64,000 bases of DNA, from positions 62,001-126,000 of the forward strand of contig NZ_JAALLS010000011.1 in assembly GCF_011059105.1 (NCBI RefSeq), given 5' to 3'. Every line of letters starts with the position of its first letter. The first letter of the stretch is position 1. The notes below the pieces were generated by a model. The model was not told the DNA's origin. It worked only from the letters and a program-made list of their open reading frames with translations, and ran no database searches. Below are positions 1-64,000 of the stretch, piece after piece. Both the position numbers and the translations under genes were made by a program. This DNA comes from Fodinibius halophilus (lineage in GTDB: Bacteria; Bacteroidota; Rhodothermia; Balneolales; Balneolaceae).

Positions 1-462
1 TTTTATGCGTTCGATGCTGCTTTTGCGATTTTCTATAACAACAATAGGGATATCTGCTTCTTTTAATACTTCGGCAATACGATGGCCAATTCGACCATAA
101 CCCGCTACAATATAGTGCTGTTCCATTTTTTCAAGTTGTTTTTTCATAGCCCGTTTTTTGAATATTTCACTTTCAAAGATCAGCTGTGTGGTTTGTGAAG
201 CAATATAGGAGATCACACCGATGCCCATCACAAAAACAATCATTGTAAAGACACGACCGGCCGAAGACAAATTTGAAATCTCAGAAAAGCCAATGGTAGT
301 GATAGTGATAAAGGTCATATAAAACCCATCAAAAAAGGCCAATCCTTCAATAAGATGATACCCGATTGAGCCCACTATAAAAACAACAATCAAGATTGTC
401 GAGGCAATAGTAATCCTTCGAGCTATAATATTATCGATAATATTGTTATAAAATCCTTGCAT
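1..462 (-). CDS. Potassium channel with RCK (TrkA-N) domain, 3' end outside window
   Basis: The reading frame runs 154 codons from an ATG at 462 to the window edge without a stop, so the C-terminus is missing. Two hydrophobic segments (about residues 18-35 and 65-85) flank a pore loop reading TITTIGFSE, as in two-TM K+ channels of the MthK type. A start of a Rossmann RCK domain follows (YIVAGYGRIGHRIAEVL, about residues 116-132). The third filter position is Ser rather than the usual Gly of GYG/GFG. It lies in the inner membrane and is expected to conduct K+ under ligand control through the RCK domain. It is divergent from mlaE, with about 63 bases between the starts. The family call is firm; ion selectivity is not. 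Confidence 0.85.
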   Translation of the reverse strand, partial: MQGFYNNIIDNIIARRITIASTILIVVFIVGSIGYHLIEGLAFFDGFYMTFITITTIGFSEISNLSSAGRVFTMIVFVMGIGVISYIASQTTQLIFESEIFKKRAMKKQLEKMEQHYIVAGYGRIGHRIAEVLKEADIPIVVIENRKSSIERIK

Positions 463-525
463 AGGGTGTATAATCGCCAGAATTTAAGATGGATGTAATA
501 TAGTTGAAAAAATAAAGCGCTCGAA

Positions 526-1320
526 ATGACAACTACGTGGAAATTTAATAGTTTCCAGCGTTATTTTAGTAAAATATTATTTATGGAAGCACTTGAAAAA
601 TTAGGAAGATATAGCCTGTTGTTATATCGGTCGCTGCGCTCGTTATATGAGTTCAATACCTATAAGAAAAATCTCATTAACGAGCTGTTGAAGATTGGGT
701 ACGAATCGGTACCTATTGTTCTGCTGACCGGTATTTTTACCGGAGCAGTGATGACAATACAAACAGCATACCAGCTGGATTCGGCATTTATCTCTAAGTC
801 TTTTATCGGTTCTATTACTGCTGAATCACTACTTATTGAGCTGGCCGCAGTAATAACAAGTTTGGTGCTGGCCGGAAAAGTGGGCGCACGTATTGCCACC
901 GAGCTGGGAACAATGCGCGTGAGTGAACAGATTGATGCTCTCGAGTCAATGGGCTTTAATTCAGTCTCTTTTTTGGTTTTGCCACGTGTATTAGCGGGAC
1001 TTATCATGTTCCCAATGCTGTATGTTTTTGCCAGCATATCTGGTATTTTAGGAGGGTTGGCTGCCGGGTACTTGTCCGGTGCAGTAACCCCGGCGGAGTA
1101 TGTTGAGGGAGCACGAGCTTTATTTTATCCCTGGGATGTTACCTTTGGCCTGCTTAAGGCATTTGTTTTTGGATATGTAATAACCTCGATTTCTTGTTTT
1201 AAGGGATATTATGCAAGTGGCGGGGCCGAGGGCGTAGGAAACAGTACAACGCAAGCTACGGTTTTAAGCTGTATATATGTATTATTAGCTGATTTCGTAT
1301 TGGCTGCTGTGTTTTTATAA
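526..1320 (+). CDS. mlaE: MlaE-family ABC transporter permease
   Basis: This 264-aa protein is the inner-membrane permease of an MCE/Mla phospholipid transporter. It has the MlaE hallmarks: a segment around ELAAVITSLVLAGKVGARIA followed by an acidic ATG-MRVSEQIDALESMG-type coupling stretch, and several long hydrophobic helices up to the C-terminus. Length matches the family. It is the first gene of a tight operon with the ATPase (15-base gap) and the MCE protein. No MlaC, MlaB or MlaA homologue follows, which is common in this phylum. The start at 526 was taken because no later ATG preserves the N-terminal amphipathic region. Confidence 0.93.
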   Translation: MTTTWKFNSFQRYFSKILFMEALEKLGRYSLLLYRSLRSLYEFNTYKKNLINELLKIGYESVPIVLLTGIFTGAVMTIQTAYQLDSAFISKSFIGSITAESLLIELAAVITSLVLAGKVGARIATELGTMRVSEQIDALESMGFNSVSFLVLPRVLAGLIMFPMLYVFASISGILGGLAAGYLSGAVTPAEYVEGARALFYPWDVTFGLLKAFVFGYVITSISCFKGYYASGGAEGVGNSTTQATVLSCIYVLLADFVLAAVFL

Positions 1321-1335
1321 TTATAGTAAGAAAGA

Positions 1336-2076
1336 ATGATAGAGATACGCAATCTCAAAAAAAGTTTTGGATCTAACCTCGTCTGGGAAGACGTTTCTTT
1401 TTCTATTGAACAGGGCGAAACCGTCGCCATTATTGGGCGGTCTGGTTGTGGTAAATCAGTATTGGTAAAGCATTTGAATGCCCTTATGTACCCCGATTCC
1501 GGCGAAGTTATTATTGATGGTAGAAATGTTTTTGATCTGGAATATATTTCTCTGCGGAAAATGCGCCAGCGTTTTGGAGTACTGTTCCAGGGGTCGGCGT
1601 TATTCGATTCGCTCAATACTTTTGAGAATATTGCATTTCCGCTTCGTTACTTTACAGAACTGAACGAAGAAGAGATTTCTGATAAAGTGATGGAGGCCTT
1701 GGAATTGGTTAATTTGGCCGGGACCAGTGAAAAATCACCGGCTGAATTATCCGGGGGGATGCGGCGTCGCGTTGCCTTGGCCCGGGCTACAATTCTACAG
1801 CCAGACTTCTTAATATACGATGAGCCTACTTCCGGCCTTGATCCTAAAACGTCTGAGGAGATTAATCAGCTTATCATTTCGATGGCAAAAAATTTAAATA
1901 TTACATCTATCGTAGTAACGCACGATATACATAGCGTACTTAAAATTGCAACAAAGGTGGCATTTTTAGAAGACCAAGGCCTTCATTGGTATGGAACTGT
2001 TGAAGAGTTACGCGACAGTGATAATGAAGAGTTGATGAGTTTTGTATCTGCCAGTGAGTATCAAATAAGAAATTAA
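1336..2076 (+). CDS. mlaF: MlaF-type ABC transporter ATP-binding protein
   Basis: A 246-aa ABC ATPase that powers the MlaE permease. The Walker A motif GRSGCGKS is at residues 34-41, the signature LSGGMRRR sits near residue 138, and Walker B with its glutamate reads FLIYDEPTSGLDP. The H-loop histidine is in VVTHD. The GGMRRR signature and the short size are typical of the MlaF subgroup rather than of importers. It lies between mlaE and mlaD on the same strand with small gaps, so co-transcription is very likely. Confidence 0.93.
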   Translation: MIEIRNLKKSFGSNLVWEDVSFSIEQGETVAIIGRSGCGKSVLVKHLNALMYPDSGEVIIDGRNVFDLEYISLRKMRQRFGVLFQGSALFDSLNTFENIAFPLRYFTELNEEEISDKVMEALELVNLAGTSEKSPAELSGGMRRRVALARATILQPDFLIYDEPTSGLDPKTSEEINQLIISMAKNLNITSIVVTHDIHSVLKIATKVAFLEDQGLHWYGTVEELRDSDNEELMSFVSASEYQIRN

Positions 2077-2084
2077 AAGGAGAT
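2075..2084 (+). promoter_or_regulatory. Ribosome binding site of mlaD
   Basis: AAAAGGAGAT ends three bases before a TTG at 2088, with the AGGAG core five bases away. Strong Shine-Dalgarno sites are scarce in this window, so this one supports the TTG start for mlaD instead of a downstream ATG. Confidence 0.6.
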
Positions 2085-2087
2085 ATT

Positions 2088-3017
2088 TTGAAGATTAATA
2101 ATGAACTAAAAGTAGCATTAACAATTTTAGCCGCTATTGCTTTCGGTTTTATCGGCTATCGCATGATGAGTGATTTGCCGTTGTTTCGGCAGTCTAAAGT
2201 GGTACATTCCTATTTTGATCGCACGGACGGCCTTTCGCCGGGTAACTATATTTATATTAACGGTGTTAAGGTAGGATCAGTAAAAAAATTACAGCTGTCT
2301 AATAATGACAGTGTAAAGGTGACCATGAGTTTTGATCTGGATGTACGTCTTCCTAAAAATTCAGTGGCATATTTGGAATCTTCGGGATTGCTTAATGAAA
2401 AAGCGATTGTAGTAAAGCGCGGAGATGCGAAAGAAGAATTGAAATATGGCGGTACCATGGAAGGGGTATACAGTGGCGGTATGATGGAGACTCTTAAAGA
2501 AGAAGGGGAGCAGCTCAGTGAAGATGTCTCGGAGTCTTTTGGGAAGCTAAATGAATTGCTTGAACAGTTAAACAAAGTTGTTGATAAAGAGAATCAAGGC
2601 AAAGTGGATAAGGTCATAGAAGATGTCCGGTCCACATCTAATGATATTGCTACGCTTTTTGAGCGTAAAAAATCTGACTTGGAATCGAGTATTGGACATG
2701 CACGCAACTTTTTAGCGAATGTAGATACGGTTAGTATGCGTAATAAGTCGCGTGTTGATTCAGTTATGACAGGGTTTGAGAATTCATTGGCTGAGTTGGA
2801 AGCTCTGAGTAGAGATCTTCAAGAAACAAATTCCCAGCTTAATCAGATATTGACGAAAATTAACAACGGGGAAGGCAGTTTGGGTAAGTTGGTTAATGAT
2901 TCCACACTGTACAATAATTTAGAGTCGATGTCGGCCGAGATGGATCTGCTGATTAAGAATATCAATGAAAATCCGCGAAAATATCTTAAGCACATGCGGC
3001 TTATTGAGGTATTTTAG
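2088..3017 (+). CDS. mlaD: MlaD/MCE-domain lipid transport protein
   Basis: A 309-aa protein anchored by one N-terminal membrane helix (about residues 8-27). An MCE domain follows (about residues 38-118; it includes the DGLSPGNYIYINGVKVGSV stretch), and then a long predicted coiled coil with heptad-like Leu/Ile spacing to the C-terminus. MCE proteins form hexameric rings that bind lipid between the inner-membrane ABC complex and the outer membrane. The start is TTG, set by the Shine-Dalgarno site just upstream. It closes the mlaEFD operon, 11 bases after mlaF. Confidence 0.9.
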   Translation: MKINNELKVALTILAAIAFGFIGYRMMSDLPLFRQSKVVHSYFDRTDGLSPGNYIYINGVKVGSVKKLQLSNNDSVKVTMSFDLDVRLPKNSVAYLESSGLLNEKAIVVKRGDAKEELKYGGTMEGVYSGGMMETLKEEGEQLSEDVSESFGKLNELLEQLNKVVDKENQGKVDKVIEDVRSTSNDIATLFERKKSDLESSIGHARNFLANVDTVSMRNKSRVDSVMTGFENSLAELEALSRDLQETNSQLNQILTKINNGEGSLGKLVNDSTLYNNLESMSAEMDLLIKNINENPRKYLKHMRLIEVF

Positions 3018-3088
3018 TTGTAACAGGTTGACAATTCGGTTAAAAGCAGCCAGTTATCACTGGTGCGAAAGTTTCTGTAGCAGTGAAA

Positions 3089-3119
3089 TTGCTCTTAGCA
3101 AAGGCTTCTTGTATATTTG
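3089..3119 (+). promoter_or_regulatory. Candidate Bacteroidota-type promoter for the PpiD-like gene
   Basis: TATATTTG at 3112-3119 fits the TAnnTTTG -7 element of Bacteroidota, with TTG at 3089-3091 twenty bases upstream. It lies in the 176-base gap between mlaD and the chaperone gene, about 75 bases before its start. This is a pattern match only. Confidence 0.3.
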
Positions 3120-3193
3120 GTAGCTTGTAAAAGGTGGATTAATCTGCCATCATTTTTTTGAACTAATTAAGACGTAGATAAGAGGATTTTTAT

Positions 3194-4969
3194 ATGGGTG
3201 TAATGGAAAAAATGAGAAAAGGTACCGGCGTTATCTTATGGGTACTTATTTTCTCATTCGGCGTACTTTGGATGTTACAAGACACCGACTTTTTTAGTGT
3301 ACTACAGCGTGGGCCGCGAGCTCTGGGAGCCGTTAACGGTGAAACAATTTCGCTTAATGAGTACAATGATCGGATGCAGTATTATACGAAGCAATATAAT
3401 CGCCAAAGCGGTAGCTCTATGACTCCGGAAGTTCGGGCCCAGTACCAAGAGCAGGTTTGGAATGAGCTGGTTACCGGTAAGCTGATTCAGCAAAAGATGG
3501 ATGAGTTGGGTATTAAGGTTACCGATCAAGAAGTTGTTGATATGATTACCGGTCCCAATCCCGATCCTTTTATCCGACAACAGTTTGGCAAAGAAGACGG
3601 TACTATAGATCGTGTAGCATTACAAACAGCTATTGAGTCCCCTGAAAATAAACAGGTTTGGATCCAGATTGAGCAGCAGATGCGACAAAAGCGCCGGCAG
3701 CAGAAAATGAGCAACTATCTGCAATCTTCCATGCAGGTAAGCGATTATGAAGTAGAACAAGAGTATGTTCAACGTAATACATCGGCAGATATCTCTTTTG
3801 TTCGGTTCCCCTATGCAGATGTTGATAAGAATGATATAAACGTTACTGAAGATGATTTGCGCGCATACTACAATAATCATCCCGACAAGTATAAGCGCAA
3901 AGAATCGTATCGCTTTAAGTATGTCTCTTTTGACAAAAAACCAACGGCACAGGATACGGCTCGTACCATCAAGGATATGAAGCAGTTGAAATCAGACTTT
4001 GCTAAAGCAGAGAATGATTCCTTGTTCTTAAATCGTTATCAATCTTCTACTCCGTACAGCGCAGAATTTGTGCCCAAGAGCGATGTGCGTGAGCTGTATA
4101 GCCCGGTTCTTGATGTGGATGAAGGGCAAGTAACAGATCTCATTAAAGATCAAGGGCGTTTGTACCTGTTGAAAAAGCTGGAAGAGAAAGCAGACGAAGT
4201 TCGTTTTGTTGTTTTTAGTCAAGATATTAAAGCAGATCCCATTGCTACTATAGACAAGCAGGCAGAAAAGGCGGATGACTTCAGTTATTTTGCTGAGCAG
4301 GAAGGGTTCAAGACCGAAGTTGATCGTCGCGAATTGAAGGTGAAGGAGGCTTTTGCAACGAAAGGAAATGATTTTATTTCCGGAATTGGGCAAAGCCGAC
4401 AGATTATGAATTTCTTAGAGAATGCTGATGAGGGTAAGGTCTCAAAAACAATTGAACTGGCAGGCCAGTTTGTGGTTATTAAAGTTTCTGAGATCACTCC
4501 GGCCGGTACTCAGCCATTTGACAAGGTCAAAAGTCAGATTCGCACGCTTGTTGAGAATAAAAAGCGAAAGCAGGCGATGTTAGATCGTGCTGATAAATTG
4601 GCTTCTGAGAATGAAAATATGCAGGCCTTGGCAGAAGCAGCAAGCAAAGAGCTGGCAACGGCCCAGTCTATTACCCAAAATGCTGCTACGATTCCCGGGG
4701 CAGGTAGAGAACCAAAAGTGATCGGTTCTATTTTTGGCTTGGATACCGGAGATCGTTCTACGGCTATTGAAGGAAGAAGTGCCGCATTTATTGTAAAGGT
4801 TAATGAACTTCGTGAGGCGGACGTTGCTAACTTGACTGCTACTACAAAACAGCAGATTCGACGTCAGCTTCAGCAGAAAAAGAGCTCGGCATTTATGAGT
4901 ACCTGGATTGAAGAATTGAAAGAAGAAGCTGATATCGAAGATAACAGAGATCAGCTGCTTCGCGGGTAA
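3194..4969 (+). CDS. PpiD/SurA-like periplasmic folding factor (peptidyl-prolyl isomerase family)
   Basis: A 591-aa protein with one N-terminal membrane helix (about residues 13-31) and a SurA_N-like region (VNGETISLNEYNDRMQYY, then helices rich in Q, R and K). Two parvulin-like segments follow. They are divergent: I do not see the conserved His and hydrophobic loop motifs of active parvulins, so it may act mainly as a chaperone. Such proteins help outer-membrane proteins fold, anchored at the periplasmic face of the inner membrane. The C-terminal half is rich in Lys, Gln and Glu. It has its own candidate promoter and a strong downstream terminator, so it is probably monocistronic. Confidence 0.82.
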   Translation: MGVMEKMRKGTGVILWVLIFSFGVLWMLQDTDFFSVLQRGPRALGAVNGETISLNEYNDRMQYYTKQYNRQSGSSMTPEVRAQYQEQVWNELVTGKLIQQKMDELGIKVTDQEVVDMITGPNPDPFIRQQFGKEDGTIDRVALQTAIESPENKQVWIQIEQQMRQKRRQQKMSNYLQSSMQVSDYEVEQEYVQRNTSADISFVRFPYADVDKNDINVTEDDLRAYYNNHPDKYKRKESYRFKYVSFDKKPTAQDTARTIKDMKQLKSDFAKAENDSLFLNRYQSSTPYSAEFVPKSDVRELYSPVLDVDEGQVTDLIKDQGRLYLLKKLEEKADEVRFVVFSQDIKADPIATIDKQAEKADDFSYFAEQEGFKTEVDRRELKVKEAFATKGNDFISGIGQSRQIMNFLENADEGKVSKTIELAGQFVVIKVSEITPAGTQPFDKVKSQIRTLVENKKRKQAMLDRADKLASENENMQALAEAASKELATAQSITQNAATIPGAGREPKVIGSIFGLDTGDRSTAIEGRSAAFIVKVNELREADVANLTATTKQQIRRQLQQKKSSAFMSTWIEELKEEADIEDNRDQLLRG

Positions 4970-4996
4970 TAGTCTTGAAGCGTTATTTGATATTGA

Positions 4997-5027
4997 GGGC
5001 AAGAAGAAACTCTTCTTGCCCTTTTTT
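4997..5027 (+). terminator. Rho-independent terminator after the PpiD-like gene
   Basis: GGGCAAGAAGA (4997-5007) pairs perfectly with TCTTCTTGCCC (5011-5021) around an AAC loop and is followed by six T. It begins 28 bases after the stop codon. Confidence 0.92.
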
Positions 5028-5141
5028 ATTTTTCATAATCGAGCTGTTTACCCTCACTTTTATTGATCTTACTGTTGGTGATTGTTCAAGGTCTGTACCG
5101 ACGGTTATTTAAATCACTAGTTATATTATTATTCTGATATT

Positions 5142-6257
5142 ATGAACGAAGCTGATACACAATGGATGAGCCTGGCTCTTGAAATTGCCGAACGCGGGGC
5201 CGGATATGTTTCACCCAACCCCATGGTCGGTTGTGTTATTGTATCGGCTGAGGGAGAGAAAATAGGGCAGGGAATCCACGAGCGATATGGCCAGGCCCAT
5301 GCCGAAAAAAATGCTGTTGACTCTGTTTCGAATTCAGAGCTGCTGGATGGGGCTACCGTTTATGTTACTCTGGAACCCTGTGCGCACCACGGAAATACGC
5401 CTCCCTGCTGCGAGTTGTTGGCAGAGTTGCCTATCGACAGAGTAGTAGTGGCAATGGAAGATCCTACTCCCAAGGTTGCAGGAAAAGGCATACAATACCT
5501 CAGGAATCATAATATTGAGGTAGAAGTTGGAGTGTTGAAAGAAGAAGCAGAAAAGCTGAATGAGTTTTTTTTGCATCACCAGCGCTGGGGGCGACCATTT
5601 GTTACGCTTAAGATTGCTCAGACCCTTGATGGATATATTGCTGCCCCGGATGGAGATTCTGAATGGATAAGTGGACAGCATTCACGTTCGTTAGTTCATG
5701 AATGGCGAAGTAGGTACGATGCGGTAATGGTAGGTCGAAATACGACATTGCTGGACAATCCTCGTCTAACGGTTCGTCATGTAGAGGGGCGTCAGCCTAA
5801 ACGTATTGTTATTGATGGTCCCCTGGAACTGCCAGATGAACTTAATTTATTTACGGACCAGTACGAAGAAAAGACGATCGTTCTGACTCATAATCAAAAA
5901 AAGTACCGGGAAGAAGCTGATCCCATGTTGAATATGCTAAAATCAGATTATTTTAGGGGCACAACGCTGCTGGTAGATGAAAAGGACGGGCATACCGATC
6001 TGGGGGATGCGTTAAAAGAACTCGGAAAACTGCCGGTAACGTCGGTATTGGTTGAAGCCGGGCAAAGTTTGGCTTCGGCTTTGCTGCGTGAAAACCTTGT
6101 TGATAAGGTGGAATGCTTTATTGCCCCCAAAATGCTGGGGGGAGGGGCACGATCGGTATTGGGCGTCGGAATCAACCATATGTCTGAAATTATGGAATTT
6201 CGTGAAGTGGAATGGAAGCAGGTTGGCGACGATCTTTTGTTTAGTGGCTACTTTTAA
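5142..6257 (+). CDS. ribD: Bifunctional riboflavin biosynthesis deaminase/reductase RibD
   Basis: This 371-aa protein performs two steps of riboflavin synthesis: deamination of the pyrimidine and NADPH reduction of its ribose side chain. The N-terminal zinc deaminase carries HAEKNAV (His53, Glu55) and PCAHHGNTPPC (Cys80 and Cys89). The C-terminal reductase begins near residue 150 (FVTLKIAQTLDGYIA) and includes SEWISGQHSR and GGGARSVLG. Length is normal for the fusion. ribE follows after 14 bases, so the pair should be co-transcribed. It is preceded by the terminator at 5 kb. Confidence 0.95.
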   Translation: MNEADTQWMSLALEIAERGAGYVSPNPMVGCVIVSAEGEKIGQGIHERYGQAHAEKNAVDSVSNSELLDGATVYVTLEPCAHHGNTPPCCELLAELPIDRVVVAMEDPTPKVAGKGIQYLRNHNIEVEVGVLKEEAEKLNEFFLHHQRWGRPFVTLKIAQTLDGYIAAPDGDSEWISGQHSRSLVHEWRSRYDAVMVGRNTTLLDNPRLTVRHVEGRQPKRIVIDGPLELPDELNLFTDQYEEKTIVLTHNQKKYREEADPMLNMLKSDYFRGTTLLVDEKDGHTDLGDALKELGKLPVTSVLVEAGQSLASALLRENLVDKVECFIAPKMLGGGARSVLGVGINHMSEIMEFREVEWKQVGDDLLFSGYF

Positions 6258-6271
6258 TCTTAGATAACACA

Positions 6272-6865
6272 ATGTTTACAGGAATAATAAAATCAGTTGG
6301 TACCGTTGAAAAAGCTATTGACCTTGAAGGTGGAAAGGAGATCACTATTTCTGCTGATTTTGCTGACAAGTTAGAAGTTGACCAAAGTATTAGCATCAAT
6401 GGGGTATGCCATACCGTAACTGCGTGTAATGAAGCTTCTTTTACAGTACAAAGTGTGGAGGAAACGCTCAGGAAAACGAATATTGGGGATCTTTCAGAAG
6501 AATCAATGGTAAATCTGGAGCGTTCACTACGTCCCGATCAGTTGCTGGATGGTCATATTGTACAGGGGCACGTTGATGCTACCGGTACGATAACCAGTAT
6601 TGAACAAGAGGGCACGGATTGGCTTTTTACGGTTGAGTATCCCCCCAAGCATTCTGGGTTAATCGTAGGTCGCGGCAGTGTTGCTGTAGATGGTATTAGT
6701 TTGACAGTTGCCAATGAACAGGGTAATAGTTTCCAGGTCGCTATTATTCCTTACACCTATGAGCATACTAATCTCTACACCAAACAAAGTGGTGATACCG
6801 TAAACCTGGAGTTCGATATTCTGGGGAAATATGTGTTGAAGCATCTAGAAAATCGAGAAGACTAA
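6272..6865 (+). CDS. ribE: Riboflavin synthase, alpha subunit
   Basis: This 197-aa enzyme converts two molecules of 6,7-dimethyl-8-ribityllumazine to riboflavin. It starts with the family hallmark MFTGIIKSVGTV and shows the two internally repeated lumazine-binding domains. The first includes SINGVCHTV and the second GSVAVDGISLTVAN, with HIVQGHVDATGT between them. It is downstream of ribD in the same operon. Its stop overlaps the stop of the convergent lptD by four bases. The lumazine synthase and ribBA genes are not in the window. Confidence 0.95.
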   Translation: MFTGIIKSVGTVEKAIDLEGGKEITISADFADKLEVDQSISINGVCHTVTACNEASFTVQSVEETLRKTNIGDLSEESMVNLERSLRPDQLLDGHIVQGHVDATGTITSIEQEGTDWLFTVEYPPKHSGLIVGRGSVAVDGISLTVANEQGNSFQVAIIPYTYEHTNLYTKQSGDTVNLEFDILGKYVLKHLENRED

Positions 6866-9585
6866 AAACTTCCACCGCCAAATCCACGTGGTGAACGCCC
6901 GGTTCCCCGCGATCCCCTTTCAAGGTTGTTGAGGCCCGGTAGCTTCTGAATGATTCCTTGTAATCGACTGGCGTTAATCCGCAGTGAAAAGAAATAATAC
7001 TTTCTATCGCCAAAAGGATTCATTGTAAAAGAGAGATCCCAGCAGTGAAGCTTTCTGTTTAACGAAAACTGGGAAGGAGTGAGTTCCTTTTGAATGAAGT
7101 CATACCCAATTTGGGTGCGAAAATCCCATTTTGGGGTAAGTTTTAAGTTTATGTTTTGGGCATTTATAGTTGCAGTTGTATTGTTTTTGCCTGTAGGATT
7201 TAAACGCCAATTATAGCTGAAGTTGATTGAAAAGGAGAAGGGAGATTTAAAATCCTGGACGGGTTGGGTATTAAAGTGCGGATCAACCGGCCGAAAAATA
7301 CTTTGGTTTAGCGGGTTATAGTTTGCCGGGTAGTGCGGATTTGTGTTGGGTTGAAATCCCCTCTCTCCAAGTTGAACAGAGTAACTGGTGCTAATTCTAA
7401 ATCGAGTAAGCTCCATAAGCTTGCTTGAGTTCGTTACGAGAAAATCATCAATTTTATTGCCGTCTGAATTTCGCTCATAAAAATTAAAGTTAGCGCTGGC
7501 ATTAATGTTCATGCCGGGCAAAATTTTTGCCCGGAGGTTAGAGCGTAAATCGGATAGCTTTAGACTATCTGCTGCAAAGTTATAACTTGAGCTAAAATCA
7601 AGCTGATCAATAAGGTTAATAACTTCTTCTTTCTTTTCGCCCGTGGAGTCGCGTTTTACAGATTTTGCTTCAAATACATTTCCAAGTCTGAAATTTACCT
7701 GGCGCTGTTCTCCTTGTCCCGGTCCACGGAATATTTCATTCTCAAATATTGAATAACGTTCAGTTGGTACAGGGTCTCCGGGTTGGCTGACGGTATCTGT
7801 TTGTACGGTACGATAGTAGCCCCACAGGTCGTTGCTAAAGTCAGGCCGATAACTAAGGCTGATCGAGGGTTTCAAGGTATGCCTGAAGCTTTTTAGATTT
7901 CCAAGATTAAGGTTCATCAGTCCATAAATTCGAGTAGAAAAGTTTAGGCTGGTATTGAATTCATGCGCACTAGTGAGCCCTCTTACCTGGCGCTCTACAA
8001 CTTCGACAGAGTCACTGTTAAAAGATTTTCGCGTGGTCGTGGGATACCAATAATCGTTATAGTTTAGATTTAGGCTGGTATTCAAAAAGCGGTTTGGCAG
8101 AAGTTGATTCATGCTTATTCCGGCATTCTGTTTGAAGCCAAAGCGATAGTGATCGGTATTTCCTGTAGCTTTACGATATTTGTCAGGATCCTTTAATGCT
8201 TCGAACCAATTGTAGCGGGCAGAATCTGCACGTTCGGGACGATACTTGAACTTAGAGTTAAATGTATTGTCATAGTTAACTGATATAGATTCGTACCATT
8301 TGTCATCATCCCCGGTCGTCTCTTCATTTTTAAAAGGAGAAAATCTATTTAGGCTGAAGTTTAATTCAGGTCCTGTAATTTTTGTCGTATTATTAGCAAA
8401 GTTTTGGTTCTGCCGAATAGATGCATTTAATGAATACACACTTTCCGGATGCCGGTATTTGTAATTGATACTTGAGCTGGCGTCTGTTTCTGCTATTGCT
8501 GTAGGATCATTGGAATTAATTTTGTTAAAGTCTTCGGTTCTTAAATGAATGCTTGAATTAAAACTGGCATAGGGAGAAAAGTCTTGATTATGACTCACCT
8601 TAATCTCTTTGGAAACCCTACTGCTAAAGTCTGGGTCAGAAGATTCCAGCCCACTATTGTTACGAGAATACCCGATGCGAATATTCCCGCTTAATTTATC
8701 ACGCACGCGATATCTCACTCGGCTGTCGACGAAAAAATCACCTGATGTAAAGATATCAAAAGAAGCCTGACCGGTTAAGTAGTCATTAAAATATTGAAAC
8801 CACCCCAGATTTTGCAGCCCAATACCTCGATTTTGCCTGTCCTGGAAGGCATAGGTAGGTTCAAGAATACCCGACTGTTTTTTATCAAATTTACCCGGCA
8901 GGTAGCCAAAAGGAAATACAAGCGGATAGGGAATATCCAGAATAAAGAGGCGTGCTTGTTCAAAAAATATTTTTTCGCGTTCTACCACCTTCATTCGCTT
9001 GGCTTGGATATAATAGTGAGGATGATCCAGTTGACAGGTTGAATAGATAGCGTCTTCAAGGAATACTACATCTCGCCCGGTGTTCTTTACTTTTGTGCCA
9101 ATTAAGTTACCGTCTTGTACTTCAACGCGAGCGACCTCAAAACGCCCCTTTTCGGTTTTATAGTTGAAATCAATTTTATTGCTGCGGACGCGGTCGTTTT
9201 CACGAATTAATACCGGTTGAGACAGGGTATCTTGCGGAGTTTGAGTAGTGGCACTAACAAGGGAGCTGTCGAGATTCATTGCCACTTTACCAGACTGTAA
9301 CTCCCCTGAACTATGGACTACCGACGAGGAACCATAAAGCGTTGCTATTCGATTTTCTCTGTTGTTGAAAACCAGTGAATCGCTGGCCTGGAAATTAATC
9401 TGCCCCTCTTGTTGAGGGGTTTGAGCACTAGCCCGCTTTGAAGTTCTTGTAGTATCATTCTGGATAGCCTCTTGATTTCTTACAGGCGGTCTTTCGATCT
9501 GGGCCACCAGGGGAGAAGCCAGCCCTAATAATAGCAACAGTAACATGCCCGTAAAAAAGGTACTGTATGTAATAAATCTGCTCAT
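6862..9585 (-). CDS. lptD: LPS-assembly protein LptD (OstA-like)
   Basis: A 907-aa outer-membrane protein with a signal peptide (hydrophobic core about residues 12-27, ending LVAQ). An OstA/LptA-like beta-jellyroll domain covers about residues 45-225 (ASDSLVFNNRENRIATLYGS; later YSTCQLDHPHYYIQAKRMKV). The rest is a long barrel of alternating aromatic strands ending GFGGGSF. In this phylum such proteins are the LptD counterpart that inserts lipopolysaccharide in the outer membrane. The single Cys in the YSTCQLDHPHY motif is typical. It is convergent with ribE with a four-base overlap. The N-terminal domain supports the family more strongly than the barrel does. Confidence 0.86.
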   Translation of the reverse strand: MSRFITYSTFFTGMLLLLLLGLASPLVAQIERPPVRNQEAIQNDTTRTSKRASAQTPQQEGQINFQASDSLVFNNRENRIATLYGSSSVVHSSGELQSGKVAMNLDSSLVSATTQTPQDTLSQPVLIRENDRVRSNKIDFNYKTEKGRFEVARVEVQDGNLIGTKVKNTGRDVVFLEDAIYSTCQLDHPHYYIQAKRMKVVEREKIFFEQARLFILDIPYPLVFPFGYLPGKFDKKQSGILEPTYAFQDRQNRGIGLQNLGWFQYFNDYLTGQASFDIFTSGDFFVDSRVRYRVRDKLSGNIRIGYSRNNSGLESSDPDFSSRVSKEIKVSHNQDFSPYASFNSSIHLRTEDFNKINSNDPTAIAETDASSSINYKYRHPESVYSLNASIRQNQNFANNTTKITGPELNFSLNRFSPFKNEETTGDDDKWYESISVNYDNTFNSKFKYRPERADSARYNWFEALKDPDKYRKATGNTDHYRFGFKQNAGISMNQLLPNRFLNTSLNLNYNDYWYPTTTRKSFNSDSVEVVERQVRGLTSAHEFNTSLNFSTRIYGLMNLNLGNLKSFRHTLKPSISLSYRPDFSNDLWGYYRTVQTDTVSQPGDPVPTERYSIFENEIFRGPGQGEQRQVNFRLGNVFEAKSVKRDSTGEKKEEVINLIDQLDFSSSYNFAADSLKLSDLRSNLRAKILPGMNINASANFNFYERNSDGNKIDDFLVTNSSKLMELTRFRISTSYSVQLGERGFQPNTNPHYPANYNPLNQSIFRPVDPHFNTQPVQDFKSPFSFSINFSYNWRLNPTGKNNTTATINAQNINLKLTPKWDFRTQIGYDFIQKELTPSQFSLNRKLHCWDLSFTMNPFGDRKYYFFSLRINASRLQGIIQKLPGLNNLERGSRGTGRSPRGFGGGSF

Positions 9586-9709
9586 GTACGTACTGTTGCT
9601 ATAACAGAGTTATAAAGATTGTTGGAATATTATTAACAAAAATAAGAGGGCTATAGTATAAGGCAGAACAACTAAGAAGTGAAGAGTAAAGAAGCGGGAA
9701 TGGGGACAA

Positions 9710-10015
9710 CTAATGTATTTCTTTTATTTTGTAAATATATTCTCCTTCTCTTTTCATACCATACTCTTCACGAGCAATACGTTCTAATAGAAAAGGATCT
9801 GTTTTTAGGTCTTTAATTTTTTTCTTGAGAACAACCGTTTCCTTTTTAAGTGTTTCTTTTTTTTGTTGAAGCTCGTTTTTGCGTTGATTTAATTCAATCC
9901 GTGTCCAAATGCTGTAGGTATCGATAAAAGTAAACCAAATAAGCAAAAAGCCTCCCAGTATGATAACCAGGAACGATTTGCGCCAACGTAAGGGATTTAA
10001 AAGCTGAAGGTTCAT
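9710..10015 (-). CDS. FtsB/DivIC-like septum formation protein
   Basis: A 101-aa protein with a short cytoplasmic tail, one membrane helix (about residues 14-34, LVIILGGFLLIWFTFID), a coiled coil of about 40 residues rich in Lys and Glu, and the closing motif ERIAREEYGMKREGEYIY. That layout and the RE-YGM-K-GE ending define the FtsB/DivIC family, a small division protein that acts with FtsL and FtsQ. The frame is open further upstream to 10171, but that extension overlaps the divergent gene and is polar and unlike the family, so the ATG at 10015 was chosen. Confidence 0.85.
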   Translation of the reverse strand: MNLQLLNPLRWRKSFLVIILGGFLLIWFTFIDTYSIWTRIELNQRKNELQQKKETLKKETVVLKKKIKDLKTDPFLLERIAREEYGMKREGEYIYKIKEIH

Positions 10016-10096
10016 TGAGGCAATTGCTTTATGGCATCTTATTGTCGTACATTTCAGTTCAAAAATACTACAATTTATAGACGAAAAACAATTTCG

Positions 10097-12040
10097 ATGA
10101 TCGCTAAGAAGTTTTTGCTGGTACTTCTGTTCATGGCTGGGCCTCTTTGTAATTCTACCCTTGCTGTACAAGCAGACAGCAGTAGTGTAGAATGGATAAA
10201 GGTATATTTTAATATGCCTGCTGATTACTCAGTAGCCCAACCGGGCAATATGAGTAATAGCAACGCTGACCTGATAGGTACATTAGAATCACTTATAGCA
10301 TCTGCCGAACATAGTGTGGATCTTGCCATTTATGATCTGGAGCATGCTCGTATCGGCCGGGCATTGGCCGAAGCCAAAGAACGAGGTGTGCGAGTACGGG
10401 TGGTTACGGATAACTACAATCGTACTGATGCAAAACAGATCGATTCCACCATGTGGGCTATATTGCGTAAGGCAGATATAACTTCTATAGATGATGACGG
10501 AGACGTCTACAAGGAAGATGGGGGTATCGTGGATCATTCTCTTACGAACTCGGGGGCCGATATGCACCATAAGTTTGCAGTAATTGATGCTAAAAGTAAT
10601 ACTCCGCAGGATGATATAGTTTGGACCGGATCTACCAACATGACTTACACGGGGGCTTACAACACCAATAATACCATTGTTATAAAAGATAGTGGTATTG
10701 CCGAAGCCTATCTTAAAGAGTTTGAGCAGATGTGGGGCGGTACTGATGCCCTGCCCAACCCGGGGCGTGCGTTGTATCACAAAGATAAAAAAGAGGTAAG
10801 CGACCATGTTTATTATGTAGATAACACAAAAGTAGAGGTGTATTTTGCGCCCATAAACCGCACTGACACCAAGCCAAGCATCATGAAGCGTCTGGTGGAG
10901 GTGATCCGGAAAGAAGCACAACACGATGTCGTTTTTCAAGCCTTTGCAATTACCCCCTCTATTGCATTAAGCAGAACAATTTGGCAGATGTCGGCTACCG
11001 GAGAAATAGTGTTAAATGGAGTTATCGATCCGATGTTTTACTATCGCTATAAAAGTAACGGGGATATCTGGGCTTCCCGAGAGGCAAAGCTTTCAAACCG
11101 TATGATTTTGCCTGCCAAAGAGATGCGCAAGCTACACCACAAAGTTATGTTGGTCGATTCCAACCACCCTGATTCTTTGGACTCAGCAATAACTATTGCC
11201 GGCTCGTATAACTTCTCTAAAAATGCCGAAGTAAATAATGACGAAAATCTGCTGATTATTCATTCAGACCGTATTACCAATCAGTATTACCAAGACTTTC
11301 TTGGGGTTGTCAGGCGGGCACAAGGGCAGGCACCTATTCCGGCACCACCGATTGACAGTGAGCGATGGTATAAGGTTAAGGAGGTTAGTGACGGCAGTCA
11401 ATTTGCTATTGAAGTGGCCCCGGGTTTCGAATACAATGTTCGGTTTTTGGGTGTAAATATGCCACGAATATATGCCGGGAATGATTCATCGGAGTACTAT
11501 TCGGTTGAGGCCTCGGAATATGTGCGGAATTTTATTTCCGGCAAAAAGGTAAGGCTACAGGGTCCGTCGGGGGAAAGCCCGGAGGCTCGGTTTGGGGCAT
11601 TTCAAGCGTATGTAACACTTAAAGATAAGGGAACCTCCGTTGCCCTTAATAGACATTTGCTGAGACAAGGCTTTGGCAGGTTCTCTAACTATTTTGCGCA
11701 GCACCCCGATTCCGTACGAATGTTCAAAAAGTATGAGCAGAAAGCGGAAAACAGCAAGAAAGGGCTCTGGAAACATCCCGAAAAAATAGGGAAGACATAT
11801 TTGCGGGCCCAGCTTATGGGTGGGCAGGTTGAGCCATCCGATGCTTTTCCCATCAATATTAATACTGCAGATGAGTCTCTTTTAGATCTGTTACCGGGTA
11901 TTGGTCCGGCCTATGCCAAGCGAATAGTGGCGTACCGAGAACAACATGGACGCTTTACAGATATTGAACAGTTGCGAAATATTCACGGTATTGGGCCTAA
12001 AACAATGCAGAAGCTTCGCCCGAATGTGGTGATAGAGTAA
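10097..12040 (+). CDS. Secreted PLD-family nuclease fused to a degenerate SNase domain and a ComEA-like HhH domain
   Basis: A 647-aa exported protein with a signal peptide (about residues 1-26, hydrophobic LLVLLFMAG). Two phospholipase D modules follow, with HHKFAVID and GSTNMT in the first and HHKVMLVD and GSYNFS in the second. Then comes a staphylococcal-nuclease-like domain (about residues 405-555) and a C-terminal helix-hairpin-helix pair (ININTADESLLDLLPGIGPA; later IHGIGPKTMQKL). The PLD pair has both HxK motifs and is probably the catalytic unit, cutting DNA or RNA outside the cytoplasm. In the SNase domain Arg35 is kept (VRFLGV). The other key sites differ: the second Asp of DGDT is Ser, the TPE motif reads MPR, and the YGR Arg is Ala. 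It is therefore probably a binding module. ATG 10097 was chosen because it starts the signal peptide. Confidence 0.85.
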   Translation: MIAKKFLLVLLFMAGPLCNSTLAVQADSSSVEWIKVYFNMPADYSVAQPGNMSNSNADLIGTLESLIASAEHSVDLAIYDLEHARIGRALAEAKERGVRVRVVTDNYNRTDAKQIDSTMWAILRKADITSIDDDGDVYKEDGGIVDHSLTNSGADMHHKFAVIDAKSNTPQDDIVWTGSTNMTYTGAYNTNNTIVIKDSGIAEAYLKEFEQMWGGTDALPNPGRALYHKDKKEVSDHVYYVDNTKVEVYFAPINRTDTKPSIMKRLVEVIRKEAQHDVVFQAFAITPSIALSRTIWQMSATGEIVLNGVIDPMFYYRYKSNGDIWASREAKLSNRMILPAKEMRKLHHKVMLVDSNHPDSLDSAITIAGSYNFSKNAEVNNDENLLIIHSDRITNQYYQDFLGVVRRAQGQAPIPAPPIDSERWYKVKEVSDGSQFAIEVAPGFEYNVRFLGVNMPRIYAGNDSSEYYSVEASEYVRNFISGKKVRLQGPSGESPEARFGAFQAYVTLKDKGTSVALNRHLLRQGFGRFSNYFAQHPDSVRMFKKYEQKAENSKKGLWKHPEKIGKTYLRAQLMGGQVEPSDAFPININTADESLLDLLPGIGPAYAKRIVAYREQHGRFTDIEQLRNIHGIGPKTMQKLRPNVVIE

Positions 12041-12098
12041 TATCGTTTTATAATGACAAGTGTATTTAATAAAAATACCGGTAGATTAAGATATAATT

Positions 12099-13037
12099 AT
12101 GGGTGAATCTATTGATACCATTCGGTTGAACTTAGGGGAGGGCGGCTTGCTGGTGATGAATATATCTTTGGCAATCATCATGTTTGGTGTGGCTCTTGAA
12201 TTATCTGTCAATGATTTTCGCCGCCTGCTGAAAAATCCGAAATCGACATTGGTTGGTCTTTTTTCTCAATTTGTTTTACTGCCGGCCATAACGTTTTCAT
12301 TGGTACTTTTTTTTGAGCCCCACCCAAGTCTGGCCCTGGGGATGTTTATGGTAGCAGCCTGCCCGGGCGGGAATATTTCCAACTTTTTCTCTTTGTTGGC
12401 TAAGGGAAATGCAGCACTTTCGGTGAGCATGACAGCGGTTGTTACTTCTTTGGCTATTATTATGACACCCTTCAACTTTACTATTTGGGCCAGTTTATAT
12501 GAGCCAACGCATCAAATTATGAGGGATATACATATTAATCTTTGGCAGGTTTTTAAAATAATAGGGTTAATTCTTGGAGCACCGTTGATTTTAGGGATGA
12601 CGGTGCGGCAATGGCAAGAAGATTTAGCTCAAAAGATATCTAAATGGATAAAGGGCTTTGGGATATTGTTTTTTGCGGGCTTTGTACTCGTAGCTTTTGC
12701 CATGAATTTCGAAAACTTTATAAGCTATGTGCATTTAGTGATTATGCTTGTCTTCTTTCATAACGCTTTTGCTCTGACAGGGGGCTATGGTTTGGCCTCA
12801 ATATTCAGTCTTCCTGAGAAAGATCGCAGGTCAGTGGCTATTGAAACGGGCATTCAAAATTCAGGCTTAGGCTTGTTACTCATCTTCAACTTCTTTGATG
12901 GGCTTGGTGGTATGGCTCTGGTAGCAGCTTGGTGGGGTATCTGGCATATCATAACCGGCTTGGGCGTAAGTTGGTATTGGTCAACCGGCAAGCCCGCCAT
13001 AGAACGCGTTATAGGCAATGCACAGCTTGGCAGCTAA
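12099..13037 (+). CDS. Bile acid:sodium symporter family transporter (BASS)
   Basis: A 312-aa membrane protein with about nine to ten hydrophobic helices and the BASS/SBF signatures: GVALELSVNDFRRLLKNP near the N-terminus, AACPGGNISNFFSLLAKGN in the middle, and ETGIQNSGLGLLL toward the end. Family members couple Na+ to uptake of organic anions such as bile acids, pantoate or keto acids. The substrate cannot be read from sequence. It sits alone between the nuclease fusion and the convergent yraN. Confidence 0.9.
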   Translation: MGESIDTIRLNLGEGGLLVMNISLAIIMFGVALELSVNDFRRLLKNPKSTLVGLFSQFVLLPAITFSLVLFFEPHPSLALGMFMVAACPGGNISNFFSLLAKGNAALSVSMTAVVTSLAIIMTPFNFTIWASLYEPTHQIMRDIHINLWQVFKIIGLILGAPLILGMTVRQWQEDLAQKISKWIKGFGILFFAGFVLVAFAMNFENFISYVHLVIMLVFFHNAFALTGGYGLASIFSLPEKDRRSVAIETGIQNSGLGLLLIFNFFDGLGGMALVAAWWGIWHIITGLGVSWYWSTGKPAIERVIGNAQLGS

Positions 13038-13075
13038 GATGCAGTTGCTTAATAAGCATCTAAAAAAAGTTATTA

Positions 13076-13453
13076 TTACCTGCCTGGTCGAAAAGCATTT
13101 TCATAGTGTTTGATATCCGGTGCCTCATTCTCTTGTTGTAGGATGGCAATCACATCAAAACGAACAGGGGATCCGTCCATTTTACGTTCATAGAGCCAGG
13201 CTTCGGCCGCTTTGTATACATTCTGGATTTTTTCTTCGTCTACATACTCTTCCGGATCGCCATATCGGTTTGTAGAGCGTTTTTTGACTTCTACAAAAAC
13301 GATGTGTGAGGTATTGTTATAGGCTACGATATCCACTTCGGCATGCTCAAAGTGGTAGTTGCGTTCGAGAATGGTATAGCCCTTGGATTCCAGGTATGCC
13401 GTGGCCAGTTCTTCGCCTTCGTCCCCAATTTCTCGGCTTGTTTTTTTACTCAT
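13076..13453 (-). CDS. yraN: YraN/UPF0102 family nuclease-fold protein
   Basis: A 125-aa protein of the UPF0102 family. The nuclease core is visible as EVDIVAYNN and VFVEVKKR (the D-ExK pattern), preceded by the GDEGEELATAYLESKGY helix. Members have a restriction-endonuclease-like fold; the biological role is not settled. The start is taken as ATG 13453; a GTG lies one codon upstream. It overlaps the end of the upstream GbsR-type gene by eight bases, which suggests translational coupling. Confidence 0.92.
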   Translation of the reverse strand: MSKKTSREIGDEGEELATAYLESKGYTILERNYHFEHAEVDIVAYNNTSHIVFVEVKKRSTNRYGDPEEYVDEEKIQNVYKAAEAWLYERKMDGSPVRFDVIAILQQENEAPDIKHYENAFRPGR

Positions 13454-14045
13454 CACTGTCAGAAGGTGGATTAATCCCGGCTTTGGTTCCGGTAATAGAG
13501 TGTTTCATTTCGGCCAGTTTTACCAGGTGCTTCAGAAACTTAAGATTCTTCTTGTTGATATAAGGCAGCAGGGCCTCGGTAAACCGTTCAAACATTTCCA
13601 GGAATTCTGTAAAGTTCTCAATGCGTTCCTGGAATGCTTGTTCCTCATCCGAAAGATCCCCCTTTTCCTCCAGCAGGTCGAGCGTGCCGTTAAGATTTTC
13701 CCGGATGGGAGCGACCTCACGCTGTTGTCGTTCCCGGATGATAGTGGAAACGATGGTCCAAACATCTTTTTCAGCGGTAAAGTAGTCTTTGCGTTTCCCT
13801 TTAAAGTGCACTTTATGGATAAGCTGCCACTGCAAAAGGTTACGCAAATTCATATTGGCATTGCCTCTGCTGATATCCAGCTGATCCATAATAGTGTCGG
13901 TGTCGAGGGGATCGGCTTCGGCATAGAGCAGGGCATGAATCTGGGCCATCGTTTTATTAATACCCCAGGCAGATGCCATCTCGCCCCAAAGCAATACAAA
14001 TTGCTCTAATGCTTCTTCATGTGTTTCGGAGCGAGTTGAATTCAC
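13446..14045 (-). CDS. GbsR/MarR-type winged-helix transcriptional regulator
   Basis: A 199-aa DNA-binding protein. The N-terminal winged helix has the GbsR-like pattern GINKTMAQIHALLYAEADPL and a recognition-helix region MDQLDISRGNANMNLRNL. A helical region (about residues 110-185) would serve for dimerisation. Relatives of this kind respond to choline or other small ligands in some bacteria; none of the usual target genes is next to it. It begins three bases after the FmdB-like gene ends and overlaps yraN, so it belongs to a three-gene minus-strand unit. Confidence 0.85.
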   Translation of the reverse strand: MNSTRSETHEEALEQFVLLWGEMASAWGINKTMAQIHALLYAEADPLDTDTIMDQLDISRGNANMNLRNLLQWQLIHKVHFKGKRKDYFTAEKDVWTIVSTIIRERQQREVAPIRENLNGTLDLLEEKGDLSDEEQAFQERIENFTEFLEMFERFTEALLPYINKKNLKFLKHLVKLAEMKHSITGTKAGINPPSDSDE

Positions 14046-14048
14046 AAT

Positions 14049-14351
14049 TTAACCGGATGTACTTTTTGTTGTGGAAGAAGATTCGGCAGTACCGTTGACA
14101 GAACCATTTTTTGATGCCGTACTTTCTCCATTCTTTTTCTTGGCTTCTTTGGCGCGTTTTTCTTTGCGATCGCTGTCCTTATAGTCTGTAACGTACCAGC
14201 CGTCACCCTTGTAGACTACGCCACCCCCGCCACTGATAACACGTTTTACTTTTTGACCAGTATCAGGACACTCTTCAAGCGCATCAGCATTAATACTTTG
14301 TCGTACTTCAAAAGTTGTTCCGTCTTCTCGTTTGTATTTATACGTAGGCAT
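14049..14351 (-). CDS. FmdB-like zinc-ribbon family protein lacking the zinc cysteines
   Basis: A 100-aa protein that begins like FmdB-type ribbons (MPTYKYKREDGTTFEV) and carries the typical KVKRVISGGGG turn. A Lys/Glu-rich segment and a Ser/Thr/Gly-rich tail follow. Canonical members have two CxxC pairs; here the first pair is replaced by REDG and the second reads CPDT, leaving a single Cys. Zinc binding by the classical ligands is therefore lost. The function of the family is poorly known. It is first in a unit with the GbsR-type regulator and yraN. Confidence 0.75.
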   Translation of the reverse strand: MPTYKYKREDGTTFEVRQSINADALEECPDTGQKVKRVISGGGGVVYKGDGWYVTDYKDSDRKEKRAKEAKKKNGESTASKNGSVNGTAESSSTTKSTSG

Positions 14352-14434
14352 AAGATTTAAATATTCTTTTGTGGTTTAGCACCTGATACTAGCATAAAAT
14401 GTGCCAAACTCGTCTATTTGTACAAAATTTCAGT

Positions 14435-15643
14435 TTAGGACAACTCTTTCAGTCCTTTTTGCAGTCGATTCATTGCTTCTTTGAGATCATCCATCGATGA
14501 AGCATAACTCAGGCGAATGCCATTGGGTTCACCAAAGGCATCACCCGGTACAGCTGCCAGGCCGTGTTCTTCAATAAGATACATGCACAAGTCGGTGCTA
14601 CTGTCTATCGTATTACCCTTAGCAGAGGTACTGCCCAGGTACTGCGATATGTCGGGGAATACGTAGAAAGCCCCTGATGGTTTGAAGCATTTTACCCCCT
14701 CTATATCAGCAAGTTCATCAACAATAAAATCGCGACGTTTTTTAAAGGAATCCCGCATCTCGTGAATAGGGTCGAGGCTTCCGGTGTATGCTGCTTCACC
14801 TGCTTTTTGAGAGATGCTGGAGGGAGCAGAGGTTTCCTGGCTTTGGATTTTGGCCACAGCATCAACAAACGGTTGGGGCGCAGCAAGGTACCCCAGGCGC
14901 CAGCCTGTCATCGCAAAGCCTTTAGAAAAGCCATTAATTAAGACGGTTCGATCTTTCAGTTCCGGAGCTACATTCAGTATGCCTACATGATCACCTTCAA
15001 AGACGATATATTCATATATCTCATCCGAAATAATATTGACTTGCGGATATTTGGATAGCACCTCGGCCAGCTCTTTGAGCTCCTGTTCGGTATAGCAGGT
15101 GCCGGTAGGGTTCGAGGGAGAACAGAGCATAAAAGCTTTGGTATCTTCCGTAATTGCTTCTTCAAGTTGCTCTGCGGTTATGCGAAAGTTATTTTCAAAG
15201 GAGGTACGTACCGTTACCGGTGTAGCTCCGGCCACTTTCACCATTTGGGGATAAGAGACCCAGTATGGGGCAGGAATAATAACTTCATCTCCTTCATCAA
15301 CCATGGCAAGTATGCTAAAGCCTAAGGCCTGTTTTGCACCATTTGTACAGACGATTTGAGAGGGGGCATAATCTAAGTTGTTGTCGCGCTTTAGCTTGTT
15401 AGAAATACTCTCACGCAGTTCCGGGGTGCCGGTGTTCATCGTATAGCCGTGAAATCCATCTTTTATTGCTTTGATGGCATTGTCACAAATATGTTTAGGA
15501 GTATTAAAGTCGGGTTCCCCTGCGCTTAGCGATATAATTGATTTTCCTTGTCGTGCAAGTTCTTTTGCTTTGGCAGAAATTTTAAGCGTTTCTGAGGGAG
15601 AAACCGATTGGGCGCGCTTTGAGATCATGGTCTTGTTCTTCAT
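14435..15643 (-). CDS. Pyridoxal-phosphate aminotransferase, aspartate aminotransferase type
   Basis: A 402-aa fold-type I aminotransferase of the AspC/AspB class Ib group. The PLP lysine is Lys241 in NGFSKGFAMTGWRLGY. Other signatures are SLSAGEPDFNTP near residue 38, NPTG in SPSNPTGTCY, SDEIYEY, and the Arg in the C-terminal RLSYASS that binds the substrate carboxylate. It would exchange the amino group between aspartate (or prephenate) and 2-oxoglutarate in the cytoplasm. It stands alone, with 83 bases to the next gene and 218 bases upstream. Confidence 0.92.
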   Translation of the reverse strand: MKNKTMISKRAQSVSPSETLKISAKAKELARQGKSIISLSAGEPDFNTPKHICDNAIKAIKDGFHGYTMNTGTPELRESISNKLKRDNNLDYAPSQIVCTNGAKQALGFSILAMVDEGDEVIIPAPYWVSYPQMVKVAGATPVTVRTSFENNFRITAEQLEEAITEDTKAFMLCSPSNPTGTCYTEQELKELAEVLSKYPQVNIISDEIYEYIVFEGDHVGILNVAPELKDRTVLINGFSKGFAMTGWRLGYLAAPQPFVDAVAKIQSQETSAPSSISQKAGEAAYTGSLDPIHEMRDSFKKRRDFIVDELADIEGVKCFKPSGAFYVFPDISQYLGSTSAKGNTIDSSTDLCMYLIEEHGLAAVPGDAFGEPNGIRLSYASSMDDLKEAMNRLQKGLKELS

Positions 15644-15861
15644 TGATGGGTAAAATTATTGCAGAACTGAAAATAGAAAAAAGTGTACTCTAATTCTAAA
15701 GCCACTTTGTGATGGTATGTTATATCTTTCTAAGAAATTTTGTGGCTGATCGTCATCGCGTGAGTGTCTCGTTGGTGTGCGATGATACTACCAACTATTT
15801 TAGCATAAGCTGGACGTTTGCGCTCATGAGTTACTTTCTTGCTTATAAAAGCAGTTTCAGC

Positions 15862-16356
15862 TCACTGCTCATTGAACTTTTCTCGTAAAGCTTTGGCTAC
15901 ATGATCAGGCACAAAAGAGGAGAGGTCGCCATCCCAGTAGCCAATCTCTTTGACGAGGGAGGCAGAAATAAAGGTGAGCTGTTCGTTGGGCATCAGAAAA
16001 ACGGTATCCACATCGGGAGCCAGTCGCCGATTAGTCAGTGCCATACGGAATTCATATTCAAAGTCGGAAACTTGGCGAACACCGCGGACCAAGGTTTGGG
16101 CTCCTTTTTCTTTGGCAAAATCGACAAGAAGGCCGGTAAACTGTTGAATTTCTACTCTTTTGGCCCATTCTTCACCATCCAGGCACTCTTCGATGAGCGT
16201 CTCCCTTTCATCCCCGGAAAACACCGTTTCCTTTTGTTTATTGACAGCAATAGTAATGATTACCTTATCAAAAAGGTCGGTTGCACGTTCTAAGATATCC
16301 AAATGGCCATAGGTGATGGGGTCAAAAGAGCCGGGGTATAGAGCCAACGTTTCCAT
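15862..16356 (-). CDS. coaD: Phosphopantetheine adenylyltransferase CoaD
   Basis: A 164-aa enzyme of coenzyme A synthesis that adenylates 4'-phosphopantetheine. It has the nucleotidyltransferase motif YPGSFDPITYGHLDI near the N-terminus (with the TxGH-type His), the RGVRQVSDFEYEF stretch, and ISASLVKEIGYWDGD near the end, which is the ISSSxVRE motif of the family. Length is normal. It lies 14 bases after rsmD on the same strand, a common pairing in bacteria. Confidence 0.96.
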   Translation of the reverse strand: METLALYPGSFDPITYGHLDILERATDLFDKVIITIAVNKQKETVFSGDERETLIEECLDGEEWAKRVEIQQFTGLLVDFAKEKGAQTLVRGVRQVSDFEYEFRMALTNRRLAPDVDTVFLMPNEQLTFISASLVKEIGYWDGDLSSFVPDHVAKALREKFNEQ

Positions 16357-16370
16357 AAAAAGCGATTTTT

Positions 16371-16925
16371 TTAGAATTCTATTCCTTCTTCTGCCAGAAA
16401 AATACTCACATGAGTGCGTCCGTATTCTTTATAATAGGCACAGTGGGGATGGTCAGTAAAGTTATGACGTTTGTCATGCTCGAGAATCAACCAGCCATTT
16501 TCTGCCAGCCACCCATTGGAGGTTATGGCATCAACCATTTCATGCATCATGGGGAAATCATAGGGGGGATCAGAAAATATGATGTCGTAAGGAAGAGGCA
16601 TGCCTTCCAGAAAACGTTCTACAGGAGTGCTGGCTGTGCGAATTTGATCAGAAATACCGAACTCTTCACTTACTTTTTCTATATGATCGGTATTACGGCG
16701 GTCGCTGTCGACAAATAATACTTTTTGGGCACCGCGCGATATGGCTTCAATACCGAGATTACCGGAGCCGGCAAAAAGGTCAAGCACATGGGCACCCCGG
16801 ATATATTTACGTGCTTCCAATATGGAAAATAATCCCTCTTTGGTTCGTGCAGATGTGGGGCGCACTTTTAATGTTTTGGGGATTGTTATTTGTCGCCCTT
16901 TAAGCAGGCCGGTAATAATACGCAT
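16371..16925 (-). CDS. rsmD: 16S rRNA (guanine-N2)-methyltransferase RsmD
   Basis: A 184-aa SAM-dependent methyltransferase that modifies G966 (E. coli numbering) of 16S rRNA. Motif I is DLFAGSGNLGIEA and the catalytic motif IV is FSDPPYD. The N-terminus RIITGLLKGRQI and the RPTSARTKEGLFSIL segment are family hallmarks. It is followed by coaD. The first codon is the ATG at 16925. Confidence 0.95.
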   Translation of the reverse strand: MRIITGLLKGRQITIPKTLKVRPTSARTKEGLFSILEARKYIRGAHVLDLFAGSGNLGIEAISRGAQKVLFVDSDRRNTDHIEKVSEEFGISDQIRTASTPVERFLEGMPLPYDIIFSDPPYDFPMMHEMVDAITSNGWLAENGWLILEHDKRHNFTDHPHCAYYKEYGRTHVSIFLAEEGIEF

Positions 16926-17015
16926 ACTGGATCACTTTGGTATTGAAAATCATTTAGCTGGTAAGGTAAGAAAAATAATAGTGTCGAGCTTAGTAGATCA
17001 CAGCTGTGGGGGTTG

Positions 17016-17879
17016 TTAAGTGTGGTCGAGAGCCAGCATCATAGCCGGATAGGCATTTTCCAGGTTAAACCCATAAGTTTCTTCGTCAGCTTCAATCTGT
17101 ATCTTGTCGAGCGTATCCATTTTGGTGACTGTACCGGCTTCATCCCAAAAGGGTTTTAGTATTTCTATCGTATGATAAGCTTCTGGGCCATAGACATAAA
17201 TCTCTTCGTGCAGGCCTTTCATCCAGCTTAACTCTTTGGTTCGCTGTAACCACAGGTAGGGCAGATCATCAATATTATCATATGCAATAAAGGTTGCCCC
17301 CCGGAGCTTTCCCAAAATAAATGACGAAACAGAAATACAGTTATTAAAGCAGCATATGTTCATAAAAGAACCGCCCGGATTGGCATGGCGCACCCAGCGA
17401 GTGCCAATTTCAAAATCACTAATCAGGTCGGTCGTGGAGGTGTCCGAAGCAAGTTCTTGCATTAAGTGCATCGAATCACTGTTGCGCAGGAGTAGGAATT
17501 TGTAGTCCTGATTGCTGAGATTGTACCAGGTAGGGTGAATCTTTTTGCGTTCTACTCCACTCATCAGGATACTGATATGCTTTTCACGCTCGTCAGAATT
17601 GTCATAAACAATTTTGGGAACGGTGGTCCAGCATTCTTGGGTGGGAAAGGATAGAACACGAAGGCGCTGAATATCGTATTCTTTTTTAAGCTGGGTAACG
17701 GTTTCTTTAATGCCCCGAAAATGCTGCTCGGTATTCCCGAGCAGCGTCTCGGTTACATCAATATTGAAGTCATAAGATCCTATCCGGGCAAGTTTTTGTG
17801 GTTCGGAGGGGTCGTTAACGGCATAATACAACCGTTTACCAAAAAAGCAGAGCCCTAGACTAGGATATTGATCCTTCAT
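17016..17879 (-). CDS. DUF3822 family protein
   Basis: A 287-aa protein I recognise as DUF3822 from its position just upstream of rsmD-coaD, a conserved arrangement in Bacteroidota, and from its fold-like pattern. An N-terminal half of about 130 residues is followed by a second half with GKLRGATFIAYDNIDDLPYL-like text. The family resembles the actin-like ATPase superfamily in outline, but no nucleotide-binding residues are obvious to me. No signal peptide. It follows the 159-aa gene by only six bases, so they are probably co-transcribed. Function unknown. Confidence 0.8.
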   Translation of the reverse strand: MKDQYPSLGLCFFGKRLYYAVNDPSEPQKLARIGSYDFNIDVTETLLGNTEQHFRGIKETVTQLKKEYDIQRLRVLSFPTQECWTTVPKIVYDNSDEREKHISILMSGVERKKIHPTWYNLSNQDYKFLLLRNSDSMHLMQELASDTSTTDLISDFEIGTRWVRHANPGGSFMNICCFNNCISVSSFILGKLRGATFIAYDNIDDLPYLWLQRTKELSWMKGLHEEIYVYGPEAYHTIEILKPFWDEAGTVTKMDTLDKIQIEADEETYGFNLENAYPAMMLALDHT

Positions 17880-17885
17880 GCAAAA

Positions 17886-18365
17886 TTATTCCCAGTTGCC
17901 AGAATTAAGCCTGGTCGTTTTTTCAAGAGACCCAATTTTATCGTCGGTTGCCGGATCTTTCAATAAGTAAATCTGAGGACGAAGTGTGTCGTTCAGGGTA
18001 TATTCAAATCTAGGATGCGGTGGACGTGGAGAATAAATCAGGGAATCGGGATTATAGGATTCGTTGGGTCGTAAAGGTTTGAGCAGGGAATCTCCTTTAG
18101 CGATCATTGCAGAATCCGTTTTCAGAAACTGAACCAATGAGTCGAGCCCACCCTCTGTTGGAGGAAAATCACCTTTGGTACGTTCGTATTGGATGAGTGC
18201 TTCACGAACATTGCCCATCTGGTGGCGAACACGTTCTGTCATTTGTTCGCGCTCAATAACTTCTTGGTAAGGGCCTACAATAGATTGGTACAGCCAATAT
18301 GCCAGGCCGATAATAATGATACCCAGTACAATACTTAACAGTTGATTACGCTTTTGTACATCCAT
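17886..18365 (-). CDS. Small membrane-anchored protein, pseudopilin-like
   Basis: A 159-aa protein with a short positive N-terminus (MDVQKRNQ), one membrane helix (about residues 8-28, LLSIVLGIIIIGLAYWLY) and a soluble part. The segment VREALIQYERTKGDFPPTEGG followed by LDSLV is reminiscent of type II secretion pseudopilins of the GspG kind, where a helix leads into a YPT-EGL turn. There is no prepilin peptidase site before the helix and no other secretion gene nearby, so the similarity may be only structural. Pro-rich text (about residues 110-125) precedes a hydrophilic end. It lies six bases before the DUF3822 gene. Confidence 0.7.
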   Translation of the reverse strand: MDVQKRNQLLSIVLGIIIIGLAYWLYQSIVGPYQEVIEREQMTERVRHQMGNVREALIQYERTKGDFPPTEGGLDSLVQFLKTDSAMIAKGDSLLKPLRPNESYNPDSLIYSPRPPHPRFEYTLNDTLRPQIYLLKDPATDDKIGSLEKTTRLNSGNWE

Positions 18366-18510
18366 GTGCCGGTAAATGTGTAATTATAGTGTTTTGCGAA
18401 AATATGACTTTGAAAATACATTCCGACTTGTTGATATGCAACTAGATCTGCAAAATGCTGCTATCAGTGTCATATTCTAATTTTTTGCTAAAAGTGTAAA
18501 AAGAGGGCCT

Positions 18511-19170
18511 CTATGGAGGTGTTAGCAAAAAAATCTTTTCTGTGAGGTATGAAGACAGACCACGCTGTTGAAATTTCTTTAATTCTTTAAACTTAGGCTG
18601 TTCGTGCAGAAGGTTCAGTGAAAAGCTGTTACCAAAGAGTTTGCGAATCTCTTTTTCTTTTACTGAAAAAGGAGGACCGTTCATTTCCCCTTGTTCATAT
18701 TCGAAGGTTTGGAGTAGAATCTGAGTTTCGGGATTACACAGTTCCAGTACTTTTTGTGCATACTCTTTGCGCATTGCCGGGGGTAAGGCAACGATCGCTG
18801 CCTTGTCATAAATAATGGCAGGGGATTCAATCTGTTGAGAGGGGAGCTTTAAAAAATCTCCTTGCCATAATCTTAGTCGGTCAGTGGTATAAATAGTAAA
18901 GCCGTGGCTCTGTTCTTTGGTAAATTCCCCAGAGTATTTTTCTTTGAGCTCGTTTATCGCTTTTGTTGAGGTCTCAATACCTGTTACAGCGTGTCCCTGT
19001 TCCAAAAACCACCCCATATCTCTGCTTTTTCCACAAAGCGGAACAAGAACCCGAGAATTTTTGTCAATAGATAAATGGGACCAAAGCTTGGGCAACGGTG
19101 GATATACCGTCTCCATGTGCCAGCCGGTATTATCTTTTTTCCAGCGACTCTGCCAATAGCTTAATTCCAT
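18511..19170 (-). CDS. Thiopurine S-methyltransferase family protein
   Basis: A 219-aa SAM-dependent methyltransferase. The family signatures are the opening YWQSRWKKDNTGWH, then RVLVPLCGKSRDMGWFLEQG (motif I) and GIETS, with the IYDKAAIVALPP region as motif IV. Bacterial homologues methylate thiols or selenium/tellurium compounds; the natural substrate here is unknown. The frame continues upstream to 19212, but the ATG at 19170 fits the family N-terminus and leaves 62 bases to the divergent mgtC-like gene, enough for a shared promoter region. Confidence 0.88.
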   Translation of the reverse strand: MELSYWQSRWKKDNTGWHMETVYPPLPKLWSHLSIDKNSRVLVPLCGKSRDMGWFLEQGHAVTGIETSTKAINELKEKYSGEFTKEQSHGFTIYTTDRLRLWQGDFLKLPSQQIESPAIIYDKAAIVALPPAMRKEYAQKVLELCNPETQILLQTFEYEQGEMNGPPFSVKEKEIRKLFGNSFSLNLLHEQPKFKELKKFQQRGLSSYLTEKIFLLTPP

Positions 19171-19232
19171 AATTGGTGAATTCGTAATAATATTAGTCTT
19201 ACATAGTAACAAGATAATAAAAGAAGAGTGGC

Positions 19233-19724
19233 ATGGATGTTAACTTTGTTTTAATACCGACAGCCAAAGTCATATTTGCAATGTTTCTTGGTGGGCTAAT
19301 GGGATTAGAGCGGGAACTGGCAAGAAAACCGGCGGGTTTGCGGACACATATGCTTGTTGCAGGGGCTTCTTCATTGCTGGTAGTGCTGGGCGATATCATG
19401 ATTATTAACTATAGCACTGGTTCGGTAGTTGATGCTATACAGGCTGACCCCATTCGTATTATGGAGGCTATCATTACCGGAATTAGTTTTTTGGGGGCCG
19501 GAACTATTATTTTTAGAAATCAGGAAGAAACGGTTGAGGGGCTTACGACCGCGGCCTCTATTCTGTACGCAGCAGCTATTGGAATTACCGTTGCTTTACA
19601 ACAGTATCTGTTAGCCGGGGTGCTTACCGTTATAGCAATCGTAATTCTGTTTGGATTGGGTTATATTGAGCGCTTTGTAAAAAGGCTGAGAAAACGCCTC
19701 TACGATGATAACCCCAAAGACTAA
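19233..19724 (+). CDS. MgtC/SapB family membrane protein
   Basis: A 163-aa inner-membrane protein with four to five hydrophobic helices and the MgtC core: FLGGLMGLERELARKPAGLRTH, then GISFLGAGTIIF and VEGLTTAASILYAAAIG. MgtC proteins are linked to growth in low Mg2+ and, in some bacteria, to control of the F-type ATP synthase. It lacks the C-terminal ACT-like domain of the long form. It is divergent from the thiopurine methyltransferase gene and 18 bases upstream of the MATE gene. Confidence 0.92.
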   Translation: MDVNFVLIPTAKVIFAMFLGGLMGLERELARKPAGLRTHMLVAGASSLLVVLGDIMIINYSTGSVVDAIQADPIRIMEAIITGISFLGAGTIIFRNQEETVEGLTTAASILYAAAIGITVALQQYLLAGVLTVIAIVILFGLGYIERFVKRLRKRLYDDNPKD

Positions 19725-19742
19725 AGTTCATATCTCGATTCG

Positions 19743-21047
19743 TTGAACCGGAAAATCCTGAACCTGGCGATCCCCAACATCATCAGTAACCTTTCTGTAC
19801 CTCTATTGGGTGCGGTAGATACCGCCTTGGTAGGGCATCTGGATGAAGCCTATTACCTGGGAGCCATTGCTGTAGGCAGCATGATCTTCAATTTTATCTT
19901 CTGGGGATTCGGTTTTTTACGGATGGGTACAACCGGACTTACCGCACAGGCTTTTGGAGAGCAAGAGAAAACCGACAGTATTATGACGCTGGCTCGTGCC
20001 CTCACTGTTGCAGGTGTTTTTGGGATATTAATTGTGTTGCTGCAGGCTTGGATTGCTGATTTTAGCTTTTGGGTTGTTGAGGCATCTCCCGAAGTAGAAC
20101 GGTACACCCGGATCTATTTTGAGATACGAATCTTTACCGCTCCGGCAACGCTCTGTCTTTATGCGATCAATGGTTGGTTTCTGGGGATGCAGAACGCACG
20201 CTACCCGATGATCGTAACGATATTTCTGAATGCTTTGAACATTGCACTGGATGTATTCTTTGTCTATAGCATGAATATGAATGTAGATGGTGTGGCAATG
20301 GGTACCCTGATAGCACGTTATGCCGGCCTCACGCTTGCCGTTATACTGCTGCTTTATAAATACCGGGATTGGTTTAAAGGGTATGTGCACGAGCTGCTGA
20401 TGGAAGTAAAAGCTATGAAGAAATTCTTTTCCGTCAACCGTGATATTTTTATTCGCACGCTCTGCCTCATCTTCACATTTTCCTTTTTTACCGCCAAGTC
20501 GGCGGAATTCGGGAATGTTGTGTTGGCAGCAAATTCAATTTTGCTCCAGCTCTGGATGATGGTTTCTTATGGGATTGATGGTTTTGCTTATGCCGCGGAA
20601 AGTCTTATTGGGCGTTATACCGGTTCAGGTCAGCAAAAGCGGATAAACCTGGCAGTAAAATACTGTTTTATATGGGGAACGGGCATCGGGGTGCTTGCGT
20701 CGGCAGTGTATGCTATTTTCGATACCCAAATCTTATGGCTCTTTACCGATCAAAAAGATGTGATTGATACTGCGATGGTTTATTTTCTTTGGACGATTGC
20801 AGGTCCCGTTGTAAGTAGTTTCTCTTATATCTGGGATGGCGTTTTTATTGGAGCTACTGCTACCGGCCCTATGCGTGATTCCATGATTGTAGCTACGTTG
20901 ATTGTGTTTTTGCCGGCTTATGCTATTGGCGTTTTGTATTTAGGGAACCACGCCCTTTGGTTAGCAATGACATTGTTTATGTTAGCAAGAGGAGCAACAC
21001 TCACATTTTTTGCACCTAAACATATTTTAAAGGCAAATGCTGTGTAG
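19743..21047 (+). CDS. MATE family efflux transporter (DinF-like)
   Basis: A 434-aa multidrug and toxin extrusion protein with twelve hydrophobic segments in two related halves. The first starts NLAIPNIISNLSVPLLGAVD with ALVGHLDE; the second has YGIDGFAYAAESLIGRYTG. These texts fit the DinF branch. It would export cationic or organic compounds in exchange for Na+ or H+. The start is TTG 19743: the first in-frame ATG lies about 45 codons inside, after the first helix. It is probably co-transcribed with the mgtC-like gene. Confidence 0.92.
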   Translation: MNRKILNLAIPNIISNLSVPLLGAVDTALVGHLDEAYYLGAIAVGSMIFNFIFWGFGFLRMGTTGLTAQAFGEQEKTDSIMTLARALTVAGVFGILIVLLQAWIADFSFWVVEASPEVERYTRIYFEIRIFTAPATLCLYAINGWFLGMQNARYPMIVTIFLNALNIALDVFFVYSMNMNVDGVAMGTLIARYAGLTLAVILLLYKYRDWFKGYVHELLMEVKAMKKFFSVNRDIFIRTLCLIFTFSFFTAKSAEFGNVVLAANSILLQLWMMVSYGIDGFAYAAESLIGRYTGSGQQKRINLAVKYCFIWGTGIGVLASAVYAIFDTQILWLFTDQKDVIDTAMVYFLWTIAGPVVSSFSYIWDGVFIGATATGPMRDSMIVATLIVFLPAYAIGVLYLGNHALWLAMTLFMLARGATLTFFAPKHILKANAV

Positions 21048-21122
21048 TAAATGAAACTACAAGAGGATAGATAGCTGGCTGCTTAAATGCCTACAGCAAA
21101 TGCTATAACACAAACTGTTTCT

Positions 21123-21635
21123 ATGAAAACGATAATGCTTTTAAGACATGCAGAGTCATCTCACGCTGGGCCCGGTGTTAAAGATTTTGACCGCTCACTG
21201 GCTGAAAAAGGTCAGCAAGATGCGCCACGGCTGGGAACGTTTATCAGGCAGGCCAACACAATGCCCGGTTATATAGAAAGTTCACCGGCAAAACGTGCCC
21301 GACAGACTACCGAGTTGCTCATAGATACGGCAGGTATTGATTCAGCAAAAGTTCATTGGAACAAAGATTTATACTACGGCGGTGCCCGCGACTATTTGAG
21401 TGTTATTCAACATGCCCCGGAGGAGATTGATCATATTTTATTGATAGGGCATAATCCTTTATTAGAAGAAACAGTATCGATTTTTTGTAATGGGGAAGGG
21501 CGGTACACGGCGCGTATGCCGACGGGGGCATTGGTTTGCATAGAGCATCCGGCTATTAAATGGGAGCAGGTAAAGGCGGGAACTGCTCGTTTCCAGTGGA
21601 TGATGATTCCCAAAATCCTAAATAACCTGAGTTAA
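21123..21635 (+). CDS. sixA: SixA-like phosphohistidine phosphatase (histidine phosphatase superfamily)
   Basis: A 170-aa protein with the RHG motif LLRHAES near residue 9 (nucleophilic His), a matching Arg in KRARQTTELL, and a second His in LLIGHNPLLEE. The acid residue lies in the PEEIDHIL area. SixA-type enzymes remove phosphate from histidine residues of signalling proteins. The ATG at 21123 is preferred because it puts the RHA motif at the usual distance; the open frame extends 12 codons further. It converges on sulP with a 9-base gap. Confidence 0.88.
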   Translation: MKTIMLLRHAESSHAGPGVKDFDRSLAEKGQQDAPRLGTFIRQANTMPGYIESSPAKRARQTTELLIDTAGIDSAKVHWNKDLYYGGARDYLSVIQHAPEEIDHILLIGHNPLLEETVSIFCNGEGRYTARMPTGALVCIEHPAIKWEQVKAGTARFQWMMIPKILNNLS

Positions 21636-21644
21636 ATTACAAGT

Positions 21645-23378
21645 TTAGCCGGTTACATCTTTGTAGTCATCCAGGCGTGACTTTTCATCTTTTTTGTCCA
21701 TCTTTTTTAAGATATGCGATACTGCTTCATGCGGATCTCTAAAATAGTGATCTTCTCCCAGGTATTCGCGCAGTCCGGATTTGTTGACAACATCCCGCAC
21801 CGGTCCTTTGAGGCCGGAGATATATAGTTCAATATCCCAGTTCTTTAGCGTGCCCACCATCGCTTTGATCTGCTCAACCGCGGTAGTATCGAGTAAGTTG
21901 ATGGTGCTTCCGTCGATAATTACATAATGCGTTGATTTATTCCGTTCCCGACTTTTTTCAATGATATAATCCCTGAAAAAGTCAGCGTTTACAAAAGAGA
22001 AAGAGGCATCTACCCGTAAGATCATCAAACCGTCTATCGGTTTTGCTTCGGGGTGTCGTTCCAGGTTTTTGAATAGACGGGTACCAGGTAAAATACCAAG
22101 TTCAGCTACATTGGGGCGGCTGTATTTATAGAGCATATGGATCATAGAAGCAACAACGCCGAGTAGAATACCCTCTTGTATTCCAATTAGCAATGTGCAG
22201 ACAGCTGTAAAGATAGCGATAAGACCTTCGCTTCGTTTGGTAGTGTAAAGGAACTTAAATTCTGAAATGTCAATGAGGTTGAGAGCCGATACAATAATAA
22301 TTGCTGCCAGTATGGGCATGGGCAGGTAATAGAAGATAGGAGTGAGCAGCAGTAGCGTTGCTATTATTACTGCCGAAGTGATAACATTTGCCAGTGGTGT
22401 TTTAACATTGGCTTGATCTGATGCCGCTGAACGTGAAAAGCTGCCGGATACGGGGATGGATTTGAATAAGCTTCCGAAGAAGTTGGAAGCACCGATTGCT
22501 ATCAGTTCATGATTAGCATCAATGATATAATTATTTCTTTTGGCAAATGTTTGTCCCAGTGATGCTACGCTCATAAATTGTACAAGCGCAAGAGTAAGGG
22601 CTGTGGGGAGCAGCTCCCTCATATTATTAAAATTTATTTCCGGTAAGGCAAAAGAAGGTAACCCCATGGGAATATCTCCTACCAGTTGAATACCTACATT
22701 CCCAGCACTTATGCCCCAAGAGATGATAATACTGCCGCCCAAAATAAGGACGGAGGCCGGAAATATTGGCTTTATATGCTTTATAGTAGCTAGCAAGATT
22801 ATAGCAACACCTCCCCAAAGAAAAGTCTGCAAGTGAATTTGGTCAATATTCCTGAGAACCTCTTCGATAATAACAATCACATATTGTGTTTGGGGGAGTT
22901 CAATCCCCAGCAGGTTATTGAGCTGACTGGCAGCAATAATAAGGGGAGCTGCTAAGGTAAAGCCGGCAATAACCGGGCGGGAGAAAATATTGAACACGGC
23001 CCCCAGGCGCATCGATCCCATCAGCAGTTGCAGCCCTCCGGCCATCATCGTAAGCAATATGGTAAGGGTGATATAACGCTCGGTATTGGGTTCGGCAAGC
23101 AAAGAAACCCCGGCAGCAACAATTAGCATATCGATAGCAACAGGCCCAATAGAAAGGGTTTTCGAGGTGCCAAGAAGGGGATAGATCAGTAATGGGATTA
23201 CCCCGGCGTAAAGCCCATAGATAGGTGGAACGCCTGCAATAACGGCATAAGCCATTCCTTGGGGGATGAACATGACCCCGGTGGTAAGGCCTGCCGTAAG
23301 ATCGCCACGAAACTTTTGGTTGTTATACTCAGGCAACCATCCTGAAATCCTAAACGTTTTTTTGAGCCATTCATTCAT
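21645..23378 (-). CDS. SulP family anion transporter with STAS domain
   Basis: A 577-aa permease of the SLC26/SulP group. The opening GDLTAGLTTGVMFIPQGMAYA is the family hallmark, with about twelve helices to residue 430 and a C-terminal STAS domain (about residues 445-560, with VIIDGSTINLLDTTAVEQIK). SulP proteins carry sulfate, bicarbonate, chloride or dicarboxylates; which one cannot be told. A truncated SLC13 fragment ends three bases upstream of its start, which suggests that sulP was once the second gene of a transporter pair. Confidence 0.92.
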   Translation of the reverse strand: MNEWLKKTFRISGWLPEYNNQKFRGDLTAGLTTGVMFIPQGMAYAVIAGVPPIYGLYAGVIPLLIYPLLGTSKTLSIGPVAIDMLIVAAGVSLLAEPNTERYITLTILLTMMAGGLQLLMGSMRLGAVFNIFSRPVIAGFTLAAPLIIAASQLNNLLGIELPQTQYVIVIIEEVLRNIDQIHLQTFLWGGVAIILLATIKHIKPIFPASVLILGGSIIISWGISAGNVGIQLVGDIPMGLPSFALPEINFNNMRELLPTALTLALVQFMSVASLGQTFAKRNNYIIDANHELIAIGASNFFGSLFKSIPVSGSFSRSAASDQANVKTPLANVITSAVIIATLLLLTPIFYYLPMPILAAIIIVSALNLIDISEFKFLYTTKRSEGLIAIFTAVCTLLIGIQEGILLGVVASMIHMLYKYSRPNVAELGILPGTRLFKNLERHPEAKPIDGLMILRVDASFSFVNADFFRDYIIEKSRERNKSTHYVIIDGSTINLLDTTAVEQIKAMVGTLKNWDIELYISGLKGPVRDVVNKSGLREYLGEDHYFRDPHEAVSHILKKMDKKDEKSRLDDYKDVTG

Positions 23379-23381
23379 ATA

Positions 23382-23588
23382 CTAAAAAGGCCAAAATATC
23401 GGAATAAAGATTGTCGCTAGTATCCAGAAGATAATATTCAAAGGTAATTCAACATTAGTGAAGTCACTAAAGTTATATTGCCCTGCCCCGTAAGTCAAGG
23501 TATTTGTTTGGTATCCAAAGGGCGTAATAAAACTGAGTGATGCTGCAAAGGTCACGGCAAATAAAAAGGGATACGGATCCACATTCAT
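23382..23588 (-). pseudogene. C-terminal remnant of an SLC13/DASS carrier
   Basis: A 68-aa frame whose whole length matches the C-terminus of SLC13 carriers. It reads [20 protein letters not shown] and ends [16 protein letters not shown]. The intact gene at 23893-25671 ends almost the same way (ATIFIPLIWPL). Reading upstream, the frame stays open for about 24 more codons with fading similarity and then stops. The rest of the roughly 590-aa carrier is gone. The stop codon is three bases before the sulP start. It could still be translated as a small membrane peptide, but it cannot transport. Confidence 0.8.
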
Positions 23589-23892
23589 GGCATTAGTCGA
23601 TTTTATGGCACCCGCAGTTAAATTTTGACTAAATACTTGCTGGTAGTTTAATAATTATTTGAGTCTGTTCCCGTTTCTGAATTATGTATCGGGAGGTGTT
23701 TGTGTATTATCACTTTTAAAATAGATGGCCCTACAGAGCATTCTGTTGTAGCAGAAGATAAGTTTGTTGGAAATGGTCAAGTCCAAGAGGATCAAGGTAA
23801 TTGAAGTCATTGGCAATGGTTCTAAGATAATTCAACTTGTTTGTATTAAGCAGTACAACAGTCTGGGAATAATTGTTATTCAATTGTGAAGC
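23589..23892. other. Intergenic gap between SLC13 remnant and SLC13 carrier gene
   Basis: About 300 bases with no gene I can support. The first 75 bases hold an open but fading continuation of the SLC13 remnant on the minus strand. On the plus strand an ORF of about 50 codons (roughly 23653-23800) has no start codon. The stretch probably once held more of the lost carrier. Confidence 0.5.
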
Positions 23893-25671
23893 TTATAAAG
23901 GCCAGATAAGAGGGATAAATATGGTAGCCAAGATCCAAAAAAGTAGATTTAAGGGTAGCCCTACCTTGGTAAAGTCTGTGAACTCATATTGTCCTGATCC
24001 ATAAACCAGTGTATTCGCATGGTGCCCAAAGGGAGTGATGAAAGTTAAACATGCAGCATAGCTAACGGCAAGTACCATTGGTTCTGCATTTACCCCTATT
24101 TGATTGGCTACCTCAAAGGCAATGGGCGCCAATAGTGCTACCGATGCATTTGTAGAGATGATGGCTGTTATCATCATGGTAAATAGGTAAAATCCTGATA
24201 GTACAGCAATGGGGCCAAAGTCGTAGAGCATAGTAATCATAGAATCGGCTATAAGCCCGGCAGCACCGGTTTTATCCATTGCAGTACCCAGCGGAAGCAC
24301 TCCCACCAGCAGCATGATAACTTTCCAGTTAACAGCGGTATAGGCCTCTTCAGTTGTAATACAGCCGGTTAGTATCATCATGATAACCCCGGCCGGGGCA
24401 CTAACCATGATAGGTATTAAGTCGAAAGCTGCCACGCCCACTACAGCTGCCAATATCCCCACGGCGGTATACGTTTTATCGGTGCGGGGACGCATGATGT
24501 CAACTTCCGAGGAGATTACAAATGAGGGATCGTTACTTATTTCGTGAACTCGTTCGGTACTCATGCTAAGTAGTAAGGTGTCGCCCCCAGCCAGACTAAT
24601 GTTACTGAGCTCTTCTTGTTTTAATTCTCCGTGGTGACGAATGGCCAGGGGTACGGCCCCAAAACGTTCGTAAAAGTTAATATCACTCAACTTTCTTCCA
24701 TGTAATGTTGATTCCGGTGCTACCGCTGCTTCAACTAGAGCATCTCGTCCATGCTTTAGATCAATGTCTACCCACTCTTTGCTGGGAATAAGTGCAAGAT
24801 CCTCACGTCGTAAAAGCTTGTCAATTTCGGAGGCACTACCTCGTATCCGCAAGATGTCTCCGGCCTCTATTTTTGTTTCTGTACGTTGAGCGGAAGCATC
24901 ACTTTTAGTTTTGAATATTCGGAGTACATCGAGGTCGAGCTCCTCAGTAAGTCCTCCTTCATCCAAATATTTGCCGATTAAGTTTGACTCTTCTTTGACT
25001 TTGAGATCAGTAAGGTAGCCCTGCATTTTAAAATCGGCAGTTAAGTCTTCATCTTTTCGGCGCGGTGGAATTAGGTCTACACCAATCAAATACATATAGA
25101 TAAAGCCGGCACTCAGGAAAATGAGCGCCATGGGCATAAAATCGAACATGGCAAATCCCTGCCCCCCTCTGTCTTGAACAATAGAGCTAACTAATAAGTT
25201 AGTTGAGGTGCCGATCAGGGTGTGGGTTCCTCCCATAATGCCTGCAAAGGCCAGGGGCATTAGCAGTTTGGATGCGCTGACCCCAATTCTGGCAGCAATA
25301 TCAATAACGACAGGGATAAATATCATAATTACTGCCGTATTGTTCATAAATGAAGAGGCAAAACTTACAAACAATAGCATCACAAAAAGCCAGAGCCAGA
25401 AGTTACGCTTCATCTTTTCACAAAAGAAGTTTCCGGCTTTATTAAGTAGCCCGGTTCTCCGTAACCCTTCGCTGATGACAAACATTGCAGCAATAGTTAT
25501 AGTGGCAGGATTGCTGACGCCGGCAAATCCCTCTTGAGGGGTAAGTATTCCAGAAGCCAAAAGACAGACCAGTAGTATTAAGGCAGCTACATCAAATGAT
25601 ACGTAGTCGGTTGCGAAAAGAAATAATGCAAGTCCAAGCAGGGCAAATACGAAAATAATTTCGAATGACAT
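23893..25671 (-). CDS. SLC13 family permease with two RCK_C domains
   Basis: A 592-aa inner-membrane carrier of the divalent anion:Na+ symporter superfamily. Helices fill residues 1-195 and 390-592, with SFASSFMNNTAVIMIFIPV and GTSTNLLVSS as the first-half signatures and STNASVALLAPIA in the second. Between them (about residues 210-375) sit two RCK_C-type domains. The first includes GDILRIRGSASEIDKLL and the second GGDTLLLSMSTERVHEI. Sulfate, dicarboxylates or similar anions are likely substrates. RCK_C domains bind small ligands in other transporters, including c-di-AMP in some bacteria. It is co-oriented with the SLC13 remnant and sulP, about 300 bases upstream of the remnant. Confidence 0.92.
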   Translation of the reverse strand: MSFEIIFVFALLGLALFLFATDYVSFDVAALILLVCLLASGILTPQEGFAGVSNPATITIAAMFVISEGLRRTGLLNKAGNFFCEKMKRNFWLWLFVMLLFVSFASSFMNNTAVIMIFIPVVIDIAARIGVSASKLLMPLAFAGIMGGTHTLIGTSTNLLVSSIVQDRGGQGFAMFDFMPMALIFLSAGFIYMYLIGVDLIPPRRKDEDLTADFKMQGYLTDLKVKEESNLIGKYLDEGGLTEELDLDVLRIFKTKSDASAQRTETKIEAGDILRIRGSASEIDKLLRREDLALIPSKEWVDIDLKHGRDALVEAAVAPESTLHGRKLSDINFYERFGAVPLAIRHHGELKQEELSNISLAGGDTLLLSMSTERVHEISNDPSFVISSEVDIMRPRTDKTYTAVGILAAVVGVAAFDLIPIMVSAPAGVIMMILTGCITTEEAYTAVNWKVIMLLVGVLPLGTAMDKTGAAGLIADSMITMLYDFGPIAVLSGFYLFTMMITAIISTNASVALLAPIAFEVANQIGVNAEPMVLAVSYAACLTFITPFGHHANTLVYGSGQYEFTDFTKVGLPLNLLFWILATIFIPLIWPL

Positions 25672-25717
25672 GCTTTACTGTCACTTTAATGTATGGGTAT
25701 TTAAAGTTTTACTGATT

Positions 25718-27988
25718 CTATTTATGGGTCGTGCTTTTCTGAATTGTTGAGCTTATTTGTATTTCTTTTAACAAACGATCGTCCCCAGAAATTTCTTTTA
25801 GAAGAAAGAGGATATATCTGATGTCTACATTAATTGCTCGTTTGAATTTTCGGTTATAATGATAGTCGCCAATTACCCCTTTGGGGTTGCTGCCGATGGC
25901 CAGCCCCACAATTTCTCCATCTTTATTTAGCACAGGACTGCCCGAGTTACCCCCGGTTATATCATTACTGGTTAAAAAATTAATGACCGGCGAATCAACA
26001 GAATCAGCATAGGTGGATAATTGGATATATTTATTTAGAGCTGCTGATTTGGTGCTGTTAGCAGCGAGTTCACTGGGAGTTGTAAATGGGTTGTGGTATG
26101 TTCCTTCGGTATTTTTATAGCCGGTAACATGTCCAGTGCTGAGTCTAAGCGTTGAGTTTGCGTCAGGGTAAGACAAGGTGTCGTTTTTAAAGGCCAGCAT
26201 TCCCTCGGCATACCGGCGTTGGGCGGGTCGCAGGTAGGGGACATGTTGCAAATAGTTTTTTCGACTAAACTGGTAGGTTTCAAACATTTTTTTGTAGAGT
26301 TCTACCATGGGATCAGCAGGGGTGGCCCGGGCACTGTCGATAGGGAGATCGACAAACTTTTTGGCTTTTGTAAGATCAAATATAAACGATTGTTGTTCCA
26401 GAGAATCTACATAGTTTGTGATTTCTTGTTTAAGATCTTGCTTTTCGGCCCCGCCGAATAGGCGTATAAGATAGAACATTACTTTACCATCGGGCAGTGT
26501 AGCCTGTGAATACAGCATTTCAGAGAGCATCAACTTTTGTGCTTCGATATTGATATTCTCTAATACCTTTTTATGCTGAGTGATGAGGTTCTTTTTTTGT
26601 TTTTGTGTTAGATCTGTATTGGCAGAATCGCCCCTGTGGCGACGGTATGCGTTATAAAATCCCGCTATTTTAAGCAGTTTGTTATTATTTATGGCTTGTA
26701 CTAATCCGTATAATAAATCACCTGATTGAGAGGCGATGTCATAAGCCTGGTCGAGCTGTTTAAGCACCCTCCGGTATCGTAGAAATCGCAGAGAATCTTT
26801 TCGTGCCCACATTTCGAAATCCTTTTCCAGAGTGCGTTTTTTTTCGATAATATTATGCTTTTCAAACCCGTGCTGTACGTCTCGGTAGTATGCGAGTACG
26901 TTAGCTATTGACGCGCGCCTGGATGTATTCTTAATAGCGGTTCCGGAATCTTGCTCGTCCGCATATTGCAGGCTTTTGAGTATGGCTCGATAAGAGTCGA
27001 GGAGAACCGGATTTCGATGATTTTTATAGAACTCAAAAGAAAAGCTGCTTTCGTTCCTATATGTTTGCCCCGGAAATCCTAAGGTCATGGTAAAATCATC
27101 AGCAGCAACCCCAGAAGTATCAATTGGAAGGTGAGTGGCAGGCTGGAAGGGGATGTTTGCGTCATCATATGAGCTGCCTTGTCCATTGGTGTCTACATAG
27201 GCTCGTAAAAAAGCATAGTCTCCACCGTGAGTGGGCCAGCTCCAGGCCAGGGGTGCGTTGGTGTATTCCGCTACTGCTTTGGGGGGCAGATGCACAAGAC
27301 GCACGTCTTGAATTACTTTATATACCGACATGAATTGGCGATTCCCCGACCAAAAATCGTTAATCTCTACAATGAGATCGTCGGTACTGTCCTTGCGTTG
27401 GGCAATGAGCCTTTTCTTTATAGATTGTGTTTGTTGCTGTTGTTCATAATAGGTTAGAGTGTCAGGAAGCTGGGACTGGATCTGGTGGGTTACTTCTTTC
27501 TGTTCAATCGGAATATACAGGGTATAGTTTTCCAGGGGGAGTTCAGAATCCATAGCGTCAGCATAGAATCCGGTTTTTGGATAATTGTTTTTAATGATGC
27601 TTGCCGAAGTTTTGCCATCGTATGCAATGCGGTGATTGGTGAGGATAAGCCCTTTAGGCGATACAAAGGCTCCGGTGCCACTGCTGCTGCCATTGATATT
27701 TATACGCACAATACCTTGGTTCAACGATGCTTTTTCAGGATGATACAGCGTAGACTTTGCCAGCTTAAGCCCTTTATTTTTCAATGCTTTGTACAGGATG
27801 CCATCAATTTGGGGCAATAGCCACATTCCCTGATCATTGGGGACTATTCTGTTTTCTGGGGTGCCATTTAATTGTTCTGGAGCCATTGTCTGTTGTGCAG
27901 AAGAAGAGGTAGCACACCCGGATAACACAGATGCCGTAATGATAAACAAGGGAAGAAAGAGTTGGTATATATATCCTTTAAAGTGCAT
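25718..27988 (-). CDS. S46 family serine peptidase homologue, lipoprotein, with altered active site
   Basis: A 756-aa protein with a lipoprotein signal (LSGC, Cys25) and the overall layout of S46 dipeptidyl-peptidases (DPP7/DPP11): GTGAFVSPKGLILTNHR near residue 105, WPTHGGDYAFLRAY near 251, and ITGGNSGSPVLN with Ser682. In active members the first motif is TNHH followed by C; by analogy with HtrA (TNNHV) and trypsin (AAHC) the second His is catalytic, and here it is Arg120. The GGDTDNW stretch is replaced by TNAPLAW, and the FDGN Asp that helps hold the substrate N-terminus is Gly. Ser682 and Asp257 remain. It may be a pseudoprotease. Only 123 bases separate it from the divergent 28112 gene. 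Confidence 0.85.
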   Translation of the reverse strand: MHFKGYIYQLFLPLFIITASVLSGCATSSSAQQTMAPEQLNGTPENRIVPNDQGMWLLPQIDGILYKALKNKGLKLAKSTLYHPEKASLNQGIVRININGSSSGTGAFVSPKGLILTNHRIAYDGKTSASIIKNNYPKTGFYADAMDSELPLENYTLYIPIEQKEVTHQIQSQLPDTLTYYEQQQQTQSIKKRLIAQRKDSTDDLIVEINDFWSGNRQFMSVYKVIQDVRLVHLPPKAVAEYTNAPLAWSWPTHGGDYAFLRAYVDTNGQGSSYDDANIPFQPATHLPIDTSGVAADDFTMTLGFPGQTYRNESSFSFEFYKNHRNPVLLDSYRAILKSLQYADEQDSGTAIKNTSRRASIANVLAYYRDVQHGFEKHNIIEKKRTLEKDFEMWARKDSLRFLRYRRVLKQLDQAYDIASQSGDLLYGLVQAINNNKLLKIAGFYNAYRRHRGDSANTDLTQKQKKNLITQHKKVLENINIEAQKLMLSEMLYSQATLPDGKVMFYLIRLFGGAEKQDLKQEITNYVDSLEQQSFIFDLTKAKKFVDLPIDSARATPADPMVELYKKMFETYQFSRKNYLQHVPYLRPAQRRYAEGMLAFKNDTLSYPDANSTLRLSTGHVTGYKNTEGTYHNPFTTPSELAANSTKSAALNKYIQLSTYADSVDSPVINFLTSNDITGGNSGSPVLNKDGEIVGLAIGSNPKGVIGDYHYNRKFKRAINVDIRYILFLLKEISGDDRLLKEIQISSTIQKSTTHK

Positions 27989-28111
27989 GCTGAATTATAT
28001 AATTAGATGCTTATATTTGATCGCGAAGTTTTAAGAAGGTGCGAAGATTTTTTCTTACATTAAAGCGATATAACTTTTGAAAGCATTATAAAAGATTAAG
28101 GTTGTTCGAAT

Positions 28112-28462
28112 ATGAAATATGAGCACAAGTTTTTCTATCTCTGCAAAATACCTCTAAGCGCAGAAGGCCCCAAAGATGTTGAGGTTATTGATCGCGCTGA
28201 GCAAACGTCAGAATTTCCCAAACTCTTTGAAGAATATGAAGAGTTGCGTTCTCATGCGTTTAATGAGGACAAGTTATACAGTGTTATTCGTGCAGATGAT
28301 GTTTTTGAGCTGCTGCGTACAGGCACAAAAAAACAGGCTAAGGAGTTGGCTTTTGAAAATGCACAGCAAGAAATTGTAACCAACCTGCAGCACAAAGTAA
28401 TGCAAGGTGATGATAAAGAAGCGAAAGCGATTCTTAAAGAGGTACACGATATAGACGCCTAA
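28112..28462 (+). CDS. Hypothetical protein, 116 aa
   Basis: I do not recognise this protein. It has no signal peptide and no membrane helix. It begins MKYEHKFFYLCKIPL and is rich in Glu, Lys and Asp, with predicted helices in its second half (KQAKELAFENAQQEIVTNL). Codon use looks like its neighbours and the frame is well formed, with an ATG start. It is followed after 42 bases by the RluA-type gene on the same strand, so it may be its operon partner. Confidence 0.65.
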   Translation: MKYEHKFFYLCKIPLSAEGPKDVEVIDRAEQTSEFPKLFEEYEELRSHAFNEDKLYSVIRADDVFELLRTGTKKQAKELAFENAQQEIVTNLQHKVMQGDDKEAKAILKEVHDIDA

Positions 28463-28504
28463 ATTACAGGCAATCTCTATCTTTATTTTTATACTATTCG
28501 CGTT

Positions 28505-29215
28505 ATGGCTGCAAAAAAACGTCCATTCTATATTGTCGAGCAGGATAAGGATATTTTTGTAGTGGATAAACCTGCCGGTTTATTGGCTGTGCCTATCCCA
28601 GACAGCAATGTTAAAAATCTGTACGACCTGGTTGCCGATCATCTTGGCAAGCATGGAGTTCGGGTAGGGTGCGTGCATCGTATTGACCGGTATACTAGTG
28701 GCCTGATGGTGTTTGCAAAAAATAAAAGGGCCTATGATGATCTCTATGAAAAGTTTCGCAATCATGACCCCAAGCGAACCTACCTTGCTATTGTGCGGGG
28801 TATCGTAGAGAAAGATGAAGGTACGCTTGAACATCACCTTAAGCTCATCAAGGATGGATTTCGTAATATCGTGGTTGACCCGGATGAGGACGGAGCCACG
28901 CCTGCCCGGTTATCATATAAGGTGAAAGAACGATTTTTTGATAATACGTTGGTAGAGGTTCAACTTGATACGGGGCTCAAAAACCAGATTCGGGTGCAGT
29001 TCGAGGAGATCGGTCATCAATTGGTTGGAGATCAACACTATGCGCCCGAAGAGAAGCAAGAACCCCTGATTGACCGGCAGGCCCTCCACGCCTATCGCCT
29101 CTCTTTTAAGCATCCCCGAAAACGAAAAACAGTAAAGTGCGAAGCAAAGATACCTGCTGATATGCTTCGTCTTATTGATCGTTTCCGATGGAATAAAGAG
29201 AAACATTCCGGCTAG
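28505..29215 (+). CDS. RluA family pseudouridine synthase
   Basis: A 236-aa RNA pseudouridine synthase without an N-terminal S4 domain. Motif II is CVHRIDRYTSGLMVFAKN, where the Asp is the catalytic residue. Other signatures are KTYLA-like YLAIVRGIVEKDEG, and QIRVQFEEIGHQLVGDQHY near the C-terminus. Targets in this family are rRNA or tRNA uridines; which one is unclear. It is downstream of the 28112 gene. Its stop codon lies inside a short GC-rich hairpin. Confidence 0.93.
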   Translation: MAAKKRPFYIVEQDKDIFVVDKPAGLLAVPIPDSNVKNLYDLVADHLGKHGVRVGCVHRIDRYTSGLMVFAKNKRAYDDLYEKFRNHDPKRTYLAIVRGIVEKDEGTLEHHLKLIKDGFRNIVVDPDEDGATPARLSYKVKERFFDNTLVEVQLDTGLKNQIRVQFEEIGHQLVGDQHYAPEEKQEPLIDRQALHAYRLSFKHPRKRKTVKCEAKIPADMLRLIDRFRWNKEKHSG

Positions 29216-29223
29216 CAAGCCGG
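29208..29223 (+). terminator. Possible weak terminator at the end of the RluA-type gene
   Basis: CCGGCT (29208-29213) and AGCCGG (29218-29223) pair around an AGCA loop; the following bases are AT-rich but lack a long T run. It overlaps the stop codon. Confidence 0.35.
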
Positions 29224-29480
29224 TTATATATCTTCCGGTATAAGTTACTTCCTATCTGTCTTATAAATACCTTCTATTGGTGTGTTGGAATGAATACCTC
29301 GATATTCATGTAGTGATAATTCAACAATTTACCAGCAACAAAAAGTTATGGTTATACAAGTATTTAAAGAGTTACTCTGTGAGTTAATTGCAGAAATATT
29401 TGAAGTTACAGATCGCACAAAAGAGTGTAGATGGAATTGTAACTGCAACAAATAATTAAACAGGCAAGAGGTGTTCAGAA

Positions 29481-29978
29481 ATGAGTACCACAACAATAGA
29501 AAAGAAAGAGATGGATATTAATATTGGGATTGCTGAAGAAGACCGAAAAGCAACAGCCGATGCATTGTCAAGGGTATTAGCAGATTCATACTTGCTATAT
29601 CTTAAAACGCACAATTATCACTGGAATGTAACCGGTGAGCTGTTCCACTCTTTGCACGAACAGTTCGAGGAACAATATACCGAACTCGCTGATGCAATAG
29701 ATGAGATTGCAGAACGAATTCGTGCGCTGGGATATCGTGCTCCGGGAACATTTAAAGAATTTAATGAGTTAACTTCTATTGAAGAGGAGTCCGAAGAACC
29801 CGAAGCTTTGGAGATGGTTCGACGACTGGCAATAGGCAATGAGCAGGTACTGCGTACCGCACGACAGGCGCTGGAACCTGCAAAAGAAGCCGAAGATGAG
29901 GCAACAGTAGATCTGTTGACTCAACGGCTTCATGTTCACTCAAAAACAGCCTGGATGTTACGAAGTCATCTCGAATAG
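29481..29978 (+). CDS. dps: Dps family DNA-binding ferritin-like protein
   Basis: A 165-aa protein that builds a 12-subunit shell, oxidises Fe2+ with H2O2 and guards DNA. The ferroxidase segment is clear: KTHNYHWNVTGELFHSLHEQFE, followed by ADAIDEIAERIRALGYRAPGT. Length is usual. The N-terminus is acidic rather than Lys-rich, so DNA binding by the tail is less certain. It has its own 265-base upstream gap, consistent with stress-responsive control, but I see no clear operator. A small coiled-coil gene follows at 42 bases. Confidence 0.95.
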   Translation: MSTTTIEKKEMDINIGIAEEDRKATADALSRVLADSYLLYLKTHNYHWNVTGELFHSLHEQFEEQYTELADAIDEIAERIRALGYRAPGTFKEFNELTSIEEESEEPEALEMVRRLAIGNEQVLRTARQALEPAKEAEDEATVDLLTQRLHVHSKTAWMLRSHLE

Positions 29979-30019
29979 CAATGGGCTTTATTGAAATACT
30001 AATTTAACCCTTGAGCATT

Positions 30020-30310
30020 ATGGCTACCCGAGAAGAATACATTAATAAGTTAGAAAATAAGCTCAGAGAGTGGAATACGCAGATCGATGAGTTGCAAGCA
30101 AAAGCCAATAAAGAATCACAAGATCTAAAAGCAACGCTCGAAGAGCGAATTGAAGTGTTATCAAAAAAGCGTGAAGCCCTTAAATTGAAGCTCAATCAGA
30201 TTAAGGATTCCGGGGATAAAACCTTTGAGGATATTAAGTCTGATACCGAGCAGCTCTGGGGCGACGTAAAAAAAGGCATATCCGAAATTCGAGAAATCGT
30301 TAAGGGATAA
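30020..30310 (+). CDS. Small coiled-coil protein, 96 aa
   Basis: A 96-aa soluble protein, mostly charged and helical. Heptad-like spacing of Leu/Ile runs through the first two thirds (YINKLENKLREWNTQIDELQ), with a C-terminal DIKSDTEQLWGDVKKGISEI. It resembles small coiled-coil proteins seen next to Dps or sll1863-type stress genes in this phylum, but that is only a likeness. The ATG 30020 (ATGGCT) is preferred to the TTG nine bases upstream. It shares a transcript direction with dps and ends at a strong terminator. Confidence 0.7.
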   Translation: MATREEYINKLENKLREWNTQIDELQAKANKESQDLKATLEERIEVLSKKREALKLKLNQIKDSGDKTFEDIKSDTEQLWGDVKKGISEIREIVKG

Positions 30311-30333
30311 ATAGGTATTTTTCTTTATCGAAG

Positions 30334-30363
30334 AAGGCAGTACATTAATGTGCTGCCTTTTTT
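30334..30363 (+). terminator. Rho-independent terminator of the dps unit
   Basis: An 11-bp stem (30334-30344 with 30349-30359, one G:T) closes a TTAA loop and is followed by a T-rich tail. It lies 24 bases after the coiled-coil gene. Confidence 0.9.
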
Positions 30364-30399
30364 ATTTACAGTTTAAATTCAAGACAGATTGCTAAAAGT

Positions 30400-31224
30400 A
30401 TGGAAGAATTTCGTTCAATTCTCGAGAAAATGATGCCCCAGTTAGTTGAATACGGCTTAAAAGTAGCAGGGGCAATATTAATTTTAGTGGTAGGATGGAC
30501 CGTGGCGGGATGGTTTAGCAAGAAAGTACGACGCCACTGTGAAAGCTCCCAAACTATCGATGACACCTTAACTCCGTTGTTGGCAAAGCTCACAAAGATA
30601 TTAGGGCTTACAGTTGTCGTAATTTTTGTACTGAATATGGTGGGCATTCAAACAGCAAGCCTCGTGGCGGTGTTAGGAGCCGCAGGACTTGCAGCCGGTT
30701 TGGCATGGCAGGGTACCCTTTCGGATGTTGCTGCGGGGGTTATGCTATTGGTGATGCGGCCGTTTAATGTGGGTGATTCAGTAGATATTGCCGGTACATC
30801 AGGCACAGTAGAGGAGATAGGACTGGTAATAACAAAGATTAACACCTTTGACAATGTGGCTGTTGTCTTGCCCAACTCCAATGTATGGGGGAATAATATT
30901 AAAAATATGTCTGTCAACGAGAAGCGGCGCTTAGATTTGGTCATTGGTTTTGGTTATGATGATGATATCGATCATGCCATGGAAACAATTAACGAAATTC
31001 TTGAAAAGGAGGATCGTGTGCTAGCTGATCCCGAACCGCAAGTTGCCGTCTCTGAACTTGGAGGCAGCTCTGTAAATCTAATTGTTCGTCCTTGGGCAAA
31101 AAAAGAAGATTTTTGGTCATTAAAATATGACCTTACGAAACGTATTAAAGAGCAATTCGATGAGGAGGGTATCAATTTCCCTTATCCTTCAAAAGATGTA
31201 TACCTGCACAAAGATGTCGGTTGA
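30400..31224 (+). CDS. Small-conductance mechanosensitive channel (MscS family)
   Basis: A 274-aa inner-membrane channel. It has three hydrophobic segments (about residues 20-38, 62-84, 90-112). The last is the Gly/Ala-rich pore helix (AALGAAGLAAGLAWQGT type), followed by the MscS beta domain with NVGDSVDIAGTSGTVEEIG and VVLPNSNVWGNNI. It ends with EEGINFPYPSKDVYL, the family's closing motif. It opens on membrane stretch and releases solutes after osmotic downshock. It follows the terminator at 30.35 kb, so it should have its own promoter. Confidence 0.95.
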   Translation: MEEFRSILEKMMPQLVEYGLKVAGAILILVVGWTVAGWFSKKVRRHCESSQTIDDTLTPLLAKLTKILGLTVVVIFVLNMVGIQTASLVAVLGAAGLAAGLAWQGTLSDVAAGVMLLVMRPFNVGDSVDIAGTSGTVEEIGLVITKINTFDNVAVVLPNSNVWGNNIKNMSVNEKRRLDLVIGFGYDDDIDHAMETINEILEKEDRVLADPEPQVAVSELGGSSVNLIVRPWAKKEDFWSLKYDLTKRIKEQFDEEGINFPYPSKDVYLHKDVG

Positions 31225-31404
31225 TTAAGTAACTAAAAGGTGTTCCCTGTTATGCCTGGAGGGGATTTTGCTAAGCTGATATTGTTATTCGTATACGAAT
31301 TGTAATAAGTTCTCTAGAAATATTATCTTAGTTAATCGTTATAAGCATCTAGCGTTAAATCAGAATTGCCAAGAGCTACAACAGAGGTTTCTGTGAATAC
31401 TACT

Positions 31405-33645
31405 ATGGAAGAAAACGAAAAGACATCCGAATACTTGTACGAGGATGAAGACGTATTTTTAACTGAAAATAATGAGCTTTTTCTGAAAAAGGGATTACAG
31501 GGAGATCAGAAGAAATTATGTGAGGTCCCGGCCGATGAAGTTAAAGACAAAATTGCTGAACTTGAGGAGACCTTTGCTGCATTAAAAGAGAAGGTTGAGC
31601 AGGCCCTTTCTGGTCAAGAGGTAACAGAAGAGTTGCTAGACTCTCTGCAAAAAGAAGTTCAGGCTACGATAGGTATTGGAGATTTTGGTAGTTTGCTGAA
31701 TCGTATTGAAGATGCAGGAGTAGCTGATAAAGATGAAAGTGAGGATGAAGCTGAAGCTGCTGCAGAAGAAGTAGCTGAAGATCAAGTAGAATCTAAAGAA
31801 GCTGAACACGAAGAGTCTGAGGAAGTATCACAGGAATCTACTGATCAGACGGGAGCTGAAGAAGTAGAAACAGAAGACGATTCTACTGACGAAGATGAAA
31901 AGCCTGAAGAAGCAGCTGCTAAAGCCGAAAATGAGGGGAGCGACGAGTCAACAGATGAGGAGGCTGATGAAGACCCTGTAACATTTTATAAGAATATTGT
32001 TAATAAAGCCCAAGAGCTTGCCCAGCAAACCGATTGGTCGTATGTGTCTGCAGAATTCGACAATCTTAGCCACAAATGGGCCGACGGTCCTGATACCGAT
32101 TCTGATAAAGTTAAAAAGCTTTTCCAAAAGTTTAACAAAACGGTCGATAAATTTGAGGAGCGGAAGGAAGAGCACTATGCTAAACAGAAAGAGAAGCGGC
32201 AACAGAATTTAGAGACTAAAAAGAAACTGCTTAAAGAGTTTGAAGGCATCGTTTCTAACGAAACCTGGACGGCTACCAAGCGTGTAGGACAGATAAAGCA
32301 ACAGTGGAATAGTACGGGGCCGCTTCCTTCCGGTAAAGGTGATGAGTTGGACGAGCGTTTTGAAGAGTTGCTCGAAATCTTTAATGAGCATAAGGTAGAT
32401 CGGCTGGTACAAAAGCGGCAACAAGAAGAAGATAACCTGATGCTAAAGCTGACGGTTCTTGAGAAGATGGAAAAGGTGGCCGGTTCTATTAATCACGAAA
32501 CCACCGAGTGGGATGAGCTGGAAGAGAAGTTTGAAGATCTTACCAAACAGTGGAAAAAGATTGGCCGTGTTCCCAAAGATAAGGCTAATAATGTATGGGA
32601 GCGTTATAAGGCTGCCCAGGATAAGTATTACGATCAAAAATATAAGCATGATCCCGAACATCAGAGTAAGGTAGATCGCTTTTATCATAAAAAAGAGAAG
32701 CTCTGTAAAGAGGCCGAAGCACTTCTTGAAGAAGAAGATCTGGCTATTGCTGCCCGAAAGATTAATAAGTTGCATCGCCGGTGGAAGAAGGTGGGTAACT
32801 TGCCGCAACGAACAGAAGATAAATTGTGGAATCGCTTTAAGGAAGCGACGGATGCTTTTAATGAGAAAAAAGCGAATAATCGGGATAAGATTGAAGAGCT
32901 TGAAGAGAAGCATTACCAGCAAAAGCTGGAGCTGATCGATAAAGCAAATGCTATTAAAGATACGGATGACTTTGAAAAAGGGCATTCGCAAATGCAGAGC
33001 TATATGGATCGCTGGAAAAAGATTGGACCTGTACCCCGGAAAAAGTCCAACAAGATATGGAAGAAGTTTAAAGGGGCTATGGATGAGTTCTACGATCGCC
33101 GTCGAGAACACTTCAAAGAAGTAAAAGAAGAGCGAAAAGAAAACCTGGAAAAGAAAAAAGAGATTCTTGAAGAGCTTCGAGAGCTCGGTCGCCACGAAGA
33201 TCCTATTGAGGCTGTTGAGATTGCAAAAGGGCTCCAAGAGAAATTCAAAAACGTAGGTTATGTGCCCATAAAGCAAAAAAATAAAATGTGGAAACAGTAC
33301 CGGGAGGTCTGTGACGTCATTTATGATCGGATGCGGGCAGCTAAGTCAGGTGATAAATTTGACCAAGAGTTGGCTAAGGCAGATTTGAACCCTGAAGAAC
33401 GTAACCAAATTCAAGAATTGCGGAAGGAGTATAAAAAAGTTAAAAAAGAGGTCCGCAGTTTAGAGAAAGAGGTTCTGCAATACGAAGAGAAAAAAACATA
33501 TTTTAAGCCTAGTAATGGGGGCAATAGTTTGTTGGACGAGGTCGAAAATAAGATTGAAAACCTCGAGCAAGAGATCGAACAGAAAAAGCAAAAAATGGAG
33601 GAGCTAACAGACCAAATGGAAGATATCCGTGAGGCGTCGGCTTAA
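31405..33645 (+). CDS. DUF349 repeat protein with acidic N-terminus
   Basis: A 746-aa soluble protein. An acidic low-complexity part (about residues 105-195, rich in Glu, Asp and Ser) precedes at least five DUF349 repeats, visible as a W-K-x-G core followed by P: QWNSTGPLP, QWKKIGRVP, RWKKVGNLP, RWKKIGPVP and KFKNVGYVP. A coiled coil closes the protein (about residues 670-740). DUF349 proteins are common in Bacteroidota; none has a settled molecular role. The frame begins with a TTG at 31366, but the ATG 31405 (MEENEK) is chosen. It stands alone. Confidence 0.85.
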   Translation: MEENEKTSEYLYEDEDVFLTENNELFLKKGLQGDQKKLCEVPADEVKDKIAELEETFAALKEKVEQALSGQEVTEELLDSLQKEVQATIGIGDFGSLLNRIEDAGVADKDESEDEAEAAAEEVAEDQVESKEAEHEESEEVSQESTDQTGAEEVETEDDSTDEDEKPEEAAAKAENEGSDESTDEEADEDPVTFYKNIVNKAQELAQQTDWSYVSAEFDNLSHKWADGPDTDSDKVKKLFQKFNKTVDKFEERKEEHYAKQKEKRQQNLETKKKLLKEFEGIVSNETWTATKRVGQIKQQWNSTGPLPSGKGDELDERFEELLEIFNEHKVDRLVQKRQQEEDNLMLKLTVLEKMEKVAGSINHETTEWDELEEKFEDLTKQWKKIGRVPKDKANNVWERYKAAQDKYYDQKYKHDPEHQSKVDRFYHKKEKLCKEAEALLEEEDLAIAARKINKLHRRWKKVGNLPQRTEDKLWNRFKEATDAFNEKKANNRDKIEELEEKHYQQKLELIDKANAIKDTDDFEKGHSQMQSYMDRWKKIGPVPRKKSNKIWKKFKGAMDEFYDRRREHFKEVKEERKENLEKKKEILEELRELGRHEDPIEAVEIAKGLQEKFKNVGYVPIKQKNKMWKQYREVCDVIYDRMRAAKSGDKFDQELAKADLNPEERNQIQELRKEYKKVKKEVRSLEKEVLQYEEKKTYFKPSNGGNSLLDEVENKIENLEQEIEQKKQKMEELTDQMEDIREASA

Positions 33646-33794
33646 TGGGGAAAATTTGCTTTTCTTATTGGTTCCGCTATTTTTACAACAATTAACGAAT
33701 GTGTCCTTCTTGTATCAAGGTTAGGGCTTTTTTTAAAAAAATAGGTCAACAAATATGAATAGATGACCTGTCTTGTTGTAATTGATTAACTTCC

Positions 33795-33800
33795 AAAGGA
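33795..33800 (+). promoter_or_regulatory. Ribosome binding site that decides the start of the MBL-fold gene
   Basis: AAAGGA lies five bases before ATG 33806. The alternative TTG at 33782 has no such site, so the ATG is favoured. Confidence 0.55.
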
Positions 33801-33805
33801 ATTGC

Positions 33806-34669
33806 ATGGGCGATAAGAATGATCAGATAAGCATTGTTTTTTGGGGCGTCCGTGGGTCAACCCCTTGTGCGAATAAAGAAAATATGGTCTACGGGGGCAA
33901 TACCACCTGTGTGCAAGTGGATATTCCACAATCCGATGAAGTGCTGATACTTGACAGCGGCACCGGTATTCGCAATTTAGGGAATACTATAAATGGCAAC
34001 GGAAAAGTTCGGGGACGGATATTTATTACTCATCCCCACTGGGACCATATCCAGGGCTTTCCTTTCTTCAAACCTATTTATGGTTCCAATAATCAGTTTG
34101 AGATTCACATGCCCCAACAAGAAGACGGCGGGTGCAAAGAGATTTTATCGGGGCATTTGACGAAAACATTTTTCCCGGTAACGCTGGAGATGATTGATGC
34201 CAACCTCAAATATATAACTCAGCCCCCGGAGGAAATTGAATATGAGGGATATAGTATGGAGTACATGCTGGCTAACCATACTACTAATACTGCTATTTAT
34301 AAGCTGGAATGTAACGGTCATACGATAATTTTTTGCCCGGATAATGAACTTGACCCGGAAGCTATTAAAGCAGGAAAAGAGTATTACAGTCGGTTGATGA
34401 GTTTCTTTGAGGGTGCCGATATTTTAGTTCACGACGGACAGTATGATCTTGAATCGTATGAAGGAAAACATGGGTGGGGGCATTCGGCCTGGGAGGTTGT
34501 TGTTGATTTTGCCCGACAGGCAAACGTGAAGAATCTATTTATAACTCATCATGATCCTGATTCTACAGATAGGGTGTTGGCTGATCTTGATGAAAAATTA
34601 CAGCGAGAATATGCGCCGTATTTTAATACTATTGAGCTCGCTAAAGAAGGGACTCAGCTATTAATATAA
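33806..34669 (+). CDS. MBL-fold metallo-hydrolase
   Basis: A 287-aa metallo-beta-lactamase-fold hydrolase. It starts with the WGVRGSTP hallmark of the PhnP/cyclic-nucleotide phosphodiesterase-like group and has the metal site THPHWDHIQGFPF, a second acid in CPDNE and later His/Asp residues in VHDGQY and ITHHDPD. The substrate is unknown: phosphodiesters are typical. No partner domain is fused. It is convergent with the small outer-membrane protein gene and shares the hairpin at 34671 with it. Confidence 0.9.
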   Translation: MGDKNDQISIVFWGVRGSTPCANKENMVYGGNTTCVQVDIPQSDEVLILDSGTGIRNLGNTINGNGKVRGRIFITHPHWDHIQGFPFFKPIYGSNNQFEIHMPQQEDGGCKEILSGHLTKTFFPVTLEMIDANLKYITQPPEEIEYEGYSMEYMLANHTTNTAIYKLECNGHTIIFCPDNELDPEAIKAGKEYYSRLMSFFEGADILVHDGQYDLESYEGKHGWGHSAWEVVVDFARQANVKNLFITHHDPDSTDRVLADLDEKLQREYAPYFNTIELAKEGTQLLI

Positions 34670-34670
34670 A

Positions 34671-34694
34671 AAGGGATGCCGTCAAGCATCCCTT
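34671..34694. terminator. Bidirectional terminator between convergent genes
   Basis: AAGGGATGC (34671-34679) pairs with GCATCCCTT (34686-34694) around a six-base loop. Read on the minus strand it is followed by a T-rich run, so it suits the minus-strand gene best; the plus-strand tail is only moderately T-rich. Confidence 0.75.
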
Positions 34695-34753
34695 GTATTC
34701 ATATATTAAGGAGCTTTTTAAAATATGTTGACCAAAAGTCCAGTATCGGTTAC

Positions 34754-35224
34754 TTAAAGATAAAGTCGTACGCCTATACCGCCATCCACGTCGAAGCTGG
34801 TTTCAGGAGCTATATTGATTACGGGAACAACCTCAAAGAAAAAACCTATGGGTGAATCTTCCAGCAGATAATTTAACCCTACGGGAATTCGGGCGCCGAT
34901 GAGGTCAGTATCCCCTAAAACTACTCGGCCGCCAATACCATAGTAGATAGGAAGGGTACCTGAATCAATTTCATTAAATGTTTCGTAATTATGCCATAGA
35001 TAGTCGGCATGTATGTTAATGGCTTCATATCGCCCAAAAGACCAAGCCATTCCGGCGTCTATGGCATTACCGCCGCCAGTCCAGGTTTTTAAGCTAAGGC
35101 CAGTAGGTTCACCAACGATGAATCCAATTCCAAGATCTTTATCAGCATCTTGGGCAGCTGAGATATTATTTAGAGAAACGACTAGAAAGGCTGACAGTAC
35201 TGTTACAATAAGTAGCTTTTTCAT
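34754..35224 (-). CDS. Small exported outer-membrane beta-barrel-like protein
   Basis: A 156-aa protein with a clear signal peptide (MKKLLIVTVLSAFLVVSL, likely cleaved after SAAQ). The rest has alternating hydrophobic/polar strands: GIGFIVGEPTGLSLKTW, a YEAINIHADYLWHNYETF stretch, and an end in GGIGVRLYL. The pattern suits a small outer-membrane beta-barrel of about eight strands; there is no named family I can assign. It is convergent with the MBL-fold gene and divergent from the glycosyltransferase pair. Confidence 0.75.
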   Translation of the reverse strand: MKKLLIVTVLSAFLVVSLNNISAAQDADKDLGIGFIVGEPTGLSLKTWTGGGNAIDAGMAWSFGRYEAINIHADYLWHNYETFNEIDSGTLPIYYGIGGRVVLGDTDLIGARIPVGLNYLLEDSPIGFFFEVVPVINIAPETSFDVDGGIGVRLYL

Positions 35225-35392
35225 AATTGAAGTAATTATTTTCAGAATTAGTTAGTAAGATATATGCTGGATCATTAGTCCAATTAAATTGTTTAGCAGG
35301 TATAATGTTCCGTACCCTGAGCACGGGACGCTTCGTTAATTAAATAGAGATGCCTGCCGTTGTTTGAATGCTATTATAACAAAGCTTGGTAT

Positions 35393-36007
35393 ATGAATAA
35401 TTCACAGAAAAACGTGTTAGTTGTGTTTGTAAAAAATCCAGAGGTGGGTAAGGTTAAAACCCGCTTAGCTAAAACGGTTGGCGCCGATGTTGCATGCCGT
35501 GTATATCACCAATTATTGCAGTTAACCAGACAAAGGGCAAAGAAAATTACGTGCGCCAGGCAACTGTGGTACTCCGATTATATTGATCACAATGACGAGT
35601 GGAACGAAGATTATTTTGAAAAGAAATTGCAACAAGGCAATGGTCTGGGAGAACGAATGAGCCATGCATTTCAACATGCTTTTTCAGAAGGCTTTGAACA
35701 GGTGGTACTTATCGGGAGTGACTGTGCAGAGCTGAAAGAAAAGCATTTAAGAAAAGCATTTAGGACCTTGCAAAATGTTGATGTAGTGATTGGTCCCTCA
35801 AAAGATGGTGGGTATTATTTGTTGGGGATGAAAGAGTATCTTCCCGGCCTTTTCGAAAATATAGAATGGAGCACGTCGCAAGTTTTTAAGGAGACTATAT
35901 ATCGCATTAAAAAGCTGGATATGACTTATGAAGTTTTAAGTGAGTTGAACGATATTGACACTGAAAAAGATCTACAGGAATCTTCCTTAAACCTACAGAG
36001 TCAATGA
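35393..36007 (+). CDS. TIGR04282-type glycosyltransferase (DUF2064)
   Basis: A 204-aa protein of the nucleotide-diphospho-sugar transferase fold. It has VVFVKNPEVGKVKTRLAKT near the start, GNGLGERMSHAFQHAF and VLIGSDCAELKEKHL in the middle, and VVIGPSKDGGYYLLG later, all marks of the TIGR04282 family. The family was named for arsenosugar biosynthesis because it often accompanies ArsM/ArsS genes. It overlaps the next gene by four bases (ATGA), so the two are translationally coupled. ATG 35393 is preferred to a TTG 33 bases upstream. Confidence 0.88.
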   Translation: MNNSQKNVLVVFVKNPEVGKVKTRLAKTVGADVACRVYHQLLQLTRQRAKKITCARQLWYSDYIDHNDEWNEDYFEKKLQQGNGLGERMSHAFQHAFSEGFEQVVLIGSDCAELKEKHLRKAFRTLQNVDVVIGPSKDGGYYLLGMKEYLPGLFENIEWSTSQVFKETIYRIKKLDMTYEVLSELNDIDTEKDLQESSLNLQSQ

Positions 36008-36696
36008 AGATAAGTGTAATTGTTCCGGCTTATAATGAGGAGGAATGTATTGACCGAACAATAAAAACAGTTAGAGAGAGGGCCGGATTATCTGTTAATG
36101 AAGTTATTGTAGTTGATGGGGGGAGCTCAGATAATACAGAGGCCATAGCTCAGCAGACCTCTGCAACCGTTTTTGTATCTCCCCAAAAAGGACGTGCGGC
36201 TCAAATGAATTATGGGGCCAGGCAAGCGACCGCTGATATACTCTATTTTTTACATGCTGACAGTGTGCCTCCCCAAGATTTCGATCAAAAGATAATAAAT
36301 ACGGTAACCCAAAAAGCACCGGCCGGTTGCTTTAGGTTGGCTTTTGATCATAACCACTGGTTGTTACAGAGTTATGCCTGGTTCACAAAGTTCGATATTG
36401 ATGCCTTTCGGTTTGGAGATCAAAGCTTGTTTATTAAAAGGGAGCACTTCTTCTCCATTGATGGTTTCAGAGAAGATCATTTACTGATGGAGGACAATGA
36501 AATTGTACGGAGGATTAAAGAAAGTTATGCTTTTTCTATCATAGATGATACTGTAACAACCTCGGCTCGGTCATACCAAAAAGTGGGAGTTATCAAGCTT
36601 CAGCTTTTATTTGTTGTGATATACCTGTTATACTTTTTGGGGGTAAAACAAGAGTATTTGTTGATGCTCAAAGAAAAAGCACTCCGAGAAGGATAA
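36004..36696 (+). CDS. TIGR04283-type family 2 glycosyltransferase
   Basis: A 230-aa GT-A glycosyltransferase. It begins KISVIVPAYNEEECIDRTI and has a metal/nucleotide region VVDGGSSDNT and YFLHADSVPP, with FGDQSLFIKREHF and EDNEIVRRIK downstream, the TIGR04283 pattern. A short hydrophobic helix lies near the C-terminus (LQLLFVVIYLLYFLG). This family regularly pairs with TIGR04282, as here. The ArsM or ArsS enzymes that supply arsenosugar intermediates are not in this window, so an arsenic role is not shown. Confidence 0.88.
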   Translation: MKISVIVPAYNEEECIDRTIKTVRERAGLSVNEVIVVDGGSSDNTEAIAQQTSATVFVSPQKGRAAQMNYGARQATADILYFLHADSVPPQDFDQKIINTVTQKAPAGCFRLAFDHNHWLLQSYAWFTKFDIDAFRFGDQSLFIKREHFFSIDGFREDHLLMEDNEIVRRIKESYAFSIIDDTVTTSARSYQKVGVIKLQLLFVVIYLLYFLGVKQEYLLMLKEKALREG

Positions 36697-36925
36697 CACT
36701 GTTAACTAGCTGCAAACCGTATTTCGGTATTTCAGAGTTAACAGTATGCTAATCTTAGATTTTTTATTTTTATATCGCTCTGGGAAAAGGGATGGTAGGT
36801 TGTTTATTTCAGCTTCCAATCTCAGATTATATGCTTAAAAGGTTAAAGCATGTAAAAAGCCCATGAGTGGTTAAGAATTGATTCACTTATCAAATCACTA
36901 ATTTAAACGAACATATCTATCGATT

Positions 36926-39900
36926 ATGAAACGTTACTTATCTATTCTGGTTGCAGTATTGCTGCTCCCAATGGTAATGTTTGCCCAAGGTATAACGTCC
37001 GGTTCCATAGAGGGAACGGTTGTTGATACAGAAGGTGAACCATTGCCTGGTGCAAATGTTGTAGCTATACATCAACCAACTGGTTCGCGTTATGGTACGG
37101 CAACACGCCCAAATGGCAAGTTCACATTTAACAGTGTACGTGTTGGTGGGCCTTACCAAATTCAAGTTACTTTTGTTGGTTTTGATGCTAAGAAAAAGGA
37201 AGTTCCTAATGTTCAACTTGGAGAGACCATTGAGGTAAATTTCACCTTAGCAGAAGGACAGTTGGCTCTTGATGAAATTTCTGTAGTTGCTCAGGTTGAT
37301 GAAACGTTTAACCGTGACAGGACAGGTGCCGGAACGAATATTAGTAGTGAAGACATGAACCAAACGCCGACTTTATCTCGCTCGCTGGGTGATTTTACCC
37401 GATTGACTCCGCAAGCTACTGGCGGTGGAAGTTTTGGTGGAGATAATGACCGTTTTAATAACTTATTGGTTGATGGTGCAACTTTGAATGATGTCTTTGG
37501 CTTAGGTGAAGGTACTCCCGGAAGTCAGGCTGGTGTTAGTTCGCCAATTAGTATTGATGCTATCGAAGAGTTTAATGTTGATATAGCTCCTTTTGAAGTT
37601 ACCAATAATAACTTTACCGGTGGACAAATTAATGCTGTTACAAAGAGTGGTACCAATACCTTTACCGGTTCTGCCTACTACCAACTACACAATGAGAGGT
37701 TTGTTGGAAACTATATCACAGAGGATGGCCAGACTTCTGAAGATATAGAAACATTTGATGAAAAATACCTTGGCCTCACGTTGGGCGGTCCTATTATTGA
37801 AGATAAACTTTTCTTCTTTGTAAATGGAGAGTTTAAACGGGAAACGGCTCCCATTACAGGTGGAATTATGGGAAGTAGTCAGGATAATAGTTTTGATGTT
37901 CCTGCTTCAACCTTTTCTGAAATTCAAAATATCGCACAAAACAAATATAATTATAATCCTGGAAGTTTTGGGAATAACCTTGACCAGAAACAGGATAATA
38001 ATAAGATTCTTGCTAAAATTGATTGGAACATTAACCAGGAGCACAAGTTAACTTTTCGATACAATTATGTGGATGCAACGGACAATGAAGGTATCGGTCG
38101 TGGTTCGTCATCTTATAGTTTTTCTAATCGACAGTACAACTTCAATAGTACGCAAAATTCATATGTAGCTGAGTTAAACAGTAGCTTTGGCAATAATACA
38201 TCCAATACCTTCCGCGCGGTATATACTCGTATTCGAGATTCAAGAGATGTGGTTGCAGATCCATTTCCTCAAGTAAGTATTGAGGTCCCGTTAGAAGACG
38301 GTGGTGATACCGGTAATATTTTAATGGGAATTGATCGATTTTCTCAGGCGAATGCTTTGGATCAAGATTTGATCGAAATTACGGATAACTTCACCTACAT
38401 CCGCGGAAACCACGAATTTACTATTGGTACCAGTAACCAGATTTTTAAATTTAGAAATCTCTTTGTTCAAGATGATTTTGGGAATTATTCATTTGAACCA
38501 ATAGGAGAACCTGGTGATCCCAATTATGTAAGTGCAGTTGAAATGTTCGAAAGAGGTAATCCCACTTACTATAATTATAGTTATCTCCTTGATGATGGTA
38601 ATCGGGCAGCTGAGTTTAATGCTCTTCAATTGGGTGCGTATGTGCAAGATAAGTGGACCGTACAGCCGAATTTAAAGCTTACCTTTGGTTTGCGTGTGGA
38701 TGTCCCCATTATGCCTGATGATCCTACTTATAATCCAGATGTACCTGATGCGTTTCCTGGATATAGTACAGATCGTGTAGCAAGTGGAAACATTCTCTGG
38801 TCCCCCCGTTTCGGTTTTAACTGGGCTCCAGAAACTGGAGAGTACACTACACAAATTCGTGGTGGGGCAGGAATCTTCTCTGGAACACCTCCATTTGTAT
38901 GGATTTCCAACCAGTACAGTAATACTGGTGCTGACTATGGACGTGTATCTGCTGGTTTTTGGGAAGCTAATTGGGGTGATGGGTTCTTTAGTCCAGATCC
39001 AAATAACCAACCTAAGCCTGGTGGTAGTAATGGGTTACCATCAGTTGAAACAACTGAGGTTAACTTGATTGAAAAAGATTTTAAGTATCCTCAGGCCGCT
39101 AAGTTTAATTTAGCTGTAGATCAGGATCTTCCGTATGGTGTTACTGCAACATTGGAGGGTGTCTATTCTAAATCAATAAATGCTGTTGTTTATAGAGACA
39201 TAAATCTTGAGCAAGTGGGCACTTCAATATACGGGCGTCCAATGTATGGAACTGTCTTTGAGGGACGATATAATAATGCCTCTGAGAATCCTGCATATGT
39301 AGATCAAAGGTTTACTAATGCATTGGTATTGGATAATACGGATAAAGGATACAATTATACTATTACCAGTGAGTTGAATAAACAGTTCGATTGGGGGTTG
39401 AGAGCAAATGTCTCTTACACCTATAATCGTTCAGAGAATGTAAATAATGGTACTTCAAGTCGGGCTATTTCTAACTGGACATATAATGAGGCTAAGGATA
39501 AAAATGATCCTCGAATTGGGACGTCATATTTTGAACAGCGTCACCGCATTTTAGCGAATGTTGGATATACTTTCTCTTGGGCTGATCGTTTCAGAACAAC
39601 AGTTTCTGTTATTTACGATGGTCACTCAGGGGCACCCTTTAGTTGGATATATGATGGTAATGCCAATGGTGATTCTGGAGATGGTCGATATCAAAACGAC
39701 CTTGTCTATGTTCCGGCTTCTGAAGATGAAATAATCTTAGAGTCTAATAATTGGAATGAAATGAATGACTTTATTGCCAGCAATTCTTCATTGAATGATT
39801 ACCGTGGTGAGATTGTTCCGAGAGGATCTGCGCGTGCTCCTTGGTCTAATTTCCTTGATTTACGGATTAATCAAGAAATTGAAACATTTAGTGGACAAAA

Positions 39901-40138
39901 GGTGGAGATTACCGCCAGCATGTTTAATGTGTTGAATTTCTTGAATGAGGATTGGGGTAAGCGTGAGTATGTATCCTATAATACTTATCAGCCATGGACA
40001 ATTAAGGAATATGATAATGCAACAGGTAAACCTATTATTTCCTTTAATCCTGATGAAGTTTCTGAGGATCGAATTTATAGTACGAGCAACCTTGGTTCCA
40101 GATGGCAGATGCAGATTGGTCTTCGTTATTCATTCTAA
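36926..40138 (+). CDS. Oar-like TonB-dependent outer-membrane receptor
   Basis: A 1070-aa outer-membrane protein with a signal peptide (MKRYLSILVAVLLLPMVMFAQ). A carboxypeptidase-regulatory-like domain covers about residues 25-112 (SIEGTVVDTEGEPLPGANV). A plug follows (VDGATLNDVFGLGEG, FTGGQINAVTKSGTN) and then a barrel ending in GSRWQMQIGLRYSF. The Oar/TBDR group in this phylum imports or displays large substrates. There is no SusD partner, so a polysaccharide role is less likely. The gene stands alone, ending at a strong terminator, with a 229-base leader region in which I see no clear promoter. Confidence 0.92.
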   Translation: MKRYLSILVAVLLLPMVMFAQGITSGSIEGTVVDTEGEPLPGANVVAIHQPTGSRYGTATRPNGKFTFNSVRVGGPYQIQVTFVGFDAKKKEVPNVQLGETIEVNFTLAEGQLALDEISVVAQVDETFNRDRTGAGTNISSEDMNQTPTLSRSLGDFTRLTPQATGGGSFGGDNDRFNNLLVDGATLNDVFGLGEGTPGSQAGVSSPISIDAIEEFNVDIAPFEVTNNNFTGGQINAVTKSGTNTFTGSAYYQLHNERFVGNYITEDGQTSEDIETFDEKYLGLTLGGPIIEDKLFFFVNGEFKRETAPITGGIMGSSQDNSFDVPASTFSEIQNIAQNKYNYNPGSFGNNLDQKQDNNKILAKIDWNINQEHKLTFRYNYVDATDNEGIGRGSSSYSFSNRQYNFNSTQNSYVAELNSSFGNNTSNTFRAVYTRIRDSRDVVADPFPQVSIEVPLEDGGDTGNILMGIDRFSQANALDQDLIEITDNFTYIRGNHEFTIGTSNQIFKFRNLFVQDDFGNYSFEPIGEPGDPNYVSAVEMFERGNPTYYNYSYLLDDGNRAAEFNALQLGAYVQDKWTVQPNLKLTFGLRVDVPIMPDDPTYNPDVPDAFPGYSTDRVASGNILWSPRFGFNWAPETGEYTTQIRGGAGIFSGTPPFVWISNQYSNTGADYGRVSAGFWEANWGDGFFSPDPNNQPKPGGSNGLPSVETTEVNLIEKDFKYPQAAKFNLAVDQDLPYGVTATLEGVYSKSINAVVYRDINLEQVGTSIYGRPMYGTVFEGRYNNASENPAYVDQRFTNALVLDNTDKGYNYTITSELNKQFDWGLRANVSYTYNRSENVNNGTSSRAISNWTYNEAKDKNDPRIGTSYFEQRHRILANVGYTFSWADRFRTTVSVIYDGHSGAPFSWIYDGNANGDSGDGRYQNDLVYVPASEDEIILESNNWNEMNDFIASNSSLNDYRGEIVPRGSARAPWSNFLDLRINQEIETFSGQKVEITASMFNVLNFLNEDWGKREYVSYNTYQPWTIKEYDNATGKPIISFNPDEVSEDRIYSTSNLGSRWQMQIGLRYSF

Positions 40139-40163
40139 CGAGTTGCCAATAGTTTGATTTTAT

Positions 40164-40192
40164 AGGGCAGTCCATTCGGGCTGCCCTTTTTT
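40164..40192 (+). terminator. Rho-independent terminator of the TonB receptor gene
   Basis: A 10-bp stem (40164-40173 with 40178-40187, one G:T) closes an ATTC loop and is followed by six T. It starts 25 bases after the stop codon. Confidence 0.92.
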
Positions 40193-40301
40193 ATTTTAAA
40201 ATGATTTCACAAAGCTGAGATGTAATACCACAGATAATGCGTTATCTTTAGACGAAAGTGATTTTGCTTAAATTGAAGTTTTGAAAACGATTACACGGTT
40301 T

Positions 40302-41528
40302 ATGAAACGACGTTTACTTACCATCTTACTATTGGCAGTATGTACTGGTTTATTGGGGTGTAGTAGTGAACAGCAACCCAACCCCCCAAAAACACTGCTG
40401 ATTTCTTTTGATGGTTTTGGCCACAACTATCTGCATAAGGCCGATACCCCAAATTTTGATACGCTAGCTGCCGGTGGAGTTCAGGCCGAAGGATTAATCC
40501 CCGTTTTCCCCACTAAAACCTTTCCCAATCACTATTCCATAGCCACGGGGCTGTATCCCGAAAACACCGGTTTCATAGGGAACACTATGTACGATCCCAA
40601 GTGGGAGGAGTGGTATCGCATTCGGGATCGCGAGGCCGTAGAAAATGGCAAGTGGTATGGGGGAGAGCCGATCTGGAATACGCTCGAAAAGCAGGGTATT
40701 AAAACCGGCACGATGTTCTGGGTAGGTTCCGAAGCCGATATACAGGGGATGCGCCCCACCCATTGGAAAAGGTATAACGATGATATGCCCGGCAAAGCAC
40801 GTATTGATACCGTTATTAAATGGATGGCAGCACCCGGTGATAGAGTCGTGAACTTTGCTACACTTTATTACAGTGATGTAGATAGCAAGGGACATCGTTA
40901 CGGCACGAAATCTGATTCCGTAAAGCAGGCTATCAAGCGTGCCGACCGTCTTATGGGCTATCTAAAACAGCAGATGGAGAAAAGTAGCCTATGGGAGAAT
41001 ACCAATATTATAATCGTTTCGGATCACGGCATGGTAAACCAGTCGGCCGATAAACTCATCCGGTTAGATAATATTATTAACATGGAGAATACCGGTCGGG
41101 TTATTTGGGGGCCAATGACGATGATTGAGCCGAAAAATGGTAAAAAAGAGGAGGTTTACCGGGGGCTTAAATCCGCCGAAAATAATTACAAAGTGTATAA
41201 GAAAGAGGATCTGCCCGAGCGCTATCATCTTAAAAATCACCGGCGCGTAGAAGATATTGTGATGGTGGCTGAGTTGGGATACACCATTCTGGATGAAGAA
41301 TATGAGCAGCGGTTTTTAAACTCATTGCCCCGCGCTACCCACGGATATGATAATAACAATAAAGAGATGCAGGCTTTATTCCTTGCACGAGGTCCCGCCT
41401 TCAAAAGTGGAGCAGAAGTAGAAGCATTTCAAAACATCCATATTTATGAATTAATTAATCATCTCATGGGTACTGAGCCGACGCAGAACGATGGTTCCGT
41501 CGATAGCGTTAGAGTGCTTCTAAATTAA
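40302..41528 (+). CDS. Nucleotide pyrophosphatase/phosphodiesterase-like lipoprotein (alkaline phosphatase superfamily)
   Basis: A 408-aa lipoprotein (LLGC, Cys about residue 19). Its first metal ligand is in ISFDGFGH and its nucleophile in FPTKTFPNHYSIATG, which is the NPP signature. Other metal-site marks are DSKGHRYG, SDHGM and ATHGYDN. The enzyme would hydrolyse phosphodiester or pyrophosphate bonds of nucleotides outside the cytoplasm. The frame starts with a TTG at 40281, but ATG 40302 begins the normal KRRLL signal. It lies after the TonB receptor's terminator, so it is a separate unit. Confidence 0.9.
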   Translation: MKRRLLTILLLAVCTGLLGCSSEQQPNPPKTLLISFDGFGHNYLHKADTPNFDTLAAGGVQAEGLIPVFPTKTFPNHYSIATGLYPENTGFIGNTMYDPKWEEWYRIRDREAVENGKWYGGEPIWNTLEKQGIKTGTMFWVGSEADIQGMRPTHWKRYNDDMPGKARIDTVIKWMAAPGDRVVNFATLYYSDVDSKGHRYGTKSDSVKQAIKRADRLMGYLKQQMEKSSLWENTNIIIVSDHGMVNQSADKLIRLDNIINMENTGRVIWGPMTMIEPKNGKKEEVYRGLKSAENNYKVYKKEDLPERYHLKNHRRVEDIVMVAELGYTILDEEYEQRFLNSLPRATHGYDNNNKEMQALFLARGPAFKSGAEVEAFQNIHIYELINHLMGTEPTQNDGSVDSVRVLLN

Positions 41529-41615
41529 GGTTTCTTGCCGATAAACGTTGCATCTATCCGATGAAGCCGAGATATTTAGTCCAAATTTAAAACAGCAACA
41601 GAATAGAAGAACCTG

Positions 41616-41954
41616 ATGGCTTACGTAGTAACAGAACCGTGCATCAACTGTAAGTATACAAACTGTGCAGCAGTATGCCCTGTTGATGCTTTTCGGGAAG
41701 GGCCTAACTTCCTGACGATAGATCCGCTAGAATGTATTGATTGTGATGCTTGTGTGGCTGAATGTCCGGTAGAAGCGATCTATCCTGATGATGAAGTACC
41801 CATGGAGTGGGAGCATTATATTGATTTAAATGAGCAGCTGGCCGAAGAGTGGGCTGATCACATTATCAACCAAACCACAGAAGAGATGGAAGATGCCGAT
41901 GAATGGGCCGAAGTCGAAGAAAAGCTCGAACATCTCGAAGAAAGCTGGGGCTAA
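41616..41954 (+). CDS. fdxA: Ferredoxin (FdxA type, two clusters)
   Basis: A 112-aa iron-sulfur protein. The cysteines lie in two groups: CINCKYTNCAAVCP near residues 9-22 and CIDCDACVAECP near residues 39-50. That fits FdxA-like bacterial ferredoxins carrying 3Fe-4S and 4Fe-4S clusters. The acidic C-terminal half (EEMEDADEWAEVEEKLEHL) is typical of the family. It carries electrons in the cytoplasm. The redox partner is unknown. The folP gene follows at 63 bases. Confidence 0.93.
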   Translation: MAYVVTEPCINCKYTNCAAVCPVDAFREGPNFLTIDPLECIDCDACVAECPVEAIYPDDEVPMEWEHYIDLNEQLAEEWADHIINQTTEEMEDADEWAEVEEKLEHLEESWG

Positions 41955-41965
41955 TTTTGTTACCA

Positions 41966-42001
41966 GTTAATGGTTATTGGTGTGACCTAATAACCATTAA
42001 C
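41966..42001. repeat. Inverted repeat between fdxA and folP
   Basis: GTTAATGGTTATT (41966-41978) is the exact reverse complement of AATAACCATTAAC (41989-42001), a 13-bp stem with a 10-base loop. There is no T run, so it is either a weak terminator or an AT-rich intergenic palindrome. Confidence 0.6.
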
Positions 42002-42017
42002 CAATAACTGATGATTT

Positions 42018-42875
42018 ATGATGAGTAAGGGTGTCTCCTCCTATCAATTAGATCTTAGAGATAAAACGATCAACCTTTCTACTCCTCACATAATGGGGAT
42101 TCTCAACGCCACGCCTGATTCTTTTTCTGATGGCGGCCGGTTTAACCAGGTGAAAGATGCGATGGCACGCATCCAGGAGATGATATTGCAGGGGGCTGAT
42201 ATTATTGATGTGGGCGGTGAGTCTACACGCCCGGGTTCTGACCCTGTTGCTCAAAAAGAGGAGCTGGATAGGGTAATTCCCATTCTTGAAAAAGCTATTC
42301 CGCAATTCCCTGATACCCTTTTTTCTGTGGATACCACGAAATACGAGGTGGCCCGGCAAGCTCTTAAGCTGGGTACGCACTTTATAAATGATATAAGTGG
42401 ACTGAAAAAAGAGCCTCGCTTTGTTGATCTCTGTGTGAAATATAATGCAGCCTATATTATGATGCACTCACAGGGAGATCCTAAGAATATGCAGGAAGAT
42501 CCCACTTATGAGCACGTTGTGAATGATATATACCGATTTTTTGATGAGCAGTTGGAGCGGGCGAAAGAAAAAGGGCTTAAGCAGATTATCATAGATCCGG
42601 GTATCGGTTTTGGGAAAACGTTGGACCACAATCTGGAGTTGCTTGCTCATTTGGAAACGTTTAAAGCCTTAGGTCATCCCATTATGGTTGGGGCTTCCCG
42701 AAAGTCTATGCTCGGTACCATTCTTAATGATCGTCCAACGGAGGGACGCATTACCGGTACGGTAGCTCTGCACTATGATGCAATGAGAAAAGGGGCCAAA
42801 ATAATACGAGTTCATGACGTGAGGGAAGCACACGATTCATTACTGGTTTATAACGCTATTACTGATAAAGAATAG
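42018..42875 (+). CDS. folP: Dihydropteroate synthase FolP
   Basis: A 285-aa folate-synthesis enzyme that joins p-aminobenzoate to the dihydropterin. Signatures are IMGILNATPDSFSDGG near residue 24, DVGGESTRPGSD, and DPGIGFGKT; the C-terminus has VGASRKSMLG and RVHDVREA. Length is normal. ATG 42018 begins with two Met codons (the second at 42021). It precedes cdaA by 124 bases on the same strand, a common order in Bacteroidota. Loss or mutation here changes sulfonamide response in other bacteria. Confidence 0.96.
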   Translation: MMSKGVSSYQLDLRDKTINLSTPHIMGILNATPDSFSDGGRFNQVKDAMARIQEMILQGADIIDVGGESTRPGSDPVAQKEELDRVIPILEKAIPQFPDTLFSVDTTKYEVARQALKLGTHFINDISGLKKEPRFVDLCVKYNAAYIMMHSQGDPKNMQEDPTYEHVVNDIYRFFDEQLERAKEKGLKQIIIDPGIGFGKTLDHNLELLAHLETFKALGHPIMVGASRKSMLGTILNDRPTEGRITGTVALHYDAMRKGAKIIRVHDVREAHDSLLVYNAITDKE

Positions 42876-42999
42876 TAGTAGTTTTGGGGAAATTCTTTAT
42901 TCAGTGCCTGCTATTTTATTTATTGAAGTACCGCAAAAAACTTCTCCAAATTATCGTTATATTCTTTTAAAGAATATTTAGTTAATCGAGGTATCCCCA

Positions 43000-43818
43000 T
43001 TGATTCCCATAGGTTTCCTGGAATTTGGTATTAAGGACTTTATCGAAGTTCTGATTATTACCATGGTACTTTTTTATTTGTACCGATGGATACGGGGGAC
43101 CTTTGCCATCCAGGCGGCTGTTGGGCTGGTCTTTATTATTGTGATCAACGCAGTAGTGAGTGCAGCGGGCCTTACCACTATAAATTTTATTCTGCGCGGT
43201 ATTTTGGATGTAGGGGTGTTGGCTGTATTTATCATTTTTCAACCTGAAATACGCAAGCTGCTTTATAGGCTGGGACAAAACACCAACTTGGATCGCCTTT
43301 TTGTCCGCTCCAATCCTGATACCATTATCGATGAAGTAATTGATGCGGTACGTACGATGGCGCAGTCAAAAACGGGGGCGCTTATCGTTTTTGCCCGCAG
43401 CTCTTCACTACAAGACTTGGTAGATGTGGGGGTTAAGCTGGATGCCAAAGTGAACAGCCAGTTACTGCAGACGATCTTTAATAAACATACGCCCCTGCAT
43501 GACGGGGCCGTGGTCATCAGAAATAACAGAATGGTGGCGGCCAGCTGTTATTTACCTATTTCTCAAAATCAGAATATTTCTTCTGTGTTTGGGACCCGTC
43601 ACCGGGCAGCGGTAGGAATTACCGAAACCAACAATGTATTTGTAGTGGTGGTATCCGAAGAAACCGGGCGCATATCTATTGCCCGCAACGGTTCACTTAC
43701 CAGTGGACTTACCATACAGAAGTTGCGCAGTGAAATGAATGAAGCACTGGGTGAGCAGGAGATCGAAGATGACGAGGTAGCATTTTCTCCCAGCCAGTCC
43801 GAGCTTAACTTGAGCTAA
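43000..43818 (+). CDS. cdaA: Diadenylate cyclase CdaA
   Basis: A 272-aa membrane enzyme that makes c-di-AMP from two ATP. Three N-terminal helices (to about residue 85) precede the DAC domain with HDGAVVIR (the DGA motif) and FGTRHRAAVGI (the RHR motif). The start is TTG 43000; the next in-frame ATG would cut off the first helix. It follows folP at 124 bases. c-di-AMP usually controls K+ and osmolyte transport, which makes the K+ channel and the RCK_C-bearing SLC13 gene of this window worth noting. Confidence 0.93.
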   Translation: MIPIGFLEFGIKDFIEVLIITMVLFYLYRWIRGTFAIQAAVGLVFIIVINAVVSAAGLTTINFILRGILDVGVLAVFIIFQPEIRKLLYRLGQNTNLDRLFVRSNPDTIIDEVIDAVRTMAQSKTGALIVFARSSSLQDLVDVGVKLDAKVNSQLLQTIFNKHTPLHDGAVVIRNNRMVAASCYLPISQNQNISSVFGTRHRAAVGITETNNVFVVVVSEETGRISIARNGSLTSGLTIQKLRSEMNEALGEQEIEDDEVAFSPSQSELNLS

Positions 43819-43900
43819 TTCTTTTTTCAAAATTCATAACAATTTTCTCTTGCTCTCGTAATGGTATGCTGACTAACAATTAAAACAGATCAGTATTCCC

Positions 43901-44773
43901 ATGAAAATATTGAAGCTTTTATTTCTTTTGGCAGCTACGTTAATAATGGCAAATGCCGTTTATGCGCAGGACGGTGTTTTTAATCTCGACAGAGAATATC
44001 AGGTTAATTCTGGCGGAACAGTTCACCTGAGCAGTGATGATGCAGAGGTGACTATTGAGGGTTCTGACCGTTCCAGTGTACACTTGGTAGTTTATCGCAA
44101 TATTGATGTGGATGGGTGGAAGTTAGGATCTCGTGGAGAATTTGATATCGAAGTAGAGGAACGAGGAGGAGATCTTTATATACAAGAAAAAAATTCTGAA
44201 GAGTTTCGACTTTTATTCGGCAGTGTAGAAGAAGAGTATAGAATTACGTTAGAGGTGCCTTCCGATATATCTTTAGATCTGCAGGGGGATGATGACGATT
44301 ATGAAATTTCAGATATCCAAGGCAGCTTTTCTGTGAATGCCGACGATTCAGATCTGGATCTGAGCAATATGACCGGTGACGATTTTAGTTTCGATATCGA
44401 TGATGGCAGTATTCGTATGGATCAAACTCGGGGGAGCCTTAAATTAAGGATGGATGACGGTGATATGTATGTGCGACAGGGAAATTTTGATGAAATTGAT
44501 GCGTACTTGGATGATGGAGAAGTAGATATCACAACCTCACTCGCCAATGATGGACTCTACATTTTTGATTTCGATGACGGAGACCTTGAGCTGAATATTA
44601 CTGGAGGAGGGGGTCAGTTTGATATCCGTCACGATAATGCTGGCATCAGAACAGATAACTCCTTTGAAGAGTTGGACCGGGATGAACGACGTTCGTTATA
44701 CCGATTGCTTGGTGGAGAGGCTCGCATTGAAATTGATATCGATGACGGAGATGTGGAGCTGAGAACGATGTAA
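43901..44773 (+). CDS. Exported DDG-repeat protein, DUF4097-like
   Basis: A 290-aa protein with a signal peptide (MKILKLLFLLAATLIMANAV, cleaved near YAQ). The mature part is Asp-rich and strand-like, with a recurring DDG motif: DIDDGSIRM, RMDDGDMYV, YLDDGEVDI, FDFDDGDLEL and DIDDGDVELR. That suits a right-handed beta-helix of the DUF4097 type, with regularly spaced Asp that could bind Ca2+. It is likely exported to the periplasm or surface. No partner is adjacent, and it ends at a strong terminator. Confidence 0.75.
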   Translation: MKILKLLFLLAATLIMANAVYAQDGVFNLDREYQVNSGGTVHLSSDDAEVTIEGSDRSSVHLVVYRNIDVDGWKLGSRGEFDIEVEERGGDLYIQEKNSEEFRLLFGSVEEEYRITLEVPSDISLDLQGDDDDYEISDIQGSFSVNADDSDLDLSNMTGDDFSFDIDDGSIRMDQTRGSLKLRMDDGDMYVRQGNFDEIDAYLDDGEVDITTSLANDGLYIFDFDDGDLELNITGGGGQFDIRHDNAGIRTDNSFEELDRDERRSLYRLLGGEARIEIDIDDGDVELRTM

Positions 44774-44799
44774 CATACAGTAGGGCGAACTCAAAGTAT

Positions 44800-44840
44800 A
44801 AAGGTGGCTGCTCATATGAGCGGTCACCTTTATTGTTTTA
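44800..44840 (+). terminator. Rho-independent terminator of the DDG-repeat gene
   Basis: A 14-bp stem (44800-44813 with 44818-44831, two G:T) closes an ATAT loop, followed by ATTGTTTTA. It starts 27 bases after the stop codon. Confidence 0.9.
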
Positions 44841-44846
44841 TCCGAA

Positions 44847-44893
44847 CTCCTACCTTTCGTTGGGCGACTGGGTTTGTCGTCCGGCGAATCATA
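44847..44893 (+). repeat. 47-bp hairpin repeat, copy 1
   Basis: This copy starts CTCCTACCTTTCG and ends GGCGAATCATA. It differs from the copy at 45525-45571 at two of 47 positions. Its arms TTCG-CGGGCGAC and GTCG-CCGGCGAA are nearly reverse complementary, so it can fold as a hairpin. Confidence 0.8.
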
Positions 44894-45016
44894 AAGGCAA
44901 TAACCTTTGGGGTATTCCTTTCCTTAGCAAAAGCAATGTCATCCGCCCTACGGCGGATCTCCTTGAAGAAGTTCGCGTAAAATATAAAGTCAGCCTTCAT
45001 CTACTAACCAATCGTT

Positions 45017-45093
45017 TCAGAGAGATTGCCACGTCGTACCGTCAAACCACGGTACTCCTCCCCGCAAAAACGGGGCACCGCGCAATGACGGGC
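45017..45093 (-). repeat. REP-like palindromic unit, first
   Basis: Read on the minus strand it begins GCCCGTCATTGCG, contains the hairpin CCCCG-TTTTTG-CGGGG, and ends GGCAATCTC. The GTCATTGCG...GCAATCTC pairing is the usual look of dispersed intergenic palindromes in this phylum. That it is dispersed cannot be checked from this window. Confidence 0.6.
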
Positions 45094-45118
45094 GTTGATT
45101 TCAAAATTTAAAAGCAGT

Positions 45119-45168
45119 GTCACTGCGAGGGATTCCGGTTATTTTCCGGAAGACCGCGGCAGTCTCCC
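45119..45168 (+). repeat. REP-like palindromic unit, second
   Basis: It begins GTCACTGCGAGG, has an inner CCGG-rich hairpin (TTCCGG/CCGGAA), and ends GGCAGTCTCCC. It looks like a diverged copy of the first unit in the opposite orientation, 25 bases away. Confidence 0.55.
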
Positions 45169-45399
45169 TTTCTTGGTTCGTGTAGAATCTAAAAGGCAAG
45201 AAAAAGCCTCCTCCGGCGGAGGGTTGGGCTATTGATTTAACAAAGATAACAAGGATTGTTTCCCATATTGATGTCTGTTTACGATTTGTGAGAGTATATT
45301 GGTATGTAGCTGATAGAAATTACCAGTATATGTGTTGTCCATTTTTTGCCAGCATCCGCCGAAAGTCGGACCAGCAAAGCTGGAAGAACGAAAAAACTG

Positions 45400-45500
45400 C
45401 TGGGGGAATCGTAGATTTTGTACTAGTTAAAGAAATGAGTTAGGGCGTTGCTCTATCTCTTCAGTTGCTATGAAGCTGGGTTTTCCCGCGATTCCCCCAG
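45400..45500. repeat. 12-bp inverted repeat with spacer
   Basis: CTGGGGGAATCG (45400-45411) is the exact reverse complement of CGATTCCCCCAG (45489-45500), with 77 bases between. The flank repeats CCCCCAG once more just after. Confidence 0.6.
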
Positions 45501-45524
45501 ACCCCCAGATTTAAAACATATGTT

Positions 45525-45571
45525 CTCCTACCTTTCGTCGGGCGACTGGGGTTGTCGTCCGGCGAATCATA
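45525..45571 (+). repeat. 47-bp hairpin repeat, copy 2
   Basis: Direct repeat of 44847-44893 (45 of 47 bases the same), 678 bases downstream and 55 bases before the end of the meaB reading frame. Confidence 0.8.
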
Positions 45572-45626
45572 GAGATTGAACAAATGTAATAGAGCACCTT
45601 GCTCCAGTTTTTAACCGCTAACCAAA

Positions 45627-46724
45627 CTACTTGATACTCTTAAAGTAGAGATCTAGCAGCATTTGGGCTGCCTTAAAAGAGCTAAGTTTCCCTTCTAACA
45701 CCTTTTTTTCTATGGATCGTTTTTGTTTTTTTACATCGGGGTTATCATAGAAATGGTCAGTCAGCTTATTGCTAATGGTATCATACATCCAGTGTTTGGC
45801 CTGGCGGTTGCGCTTATCTTGGAAATAGCCATTTTCTTTGGTGAGTTTCATGTACTTTTGGATGATGTCCCAAATTTCCTCGATCCCTTTCCCGGTTAAG
45901 GCCGAACAGGTTGTTACCTCCGGCGACCAGCCGGATTTCGTTTCGGGATAGAGATGCAAAGCATTTTTATACTCCCGAACAGCCTGGGTGACTGTCTTTT
46001 CTGCGGCTTCATCAATTTTATTAATGGCAATGGTATCAGCCATCTCCATAATACCTCTTTTGATACCCTGCAGTTCATCACCGGCCCCGGCCAGCATTAA
46101 CAGCAGAAAGAAATCGACCATAGAATGTACAGCCGTTTCTGATTGGCCCACGCCTACCGTTTCAATAAAGATGGTATCATATCCGGCCGCCTCACAAAGG
46201 TAGATCGTTTCGCGTGTTTTTCGTGCTACGCCGCCCAGAGAGCCCGCCGTGGGCGAGGGGCGGATGAATGCATCGTCGTTGGTAGCAAGGGTCTCCATGC
46301 GCGTTTTATCGCCCAGTATGCTGCCTTTGGTTCGGGTGCTGCTTGGGTCAATGGCCATCACCGCCAACTTCTTTCCCTGTTCTATGATGTGGTTCCCCAA
46401 TGATTCAATGAAGGTGCTTTTGCCAACGCCGGGTACCCCGGTAATACCAATACGGATAGAATTTCCGGTATCAGGCAAACACTCTTCAATAATATCCTGG
46501 GCCAGCTCCCTGTCTGAGGCTTTGGTACTCTCAATAAGGGTGATTGCCTGGCTGAGAATGGTACGGTCTCCGCTTTTGATACCGTTCACATAATCCTCAA
46601 GACCTAGGGACTTTCGTTTGTTTTTAAAACGGTCCAATCCCTTGGTATTAATGGAGTTATTTTGATCTACTCCTTTGTTGACGGAAAGTGAAGAATCGTT
46701 ATTTGGATCTGAGTTTTCAGGCAT
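45627..46724 (-). CDS. meaB: Methylmalonyl-CoA mutase-associated GTPase MeaB
   Basis: A 365-aa GTPase of the MeaB/ArgK family that guards methylmalonyl-CoA mutase and helps load its cobalamin. The P-loop is GVPGVGKST (about residue 98) and the next switch reads AIDPSSTRTKGSILGDKTRM. NKID is in IAINKIDEA. Length is usual. It reads in the same direction as the mutA-mutB block, from which it is separated by tenA and the repeat-flanked DUF559 unit. Confidence 0.95.
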   Translation of the reverse strand: MPENSDPNNDSSLSVNKGVDQNNSINTKGLDRFKNKRKSLGLEDYVNGIKSGDRTILSQAITLIESTKASDRELAQDIIEECLPDTGNSIRIGITGVPGVGKSTFIESLGNHIIEQGKKLAVMAIDPSSTRTKGSILGDKTRMETLATNDDAFIRPSPTAGSLGGVARKTRETIYLCEAAGYDTIFIETVGVGQSETAVHSMVDFFLLLMLAGAGDELQGIKRGIMEMADTIAINKIDEAAEKTVTQAVREYKNALHLYPETKSGWSPEVTTCSALTGKGIEEIWDIIQKYMKLTKENGYFQDKRNRQAKHWMYDTISNKLTDHFYDNPDVKKQKRSIEKKVLEGKLSSFKAAQMLLDLYFKSIK

Positions 46725-46754
46725 TACAAAAACTTATATATACTCCCCAAAAAC

Positions 46755-46908
46755 GGGAGATAAAATTTATCCCTCCTCGAGGAGGGTGCCCAAGCCCGTG
46801 AGTTTTCGGGATTGGGCGGGAGGTGTATGTTTAAATAGAAGTGAGGTTTGACACCCCACCCTTCGGCACAAAACCCAGCCGAAGTACTCCCCTCAAGGGG
46901 AGATGGTT
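46755..46908 (+). repeat. 154-bp direct repeat, copy A
   Basis: This copy starts GGGAGATAAAATTTATCCC and ends CAAGGGGAGATGGTT. Most positions match copy B at 47333-47485 (about nine in ten by eye). Inside are the 16-bp palindrome CCCTCCTCGAGGAGGG, the hairpin CTTCGGC...GCCGAAG and CTCCCC-TCAA-GGGGAG. Its last base directly precedes the stop codon of the DUF559 gene, read on the minus strand. Confidence 0.85.
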
Positions 46909-47283
46909 TTAGGTATTAAGTTTTATCCAATTTTCAATTATTTGAACTACAGAATCAATATCCTGTTTAATTTCCTTATTATCGAATCTAAGAAAATGTA
47001 TATCATAGGATTCTATTTTTTGTTGTCGCTCTAAATCTTCGGTACTAGCCTGGGGATGTTGGTGAACACCACCGTCTACCTCAATAGCCAGCATTAATTC
47101 ATGGCAGTAGAAGTCAACAATAAACTCAAGTATGGGTACTTGACGATGGAATTGATAGCCCAACCTCTTTCTCCTGATTCTTTGCCATAATAGCACCTCG
47201 GCATGAGTCATATTCTTCCGGAGGTTTCTCGCCAACTTTTTAAGCTCAGGGTTATATGGGATTATTTTGTTTTTCGACATCAT
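46909..47283 (-). CDS. DUF559 endonuclease-like protein, flanked by direct repeats
   Basis: A 124-aa protein of the DUF559/Vsr-like PD-(D/E)XK family. The start region is KKLARNLRKNMTHAEVLLW, followed by GYQFHRQVPI, the nuclease core FIVDFYCHELMLAIEVDGGVH, and a C-terminal FLRFDNKEIKQDID. The Asp and the E-V-D of the core fit the family's metal site. It lies between direct repeats A and B. The first ATG of the frame is 47304; 47283 is chosen for the MMSKNK start (a second ATG is at 47280). The function of the family is unknown, but it resembles short-patch repair endonucleases. Confidence 0.82.
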   Translation of the reverse strand: MMSKNKIIPYNPELKKLARNLRKNMTHAEVLLWQRIRRKRLGYQFHRQVPILEFIVDFYCHELMLAIEVDGGVHQHPQASTEDLERQQKIESYDIHFLRFDNKEIKQDIDSVVQIIENWIKLNT

Positions 47284-47332
47284 GATTAGTAAATGGACAC
47301 CCATCTGTCGCGAGGCGACTTTTCCCTCCGAG

Positions 47333-47485
47333 GGGAGATAAAATTTATCCCTCCTCGAGGAGGGGGCCCGAGCCCGTGGGTTTTCGGGATTGGGTGGGAG
47401 GTGTATGTTAGACTAAAATGAGGTTTTACACCCCACCCTTCGGCTCAAAACCCAGCCGAAGTACTCCCCTCAAGGGGAGATGGTT
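47333..47485 (+). repeat. 153-bp direct repeat, copy B
   Basis: Direct repeat of copy A (46755-46908), about nine in ten bases the same, with the same CCCTCCTCGAGGAGGG palindrome and hairpins. It starts 50 bases upstream of the DUF559 start and ends 18 bases downstream of the tenA-like gene's stop codon. A GTCGC-GAG-GCGAC palindrome lies just before it, at about 47307-47319. Confidence 0.85.
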
Positions 47486-47503
47486 CGACAGATATTATGG
47501 TTT

Positions 47504-48205
47504 TTATAAATAAGCACTATCAAAAAATGCTTGTTCACAATCCAGTGATTGTTCAAATAATTCTGAAATTTCCTGCTGTCTTTCTGTAGAAAGTGTTGGA
47601 CCAATTTGATCAAGTTGATTTCGTAGCCAGTCCACAAATGAACGGAATTCGGGATTAGCATGTAAGCTAACCCATTCACCAAAATAAAACTTTGAATAAG
47701 AACGTTCTGATATCCGGCTGGCCCAGCTTAGGTAGCTCCATTCAGCAACAATAAATACTGTAATTATGTTGGCATAATTTAATGATCGTCCTGCCTCGGC
47801 CATGAGCTGTTGAAATTTTTTCGTTGCCGGCAGTAGTTGTGGATCAGTTTGATCCTTTTCAGGGATATCTAAAGCCTCGAAAGATCGCTGAAAATAGGTA
47901 TTCTCTTCACTGGTTACTTGCCCCAAAAAATTGACCAAGGGAATCCGATCCTCCAGTGAGGGAGCGGTACCAATGGCATGGCCGATAAGTTTTACCAGTT
48001 GATCAACAAACGCATAGTCTTGTACCAAGTATTGGCTGAATGTATCTTTATCCAAAGATTCTTCTCCCAGTTCATTGGTAAAACGGTGATTTATGACAGA
48101 CTCCCATTTCTCTTGATGTATTGCTTTAAGCCAGTTTGTAAAACGACCATTAGACTTTTGTTCTGTCCATTCTTCAAAAGAAGTTTTTGATTGTAGCGTA
48201 TCCAT
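47504..48205 (-). CDS. TenA/thiaminase-II family protein (TenA_E-like)
   Basis: A 233-aa helical protein of the TENA/THI-4 family. QYLVQDYAFVDQLVKLIGH fits the first helices and AEWSYLSWASRI the active-site region. In classic TenA the catalytic Cys lies in LLPCYW; here this spot reads VAEWS, so the nucleophile may be Glu, as in the TenA_E branch that salvages thiamine breakdown products. It follows the mutB gene by 60 bases on the same strand. thiD lies 15 kb away. The role with methylmalonyl-CoA genes is unclear. Confidence 0.8.
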   Translation of the reverse strand: MDTLQSKTSFEEWTEQKSNGRFTNWLKAIHQEKWESVINHRFTNELGEESLDKDTFSQYLVQDYAFVDQLVKLIGHAIGTAPSLEDRIPLVNFLGQVTSEENTYFQRSFEALDIPEKDQTDPQLLPATKKFQQLMAEAGRSLNYANIITVFIVAEWSYLSWASRISERSYSKFYFGEWVSLHANPEFRSFVDWLRNQLDQIGPTLSTERQQEISELFEQSLDCEQAFFDSAYL

Positions 48206-48265
48206 TCAGTTAACGTTACACTTTCCAAGTGTTAGACAACCGGAAAGCTTTATTCAAATTTTCAT

Positions 48266-50395
48266 TTACTTTTGACTATCGATTAATATCTCTAAAATCT
48301 GTTGAGCGGCAAGGGAAATCACCGTACCCGGACCAAAAATACCAACAACTCCTTTATTATATAAAAACTCATAATCTTGTTCAGGGACAACCCCACCCAC
48401 AATTACCATAATATCATCGCGGCCCAGTTTTTCAAGTTCATCAATAACCTGGGGAACTAGAGTTTTATGTCCGGCTGCCAGGCTCGAAACGCCCAAGATA
48501 TGGACATCATTTTCTACCGCTTGTCGTGCAGCTTCTTCGGGGGTTTGGAATAGTGGACCGATATCAACATCAAAGCCGAGGTCGGCAAAGCTGGTAGAGA
48601 TGACTTTTGCTCCGCGATCGTGACCATCCTGCCCCATTTTTGCGACCATAATACGGGGACGCCTACCTGCCAGTTCGGCAAAATCGTCGGCCAGCTGTTG
48701 GGCCTTTTTAAAGTTTTCGTCTTTATCAATTTCTGAAGAATACACGCCTGATACTGATCTTACGGTTGCTTTGTAGCGCCCGAACTCTTTTTCCATCGCA
48801 TCGGAAATTTCACCGAGCGTGGCTCGTTTACGGGCTGCATCGACGGCCAGTTCAAGGAGATTTCCATCTCCACTTTCTGCCGCTTGGGTTATGGCATTGA
48901 GAGCTGAAGTAACTTCGTCCTCATTGCGTTCGGCACGTAATTTTTCAAGTCGTGCAATCTGCTTCTTACGTACCTTTTCATTATCAACCTCAAGAATATC
49001 AATCGGCTCTTCTTTGTCAAGCTGATATTTGTTGACGCCCACAATAGTTTCTTGTCCCGAATCGATACGAGCCTGTTTTCGTGCTGCGGCTTCTTCGATG
49101 CGCATTTTGGGTACGCCCGTTTCAATGGCTTTGGCCATACCGCCCAGTTCTTCTACTTCCTCGATGAGCTCCCAGGCCCGACGGGCAATTTGCCCGGTAA
49201 GGTACTCTACATAATAGGATCCGGCCCAGGGATCTACCGCTTTGGTGATACCTGTTTCTTCTTGCAGGTAGATCTGTGTGTTACGGGCAATACGTGCAGA
49301 AAAATCGGTGGGCAAGGCAATAGCTTCATCAAGGGCATTGGTGTGCAGGGATTGGGTATGCCCCAGTGCCGCGGCCATTGCTTCCGTAGTAGTACGCGCT
49401 ACATTGTTATAAGGATCTTGCTTGGTAAGGCTCCATCCGGAAGTTTGGCTGTGCGTACGCAGGGACATCGACTTGGGGTTTTCGGGGTCGAATTGTTTTA
49501 CCAGTTTAGCCCATAGAAGTCGGGCAGCACGCATTTTAGCGATCTCCATAAAGTGATTCATCCCAATAGCCCAAAAAAAGGAGATCCGCGGAGCGAAATC
49601 ATCAACATTAAGCCCTGCATCTATTCCCTTGCGCAAGTATTCAAGTCCATCGGCCAAAGTGTAGGCCAATTCAATATCGCAGGTGGCCCCGGCTTCTTGC
49701 ATGTGATAGCCGCTCACACTGATGGAGTTAAATTTTGGCATATGTTGGGATGTATACTCAAAAATATCACCAATAATACGCATGGAGGGGCGCGGCGGAT
49801 AGATGTAGGTATTGCGCACCATAAACTCTTTGAGGATATCGTTCTGTATGGTGCCGGCCAGCTTTTCTTTGGATACCCCCTGTTCTTCAGCGGTGACAAT
49901 ATAAAAGGCCATAATCGGGATAACGGCCCCGTTCATCGTCATCGATACCGACATCTCATCAAGTGGAATCTGGTCAAAGAGCACTTTCATATCTAGAATT
50001 GAATCGATAGCAACACCGGCTTTCCCTACATCTCCGGAAACACGGGGATGATCGGAGTCGTAGCCCCGGTGGGTGGCAAGATCAAAGGCCACCGACAATC
50101 CTTTTTGTCCCTGGGCCAGGGCTTTGCGATAAAACTCGTTGGATTCTTCGGCGGTAGAGAAACCGGCATATTGGCGTATTGTCCACGGACGAAAAGTGTA
50201 CATCGTAGAATAGGGCCCGCGGAGATAGGGAGGAATCCCTGCCGCATAATCCAGGTGCTCAAACTCTTCAATATCAGAGGCATCGAATTGGGGCTTTACG
50301 GGAATTTGTTCCGGGGTTTCCCAGTTTTCGCCGTTTGTGGACTTGTCGGAGTCAAAGTCTGAGGTAAATGATATCTCGGAAAAATCAGGTCTCAT
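48266..50395 (-). CDS. mutB: Methylmalonyl-CoA mutase, large (catalytic) subunit
   Basis: A 709-aa adenosylcobalamin-dependent mutase that interconverts methylmalonyl-CoA and succinyl-CoA. The N-terminal barrel has [20 protein letters not shown]. The C-terminal B12 domain has the base-off motif [25 protein letters not shown] and [10 protein letters not shown]. It follows mutA by 51 bases. With mutA it forms the heterodimer, and meaB keeps it active. Confidence 0.96.
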
Positions 50396-50446
50396 AATAA
50401 TTAGGATTTAGGAATTAAGAATTAAGGATGAACAAATTCCTAATTC

Positions 50447-52468
50447 CTAATTTTCAATTATATCAAGTTTATTTTGAAAGCGTTTGAGTGTTTCCAATAC
50501 ATTGCATTTTGCGTGGATAAAGTCGTCAATTCCTGCTTCTTTAAAATCCTCTATCTTATCTTTCGGATAGCCTGCCAACACAAGAATAGGTCGTTTTTCC
50601 AGCTTGCTAAAAGCCTCACAAATAGCAGGTACCAGGTCGTTGTATTCTTTATCAGAACTGCAAAGGACTGCAATATCGGGCTGCTGTTCCTTCACGGCTT
50701 TTTGGGCAGCTTCCACATCTTCAAAACCGATAGGTTCTTCAATATTGTAGCCGGCACATCCAAAGAAGTTTGCTGAAAAGGTAGAGCGCCCTTTACGCCA
50801 TTTTTTGTGACCCAGCGGAAGCGTTAAAACCTGTGGCGTAAACGAATGATTTTCCGTTGCCAGCCGCAGCTTTTCAAAGGCAACTGCCCCTCGGTATGGA
50901 GCGACTGTTCTAATTTTATGTCTCCCGAAATCGAAAAGGTCGGGAGCAATATCTCCCAGTTTTGCACCTTCTTTAAAAGCTGTTGATAAGCTGTCAAGGA
51001 GATTGTCATTATCCAGGTCTATCTCACTGTCGCTGGTATCAAGAGAGACCGACCGGCGGGGACTTCCTTTTTTATCTGCCATCTCTTCATCGGCATTTGA
51101 ATATTGATTTGTCCCCACAAATGTTCGTCCCCGGCACGCAATTTCCTGATCTCTTCTTTGTTGCGTTTCGTGTATCGCAGATTGAACGGTGCCATTTTCT
51201 ATAGATTGAAATAGTCCCCCCTCATTCTCAATCTCCTGAAATAAGGTCCATGCCTTTCGTCCGATGGAATCAGTAAGTTTTTCGATATAATAGGAGCCGG
51301 CCGAAGGATCTGTCACCTTATTTAAATGTGATTCCTCACTGAGGATAAGTTGTTGATTGCGTGCGATACGCTGTGAAAAATGATTCGGCTGACGAAAATG
51401 CTGATCGAAAGGGAGGATGCTCATCGCATCTGCTCCCGCAATAGCAGCGGCCATCCCCTCGGTAGAAGTACGCAGCATGTTGGTATAGGGATCGTAGAGC
51501 GTTTTATTCCACTGTGAGGTCTCAGAATGTAGATATGCTTCCGCTTTTGAACGGTCTCCATAGGCGTTCAGCAAGTTTTTCCATAGTAAGCGCATGGCTC
51601 GCAGTTTGGCAATTTCTAAAAAGTATCTGGAGCCGACAGAGAAGTTAAAATGAAGTGCAGCAGTAATATCCGTGACACTAAGTCCCCGTTCTGTTAATAA
51701 AGAAAGGTATTCCGATGCAGTTGCCAAAGCATACGCCAACTGTTGAACAATGGTAGCACCCGTATTGTGATAGAAGCGTGCATCAATACAGAGTGGCCGC
51801 ACACTTGGTAAACTTTTTGTGGTAAAGGATCTGAGCTCGTAAATCTCTTCTTCCAGCTGTTCTTTATCCTTGGGATACTGTCCCTTTTCAAGGATATAGA
51901 CAAAAGGATCATAAGAGAAGGTGCCCCGGATGTCAGTACGGCTGCTTCCCTGCTTTTGGATTTCATTGTTGAGCATGCCCAGTACCGCAGCAGAAGCAAG
52001 GCCCGTATCAAAGTGCAGGGCCGTATTTTCCAGGGAGATATCGCTGCAAAGCGTTGAAAAATCGTGCTGATTTTGTAGAGGCAAGCCACGCAGGTCTCCA
52101 CCAAGGGCCCCCTCGGTACGTTGCACACGCATATAGAATTGCAGGGCATCGGCTCCGCGGTTCAGGGCGTGATGCGCATCTTTATTGGCAGATTCTGCAG
52201 ACTCCGCAAAGACAGGAACTCTGATCTCCCATGCGTTTGGGTTGCCATCCGCAAAGTGCTTTTGGATAGCTTCTTCGCGTTCAACAGCAGACATATCTTC
52301 TCTGCGATAAAATGGGAGTGGAGAGATGCCCTCGCCGGTATCCCATCGAAGTTTATCCTTATAATCTGCCCCGTTAAGATCTTTGGTGATAACATCTTCC
52401 CACTCATCAGTAGGCGTTGGTGGAAACTCCTCAAAAAGAGATTTTATCGTCGTGTCGGAATCACTCAT
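50447..52468 (-). CDS. mutA: Methylmalonyl-CoA mutase, small subunit
   Basis: A 673-aa partner of MutB. It has the family's N-terminal barrel (DLNGADYKDKLRWDTGEGI and later DPSAGSYYIEKLTD), but the C-terminal B12 domain lacks the DxHxxG motif. At the matching place it reads FGCAGYNIEEPIGFED, as in non-catalytic small subunits. The frame starts at a TTG (52501), followed by ATG 52498; ATG 52468 (MSDSDT) is preferred because it fits known small-subunit N-termini. None has a clear ribosome site. The gene is divergent from the acyl-CoA dehydrogenase, with 249 bases between the chosen starts. Confidence 0.92.
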   Translation of the reverse strand: MSDSDTTIKSLFEEFPPTPTDEWEDVITKDLNGADYKDKLRWDTGEGISPLPFYRREDMSAVEREEAIQKHFADGNPNAWEIRVPVFAESAESANKDAHHALNRGADALQFYMRVQRTEGALGGDLRGLPLQNQHDFSTLCSDISLENTALHFDTGLASAAVLGMLNNEIQKQGSSRTDIRGTFSYDPFVYILEKGQYPKDKEQLEEEIYELRSFTTKSLPSVRPLCIDARFYHNTGATIVQQLAYALATASEYLSLLTERGLSVTDITAALHFNFSVGSRYFLEIAKLRAMRLLWKNLLNAYGDRSKAEAYLHSETSQWNKTLYDPYTNMLRTSTEGMAAAIAGADAMSILPFDQHFRQPNHFSQRIARNQQLILSEESHLNKVTDPSAGSYYIEKLTDSIGRKAWTLFQEIENEGGLFQSIENGTVQSAIHETQQRRDQEIACRGRTFVGTNQYSNADEEMADKKGSPRRSVSLDTSDSEIDLDNDNLLDSLSTAFKEGAKLGDIAPDLFDFGRHKIRTVAPYRGAVAFEKLRLATENHSFTPQVLTLPLGHKKWRKGRSTFSANFFGCAGYNIEEPIGFEDVEAAQKAVKEQQPDIAVLCSSDKEYNDLVPAICEAFSKLEKRPILVLAGYPKDKIEDFKEAGIDDFIHAKCNVLETLKRFQNKLDIIEN

Positions 52469-52703
52469 AATAATTTTTTGATCACAATTTTCGCTCATCA
52501 AAATAATGACCTTACTCTTACTTTACTAACATGTTGGCTAAGAAGTGCGATTTTTTTAGTCTGACGGAGACCAAATTTATATATAGAATGTATAACGGAT
52601 AAAATGTTTTGCATATTCTTTTCACCAGATGCAAATTTTGCCCCGATTTTTTATTCACTTATTACTATATTGGGCCACTGAAATTTGAACAATTATGAAC
52701 ATG

Positions 52704-52710
52704 AAGGAAG
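52704..52710 (+). promoter_or_regulatory. Ribosome binding site of the acyl-CoA dehydrogenase gene
   Basis: AAGGAAG ends seven bases before ATG 52718, supporting that start over the TTG at 52685 (which has none). Confidence 0.6.
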
Positions 52711-52717
52711 CTATTCT

Positions 52718-53881
52718 ATGGAACAGGTAGAACAACAGGTACCCGCACTAACCACGCTAACCGAAGATGAGAAAATGCTTAGGGATGCTGCACGCGATTT
52801 TGCAGAAAGCTCCATCAAGCCGAAAGTGCATGAGATGGATGAGAAGGCCAAGCTGGATCCCGATCTGGTGCAAGAGTTTTTTGATATGGGATTGATGGGC
52901 ATCGAGATCCCTGAGCGTTATAGCGGAGGCGGCGGTTCTTTCTTTATGTCTATTGTTGCTATTGAGCAGATCTCTCGTGTTGATGCTTCGGTCGGGGTTT
53001 TTATGGATGTGCAAAATACCCTTGTCAATAATGCCTTTCTGAATTTTGGAAGTGATGATATTAAAGAACGATATCTGCCCCAGCTTGCTACTGAGAAAGT
53101 TGGTGCCTACTGTTTGTCGGAAGCGGGGTCAGGCAGTGATGCTTTTGCTTTGAAAGCTTCAGCAAAAGATGAAGGTGATCACTACGTGCTCAATGGTTCA
53201 AAAATGTGGATTACCAATGCCAATGAAGCCGATATCTTCTTAGTGTTTGCTACCGTAGATGCCGATGCAGGTTATAAGGGTATTACGGCTTTTATTGTCG
53301 AAAAAGATTTTGAAGGTTTCTCAGTTTCAAAGAAAGAGAATAAGCTGGGCATTCGGGCGAGTTCTACCTGTGAGATTCTCCTTGAAGATTGCAAAGTGCC
53401 CAAAGAAAATGTGCTGGGCGAAGTAGGCAAAGGTTATAAAGTGGCTATTGAAACGCTAAACGAAGGTCGTATCGGTATTGGAGCACAGATGATTGGTATT
53501 GCCCAGGGAGCGCTGGATGCAGCACTTGAATATACTCAGGAGCGTGAGCAGTTTGGAAAGTCTATTTCAGATTTCCAGGGTGTCCAGTTCCAGTTGGCTA
53601 AGATGGCGACTGATATTGAGACTGCTCGCCTGTTGGTCTATAATGCAGCCCGAATGAAAGAGAATGGTCAAAAATTCTTAAAAGAAGCGGCTATGGCAAA
53701 GTATCACGCCTCAGAGGTAGCCGAAAGCGTGAGTTCACAGGCTGTAGATCTCTTTGGCGGATATGGCTATGTGAAAGAGTATCCTGTAGAGAAATTTTAT
53801 CGTGATGCGAAGATTGGTAAGATCTACGAAGGGACATCAAATATGCAGCTCAACACAATATCAAAGCTGCTTTTGAAATAG
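52718..53881 (+). CDS. Acyl-CoA dehydrogenase, short-chain type
   Basis: A 387-aa flavoprotein. Hallmarks are AYCLSEAGSGSDAFAL (FAD and substrate loop), KMWITNANEADIFLVFA, ERIxxG-like NEGRIGIGAQMIGIAQG, and the catalytic Glu in KIYEGTSNMQL. It introduces a trans-2,3 double bond in an acyl-CoA, most likely butyryl- or branched-chain acyl-CoA, and would need electron-transfer flavoprotein. It diverges from the methylmalonyl-CoA mutase genes, consistent with branched-chain amino-acid or odd-chain fatty-acid breakdown. Confidence 0.94.
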   Translation: MEQVEQQVPALTTLTEDEKMLRDAARDFAESSIKPKVHEMDEKAKLDPDLVQEFFDMGLMGIEIPERYSGGGGSFFMSIVAIEQISRVDASVGVFMDVQNTLVNNAFLNFGSDDIKERYLPQLATEKVGAYCLSEAGSGSDAFALKASAKDEGDHYVLNGSKMWITNANEADIFLVFATVDADAGYKGITAFIVEKDFEGFSVSKKENKLGIRASSTCEILLEDCKVPKENVLGEVGKGYKVAIETLNEGRIGIGAQMIGIAQGALDAALEYTQEREQFGKSISDFQGVQFQLAKMATDIETARLLVYNAARMKENGQKFLKEAAMAKYHASEVAESVSSQAVDLFGGYGYVKEYPVEKFYRDAKIGKIYEGTSNMQLNTISKLLLK

Positions 53882-53933
53882 TAGTCACAGTAGGTCATGG
53901 GTTAAACTAAACCCTACACCGACAGAAAGTTGG

Positions 53934-53969
53934 AGAAGGGTCACGATACAACGTGATCCTTCTTTTTTT
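53934..53969 (+). terminator. Rho-independent terminator of the acyl-CoA dehydrogenase gene
   Basis: A 12-bp stem (53934-53945 with 53952-53963, one G:T) closes an ATACAA loop and is followed by a run of T. It lies 53 bases after the stop codon. Confidence 0.92.
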
Positions 53970-54016
53970 AGCTTGCTAGATTGTTGTGCTGACTTTGTCT
54001 CGGTATTTCTTGGAAA

Positions 54017-54775
54017 CTAGTTTTCTAACGGATCCACACAGCGGAAGCCAATATCATACTCTTCTGCTTCCGGCAGGGTGCCTACTCGCTTGTAGGTTGC
54101 AGATATATATTTGGGTTCACGAAAGCTGCCGCCCCGCATTACTTTAATGGATTGTACCCCCAGGCTGTCCCATTTGGGCTTCTCACCTTCGTCGGGATAA
54201 AACTGGTAATAACCTCCGATCCACTCAAACACATTCCCGCTCATATCATACAAGCCGGCACTATTCGGTTTTTTAGAGCCTACTCGATAAGAATAGGGGG
54301 CACTATTGTTATCGTATCGAGCATATTTCGATAAGCTGTCTACATTATTGGTGCCTGCATATTTTATCTTTTTACCTCCGGCACGGGCGGCGTACTCCCA
54401 CTCCTGTTCGGTAGGCAGGCGCCAGCCGTGGTAGTTGCAAAAGGCCTCTGCATCCTTCCAATTTACGTATGTAACGGCCCTGTTTCCGCGTTTTAACGAA
54501 TCGGAAGGGGGGAGTGGGCGCTCCGTTCTGCCGGCAAAAGCATCATATTGTTTATACGTAACTTCGTATTTGCCAATTTTAAAGTCAGGAAGTTTGACCC
54601 GGTGAGTGGGCGTGGCATCGGGATCATCATTATCAATAACATCTCCCATCATGAAGGTTCCTCCTTCAATGAATACCATTTCAGGTTTTGGGAGGGGTTT
54701 GATCGACGATTTGAACATGCTACAAGCGCTCAGGCTTAAGAGAACGATAATAACTAACGAACAGCTGTTCTTCAT
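54017..54775 (-). CDS. SUMF1-like (formylglycine-generating-enzyme family) lipoprotein
   Basis: A 252-aa lipoprotein (LSAC, Cys at about residue 18). The C-terminal SUMF1 fold has VFIEGGTFMMGD, YEVTYKQYDAF, the RLPTEQEWEYAARAG helix, GLYDMSGNVFEW and IKVMRGGSF. Genuine formylglycine-generating enzymes use two Cys near that last motif (around SYLC and RYR); here the area reads REPKYISATYKR without Cys, so it is not a sulfatase activator. Related GldK-type proteins act in gliding/type IX secretion, but no other gld gene is present. It is a single-gene unit. Confidence 0.85.
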   Translation of the reverse strand: MKNSCSLVIIVLLSLSACSMFKSSIKPLPKPEMVFIEGGTFMMGDVIDNDDPDATPTHRVKLPDFKIGKYEVTYKQYDAFAGRTERPLPPSDSLKRGNRAVTYVNWKDAEAFCNYHGWRLPTEQEWEYAARAGGKKIKYAGTNNVDSLSKYARYDNNSAPYSYRVGSKKPNSAGLYDMSGNVFEWIGGYYQFYPDEGEKPKWDSLGVQSIKVMRGGSFREPKYISATYKRVGTLPEAEEYDIGFRCVDPLEN

Positions 54776-55100
54776 AAATGTGGTAAGTTATGACCAAATA
54801 CTACTATTATAGTACAATATATTTTAGGATTTGATTCTAAACAAAAAATATTCCAGATTAATTGGAATGATAGTTGACCGGAATGTTGTTAGCTTGAGTG
54901 CTTCAGGTGAGGTTATCTCGCAGAGGGCTTTGCAAAACCTTTGGTTTCGTCATTCTGAGCTTGTCGAAGAATCTCCAGTATCCATCTGCTACCGTTGAAA
55001 GGGAGATCCTTCATTACATTCAGGATAGCTGCCTGGTTTTGCAAAGGTCCCTCGCAAATAATTAAAAAACGTATAATTAGGTTTAAGGTACATTATAGGT
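54776..55100. other. Intergenic region upstream of the multi-PAS gene
   Basis: About 325 bases. The REP-like palindromic unit at 54920-55055 fills the last part; the first 140 bases are AT-rich with no gene I can support. A 74-codon minus-strand frame (54989-55213) runs through the repeat and into the PAS gene and is not convincing. Confidence 0.6.
54920..55055. repeat. REP-like element with inverted terminal repeats
   Basis: GCAGAGGGCTTTGCAAAACC (54920-54939) opposes GGTTTTGCAAAGGTCCCTCG (55035-55054), nearly reverse complementary. Inside, CGTCATTCTGAGCTTGTCG then AATCTCC faces GGGAGATCCTTCATTACATT then CAGG, a second palindrome. This layout, with a core like CATTCTGAGCTTGTCGAAG, is often seen as a dispersed intergenic element in this phylum. 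Copy number cannot be read here. Confidence 0.65.
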
Positions 55101-56366
55101 ATGTGGTCAGATAAGTTGAACAAACTCAAGAAGTGGTGTAAAGACGAAGAATCTTTCGAGAAAGTTAAGGATGTTGTGGAGGATTTTATCGAAGAGCGCA
55201 ACGAGAAAACCAAGCGGCTTCGTCTTCTTGAGTCTGCAATTCGCAGTGACTATGATTCCATACTTATTACAGAACTTAGCCTGGAAGCACCCGGTCCCAA
55301 GATAGTGTATGTAAATGACGGGTTTTGCAAGATGACCGGTTATTCAAAAGAGGAGGTTATTGGCCAAACACCTCGTATCTTACAGGGGCCTAAGACAGAT
55401 CGAACGGTATTGAATAGGTTGAAGAATCGCCTTAAAGAGGGGCGTTCCTTTTTTGGACAGACCATAAATTATAAAAAAGATGGTTCAGAGTTTGTTAATC
55501 AGTGGGATATCCACCCATTGAAAGACAAGGAAGGTAATATAACACACTGGGTATCCTATCAGCATGATATAACAGAGCGAAAGCGTGCCGAGGAGCAGCT
55601 GTTAGATCAAAAACTGGAGTTTGATAGCTTGCGTAAACAGTCGAAGCGTACGGTGGTAGATGTCGATATTCAGGGCAACATTGTGATGGCTAACAAGTCG
55701 TTTAGGGAGCTGGTAGGCTATAGTAAAGATGAGCTAAAGCGGGTTAAAGCGTGGGACCTGTTCCCGGAGAAGTATATGCATATGCTTTCGGGCTGGTTTG
55801 AAAGGTCAGATGCCGAAATTGGCTCAGATGGTGAAGAGTTTAAAAGTATTCTTAAACACAAGAGTGGTGTACCTATACAAGTGAAGGCCAATGCCCAAAT
55901 TTTAGACCTAAAAGATCAGCGTTTGATACGTGTAGAGTTTCAGAACATTTCGCTTAAGAAACGGGTAATGGATGCGCTGAAAAAGAGAAACTTAAACTAT
56001 GTACGCATGGTAGAAAAAGCGTCTGAATTTACCTATGAAGTTGCTTTTGAGGGAAATAAGCCAGTATTTCAAAGTTTTTCAAACGACTTTTCGAAGGTGA
56101 CCGGTTTGTCAAAAGATTCTGTGGTAGGAGAGTGGACTGCCGAGAAATTTGTTCATGAAGATGATATAGAAACTTATTGGTCACACTTAAAAAAAGTTCA
56201 AAAGGGGAAGAGTTCTACCTGTGAATATCGTCTGCTTTCTAAAGACGGGAATTACATTGAGGTGCTCGATTACTGTAAACCTCAATGGGATGATCAGAAG
56301 AAAACAGTTTGTAGTATTCGCTGTGCTGTTTCTCTCGATGAAGCGTATAAAAAGACGGAAGCCTAA
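55101..56366 (+). CDS. Multi-PAS sensor protein with no output domain
   Basis: A 421-aa soluble protein with three PAS domains: about residues 40-165 (with VYVNDGFCKMTGYSKEEVIG), 170-290 (MANKSFRELVGYSKDEL) and 295-415 (FSKVTGLSKDSVVGEW). The first ends with a PAC segment (THWVSYQHDITERKRAEEQ). The LOV-like spot reads GQTPRILQG: the photoactive Cys of GxNCRFLQ is Pro, so it is not a blue-light LOV domain. There is no kinase, cyclase, EAL or DNA-binding end. It may partner a separate kinase, such as the hybrid kinase two genes on. Confidence 0.82.
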   Translation: MWSDKLNKLKKWCKDEESFEKVKDVVEDFIEERNEKTKRLRLLESAIRSDYDSILITELSLEAPGPKIVYVNDGFCKMTGYSKEEVIGQTPRILQGPKTDRTVLNRLKNRLKEGRSFFGQTINYKKDGSEFVNQWDIHPLKDKEGNITHWVSYQHDITERKRAEEQLLDQKLEFDSLRKQSKRTVVDVDIQGNIVMANKSFRELVGYSKDELKRVKAWDLFPEKYMHMLSGWFERSDAEIGSDGEEFKSILKHKSGVPIQVKANAQILDLKDQRLIRVEFQNISLKKRVMDALKKRNLNYVRMVEKASEFTYEVAFEGNKPVFQSFSNDFSKVTGLSKDSVVGEWTAEKFVHEDDIETYWSHLKKVQKGKSSTCEYRLLSKDGNYIEVLDYCKPQWDDQKKTVCSIRCAVSLDEAYKKTEA

Positions 56367-56429
56367 TCTTAATTTGTAGATATTTATTTGTATTTTTAAG
56401 ATGGTATAAATAAATATCTATTATTATCT

Positions 56430-56870
56430 ATGGCCGATATCCAAGAGTTACAACTACAAATTATAAATGAGTTTAAAGCCCTCAGTGATTGGACTGAGCG
56501 GTATAAGCATATTATTGATTTGGGACGCAAGCTTGATCCACTTGATGAGGAGCATAAGGTGGAAGAAAATTTAGTGCGCGGTTGCCAGTCACAGGTATGG
56601 TTGCACACCTATTTAGATAATGGAAAGGTCATCTTTGAAGCCGACAGTGATGCTGCAATTACAAAGGGGTTGGTAGCACTTATGGTTCGGTTCTATTCCG
56701 GTCAGGATCCGGATACTATAATTTCAACATCTCCTGATTTTATTAAAAAAATAGGAATGGAAGAGCACCTTTCTCCGACACGGTCGAACGGACTTGCTGC
56801 GATGGTCAAGCAAATGAAAATCTACGCCATGGCATATAAAACAAAGCTTAAGCAAAAAGAAGAAGCTTGA
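56430..56870 (+). CDS. sufE: Cysteine desulfurase activator SufE
   Basis: A 146-aa protein that takes sulfur from SufS and passes it to Fe-S cluster assembly. The reactive Cys is Cys52 in VRGCQSQVWL. Other family marks are LGRKLDPLDEEHKVEENLV and the C-terminal RSNGLAAMVKQMK. It is 64 bases after the PAS gene and 121 bases before the hybrid kinase; no sufBCDS genes lie in the window. Confidence 0.95.
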   Translation: MADIQELQLQIINEFKALSDWTERYKHIIDLGRKLDPLDEEHKVEENLVRGCQSQVWLHTYLDNGKVIFEADSDAAITKGLVALMVRFYSGQDPDTIISTSPDFIKKIGMEEHLSPTRSNGLAAMVKQMKIYAMAYKTKLKQKEEA

Positions 56871-56990
56871 ACAGGGGACTATTATAGAAGTTTTTCCAAT
56901 ATCCGTATAAATTTGTCATATTGGTTAATGAATCTGGTAGGTGTTATAATTCTTCCAAAATTCGAAATATAAATTGCGGTAGCACAAGAT

Positions 56991-58817
56991 ATGTATTCAC
57001 TGTCTAGTTTAAAACAGTTTGCTTTGGCTAAAGATCTGGTACAGGACCGGATAAGCCGGATGCGAAAAACCGGTATTATTGTGCTACATAATGTTTCCTT
57101 TTCCTTAGCAGCGATATCGCTGCTTTTTCTTATTGCCTTTTGGGTGAATAACTCTATCTCACTCTCCTGGTTTTTTATGAGTATGACCGTGGCTTTTGTG
57201 CTTATCCCCTTTTTGGCTCGCAAAGGATACGAAAAGATGTCTAAATTACTGTTGTTAGCTTATGTAGACATCGGTATTCTTATTTTAAGTGCTGTCTTTG
57301 GAAAAGAGCTGTTTATTCAGACATTCTATATTCCGGCCAGTGGGTTGGCAATTCTGCTTTTTGAACGTAAACATACCAGTTTGCGAAATATTGGTATTGG
57401 TTTGGCTGTGGGAAGTTACTTTGTCTTGGATTATGTGATTTTTGATCAGATAGCGTTATCTGCCGGCGAAGGGGCTTTTCTTAAGTGGTGTATTCTCGGG
57501 GCCGCTTTTGTCACGACCTGGATGACCTTTAATAAGTTTTCTGATACTAAAGAGTTGGCAGAGGAGCAGACAGAAGAGCTTCTGGAAGAAACGCGGGCGC
57601 TCAATAAAGAGCTGATACAAAAAAAGGAACAGCTTGAAGACAAAGTTGATGAGCTGGAAGAGGCTAAAGCAAAAGTAGAAGAGGGTTCGAAAGCGAAGTC
57701 TGAGTTTTTAACAACGATGAGCCATGAAATTCGGACTCCTATGAATGCTATTATCGGGATGACGAATTTATTGGTCAAGGATAACCCTCGGGAAGATCAG
57801 CTTGAGCAACTTGAGATCCTTGATTTTTCTGCTAAAACATTACTTTCATTGATTAATGATGTACTGGATTTCTCGAAAATTGAATCCGGTAAAATTGAGT
57901 TTGAAGAAGTACCCTTTAAGCTTGAAGATGTATTAAGCAGCGTGCTTGAAAGTTTCCGGTTTACTGCCAGCAAGAAAGATGTACGGTTGTATATGGATAT
58001 GAAAGATACGCTGCCTGATGTTTTAATTGGTGATCCCAATAGACTAACGCAAATACTTAACAACCTGGTGAGTAATGCAGTAAAGTTCACCGAAGAGGGC
58101 AGTGTGGGTGTTATTGTACAGCTGATGGAAGATGAGGATCCCTATAAAATAAAATTTAGTGTATGTGATACCGGGATTGGTATCTCCAAAGAAAAGAAGG
58201 ATGAAATCTTTAAAAGCTTTACACAGGAGCGTACCGAGAACTCACGGGTGTTTGGTGGAACGGGGTTAGGGCTTACGATCAGTAAGAAGCTTGTTGAGCT
58301 TCAAGGCGGTGAAATTTATCTGGAGAGTGAAAAGGGCAAAGGCAGCACCTTTTTTGTTGAAATCCCTTTTGAGGCTAAACAAGATGAAAATGCTCAAACA
58401 ACCTCTTTTAATCAGTTTAGTTTACCGGATTCTTTAAATGGTTGCACGGTAATGGTGGTAGAAGATAATGCCATTAATCAAAAAGTGATGATGCGATTCC
58501 TTGATAAGTGGAATATCGAGGCTGTGGTGGTCGAACATGGGAAAGAAGCTCTCGAAGTTCTCGAAGAACGTTATGTAAACCTGATATTGATGGATTTACA
58601 GATGCCCGTGATGGATGGGTATGAAGCCACCCGAAAGATTCGAAAGATGTCGGACAAGAAAAAATCAAATATACCGATTGTAGCCCTCACCGCTGCTGCG
58701 TTAAAAGAGGTTAAAGAAAAGGTGTTTGCTTCAGGTATGAATGATTACCTTACTAAACCGTTTAACCCTCCTGAGCTTCAAAAGAAGCTGGAGTATTATA
58801 TATTAAACAGGGAGTAA
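56991..58817 (+). CDS. Hybrid sensor histidine kinase/response regulator
   Basis: A 608-aa membrane sensor. Five to six hydrophobic helices (about residues 30-175) form the input part, of no family I can name. A coiled coil (185-235) leads to HisKA with phosphorylated His245 ([12 protein letters not shown]). The HATPase domain has [23 protein letters not shown] and GGTGLGL. The receiver domain starts [11 protein letters not shown], with phosphorylated Asp535 ([11 protein letters not shown]) and Lys in YLTKPF. There is no HPt domain. The PAS protein two genes upstream may feed signals to it, but this is only proximity. Confidence 0.93.
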
Positions 58818-58821
58818 GCGG

Positions 58822-59028
58822 TTACTTCAGGGTAAACCCTACTTTAAGGCATACTTGCCATTGTTCTACCTGTCCGTTTTCAATACTGCCCCGGGTTTCG
58901 GTAACTTCGAACCAACGCATATCATCTACCGTTTGGGAGGCTTTGGCTACTGCATTTTCAATAGCTGCTTCCAACGAATCTTCAGAGGTACCGGTAATTT
59001 CGATCTTTTTATAGGTATGGTTTTCCAT
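58822..59028 (-). CDS. Dodecin family flavin-binding protein
   Basis: A 68-aa protein of the dodecin family, which forms a 12-subunit hollow shell that binds flavins and protects the cell from excess. Marks are KKIEITGTSEDSLEAAIENAV in the first half, the segment MRWFEVTETRG with the flavin-stacking Trp, and the closing VCLKVGFTL. ATG 59028 gives the usual length; the open frame extends 17 codons further upstream. It converges on the hybrid kinase gene with a four-base gap. Confidence 0.93.
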   Translation of the reverse strand: MENHTYKKIEITGTSEDSLEAAIENAVAKASQTVDDMRWFEVTETRGSIENGQVEQWQVCLKVGFTLK

Positions 59029-59076
59029 AGGAAAAGATTTATATGAGTTCCTCGTTTTGTGAATAGTGCAAAGTAT

Positions 59077-59110
59077 CAAAAAAAAAGCGTCACCGAAAAG
59101 ATGACGCTTT
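59077..59110 (-). terminator. Rho-independent terminator of the cold-shock gene
   Basis: AAAGCGTCA (59084-59092) pairs with TGACGCTTT (59102-59110); on the minus strand this is followed by a run of T (59077-59086). It lies 23 bases past the csp stop and just upstream of the dodecin start. Confidence 0.9.
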
Positions 59111-59133
59111 GGAATGATATCTATGTAAACAGA

Positions 59134-59343
59134 TTAGATGGGAATAACTTCTTGCGCTTGCAAGCCTTTTTCCCCTTCTGCTACAGTGAATTCGACTTCC
59201 TGGCCTTCTTCTAATTTTTTATAGCCTTCCATCTCAATTTCACTGAAGTGTACGAAAATGTCTTCGCCTTCTTCTCTAGTGATAAATCCATAACCTTTGC
59301 CATTATGGAACCATTTTACTGTACCTACTTCGCGATCTGCCAT
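59134..59343 (-). CDS. csp: Cold-shock domain protein
   Basis: A 69-aa single-domain RNA chaperone. RNP1 is KGYGFI (residues 16-21) and RNP2 is DIFVHFSEI. Length is normal, and the N-terminus GTVKWFHNGKGYGFI is classic. GGAG lies seven bases before the ATG, the stronger type of ribosome site for this window. The 247 bases upstream form a long AT-rich leader typical of csp genes, though no promoter is clear to me. It ends at its own terminator. Confidence 0.95.
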   Translation of the reverse strand: MADREVGTVKWFHNGKGYGFITREEGEDIFVHFSEIEMEGYKKLEEGQEVEFTVAEGEKGLQAQEVIPI

Positions 59344-59590
59344 GTTAAATCTCCAAGAAATTTTACTTCGTGTGCTACTTAAATGTTCAAAAACGCCTTG
59401 CTAACGCAATAAATAGCGGTTGAACGCCTAAGTATAGTATATTTTTTTGGGATTCCCTACTCAGACAAGTTATCGAGCAGAAAAAATTTAAAATTTTAAT
59501 ATTCAGAGCCCAAAAAATGATAAAATTGTATTTATTTTACCCTTTACGGATAAAAATAAGTGCTAGTATTCATGAATTTGGGTAATTATT

Positions 59591-62506
59591 TTAGTTAGAG
59601 CCGGATTGTTTTTGCCAGTCTGAGAGTTTTTGCGGGGAAAGGCAGTTACAGATTAGATTACGATCTCCATAGGCATCGTCAATACGACTGGAGGTGGGCC
59701 AAAACTTATCTTGCTGCAGATAATCAAGCGGGGAAAAAGCTTTCTTGCGGGGATAGCTGTGTGGCCACTTACAGTCTGTCGCCAGCCTAATAGTGTGGGG
59801 CGCCCCTTTTAGAACATTGTCCTCAGTATCAAACATACCATCCTCAATTTCCTTGATCTCTTTTCGTATTGCAATCATTGCTTTACAGAATCGATCCAGC
59901 TCGTGTTTGCTTTCACTTTCGGTTGGCTCAATCATCAGGGTGCCGGCTACCGGGAATGAAATTGTTGGAGCATGGTAACCGTAATCCATGAGCCGTTTGG
60001 CAACATCTGCAGGACCTATACCTGCTGATTCCCTGAAAGGACGCAGGTCAATAATAAACTCGTGAGCAGCACGACCATATTCATTAGCATATAGTATTGG
60101 ATAATGATCTTGTAGACGTTCTTTCAGGTAGTTGGCATTTAAGATAGCAACTTGCGAAGCCCGTCTGAGTCCACTGCTTCCCATCATCTTTATATAGCTA
60201 TATGATATGGGCAGAATGCCTGCGCTGCCCCACTGTGCTGCTGAAATATTATGAATCGTCGTTTTATTATCGGTTGGTTCCAGTGGATTACCCGGTAAGA
60301 ATGGGCCCAGCTTCTTTGTTGCTGCAACAGGACCCACACCGGGTCCGCCTCCTCCATGCGGGATGCTGAATGTTTTGTGGAGGTTCAGGTGGCAGATATC
60401 GGCACCAATCTCATCCATATTGGTAAAGCCAAGCTGGGCATTCATATTAGCCCCATCCAGGTACACCAGGCCGCCCTGATTGTGTACAAGCTGACAGATT
60501 TGTTGAATATCTTTTTCAAATACGCCATGAGTAGAAGGGTAGGTGACCATAATTGCAGCAAGCTTATCACCGATAGCTTTAACATTTTTCTTCAGTTCAG
60601 AGATACCGATATTACCGTTCTCGTGACAGGCAGTAACAATAACTTCCATGCCGGCCATGCTGGCACTTGCCGGGTTGGTTCCGTGGGCCGATTCAGGGAT
60701 TATCGTCACATTCCGTTGTTGCTCTCCCTGGTGTCGGTGGTAGGCACGGATAGTCATTAGGCCACAGAGTTCACCCTGCGCCCCGGAGTTGGGTTGCAGA
60801 GATACGGCAGGTAACCCGGTAATGGCCGATAATTGATCTTCAACTTCACTAAATAGTTGTTGGTATCCTTTGGCTTGCTGTTGTGGGGCATAGGGATGGA
60901 GTTTGCTAAATTCCGGCCACGTCAGTGGGATCATCTCTGTGGTAGCGTTGAGCTTCATCGTACAGGAACCCAGCGGGATCATTGAATGGGTTAATGAGAG
61001 ATCCTTATTCTCCAGTCTTTTGAGATAGCGAAGCATTTCGTGCTCAGAATGGTAACAGTTGAAAACAGCTTGCTGCATATAGTCACTGTTCCGTTTTAAA
61101 GCGTCAGGATATTCTAAGGTTACCTGCTTCGACAACTGTTTTACGTCACAATCATTACTAGTATTTTTTAGCTGTGCAAAGGTATTTAGAAGCTTTTTAA
61201 CATCAGTCAGTGTCTTATTCTCATCAAAGGAAATGCCGACAGCGGGATCTTCAAAATACCGTAAATTGATATTTTCGTGCTCGCAGATACTTCGTAGTTG
61301 TTGCTGCTTTTCTTTATCCGATAACGGGATCCTAAGGGTGTCAAAGTAATGGGAGTTTTCCTGTTCGAAGCCAAGCTTTTGCAGCCCCAATTCTGTTATT
61401 TTAGCTAAGCCGTGGATTCGTTCGGCGATTCGTCGCAGTCCATTTGGCCCGTGGTAAATACCATAAAAGCCCGCAATCACAGCCAGAAATACCTGCGCCG
61501 TACAGATATTGGAGGTGGCTCTTTCCCGTCGAATGTGTTGCTCACGAGTTTGTAGCGCCATCCGGTAGGCCGGTTGGCCTTCACGGTTTTTAGATAACCC
61601 AATAATGCGACCCGGTACTTTTCGTTTATATTTTTTTCGGGTAGCAAAATAGGCGGCATGGGGACCTCCGTAGCCCATGGGTACCCCAAAGCGCTGAGTA
61701 GAGCCCACAACTACATCGGCCCCCATTTCGCCGGGAGGCGTTAAAAGGGTTAAGCTGAGAAGATCAGCAGCTACAACAACGTTGATATTATGTTCGTGGG
61801 CAGTATCAATAAGGTGCGTGTAGTCTTCAACCGATCCATCAGTAGTAGGATATTGTAGCAGCATGCTGAAGAGTTCTTGGTCGGTTACATCAACCTGATG
61901 GTGATCACCGACAATAACTTCAATATCGAGAGGTTCGGCACGGCCTTTTATGATGTCGATGGTTTGCGGATGGCACTGCTCCGATACAAAAAAGGTATGG
62001 GCTTGTTTTCGTTTTACACCTCTACGCATGGAATAGAGCATCGACATAGCCTCAGCGGCGGCCGTGCCTTCATCCAAAAGTGAGGCATTAGCCAGTTCAC
62101 GGCCGGTAAGGTCCGTTACCATCGTTTGAAAGTTGAGAAGGGCTTCAAGGCGTCCCTGGGCAATTTCTGCCTGGTATGGCGTGTAGGCAGTGTACCAGCC
62201 CGGGTTTTCAATCACATTACGCAAGATGACATTAGGAGTAATTGTATCATGATACCCCATGCCTATGTAGGAATCACAAATCTCATTTTGGTCAGCCAGC
62301 TTTTTGAATTCGTTTAAAAATTGGTGCTCATTCATTGGAGCCTCGAGGTTCAAAGGATCTGATAAACGAATGTTTGTAGGTACGGTTTCATCGATAAGCT
62401 GTTCAAGAGAATCAGCATTAATGGCATCAAGCATCTCGGCGATCTGTTCATCAGAAGGACCGATGTGTCGATGGGGGAATGTTTCTTTATCAAAGTTGAT
62501 ACTCAT
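59591..62506 (-). CDS. gcvP: Glycine decarboxylase (glycine cleavage P protein)
   Basis: A 971-aa PLP enzyme that decarboxylates glycine and passes the aminomethyl group to GcvH lipoate. It is the long, single-chain form joining the two halves. The PLP Lys is in LNLHKTFSIPHGGGGPGVGP near residue 700. Other marks are FPHRHIGPSDEQIAEML at the start and MIPLGSCTMKLNATTEM in the middle. gcvT and gcvH are not in the window. Only 64 bases separate it from thiD upstream, which is too short for a glycine riboswitch. Confidence 0.97.
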   Translation of the reverse strand: MSINFDKETFPHRHIGPSDEQIAEMLDAINADSLEQLIDETVPTNIRLSDPLNLEAPMNEHQFLNEFKKLADQNEICDSYIGMGYHDTITPNVILRNVIENPGWYTAYTPYQAEIAQGRLEALLNFQTMVTDLTGRELANASLLDEGTAAAEAMSMLYSMRRGVKRKQAHTFFVSEQCHPQTIDIIKGRAEPLDIEVIVGDHHQVDVTDQELFSMLLQYPTTDGSVEDYTHLIDTAHEHNINVVVAADLLSLTLLTPPGEMGADVVVGSTQRFGVPMGYGGPHAAYFATRKKYKRKVPGRIIGLSKNREGQPAYRMALQTREQHIRRERATSNICTAQVFLAVIAGFYGIYHGPNGLRRIAERIHGLAKITELGLQKLGFEQENSHYFDTLRIPLSDKEKQQQLRSICEHENINLRYFEDPAVGISFDENKTLTDVKKLLNTFAQLKNTSNDCDVKQLSKQVTLEYPDALKRNSDYMQQAVFNCYHSEHEMLRYLKRLENKDLSLTHSMIPLGSCTMKLNATTEMIPLTWPEFSKLHPYAPQQQAKGYQQLFSEVEDQLSAITGLPAVSLQPNSGAQGELCGLMTIRAYHRHQGEQQRNVTIIPESAHGTNPASASMAGMEVIVTACHENGNIGISELKKNVKAIGDKLAAIMVTYPSTHGVFEKDIQQICQLVHNQGGLVYLDGANMNAQLGFTNMDEIGADICHLNLHKTFSIPHGGGGPGVGPVAATKKLGPFLPGNPLEPTDNKTTIHNISAAQWGSAGILPISYSYIKMMGSSGLRRASQVAILNANYLKERLQDHYPILYANEYGRAAHEFIIDLRPFRESAGIGPADVAKRLMDYGYHAPTISFPVAGTLMIEPTESESKHELDRFCKAMIAIRKEIKEIEDGMFDTEDNVLKGAPHTIRLATDCKWPHSYPRKKAFSPLDYLQQDKFWPTSSRIDDAYGDRNLICNCLSPQKLSDWQKQSGSN

Positions 62507-62570
62507 TACAGAAAGGATACAGGTTAGTCAGTTTGGGTTAGGAGATGTAAAGTAGGTGTTGCAAGTGAAA

Positions 62571-63392
62571 CTATACGGTCTTTTGATCAGGAGAGACATT
62601 AAAGGCGATGGGGCCTTCGCCCTCACCAAGCCCGGGATTGTTGCGGATAGCTTGGCTGGTATAATCCTTGGCTACAGAAGCAGCTTTCGAGAGATCTTCT
62701 CCCTTTGCCAGGAGGGCTGTTATTGCCGCAGAGAAGGCATCCCCGGTGCCGTGGGTGTTTTGAGTTTGTATACGTTGAGAATGCAGCCAGATTTCATCTG
62801 TGCCGTCATAGAGCAAGTCATTGGATTGTTCCCAGTCAGCAAAAAAGCCGCCCTTGATAATGACGGCATTACAGCCTAGATCCATAATCTTTTTTGCTGC
62901 ATCCGGCATACCATCAGGGGTGTCAATAGTGAGTCCTGAAAGCAATTCGGCTTCTTTAATATTTGGTGTAACAACATCTGAAATGGGAACAAGATGGGAA
63001 CGATAGGCTGAGACTTCTTCATCAGAGGTAAGAACATCACCTCTTTTGGTGGCCATGACCGGATCAACGACTAAGGGGCAAGGGGGTAGCTTTTGTAGTT
63101 CATCGGCTGTACTAATGATCGTCTCTGCACTTCCCAGCAGGCCAGTTTTGATGCAGTGGGGAGAGATGTCATCAGATACGGCTTTGATTTGCCGATATAC
63201 AGTAGCAGCCGGCATAGTAACGGTATCGTGTACGCCGGTGGTATTGCCGATCGTGAGTGCAGTGATGGCTGTCATTCCATATACCCCAAAAGTGCTAAAC
63301 GTTTTGAGGTCTGCTTGCAGGCCGGCTCCGCCGCTGGGATCGCTGCCAGCAATGGTAAGGGCGGTAGGTTGTGGTAGGTGACTATTCTGCAT
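62571..63392 (-). CDS. thiD: Hydroxymethylpyrimidine/phosphomethylpyrimidine kinase ThiD
   Basis: A 273-aa ribokinase-fold enzyme that phosphorylates HMP and then HMP-P for thiamine synthesis. Marks are ALTIAGSDPSGGAGLQADLKT, VVDPVMATKRGDVL, and NTHGTGDAFSAAITALLAKG with the catalytic Asp in TGDAF. Its start overlaps the upstream amidotransferase gene by 11 bases, so it is translationally coupled to it. It may be relevant to the tenA-like gene 15 kb away. Confidence 0.95.
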   Translation of the reverse strand: MQNSHLPQPTALTIAGSDPSGGAGLQADLKTFSTFGVYGMTAITALTIGNTTGVHDTVTMPAATVYRQIKAVSDDISPHCIKTGLLGSAETIISTADELQKLPPCPLVVDPVMATKRGDVLTSDEEVSAYRSHLVPISDVVTPNIKEAELLSGLTIDTPDGMPDAAKKIMDLGCNAVIIKGGFFADWEQSNDLLYDGTDEIWLHSQRIQTQNTHGTGDAFSAAITALLAKGEDLSKAASVAKDYTSQAIRNNPGLGEGEGPIAFNVSPDQKTV

Positions 63393-64000
63393 TATTCAAT
63401 AAAAAATTATCTAAGATATTACCCATTGTTTCGTGGTTTTTCGTGAAAAGATCGCTATTGAGCATCTCATTGGGTTGCTGGATAAAAGGTCCCTCTTGAA
63501 GCTCGCCGTCGGAATGTTCAATAAGGTTTGCCAGTCCTTCCCTTGTCATCTCCAAGTGGAATTGTAATCCTAAAATGTGGTTGGGGATAAAAAATCCCTG
63601 CCTAGTACAAGCTTTACTGCTGCCCATTGGAACGGCTTGGTTCGGAATTTCAAACATATCACCGTGCCAGTGCAGAACTTGTTGTTGACCGGGCAGAAAG
63701 CTAAATGTCGGGTGGTTCCGGGCTTCATCAGACCATTTCAAGGGGAACCATCCTATTTCATTGTGATCCATTGCCGATACTTCGGCTCCCAACAGATCGG
63801 CGATGAGTTGGGCTCCCAGGCAAATCCCCAGCACCTTTTTCTGTTTGTTGATGCAGGAGGCGATGAACTCTTTCTCATCGTTAAGCCAGGAGTGCTGCTG
63901 TTCATAATATACCCCCATGGGGCCGCCCATAACAACCAGGGCATTGATATTGTCTGGTTGGGGCAGTGACTCCTCCTTATAGAGATGGGTGCCGATTAAG
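63382..64000 (-). CDS. Type 1 glutamine amidotransferase, N-terminus outside window
   Basis: The frame is open to the window edge and the visible text already lies inside the domain (ALVVMGGPMGVYYE, about 30 residues from the edge), so the true start is upstream of the window. The nucleophilic Cys is in VLGICLGAQLIADLLGAEV and the His in LGLQFHLEMT. Class I amidotransferases of this kind act alone as hydrolases or on small peptides and peptide-like metabolites. An internal ATG at 63930 would make a truncated protein and is not preferred. Its end overlaps thiD. Confidence 0.88.
   Translation of the reverse strand, partial: LIGTHLYKEESLPQPDNINALVVMGGPMGVYYEQQHSWLNDEKEFIASCINKQKKVLGICLGAQLIADLLGAEVSAMDHNEIGWFPLKWSDEARNHPTFSFLPGQQQVLHWHGDMFEIPNQAVPMGSSKACTRQGFFIPNHILGLQFHLEMTREGLANLIEHSDGELQEGPFIQQPNEMLNSDLFTKNHETMGNILDNFLLNNAE

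Follow-up and report, generated by a model that had tools for sequence, protein, structure and literature searches.

A short nuclease-like gene in Fodinibius halophilus lies between two long direct repeats, inside a block of methylmalonyl-CoA mutase genes. Do the gene and its repeats form a mobile unit, and if so, what are the ends of that unit and what moves it? We addressed this in a 64-kb window, the whole stretch of DNA analyzed here (assembly GCF_011059105.1, contig NZ_JAALLS010000011.1, positions 62,001 to 126,000 of the forward strand), in the rest of the host genome, and in related loci elsewhere. The gene belongs to the DUF559 family, and together with the palindromic elements around it, it is probably a widespread selfish mobile unit whose movement is driven by DUF559.

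Composition of the repeats and of the nuclease gene

The first-pass annotation of this DNA described two direct repeats of about 154 bp, and both are present. Repeat A (46755 to 46908) and its direct copy, repeat B (47333 to 47485), match in two segments, 46755 to 46840 with 47333 to 47418 (91%) and 46839 to 46908 with 47416 to 47485 (96%), spaced by 578 and 577, respectively. Both repeats contain a perfect copy of the 16-bp palindrome CCCTCCTCGAGGAGGG, as had been claimed (46771 to 46786 and 47349 to 47364). The enclosed gene (46909 to 47304, minus strand; 131 amino acids as called) is indeed nuclease-like and matches PF04480, DUF559 (E = 5e-29; 100.8 bits against a curated cutoff of 20.6). 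It is the sole open reading frame of at least 80 amino acids between the repeats, where no known transposase family was found. Repeat A ends one base from the DUF559 stop codon (46909 to 46911), again as annotated. The other edge, said to lie 50 bp from the gene start, depends on the start codon chosen: repeat B begins 29 bp upstream of the first ATG and 53 bp upstream of the third ATG (residue 9), the latter being close to the stated distance. The gene may start at residue 9 (ATG at 47280), where the paralogues line up in the alignment.

Each 154-bp repeat is built from two elements in inverted orientation, with tails facing each other, and an element comprises a pyrimidine/purine palindrome, a spacer or second hairpin, and a G-rich tail. 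This layout is that of the intrastrand triplex motifs called TM or PIT, and we use the latter name below. PIT 1 (46771 to 46825, plus strand) is composed of the palindrome CCCTCCTCGAGGAGGG, a 31-nt hairpin spacer, and the tail GGGAGGTG; PIT 2 (46853 to 46902, minus strand) has the palindrome CTCCCCTTGAGGGGAG, a 27-nt hairpin spacer, and the tail GTGGGGT. Their copies in repeat B, of the same makeup, are PIT 3 (47349 to 47403, plus strand) and PIT 4 (47430 to 47479, minus strand). Under purine-motif triplex rules, the tail is read backwards against the purine arm, with G.GC, A.AT, and T.AT as the triplets. PIT 1 obeys these rules at 8 of 8 positions and PIT 2 at 7 of 7, and all four window elements have zero mismatches across pyrimidine arm, purine arm, and third strand. 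These PITs may fold into triplexes in vivo. The palindrome-plus-tail element, rather than the 154-bp direct repeat, is the general hallmark of the unit.

With spacers of up to 8 nt, our rule-based detector found no elements in the 64-kb window; with spacers of up to 45 nt, it found four, all inside the two repeats. Across 400 kb of the host genome sampled apart from the DUF559 loci, the corresponding counts were three and four, so the elements beside the window DUF559 are not a product of chance. The second loop of the window PITs (27 to 31 nt) is outside the 1- to 6-nt loops of the ITxF search as given in the excerpted text of PMC4666352. Long spacers form hairpins more often than expected, with a mean longest stem of 4.5 against 3.15 after shuffling (highest of 500 shuffles, 3.49), in a test of 67 distinct spacers that include some chance pairings of neighboring elements.

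The repeat is not a simple dispersed sequence. A 181-bp query spanning repeat A matched seven places in the genome, namely, the two repeats and five cores of about 55 bp. This answers the whole-genome count that had been proposed: the full 154-bp repeat occurs twice only, and none of the five cores is close to a DUF559 gene (on a shared contig, the smallest distance exceeds 18 kb). With only two full copies, the family has to be defined by its architecture. The host genome contains seven DUF559 loci at unrelated places, two of them with an in-frame stop. All seven have a rule-obeying element within 400 bp; at six it has a spacer of 8 nt or less, and the window locus has only the form with a long hairpin spacer.

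For the window protein, Pfam returned only DUF559 and the related MTES_1575 model, the NCBIfam YcjD-type model stayed below its cutoff, and the single PADLOC match, a weak one, was to a model for type II methyl-directed restriction enzymes. An AlphaFold model (pLDDT, 85.9) matched NGO0050, itself DUF559-like (3hrl; Z = 14.6), the homing endonuclease I-Bth0305I (3r3p; Z = 12.2), and Vsr (1cw0 and 1vsr; Z = 10.6 and 9.9). Sequence profiles agreed for 3hrl (E = 1e-24) and 3r3p (E = 6e-4), and with Foldseek alone, the Vsr match was weak (E of about 1). Vsr is a mismatch-repair nicking enzyme. Residues E36, E75, D77, H81, and D90 are invariant in 24 DUF559 sequences, and D64 is nearly so. These conserved acidic and histidine residues fit an active nuclease of PD-(D/E)XK/Vsr-like fold, a fit that falls short of proof. 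The window DUF559 shares its modeled fold with I-Bth0305I and Vsr; it differs in that no intron was found at the window copy and in being bracketed by palindromes. It sits between genes, and no intron family matched positions 46500 to 47700 up to an E value of 1 (Rfam). On these tests of the window copy, it is not an intron- or intein-borne homing element.

Co-location and co-divergence of DUF559 and PITs

We next examined DUF559 loci in other genomes, taking the best-scoring 80 of at least 566 confirmed relatives, a nonrandom set in which related loci inflate the counts. Most of these best 80 are from Bacteroidota; the phyla, assigned for 63 of the 66 loci that have strict elements, also include Cyanobacteriota, Planctomycetota, Nitrospirota, Fidelibacterota, Calditrichota, Ignavibacteriota, Chloroflexota, Chlorobiota, and Spirochaetota. 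An early hairpin detector (all-pyrimidine arm of at least 7) missed 18 of the best 80 loci, and allowing shorter arms and longer spacers in a later rule reduced the misses to 4. Under the strict rule, 66 of the 80 had an element. With hairpin spacers allowed, an element lay within 400 bp of the gene at 76 of the 80, compared to 40 of 1,054 control placements in the same loci; the four loci with none in that range were L068, L125, L126, and L128. Within this best-80 set, the density of strict elements was 5.90 per kb at less than 100 bp from the gene match, 1.60 at 100 to 200 bp, 0.78 at 200 to 400 bp, 0.25 at 400 to 800 bp, and 0.03 to 0.06 beyond 800 bp. The tail pointed toward the gene in 82 of the 93 strict elements within 100 bp.

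Co-location was also seen in a second set, for which the detector was fixed beforehand. This set comprised 16 loci from 16 of 27 plasmid or chromid records (Cyanobacteriota, Pseudomonadota, and Deinococcota), with a higher background than the first. Elements with long spacers allowed were found at 14 of the 16 loci versus 68 of 556 control placements, and strict elements were found at 10 of 16 versus 45 of 556; L294 and L296 were the two loci without an element.

In Escherichia coli K-12, ycjD is a DUF559 gene (167 bits), although our PF04480 control search gave no match in its E. coli control genome, a difference of tool or strain. The 20 kb around ycjD contain one element, the same under three detector settings, less than 200 bp past the stop codon; a second, degenerate element at the end of ycjD was seen by eye.

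The elements around a DUF559 gene behave as paired ends. Among the 35 two-sided strict loci of the best 80, 30 are inverted (28 with tails in and 2 with tails out), and ends from the same locus are more alike than ends from different loci (0.926 versus 0.769; 0 of 10,000 permutations). Two end arrangements occur, with tails inward mainly in intergenic units and tails outward in most in-frame units, so unit ends are not uniform. The tail also matches its own arm: the fit is perfect in 61 of 102 nearest all-pyrimidine hairpins (63 loci of the best 80), against a mean of 21.3 and a maximum of 34 in 1,000 arm shuffles and against 14 under the parallel rule. Related loci inflate this count, yet several arm types each bear their own tail. 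Hairpins at gene ends are common in bacteria, and the elements might accordingly be plain transcription terminators or mRNA hairpins that flank a short gene by coincidence. We regard this as highly improbable. It is already contradicted by elements that stand on both sides of the gene and also inside open reading frames, and obedience to the third-strand rule, absence from the transposase loci compared below, and polymorphic presence speak against it as well.

DUF559 and palindrome type diverge together, within families too. On a tree of 66 DUF559 proteins from the best 80, built from few columns and with many weak forks, palindrome type changes 20 times, against a mean of 40 and a minimum of 34 when types are shuffled. 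With shuffling only within the family or next rank, the mean was 29.8 and the minimum was 22 (0 of 1,000 at or below 20). Mucilaginibacter and Pontibacter each have at least two palindrome types, which fall in separate parts of the tree.

We also surveyed 148 genomes of the phylum with the pattern CCCCTCN{2,10}GAGGGGN{2,6}GGGGTG, using presence/absence statistics that ignore phylogeny. The pattern occurs in 34 genomes, and a reversed-pattern control occurs in none of the 148. DUF559 occurs in 30 of the 34 genomes with the pattern and in 48 of the 114 without it (P = 1.3e-6); outside the host's own family, the proportions are 16 of 19 and 44 of 110 (P = 3.8e-4).

The PITs could instead be miniature elements moved by another enzyme, for instance, a Y1 transposase of the RAYT/TnpA-REP type acting in trans, with DUF559 as cargo or a repair helper. 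Genes of this Y1_Tnp type are frequent in the phylum, being found in 106 of the 148 genomes, and their link to the PIT pattern is weak (30 of 34 genomes with it and 76 of 114 without it; P = 0.016), and four of the 34 genomes with the pattern (G053, G114, G152, and G096) have no DUF559. In addition, according to the excerpted text of PMC12308824, a DUF559 gene of Legionella pneumophila lies in a repeated segment with a transposase, with three copies and recombination hotspots; DUF559 therefore does not always travel alone. We nevertheless consider this explanation unlikely. Outside the host's own family, the Y1 association drops to a P value of 0.18, compared with 3.8e-4 for DUF559. At the level of individual loci, none of the 30 own-family loci of Y1 (PF01797), the transposase family compared, has a PIT within 400 bp under either the strict or the long-spacer setting, versus 27 of 35 (strict) and 31 of 35 (long-spacer) own-family DUF559 loci, where weak partial matches account for two of the four loci missed. 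A cargo role would also be unexpected for DUF559 because palindrome type tracks its phylogeny.

One of the four genomes with the pattern and no DUF559 match, G096, holds 20 pattern copies, partly in tandem arrays (L337 to L340). No candidate enzyme was seen by eye among the open reading frames of two of the four stretches. A second mover or a lost enzyme is possible for these arrays.

Occupied, empty, and intermediate sites

The genes around the window unit are those named in the first-pass annotation, meaB, tenA, and mutA/mutB. meaB (45627 to 46724, minus strand) flanks the occupied site on one side; on the other, a tenA-like gene (47504 to 48205, minus strand) stands between mutB and the unit. 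The comparison with relatives that the annotation had called for revealed empty sites: in 10 of 11 congeners, mutB directly adjoins meaB, with neither tenA nor DUF559. The annotation had overlooked that tenA, too, is missing from the junction in those 10 genomes. The tenA-like gene is at most a candidate member of the unit. Genome G007 has a DUF559 gene beside meaB (74% identical protein) with different palindromes, at a point where the contig ends. A different palindrome, AACCCTGCAGGTTTTGAAAACCTGCAGGGTGTT, was noted at the otherwise empty mutB-meaB junction of genome G001 (L028).

Because we found empty sites, gene-less repeat cores, and DUF559 at many unrelated places, the opposite outcome, with repeats confined to this locus and DUF559 always at this junction, did not arise. 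These same findings support the annotation's suggestion of a mobile cassette or selfish nuclease-plus-palindrome pair.

Units also lie in frame within other genes. DUF559 loci in large frames were initially meant as a PIT-free negative control, which was dropped when they proved to be in-frame insertions, most with PITs; they are therefore used here as evidence. The hosts are genes for LeuRS, MetH, HsdR, HsdM, and other methyltransferases, as recognized by reading their sequences. A rule-obeying PIT is missing on one side in L177, L185, and L192 and on both sides in L175 and L262.

At one position in LeuRS, empty, single-element, dimer, and full states occur at the same site. Among 30 loci read (61 genomes searched), two hold a full unit, one holds a gene-less dimer, and three hold a single element; 22 have a plain short linker, and two have other linkers without an element. 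Two of the empty loci belong to the genus in which both full units occur. At one position in MetH (30 loci read; 57 genomes), three loci contain DUF559, one contains a stretch resembling an element residue, and 26 have plain linkers. Recent copying is seen in congener G008, where two DUF559 units separated by about 3.25 kb share 99.63% identity across 540 nt and have unrelated flanks, a recent 540-bp duplication. The identity ends 2 nt outside a PIT tail on the left and inside an apparent PIT dimer on the right. Visual inspection revealed no target site duplication at LeuRS or in G008, in comparisons with genomes that are mostly too diverged. Inverted ends and nonautonomous derivatives are found here as in insertion sequences and MITEs.

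The nearest characterized fold to that of DUF559 is the homing endonuclease I-Bth0305I, relatives carry in-frame units at matching positions in MetH and LeuRS, and G007 has a DUF559 gene beside meaB. DUF559 could then be a homing-type enzyme that cleaves alleles lacking the element at a single site and, following gene transfer, is spread through allelic conversion, the PITs being structural or transcriptional accessories and not ends. Several observations make this quite improbable in our view. Units occupy many unrelated sites (seven in the host genome), the LeuRS site also holds a gene-less dimer and single PITs, the G008 copy is 3.25 kb from its near-identical twin, and the match between the protein tree and palindrome type suggests that the palindrome is the substrate.

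Several further insertions were noted in passing. DUF559 is fused in frame to the start of hemF (coproporphyrinogen oxidase, as read from sequence) in four genomes of the genus (L010, L134, L141, and L148), with PIT sequence near the junction, the insertion being kept as a fusion. In L174, L198, and L255, PITs or gene-less dimers lie in frame within apparent methyltransferase and leuS genes and add proline- and glycine-rich stretches to the protein. DUF559 follows the apparent end of ruvB in two genomes (L057 and L117, by eye). On cyanobacterial plasmids, it adjoins a gene annotated as pglX (L291) and lies within a 1,621-amino-acid open reading frame between brxC and pglZ (L295). With the HsdM- and HsdR-like hosts, these plasmid loci indicate that restriction and defense genes may be frequent hosts.

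A possible mechanism and comparison with known systems

If DUF559 and its PITs form one mobile unit, a mechanism can be sketched. DUF559 would recognize its own family of PITs when these are extruded as a hairpin or triplex where DNA is supercoiled or single stranded, as on the lagging strand, and would nick or cut at or near them. Host repair and recombination would then copy the unit to new places. Gene-less PIT dimers and single PITs would be nonautonomous or decayed derivatives, and recombination between flanking PIT dimers, such as the two 154-bp repeats, could excise the gene and leave one dimer behind. Binding and cutting of PITs by DUF559, to which co-location, inverted symmetry, and co-divergence point, are steps we infer, as is repair-based copying, and the idea that the triplex or hairpin is the DUF559 substrate seems to us evenly balanced between right and wrong. 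We know of no chemistry by which a lone PD-(D/E)XK nuclease acts as a transposase or joins ends. Host repair would therefore be needed, or another factor is missing, and the copying step is the weakest link of the mechanism.

PITs themselves are known. Holder et al. (2015; PMC4666352) described such motifs as intrastrand triplex DNA, present in multiple copies in more than 260 genomes; according to the excerpted text, the TM_ECO triplex forms in vitro and the motifs are linked to instability, no triplex footprint was seen in vivo, inverted motif pairs occur in E. coli, and mobility genes were never found around TM_ECO sites. The words DUF, endonuclease, and ycjD are absent from that text. Our elements share with these motifs the hairpin and the G-rich third strand placed by purine-motif rules, and E. 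coli ycjD has such a motif downstream; they differ in that DUF559 is proposed here as the partner gene and in that the window copies have a hairpin in the second loop. DUF559 may thus supply the mobility gene that scattered PITs were reported to lack. Our search of open-access papers, with preprints outside its scope, found none that joins DUF559 with such palindromes.

A close functional parallel is the REP/REPIN-RAYT system, in which, as far as the excerpted text of Di Nocera et al. (2013; PMC3733652) goes, a small nuclease/transposase gene likewise lies between palindromes, with inverted dimers and scattered copies that lack the gene. The enzyme of the present unit is of the PD-(D/E)XK type and not a Y1 tyrosine enzyme, and the GTAG/CGTC tag is missing: neither GTAG nor CGTC occurs on either strand of the two 154-bp repeats. 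The DUF559-PIT unit is not a RAYT system, since both enzyme family and tag fail. By analogy, the best reading is that it works like REP-RAYT or like an insertion sequence with miniature derivatives. Caulobacter VsrA, another protein with a DUF559 domain, is required for the SOS response that arises in the absence of the methyltransferase gene scmA (PMC12907096). The excerpted text of that paper differs from our reading in reporting VsrA as a putative mismatch-repair enzyme, with palindromes unmentioned.

A wider reading, which we hold with as much doubt as confidence, is that these units are a class of selfish mobile elements in at least a dozen bacterial phyla, whose lone PD-(D/E)XK nuclease would act on a triplex or hairpin end and spread both itself and gene-less copies, also in frame inside housekeeping genes (leuS and metH, for example). 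Under that reading, the TM motifs of E. coli and scattered PITs elsewhere would be remains of the class. DUF559 is a common nuclease family of which little is known functionally, and intrastrand triplex repeats occur in hundreds of genomes; pairing the two makes both testable, with one enzyme, one substrate, and one mobility assay. If true, the pairing would add a REP-RAYT-like class of elements with a different enzyme fold, open the prospect that purine-motif DNA triplexes serve a biological function, and account for the unusual in-frame inserts of some housekeeping proteins.

Two observations concern repeats named elsewhere. Downstream of the DUF559 gene in L293 is a rhizobial element with a TCTCCCCC palindrome, a hairpin spacer, and a GAGGGGG tail, which we take to resemble the RIME-type repeats of rhizobia. 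At cutoff, no Rfam family matched in 12 loci. Below threshold, the whalefall-1 RNA model (RF01762) spans three of the four window PITs end to end (46767 to 46825, 47345 to 47403, and 47429 to 47483), with 16.7 to 17.8 bits against a cutoff of 37 and E values of 0.13 to 0.3. According to the excerpted text of PMC2864571, the 2010 description of whalefall-1 drew solely on whale-fall sequence. Whalefall-1 may be a DNA element of the PIT type instead of an RNA.
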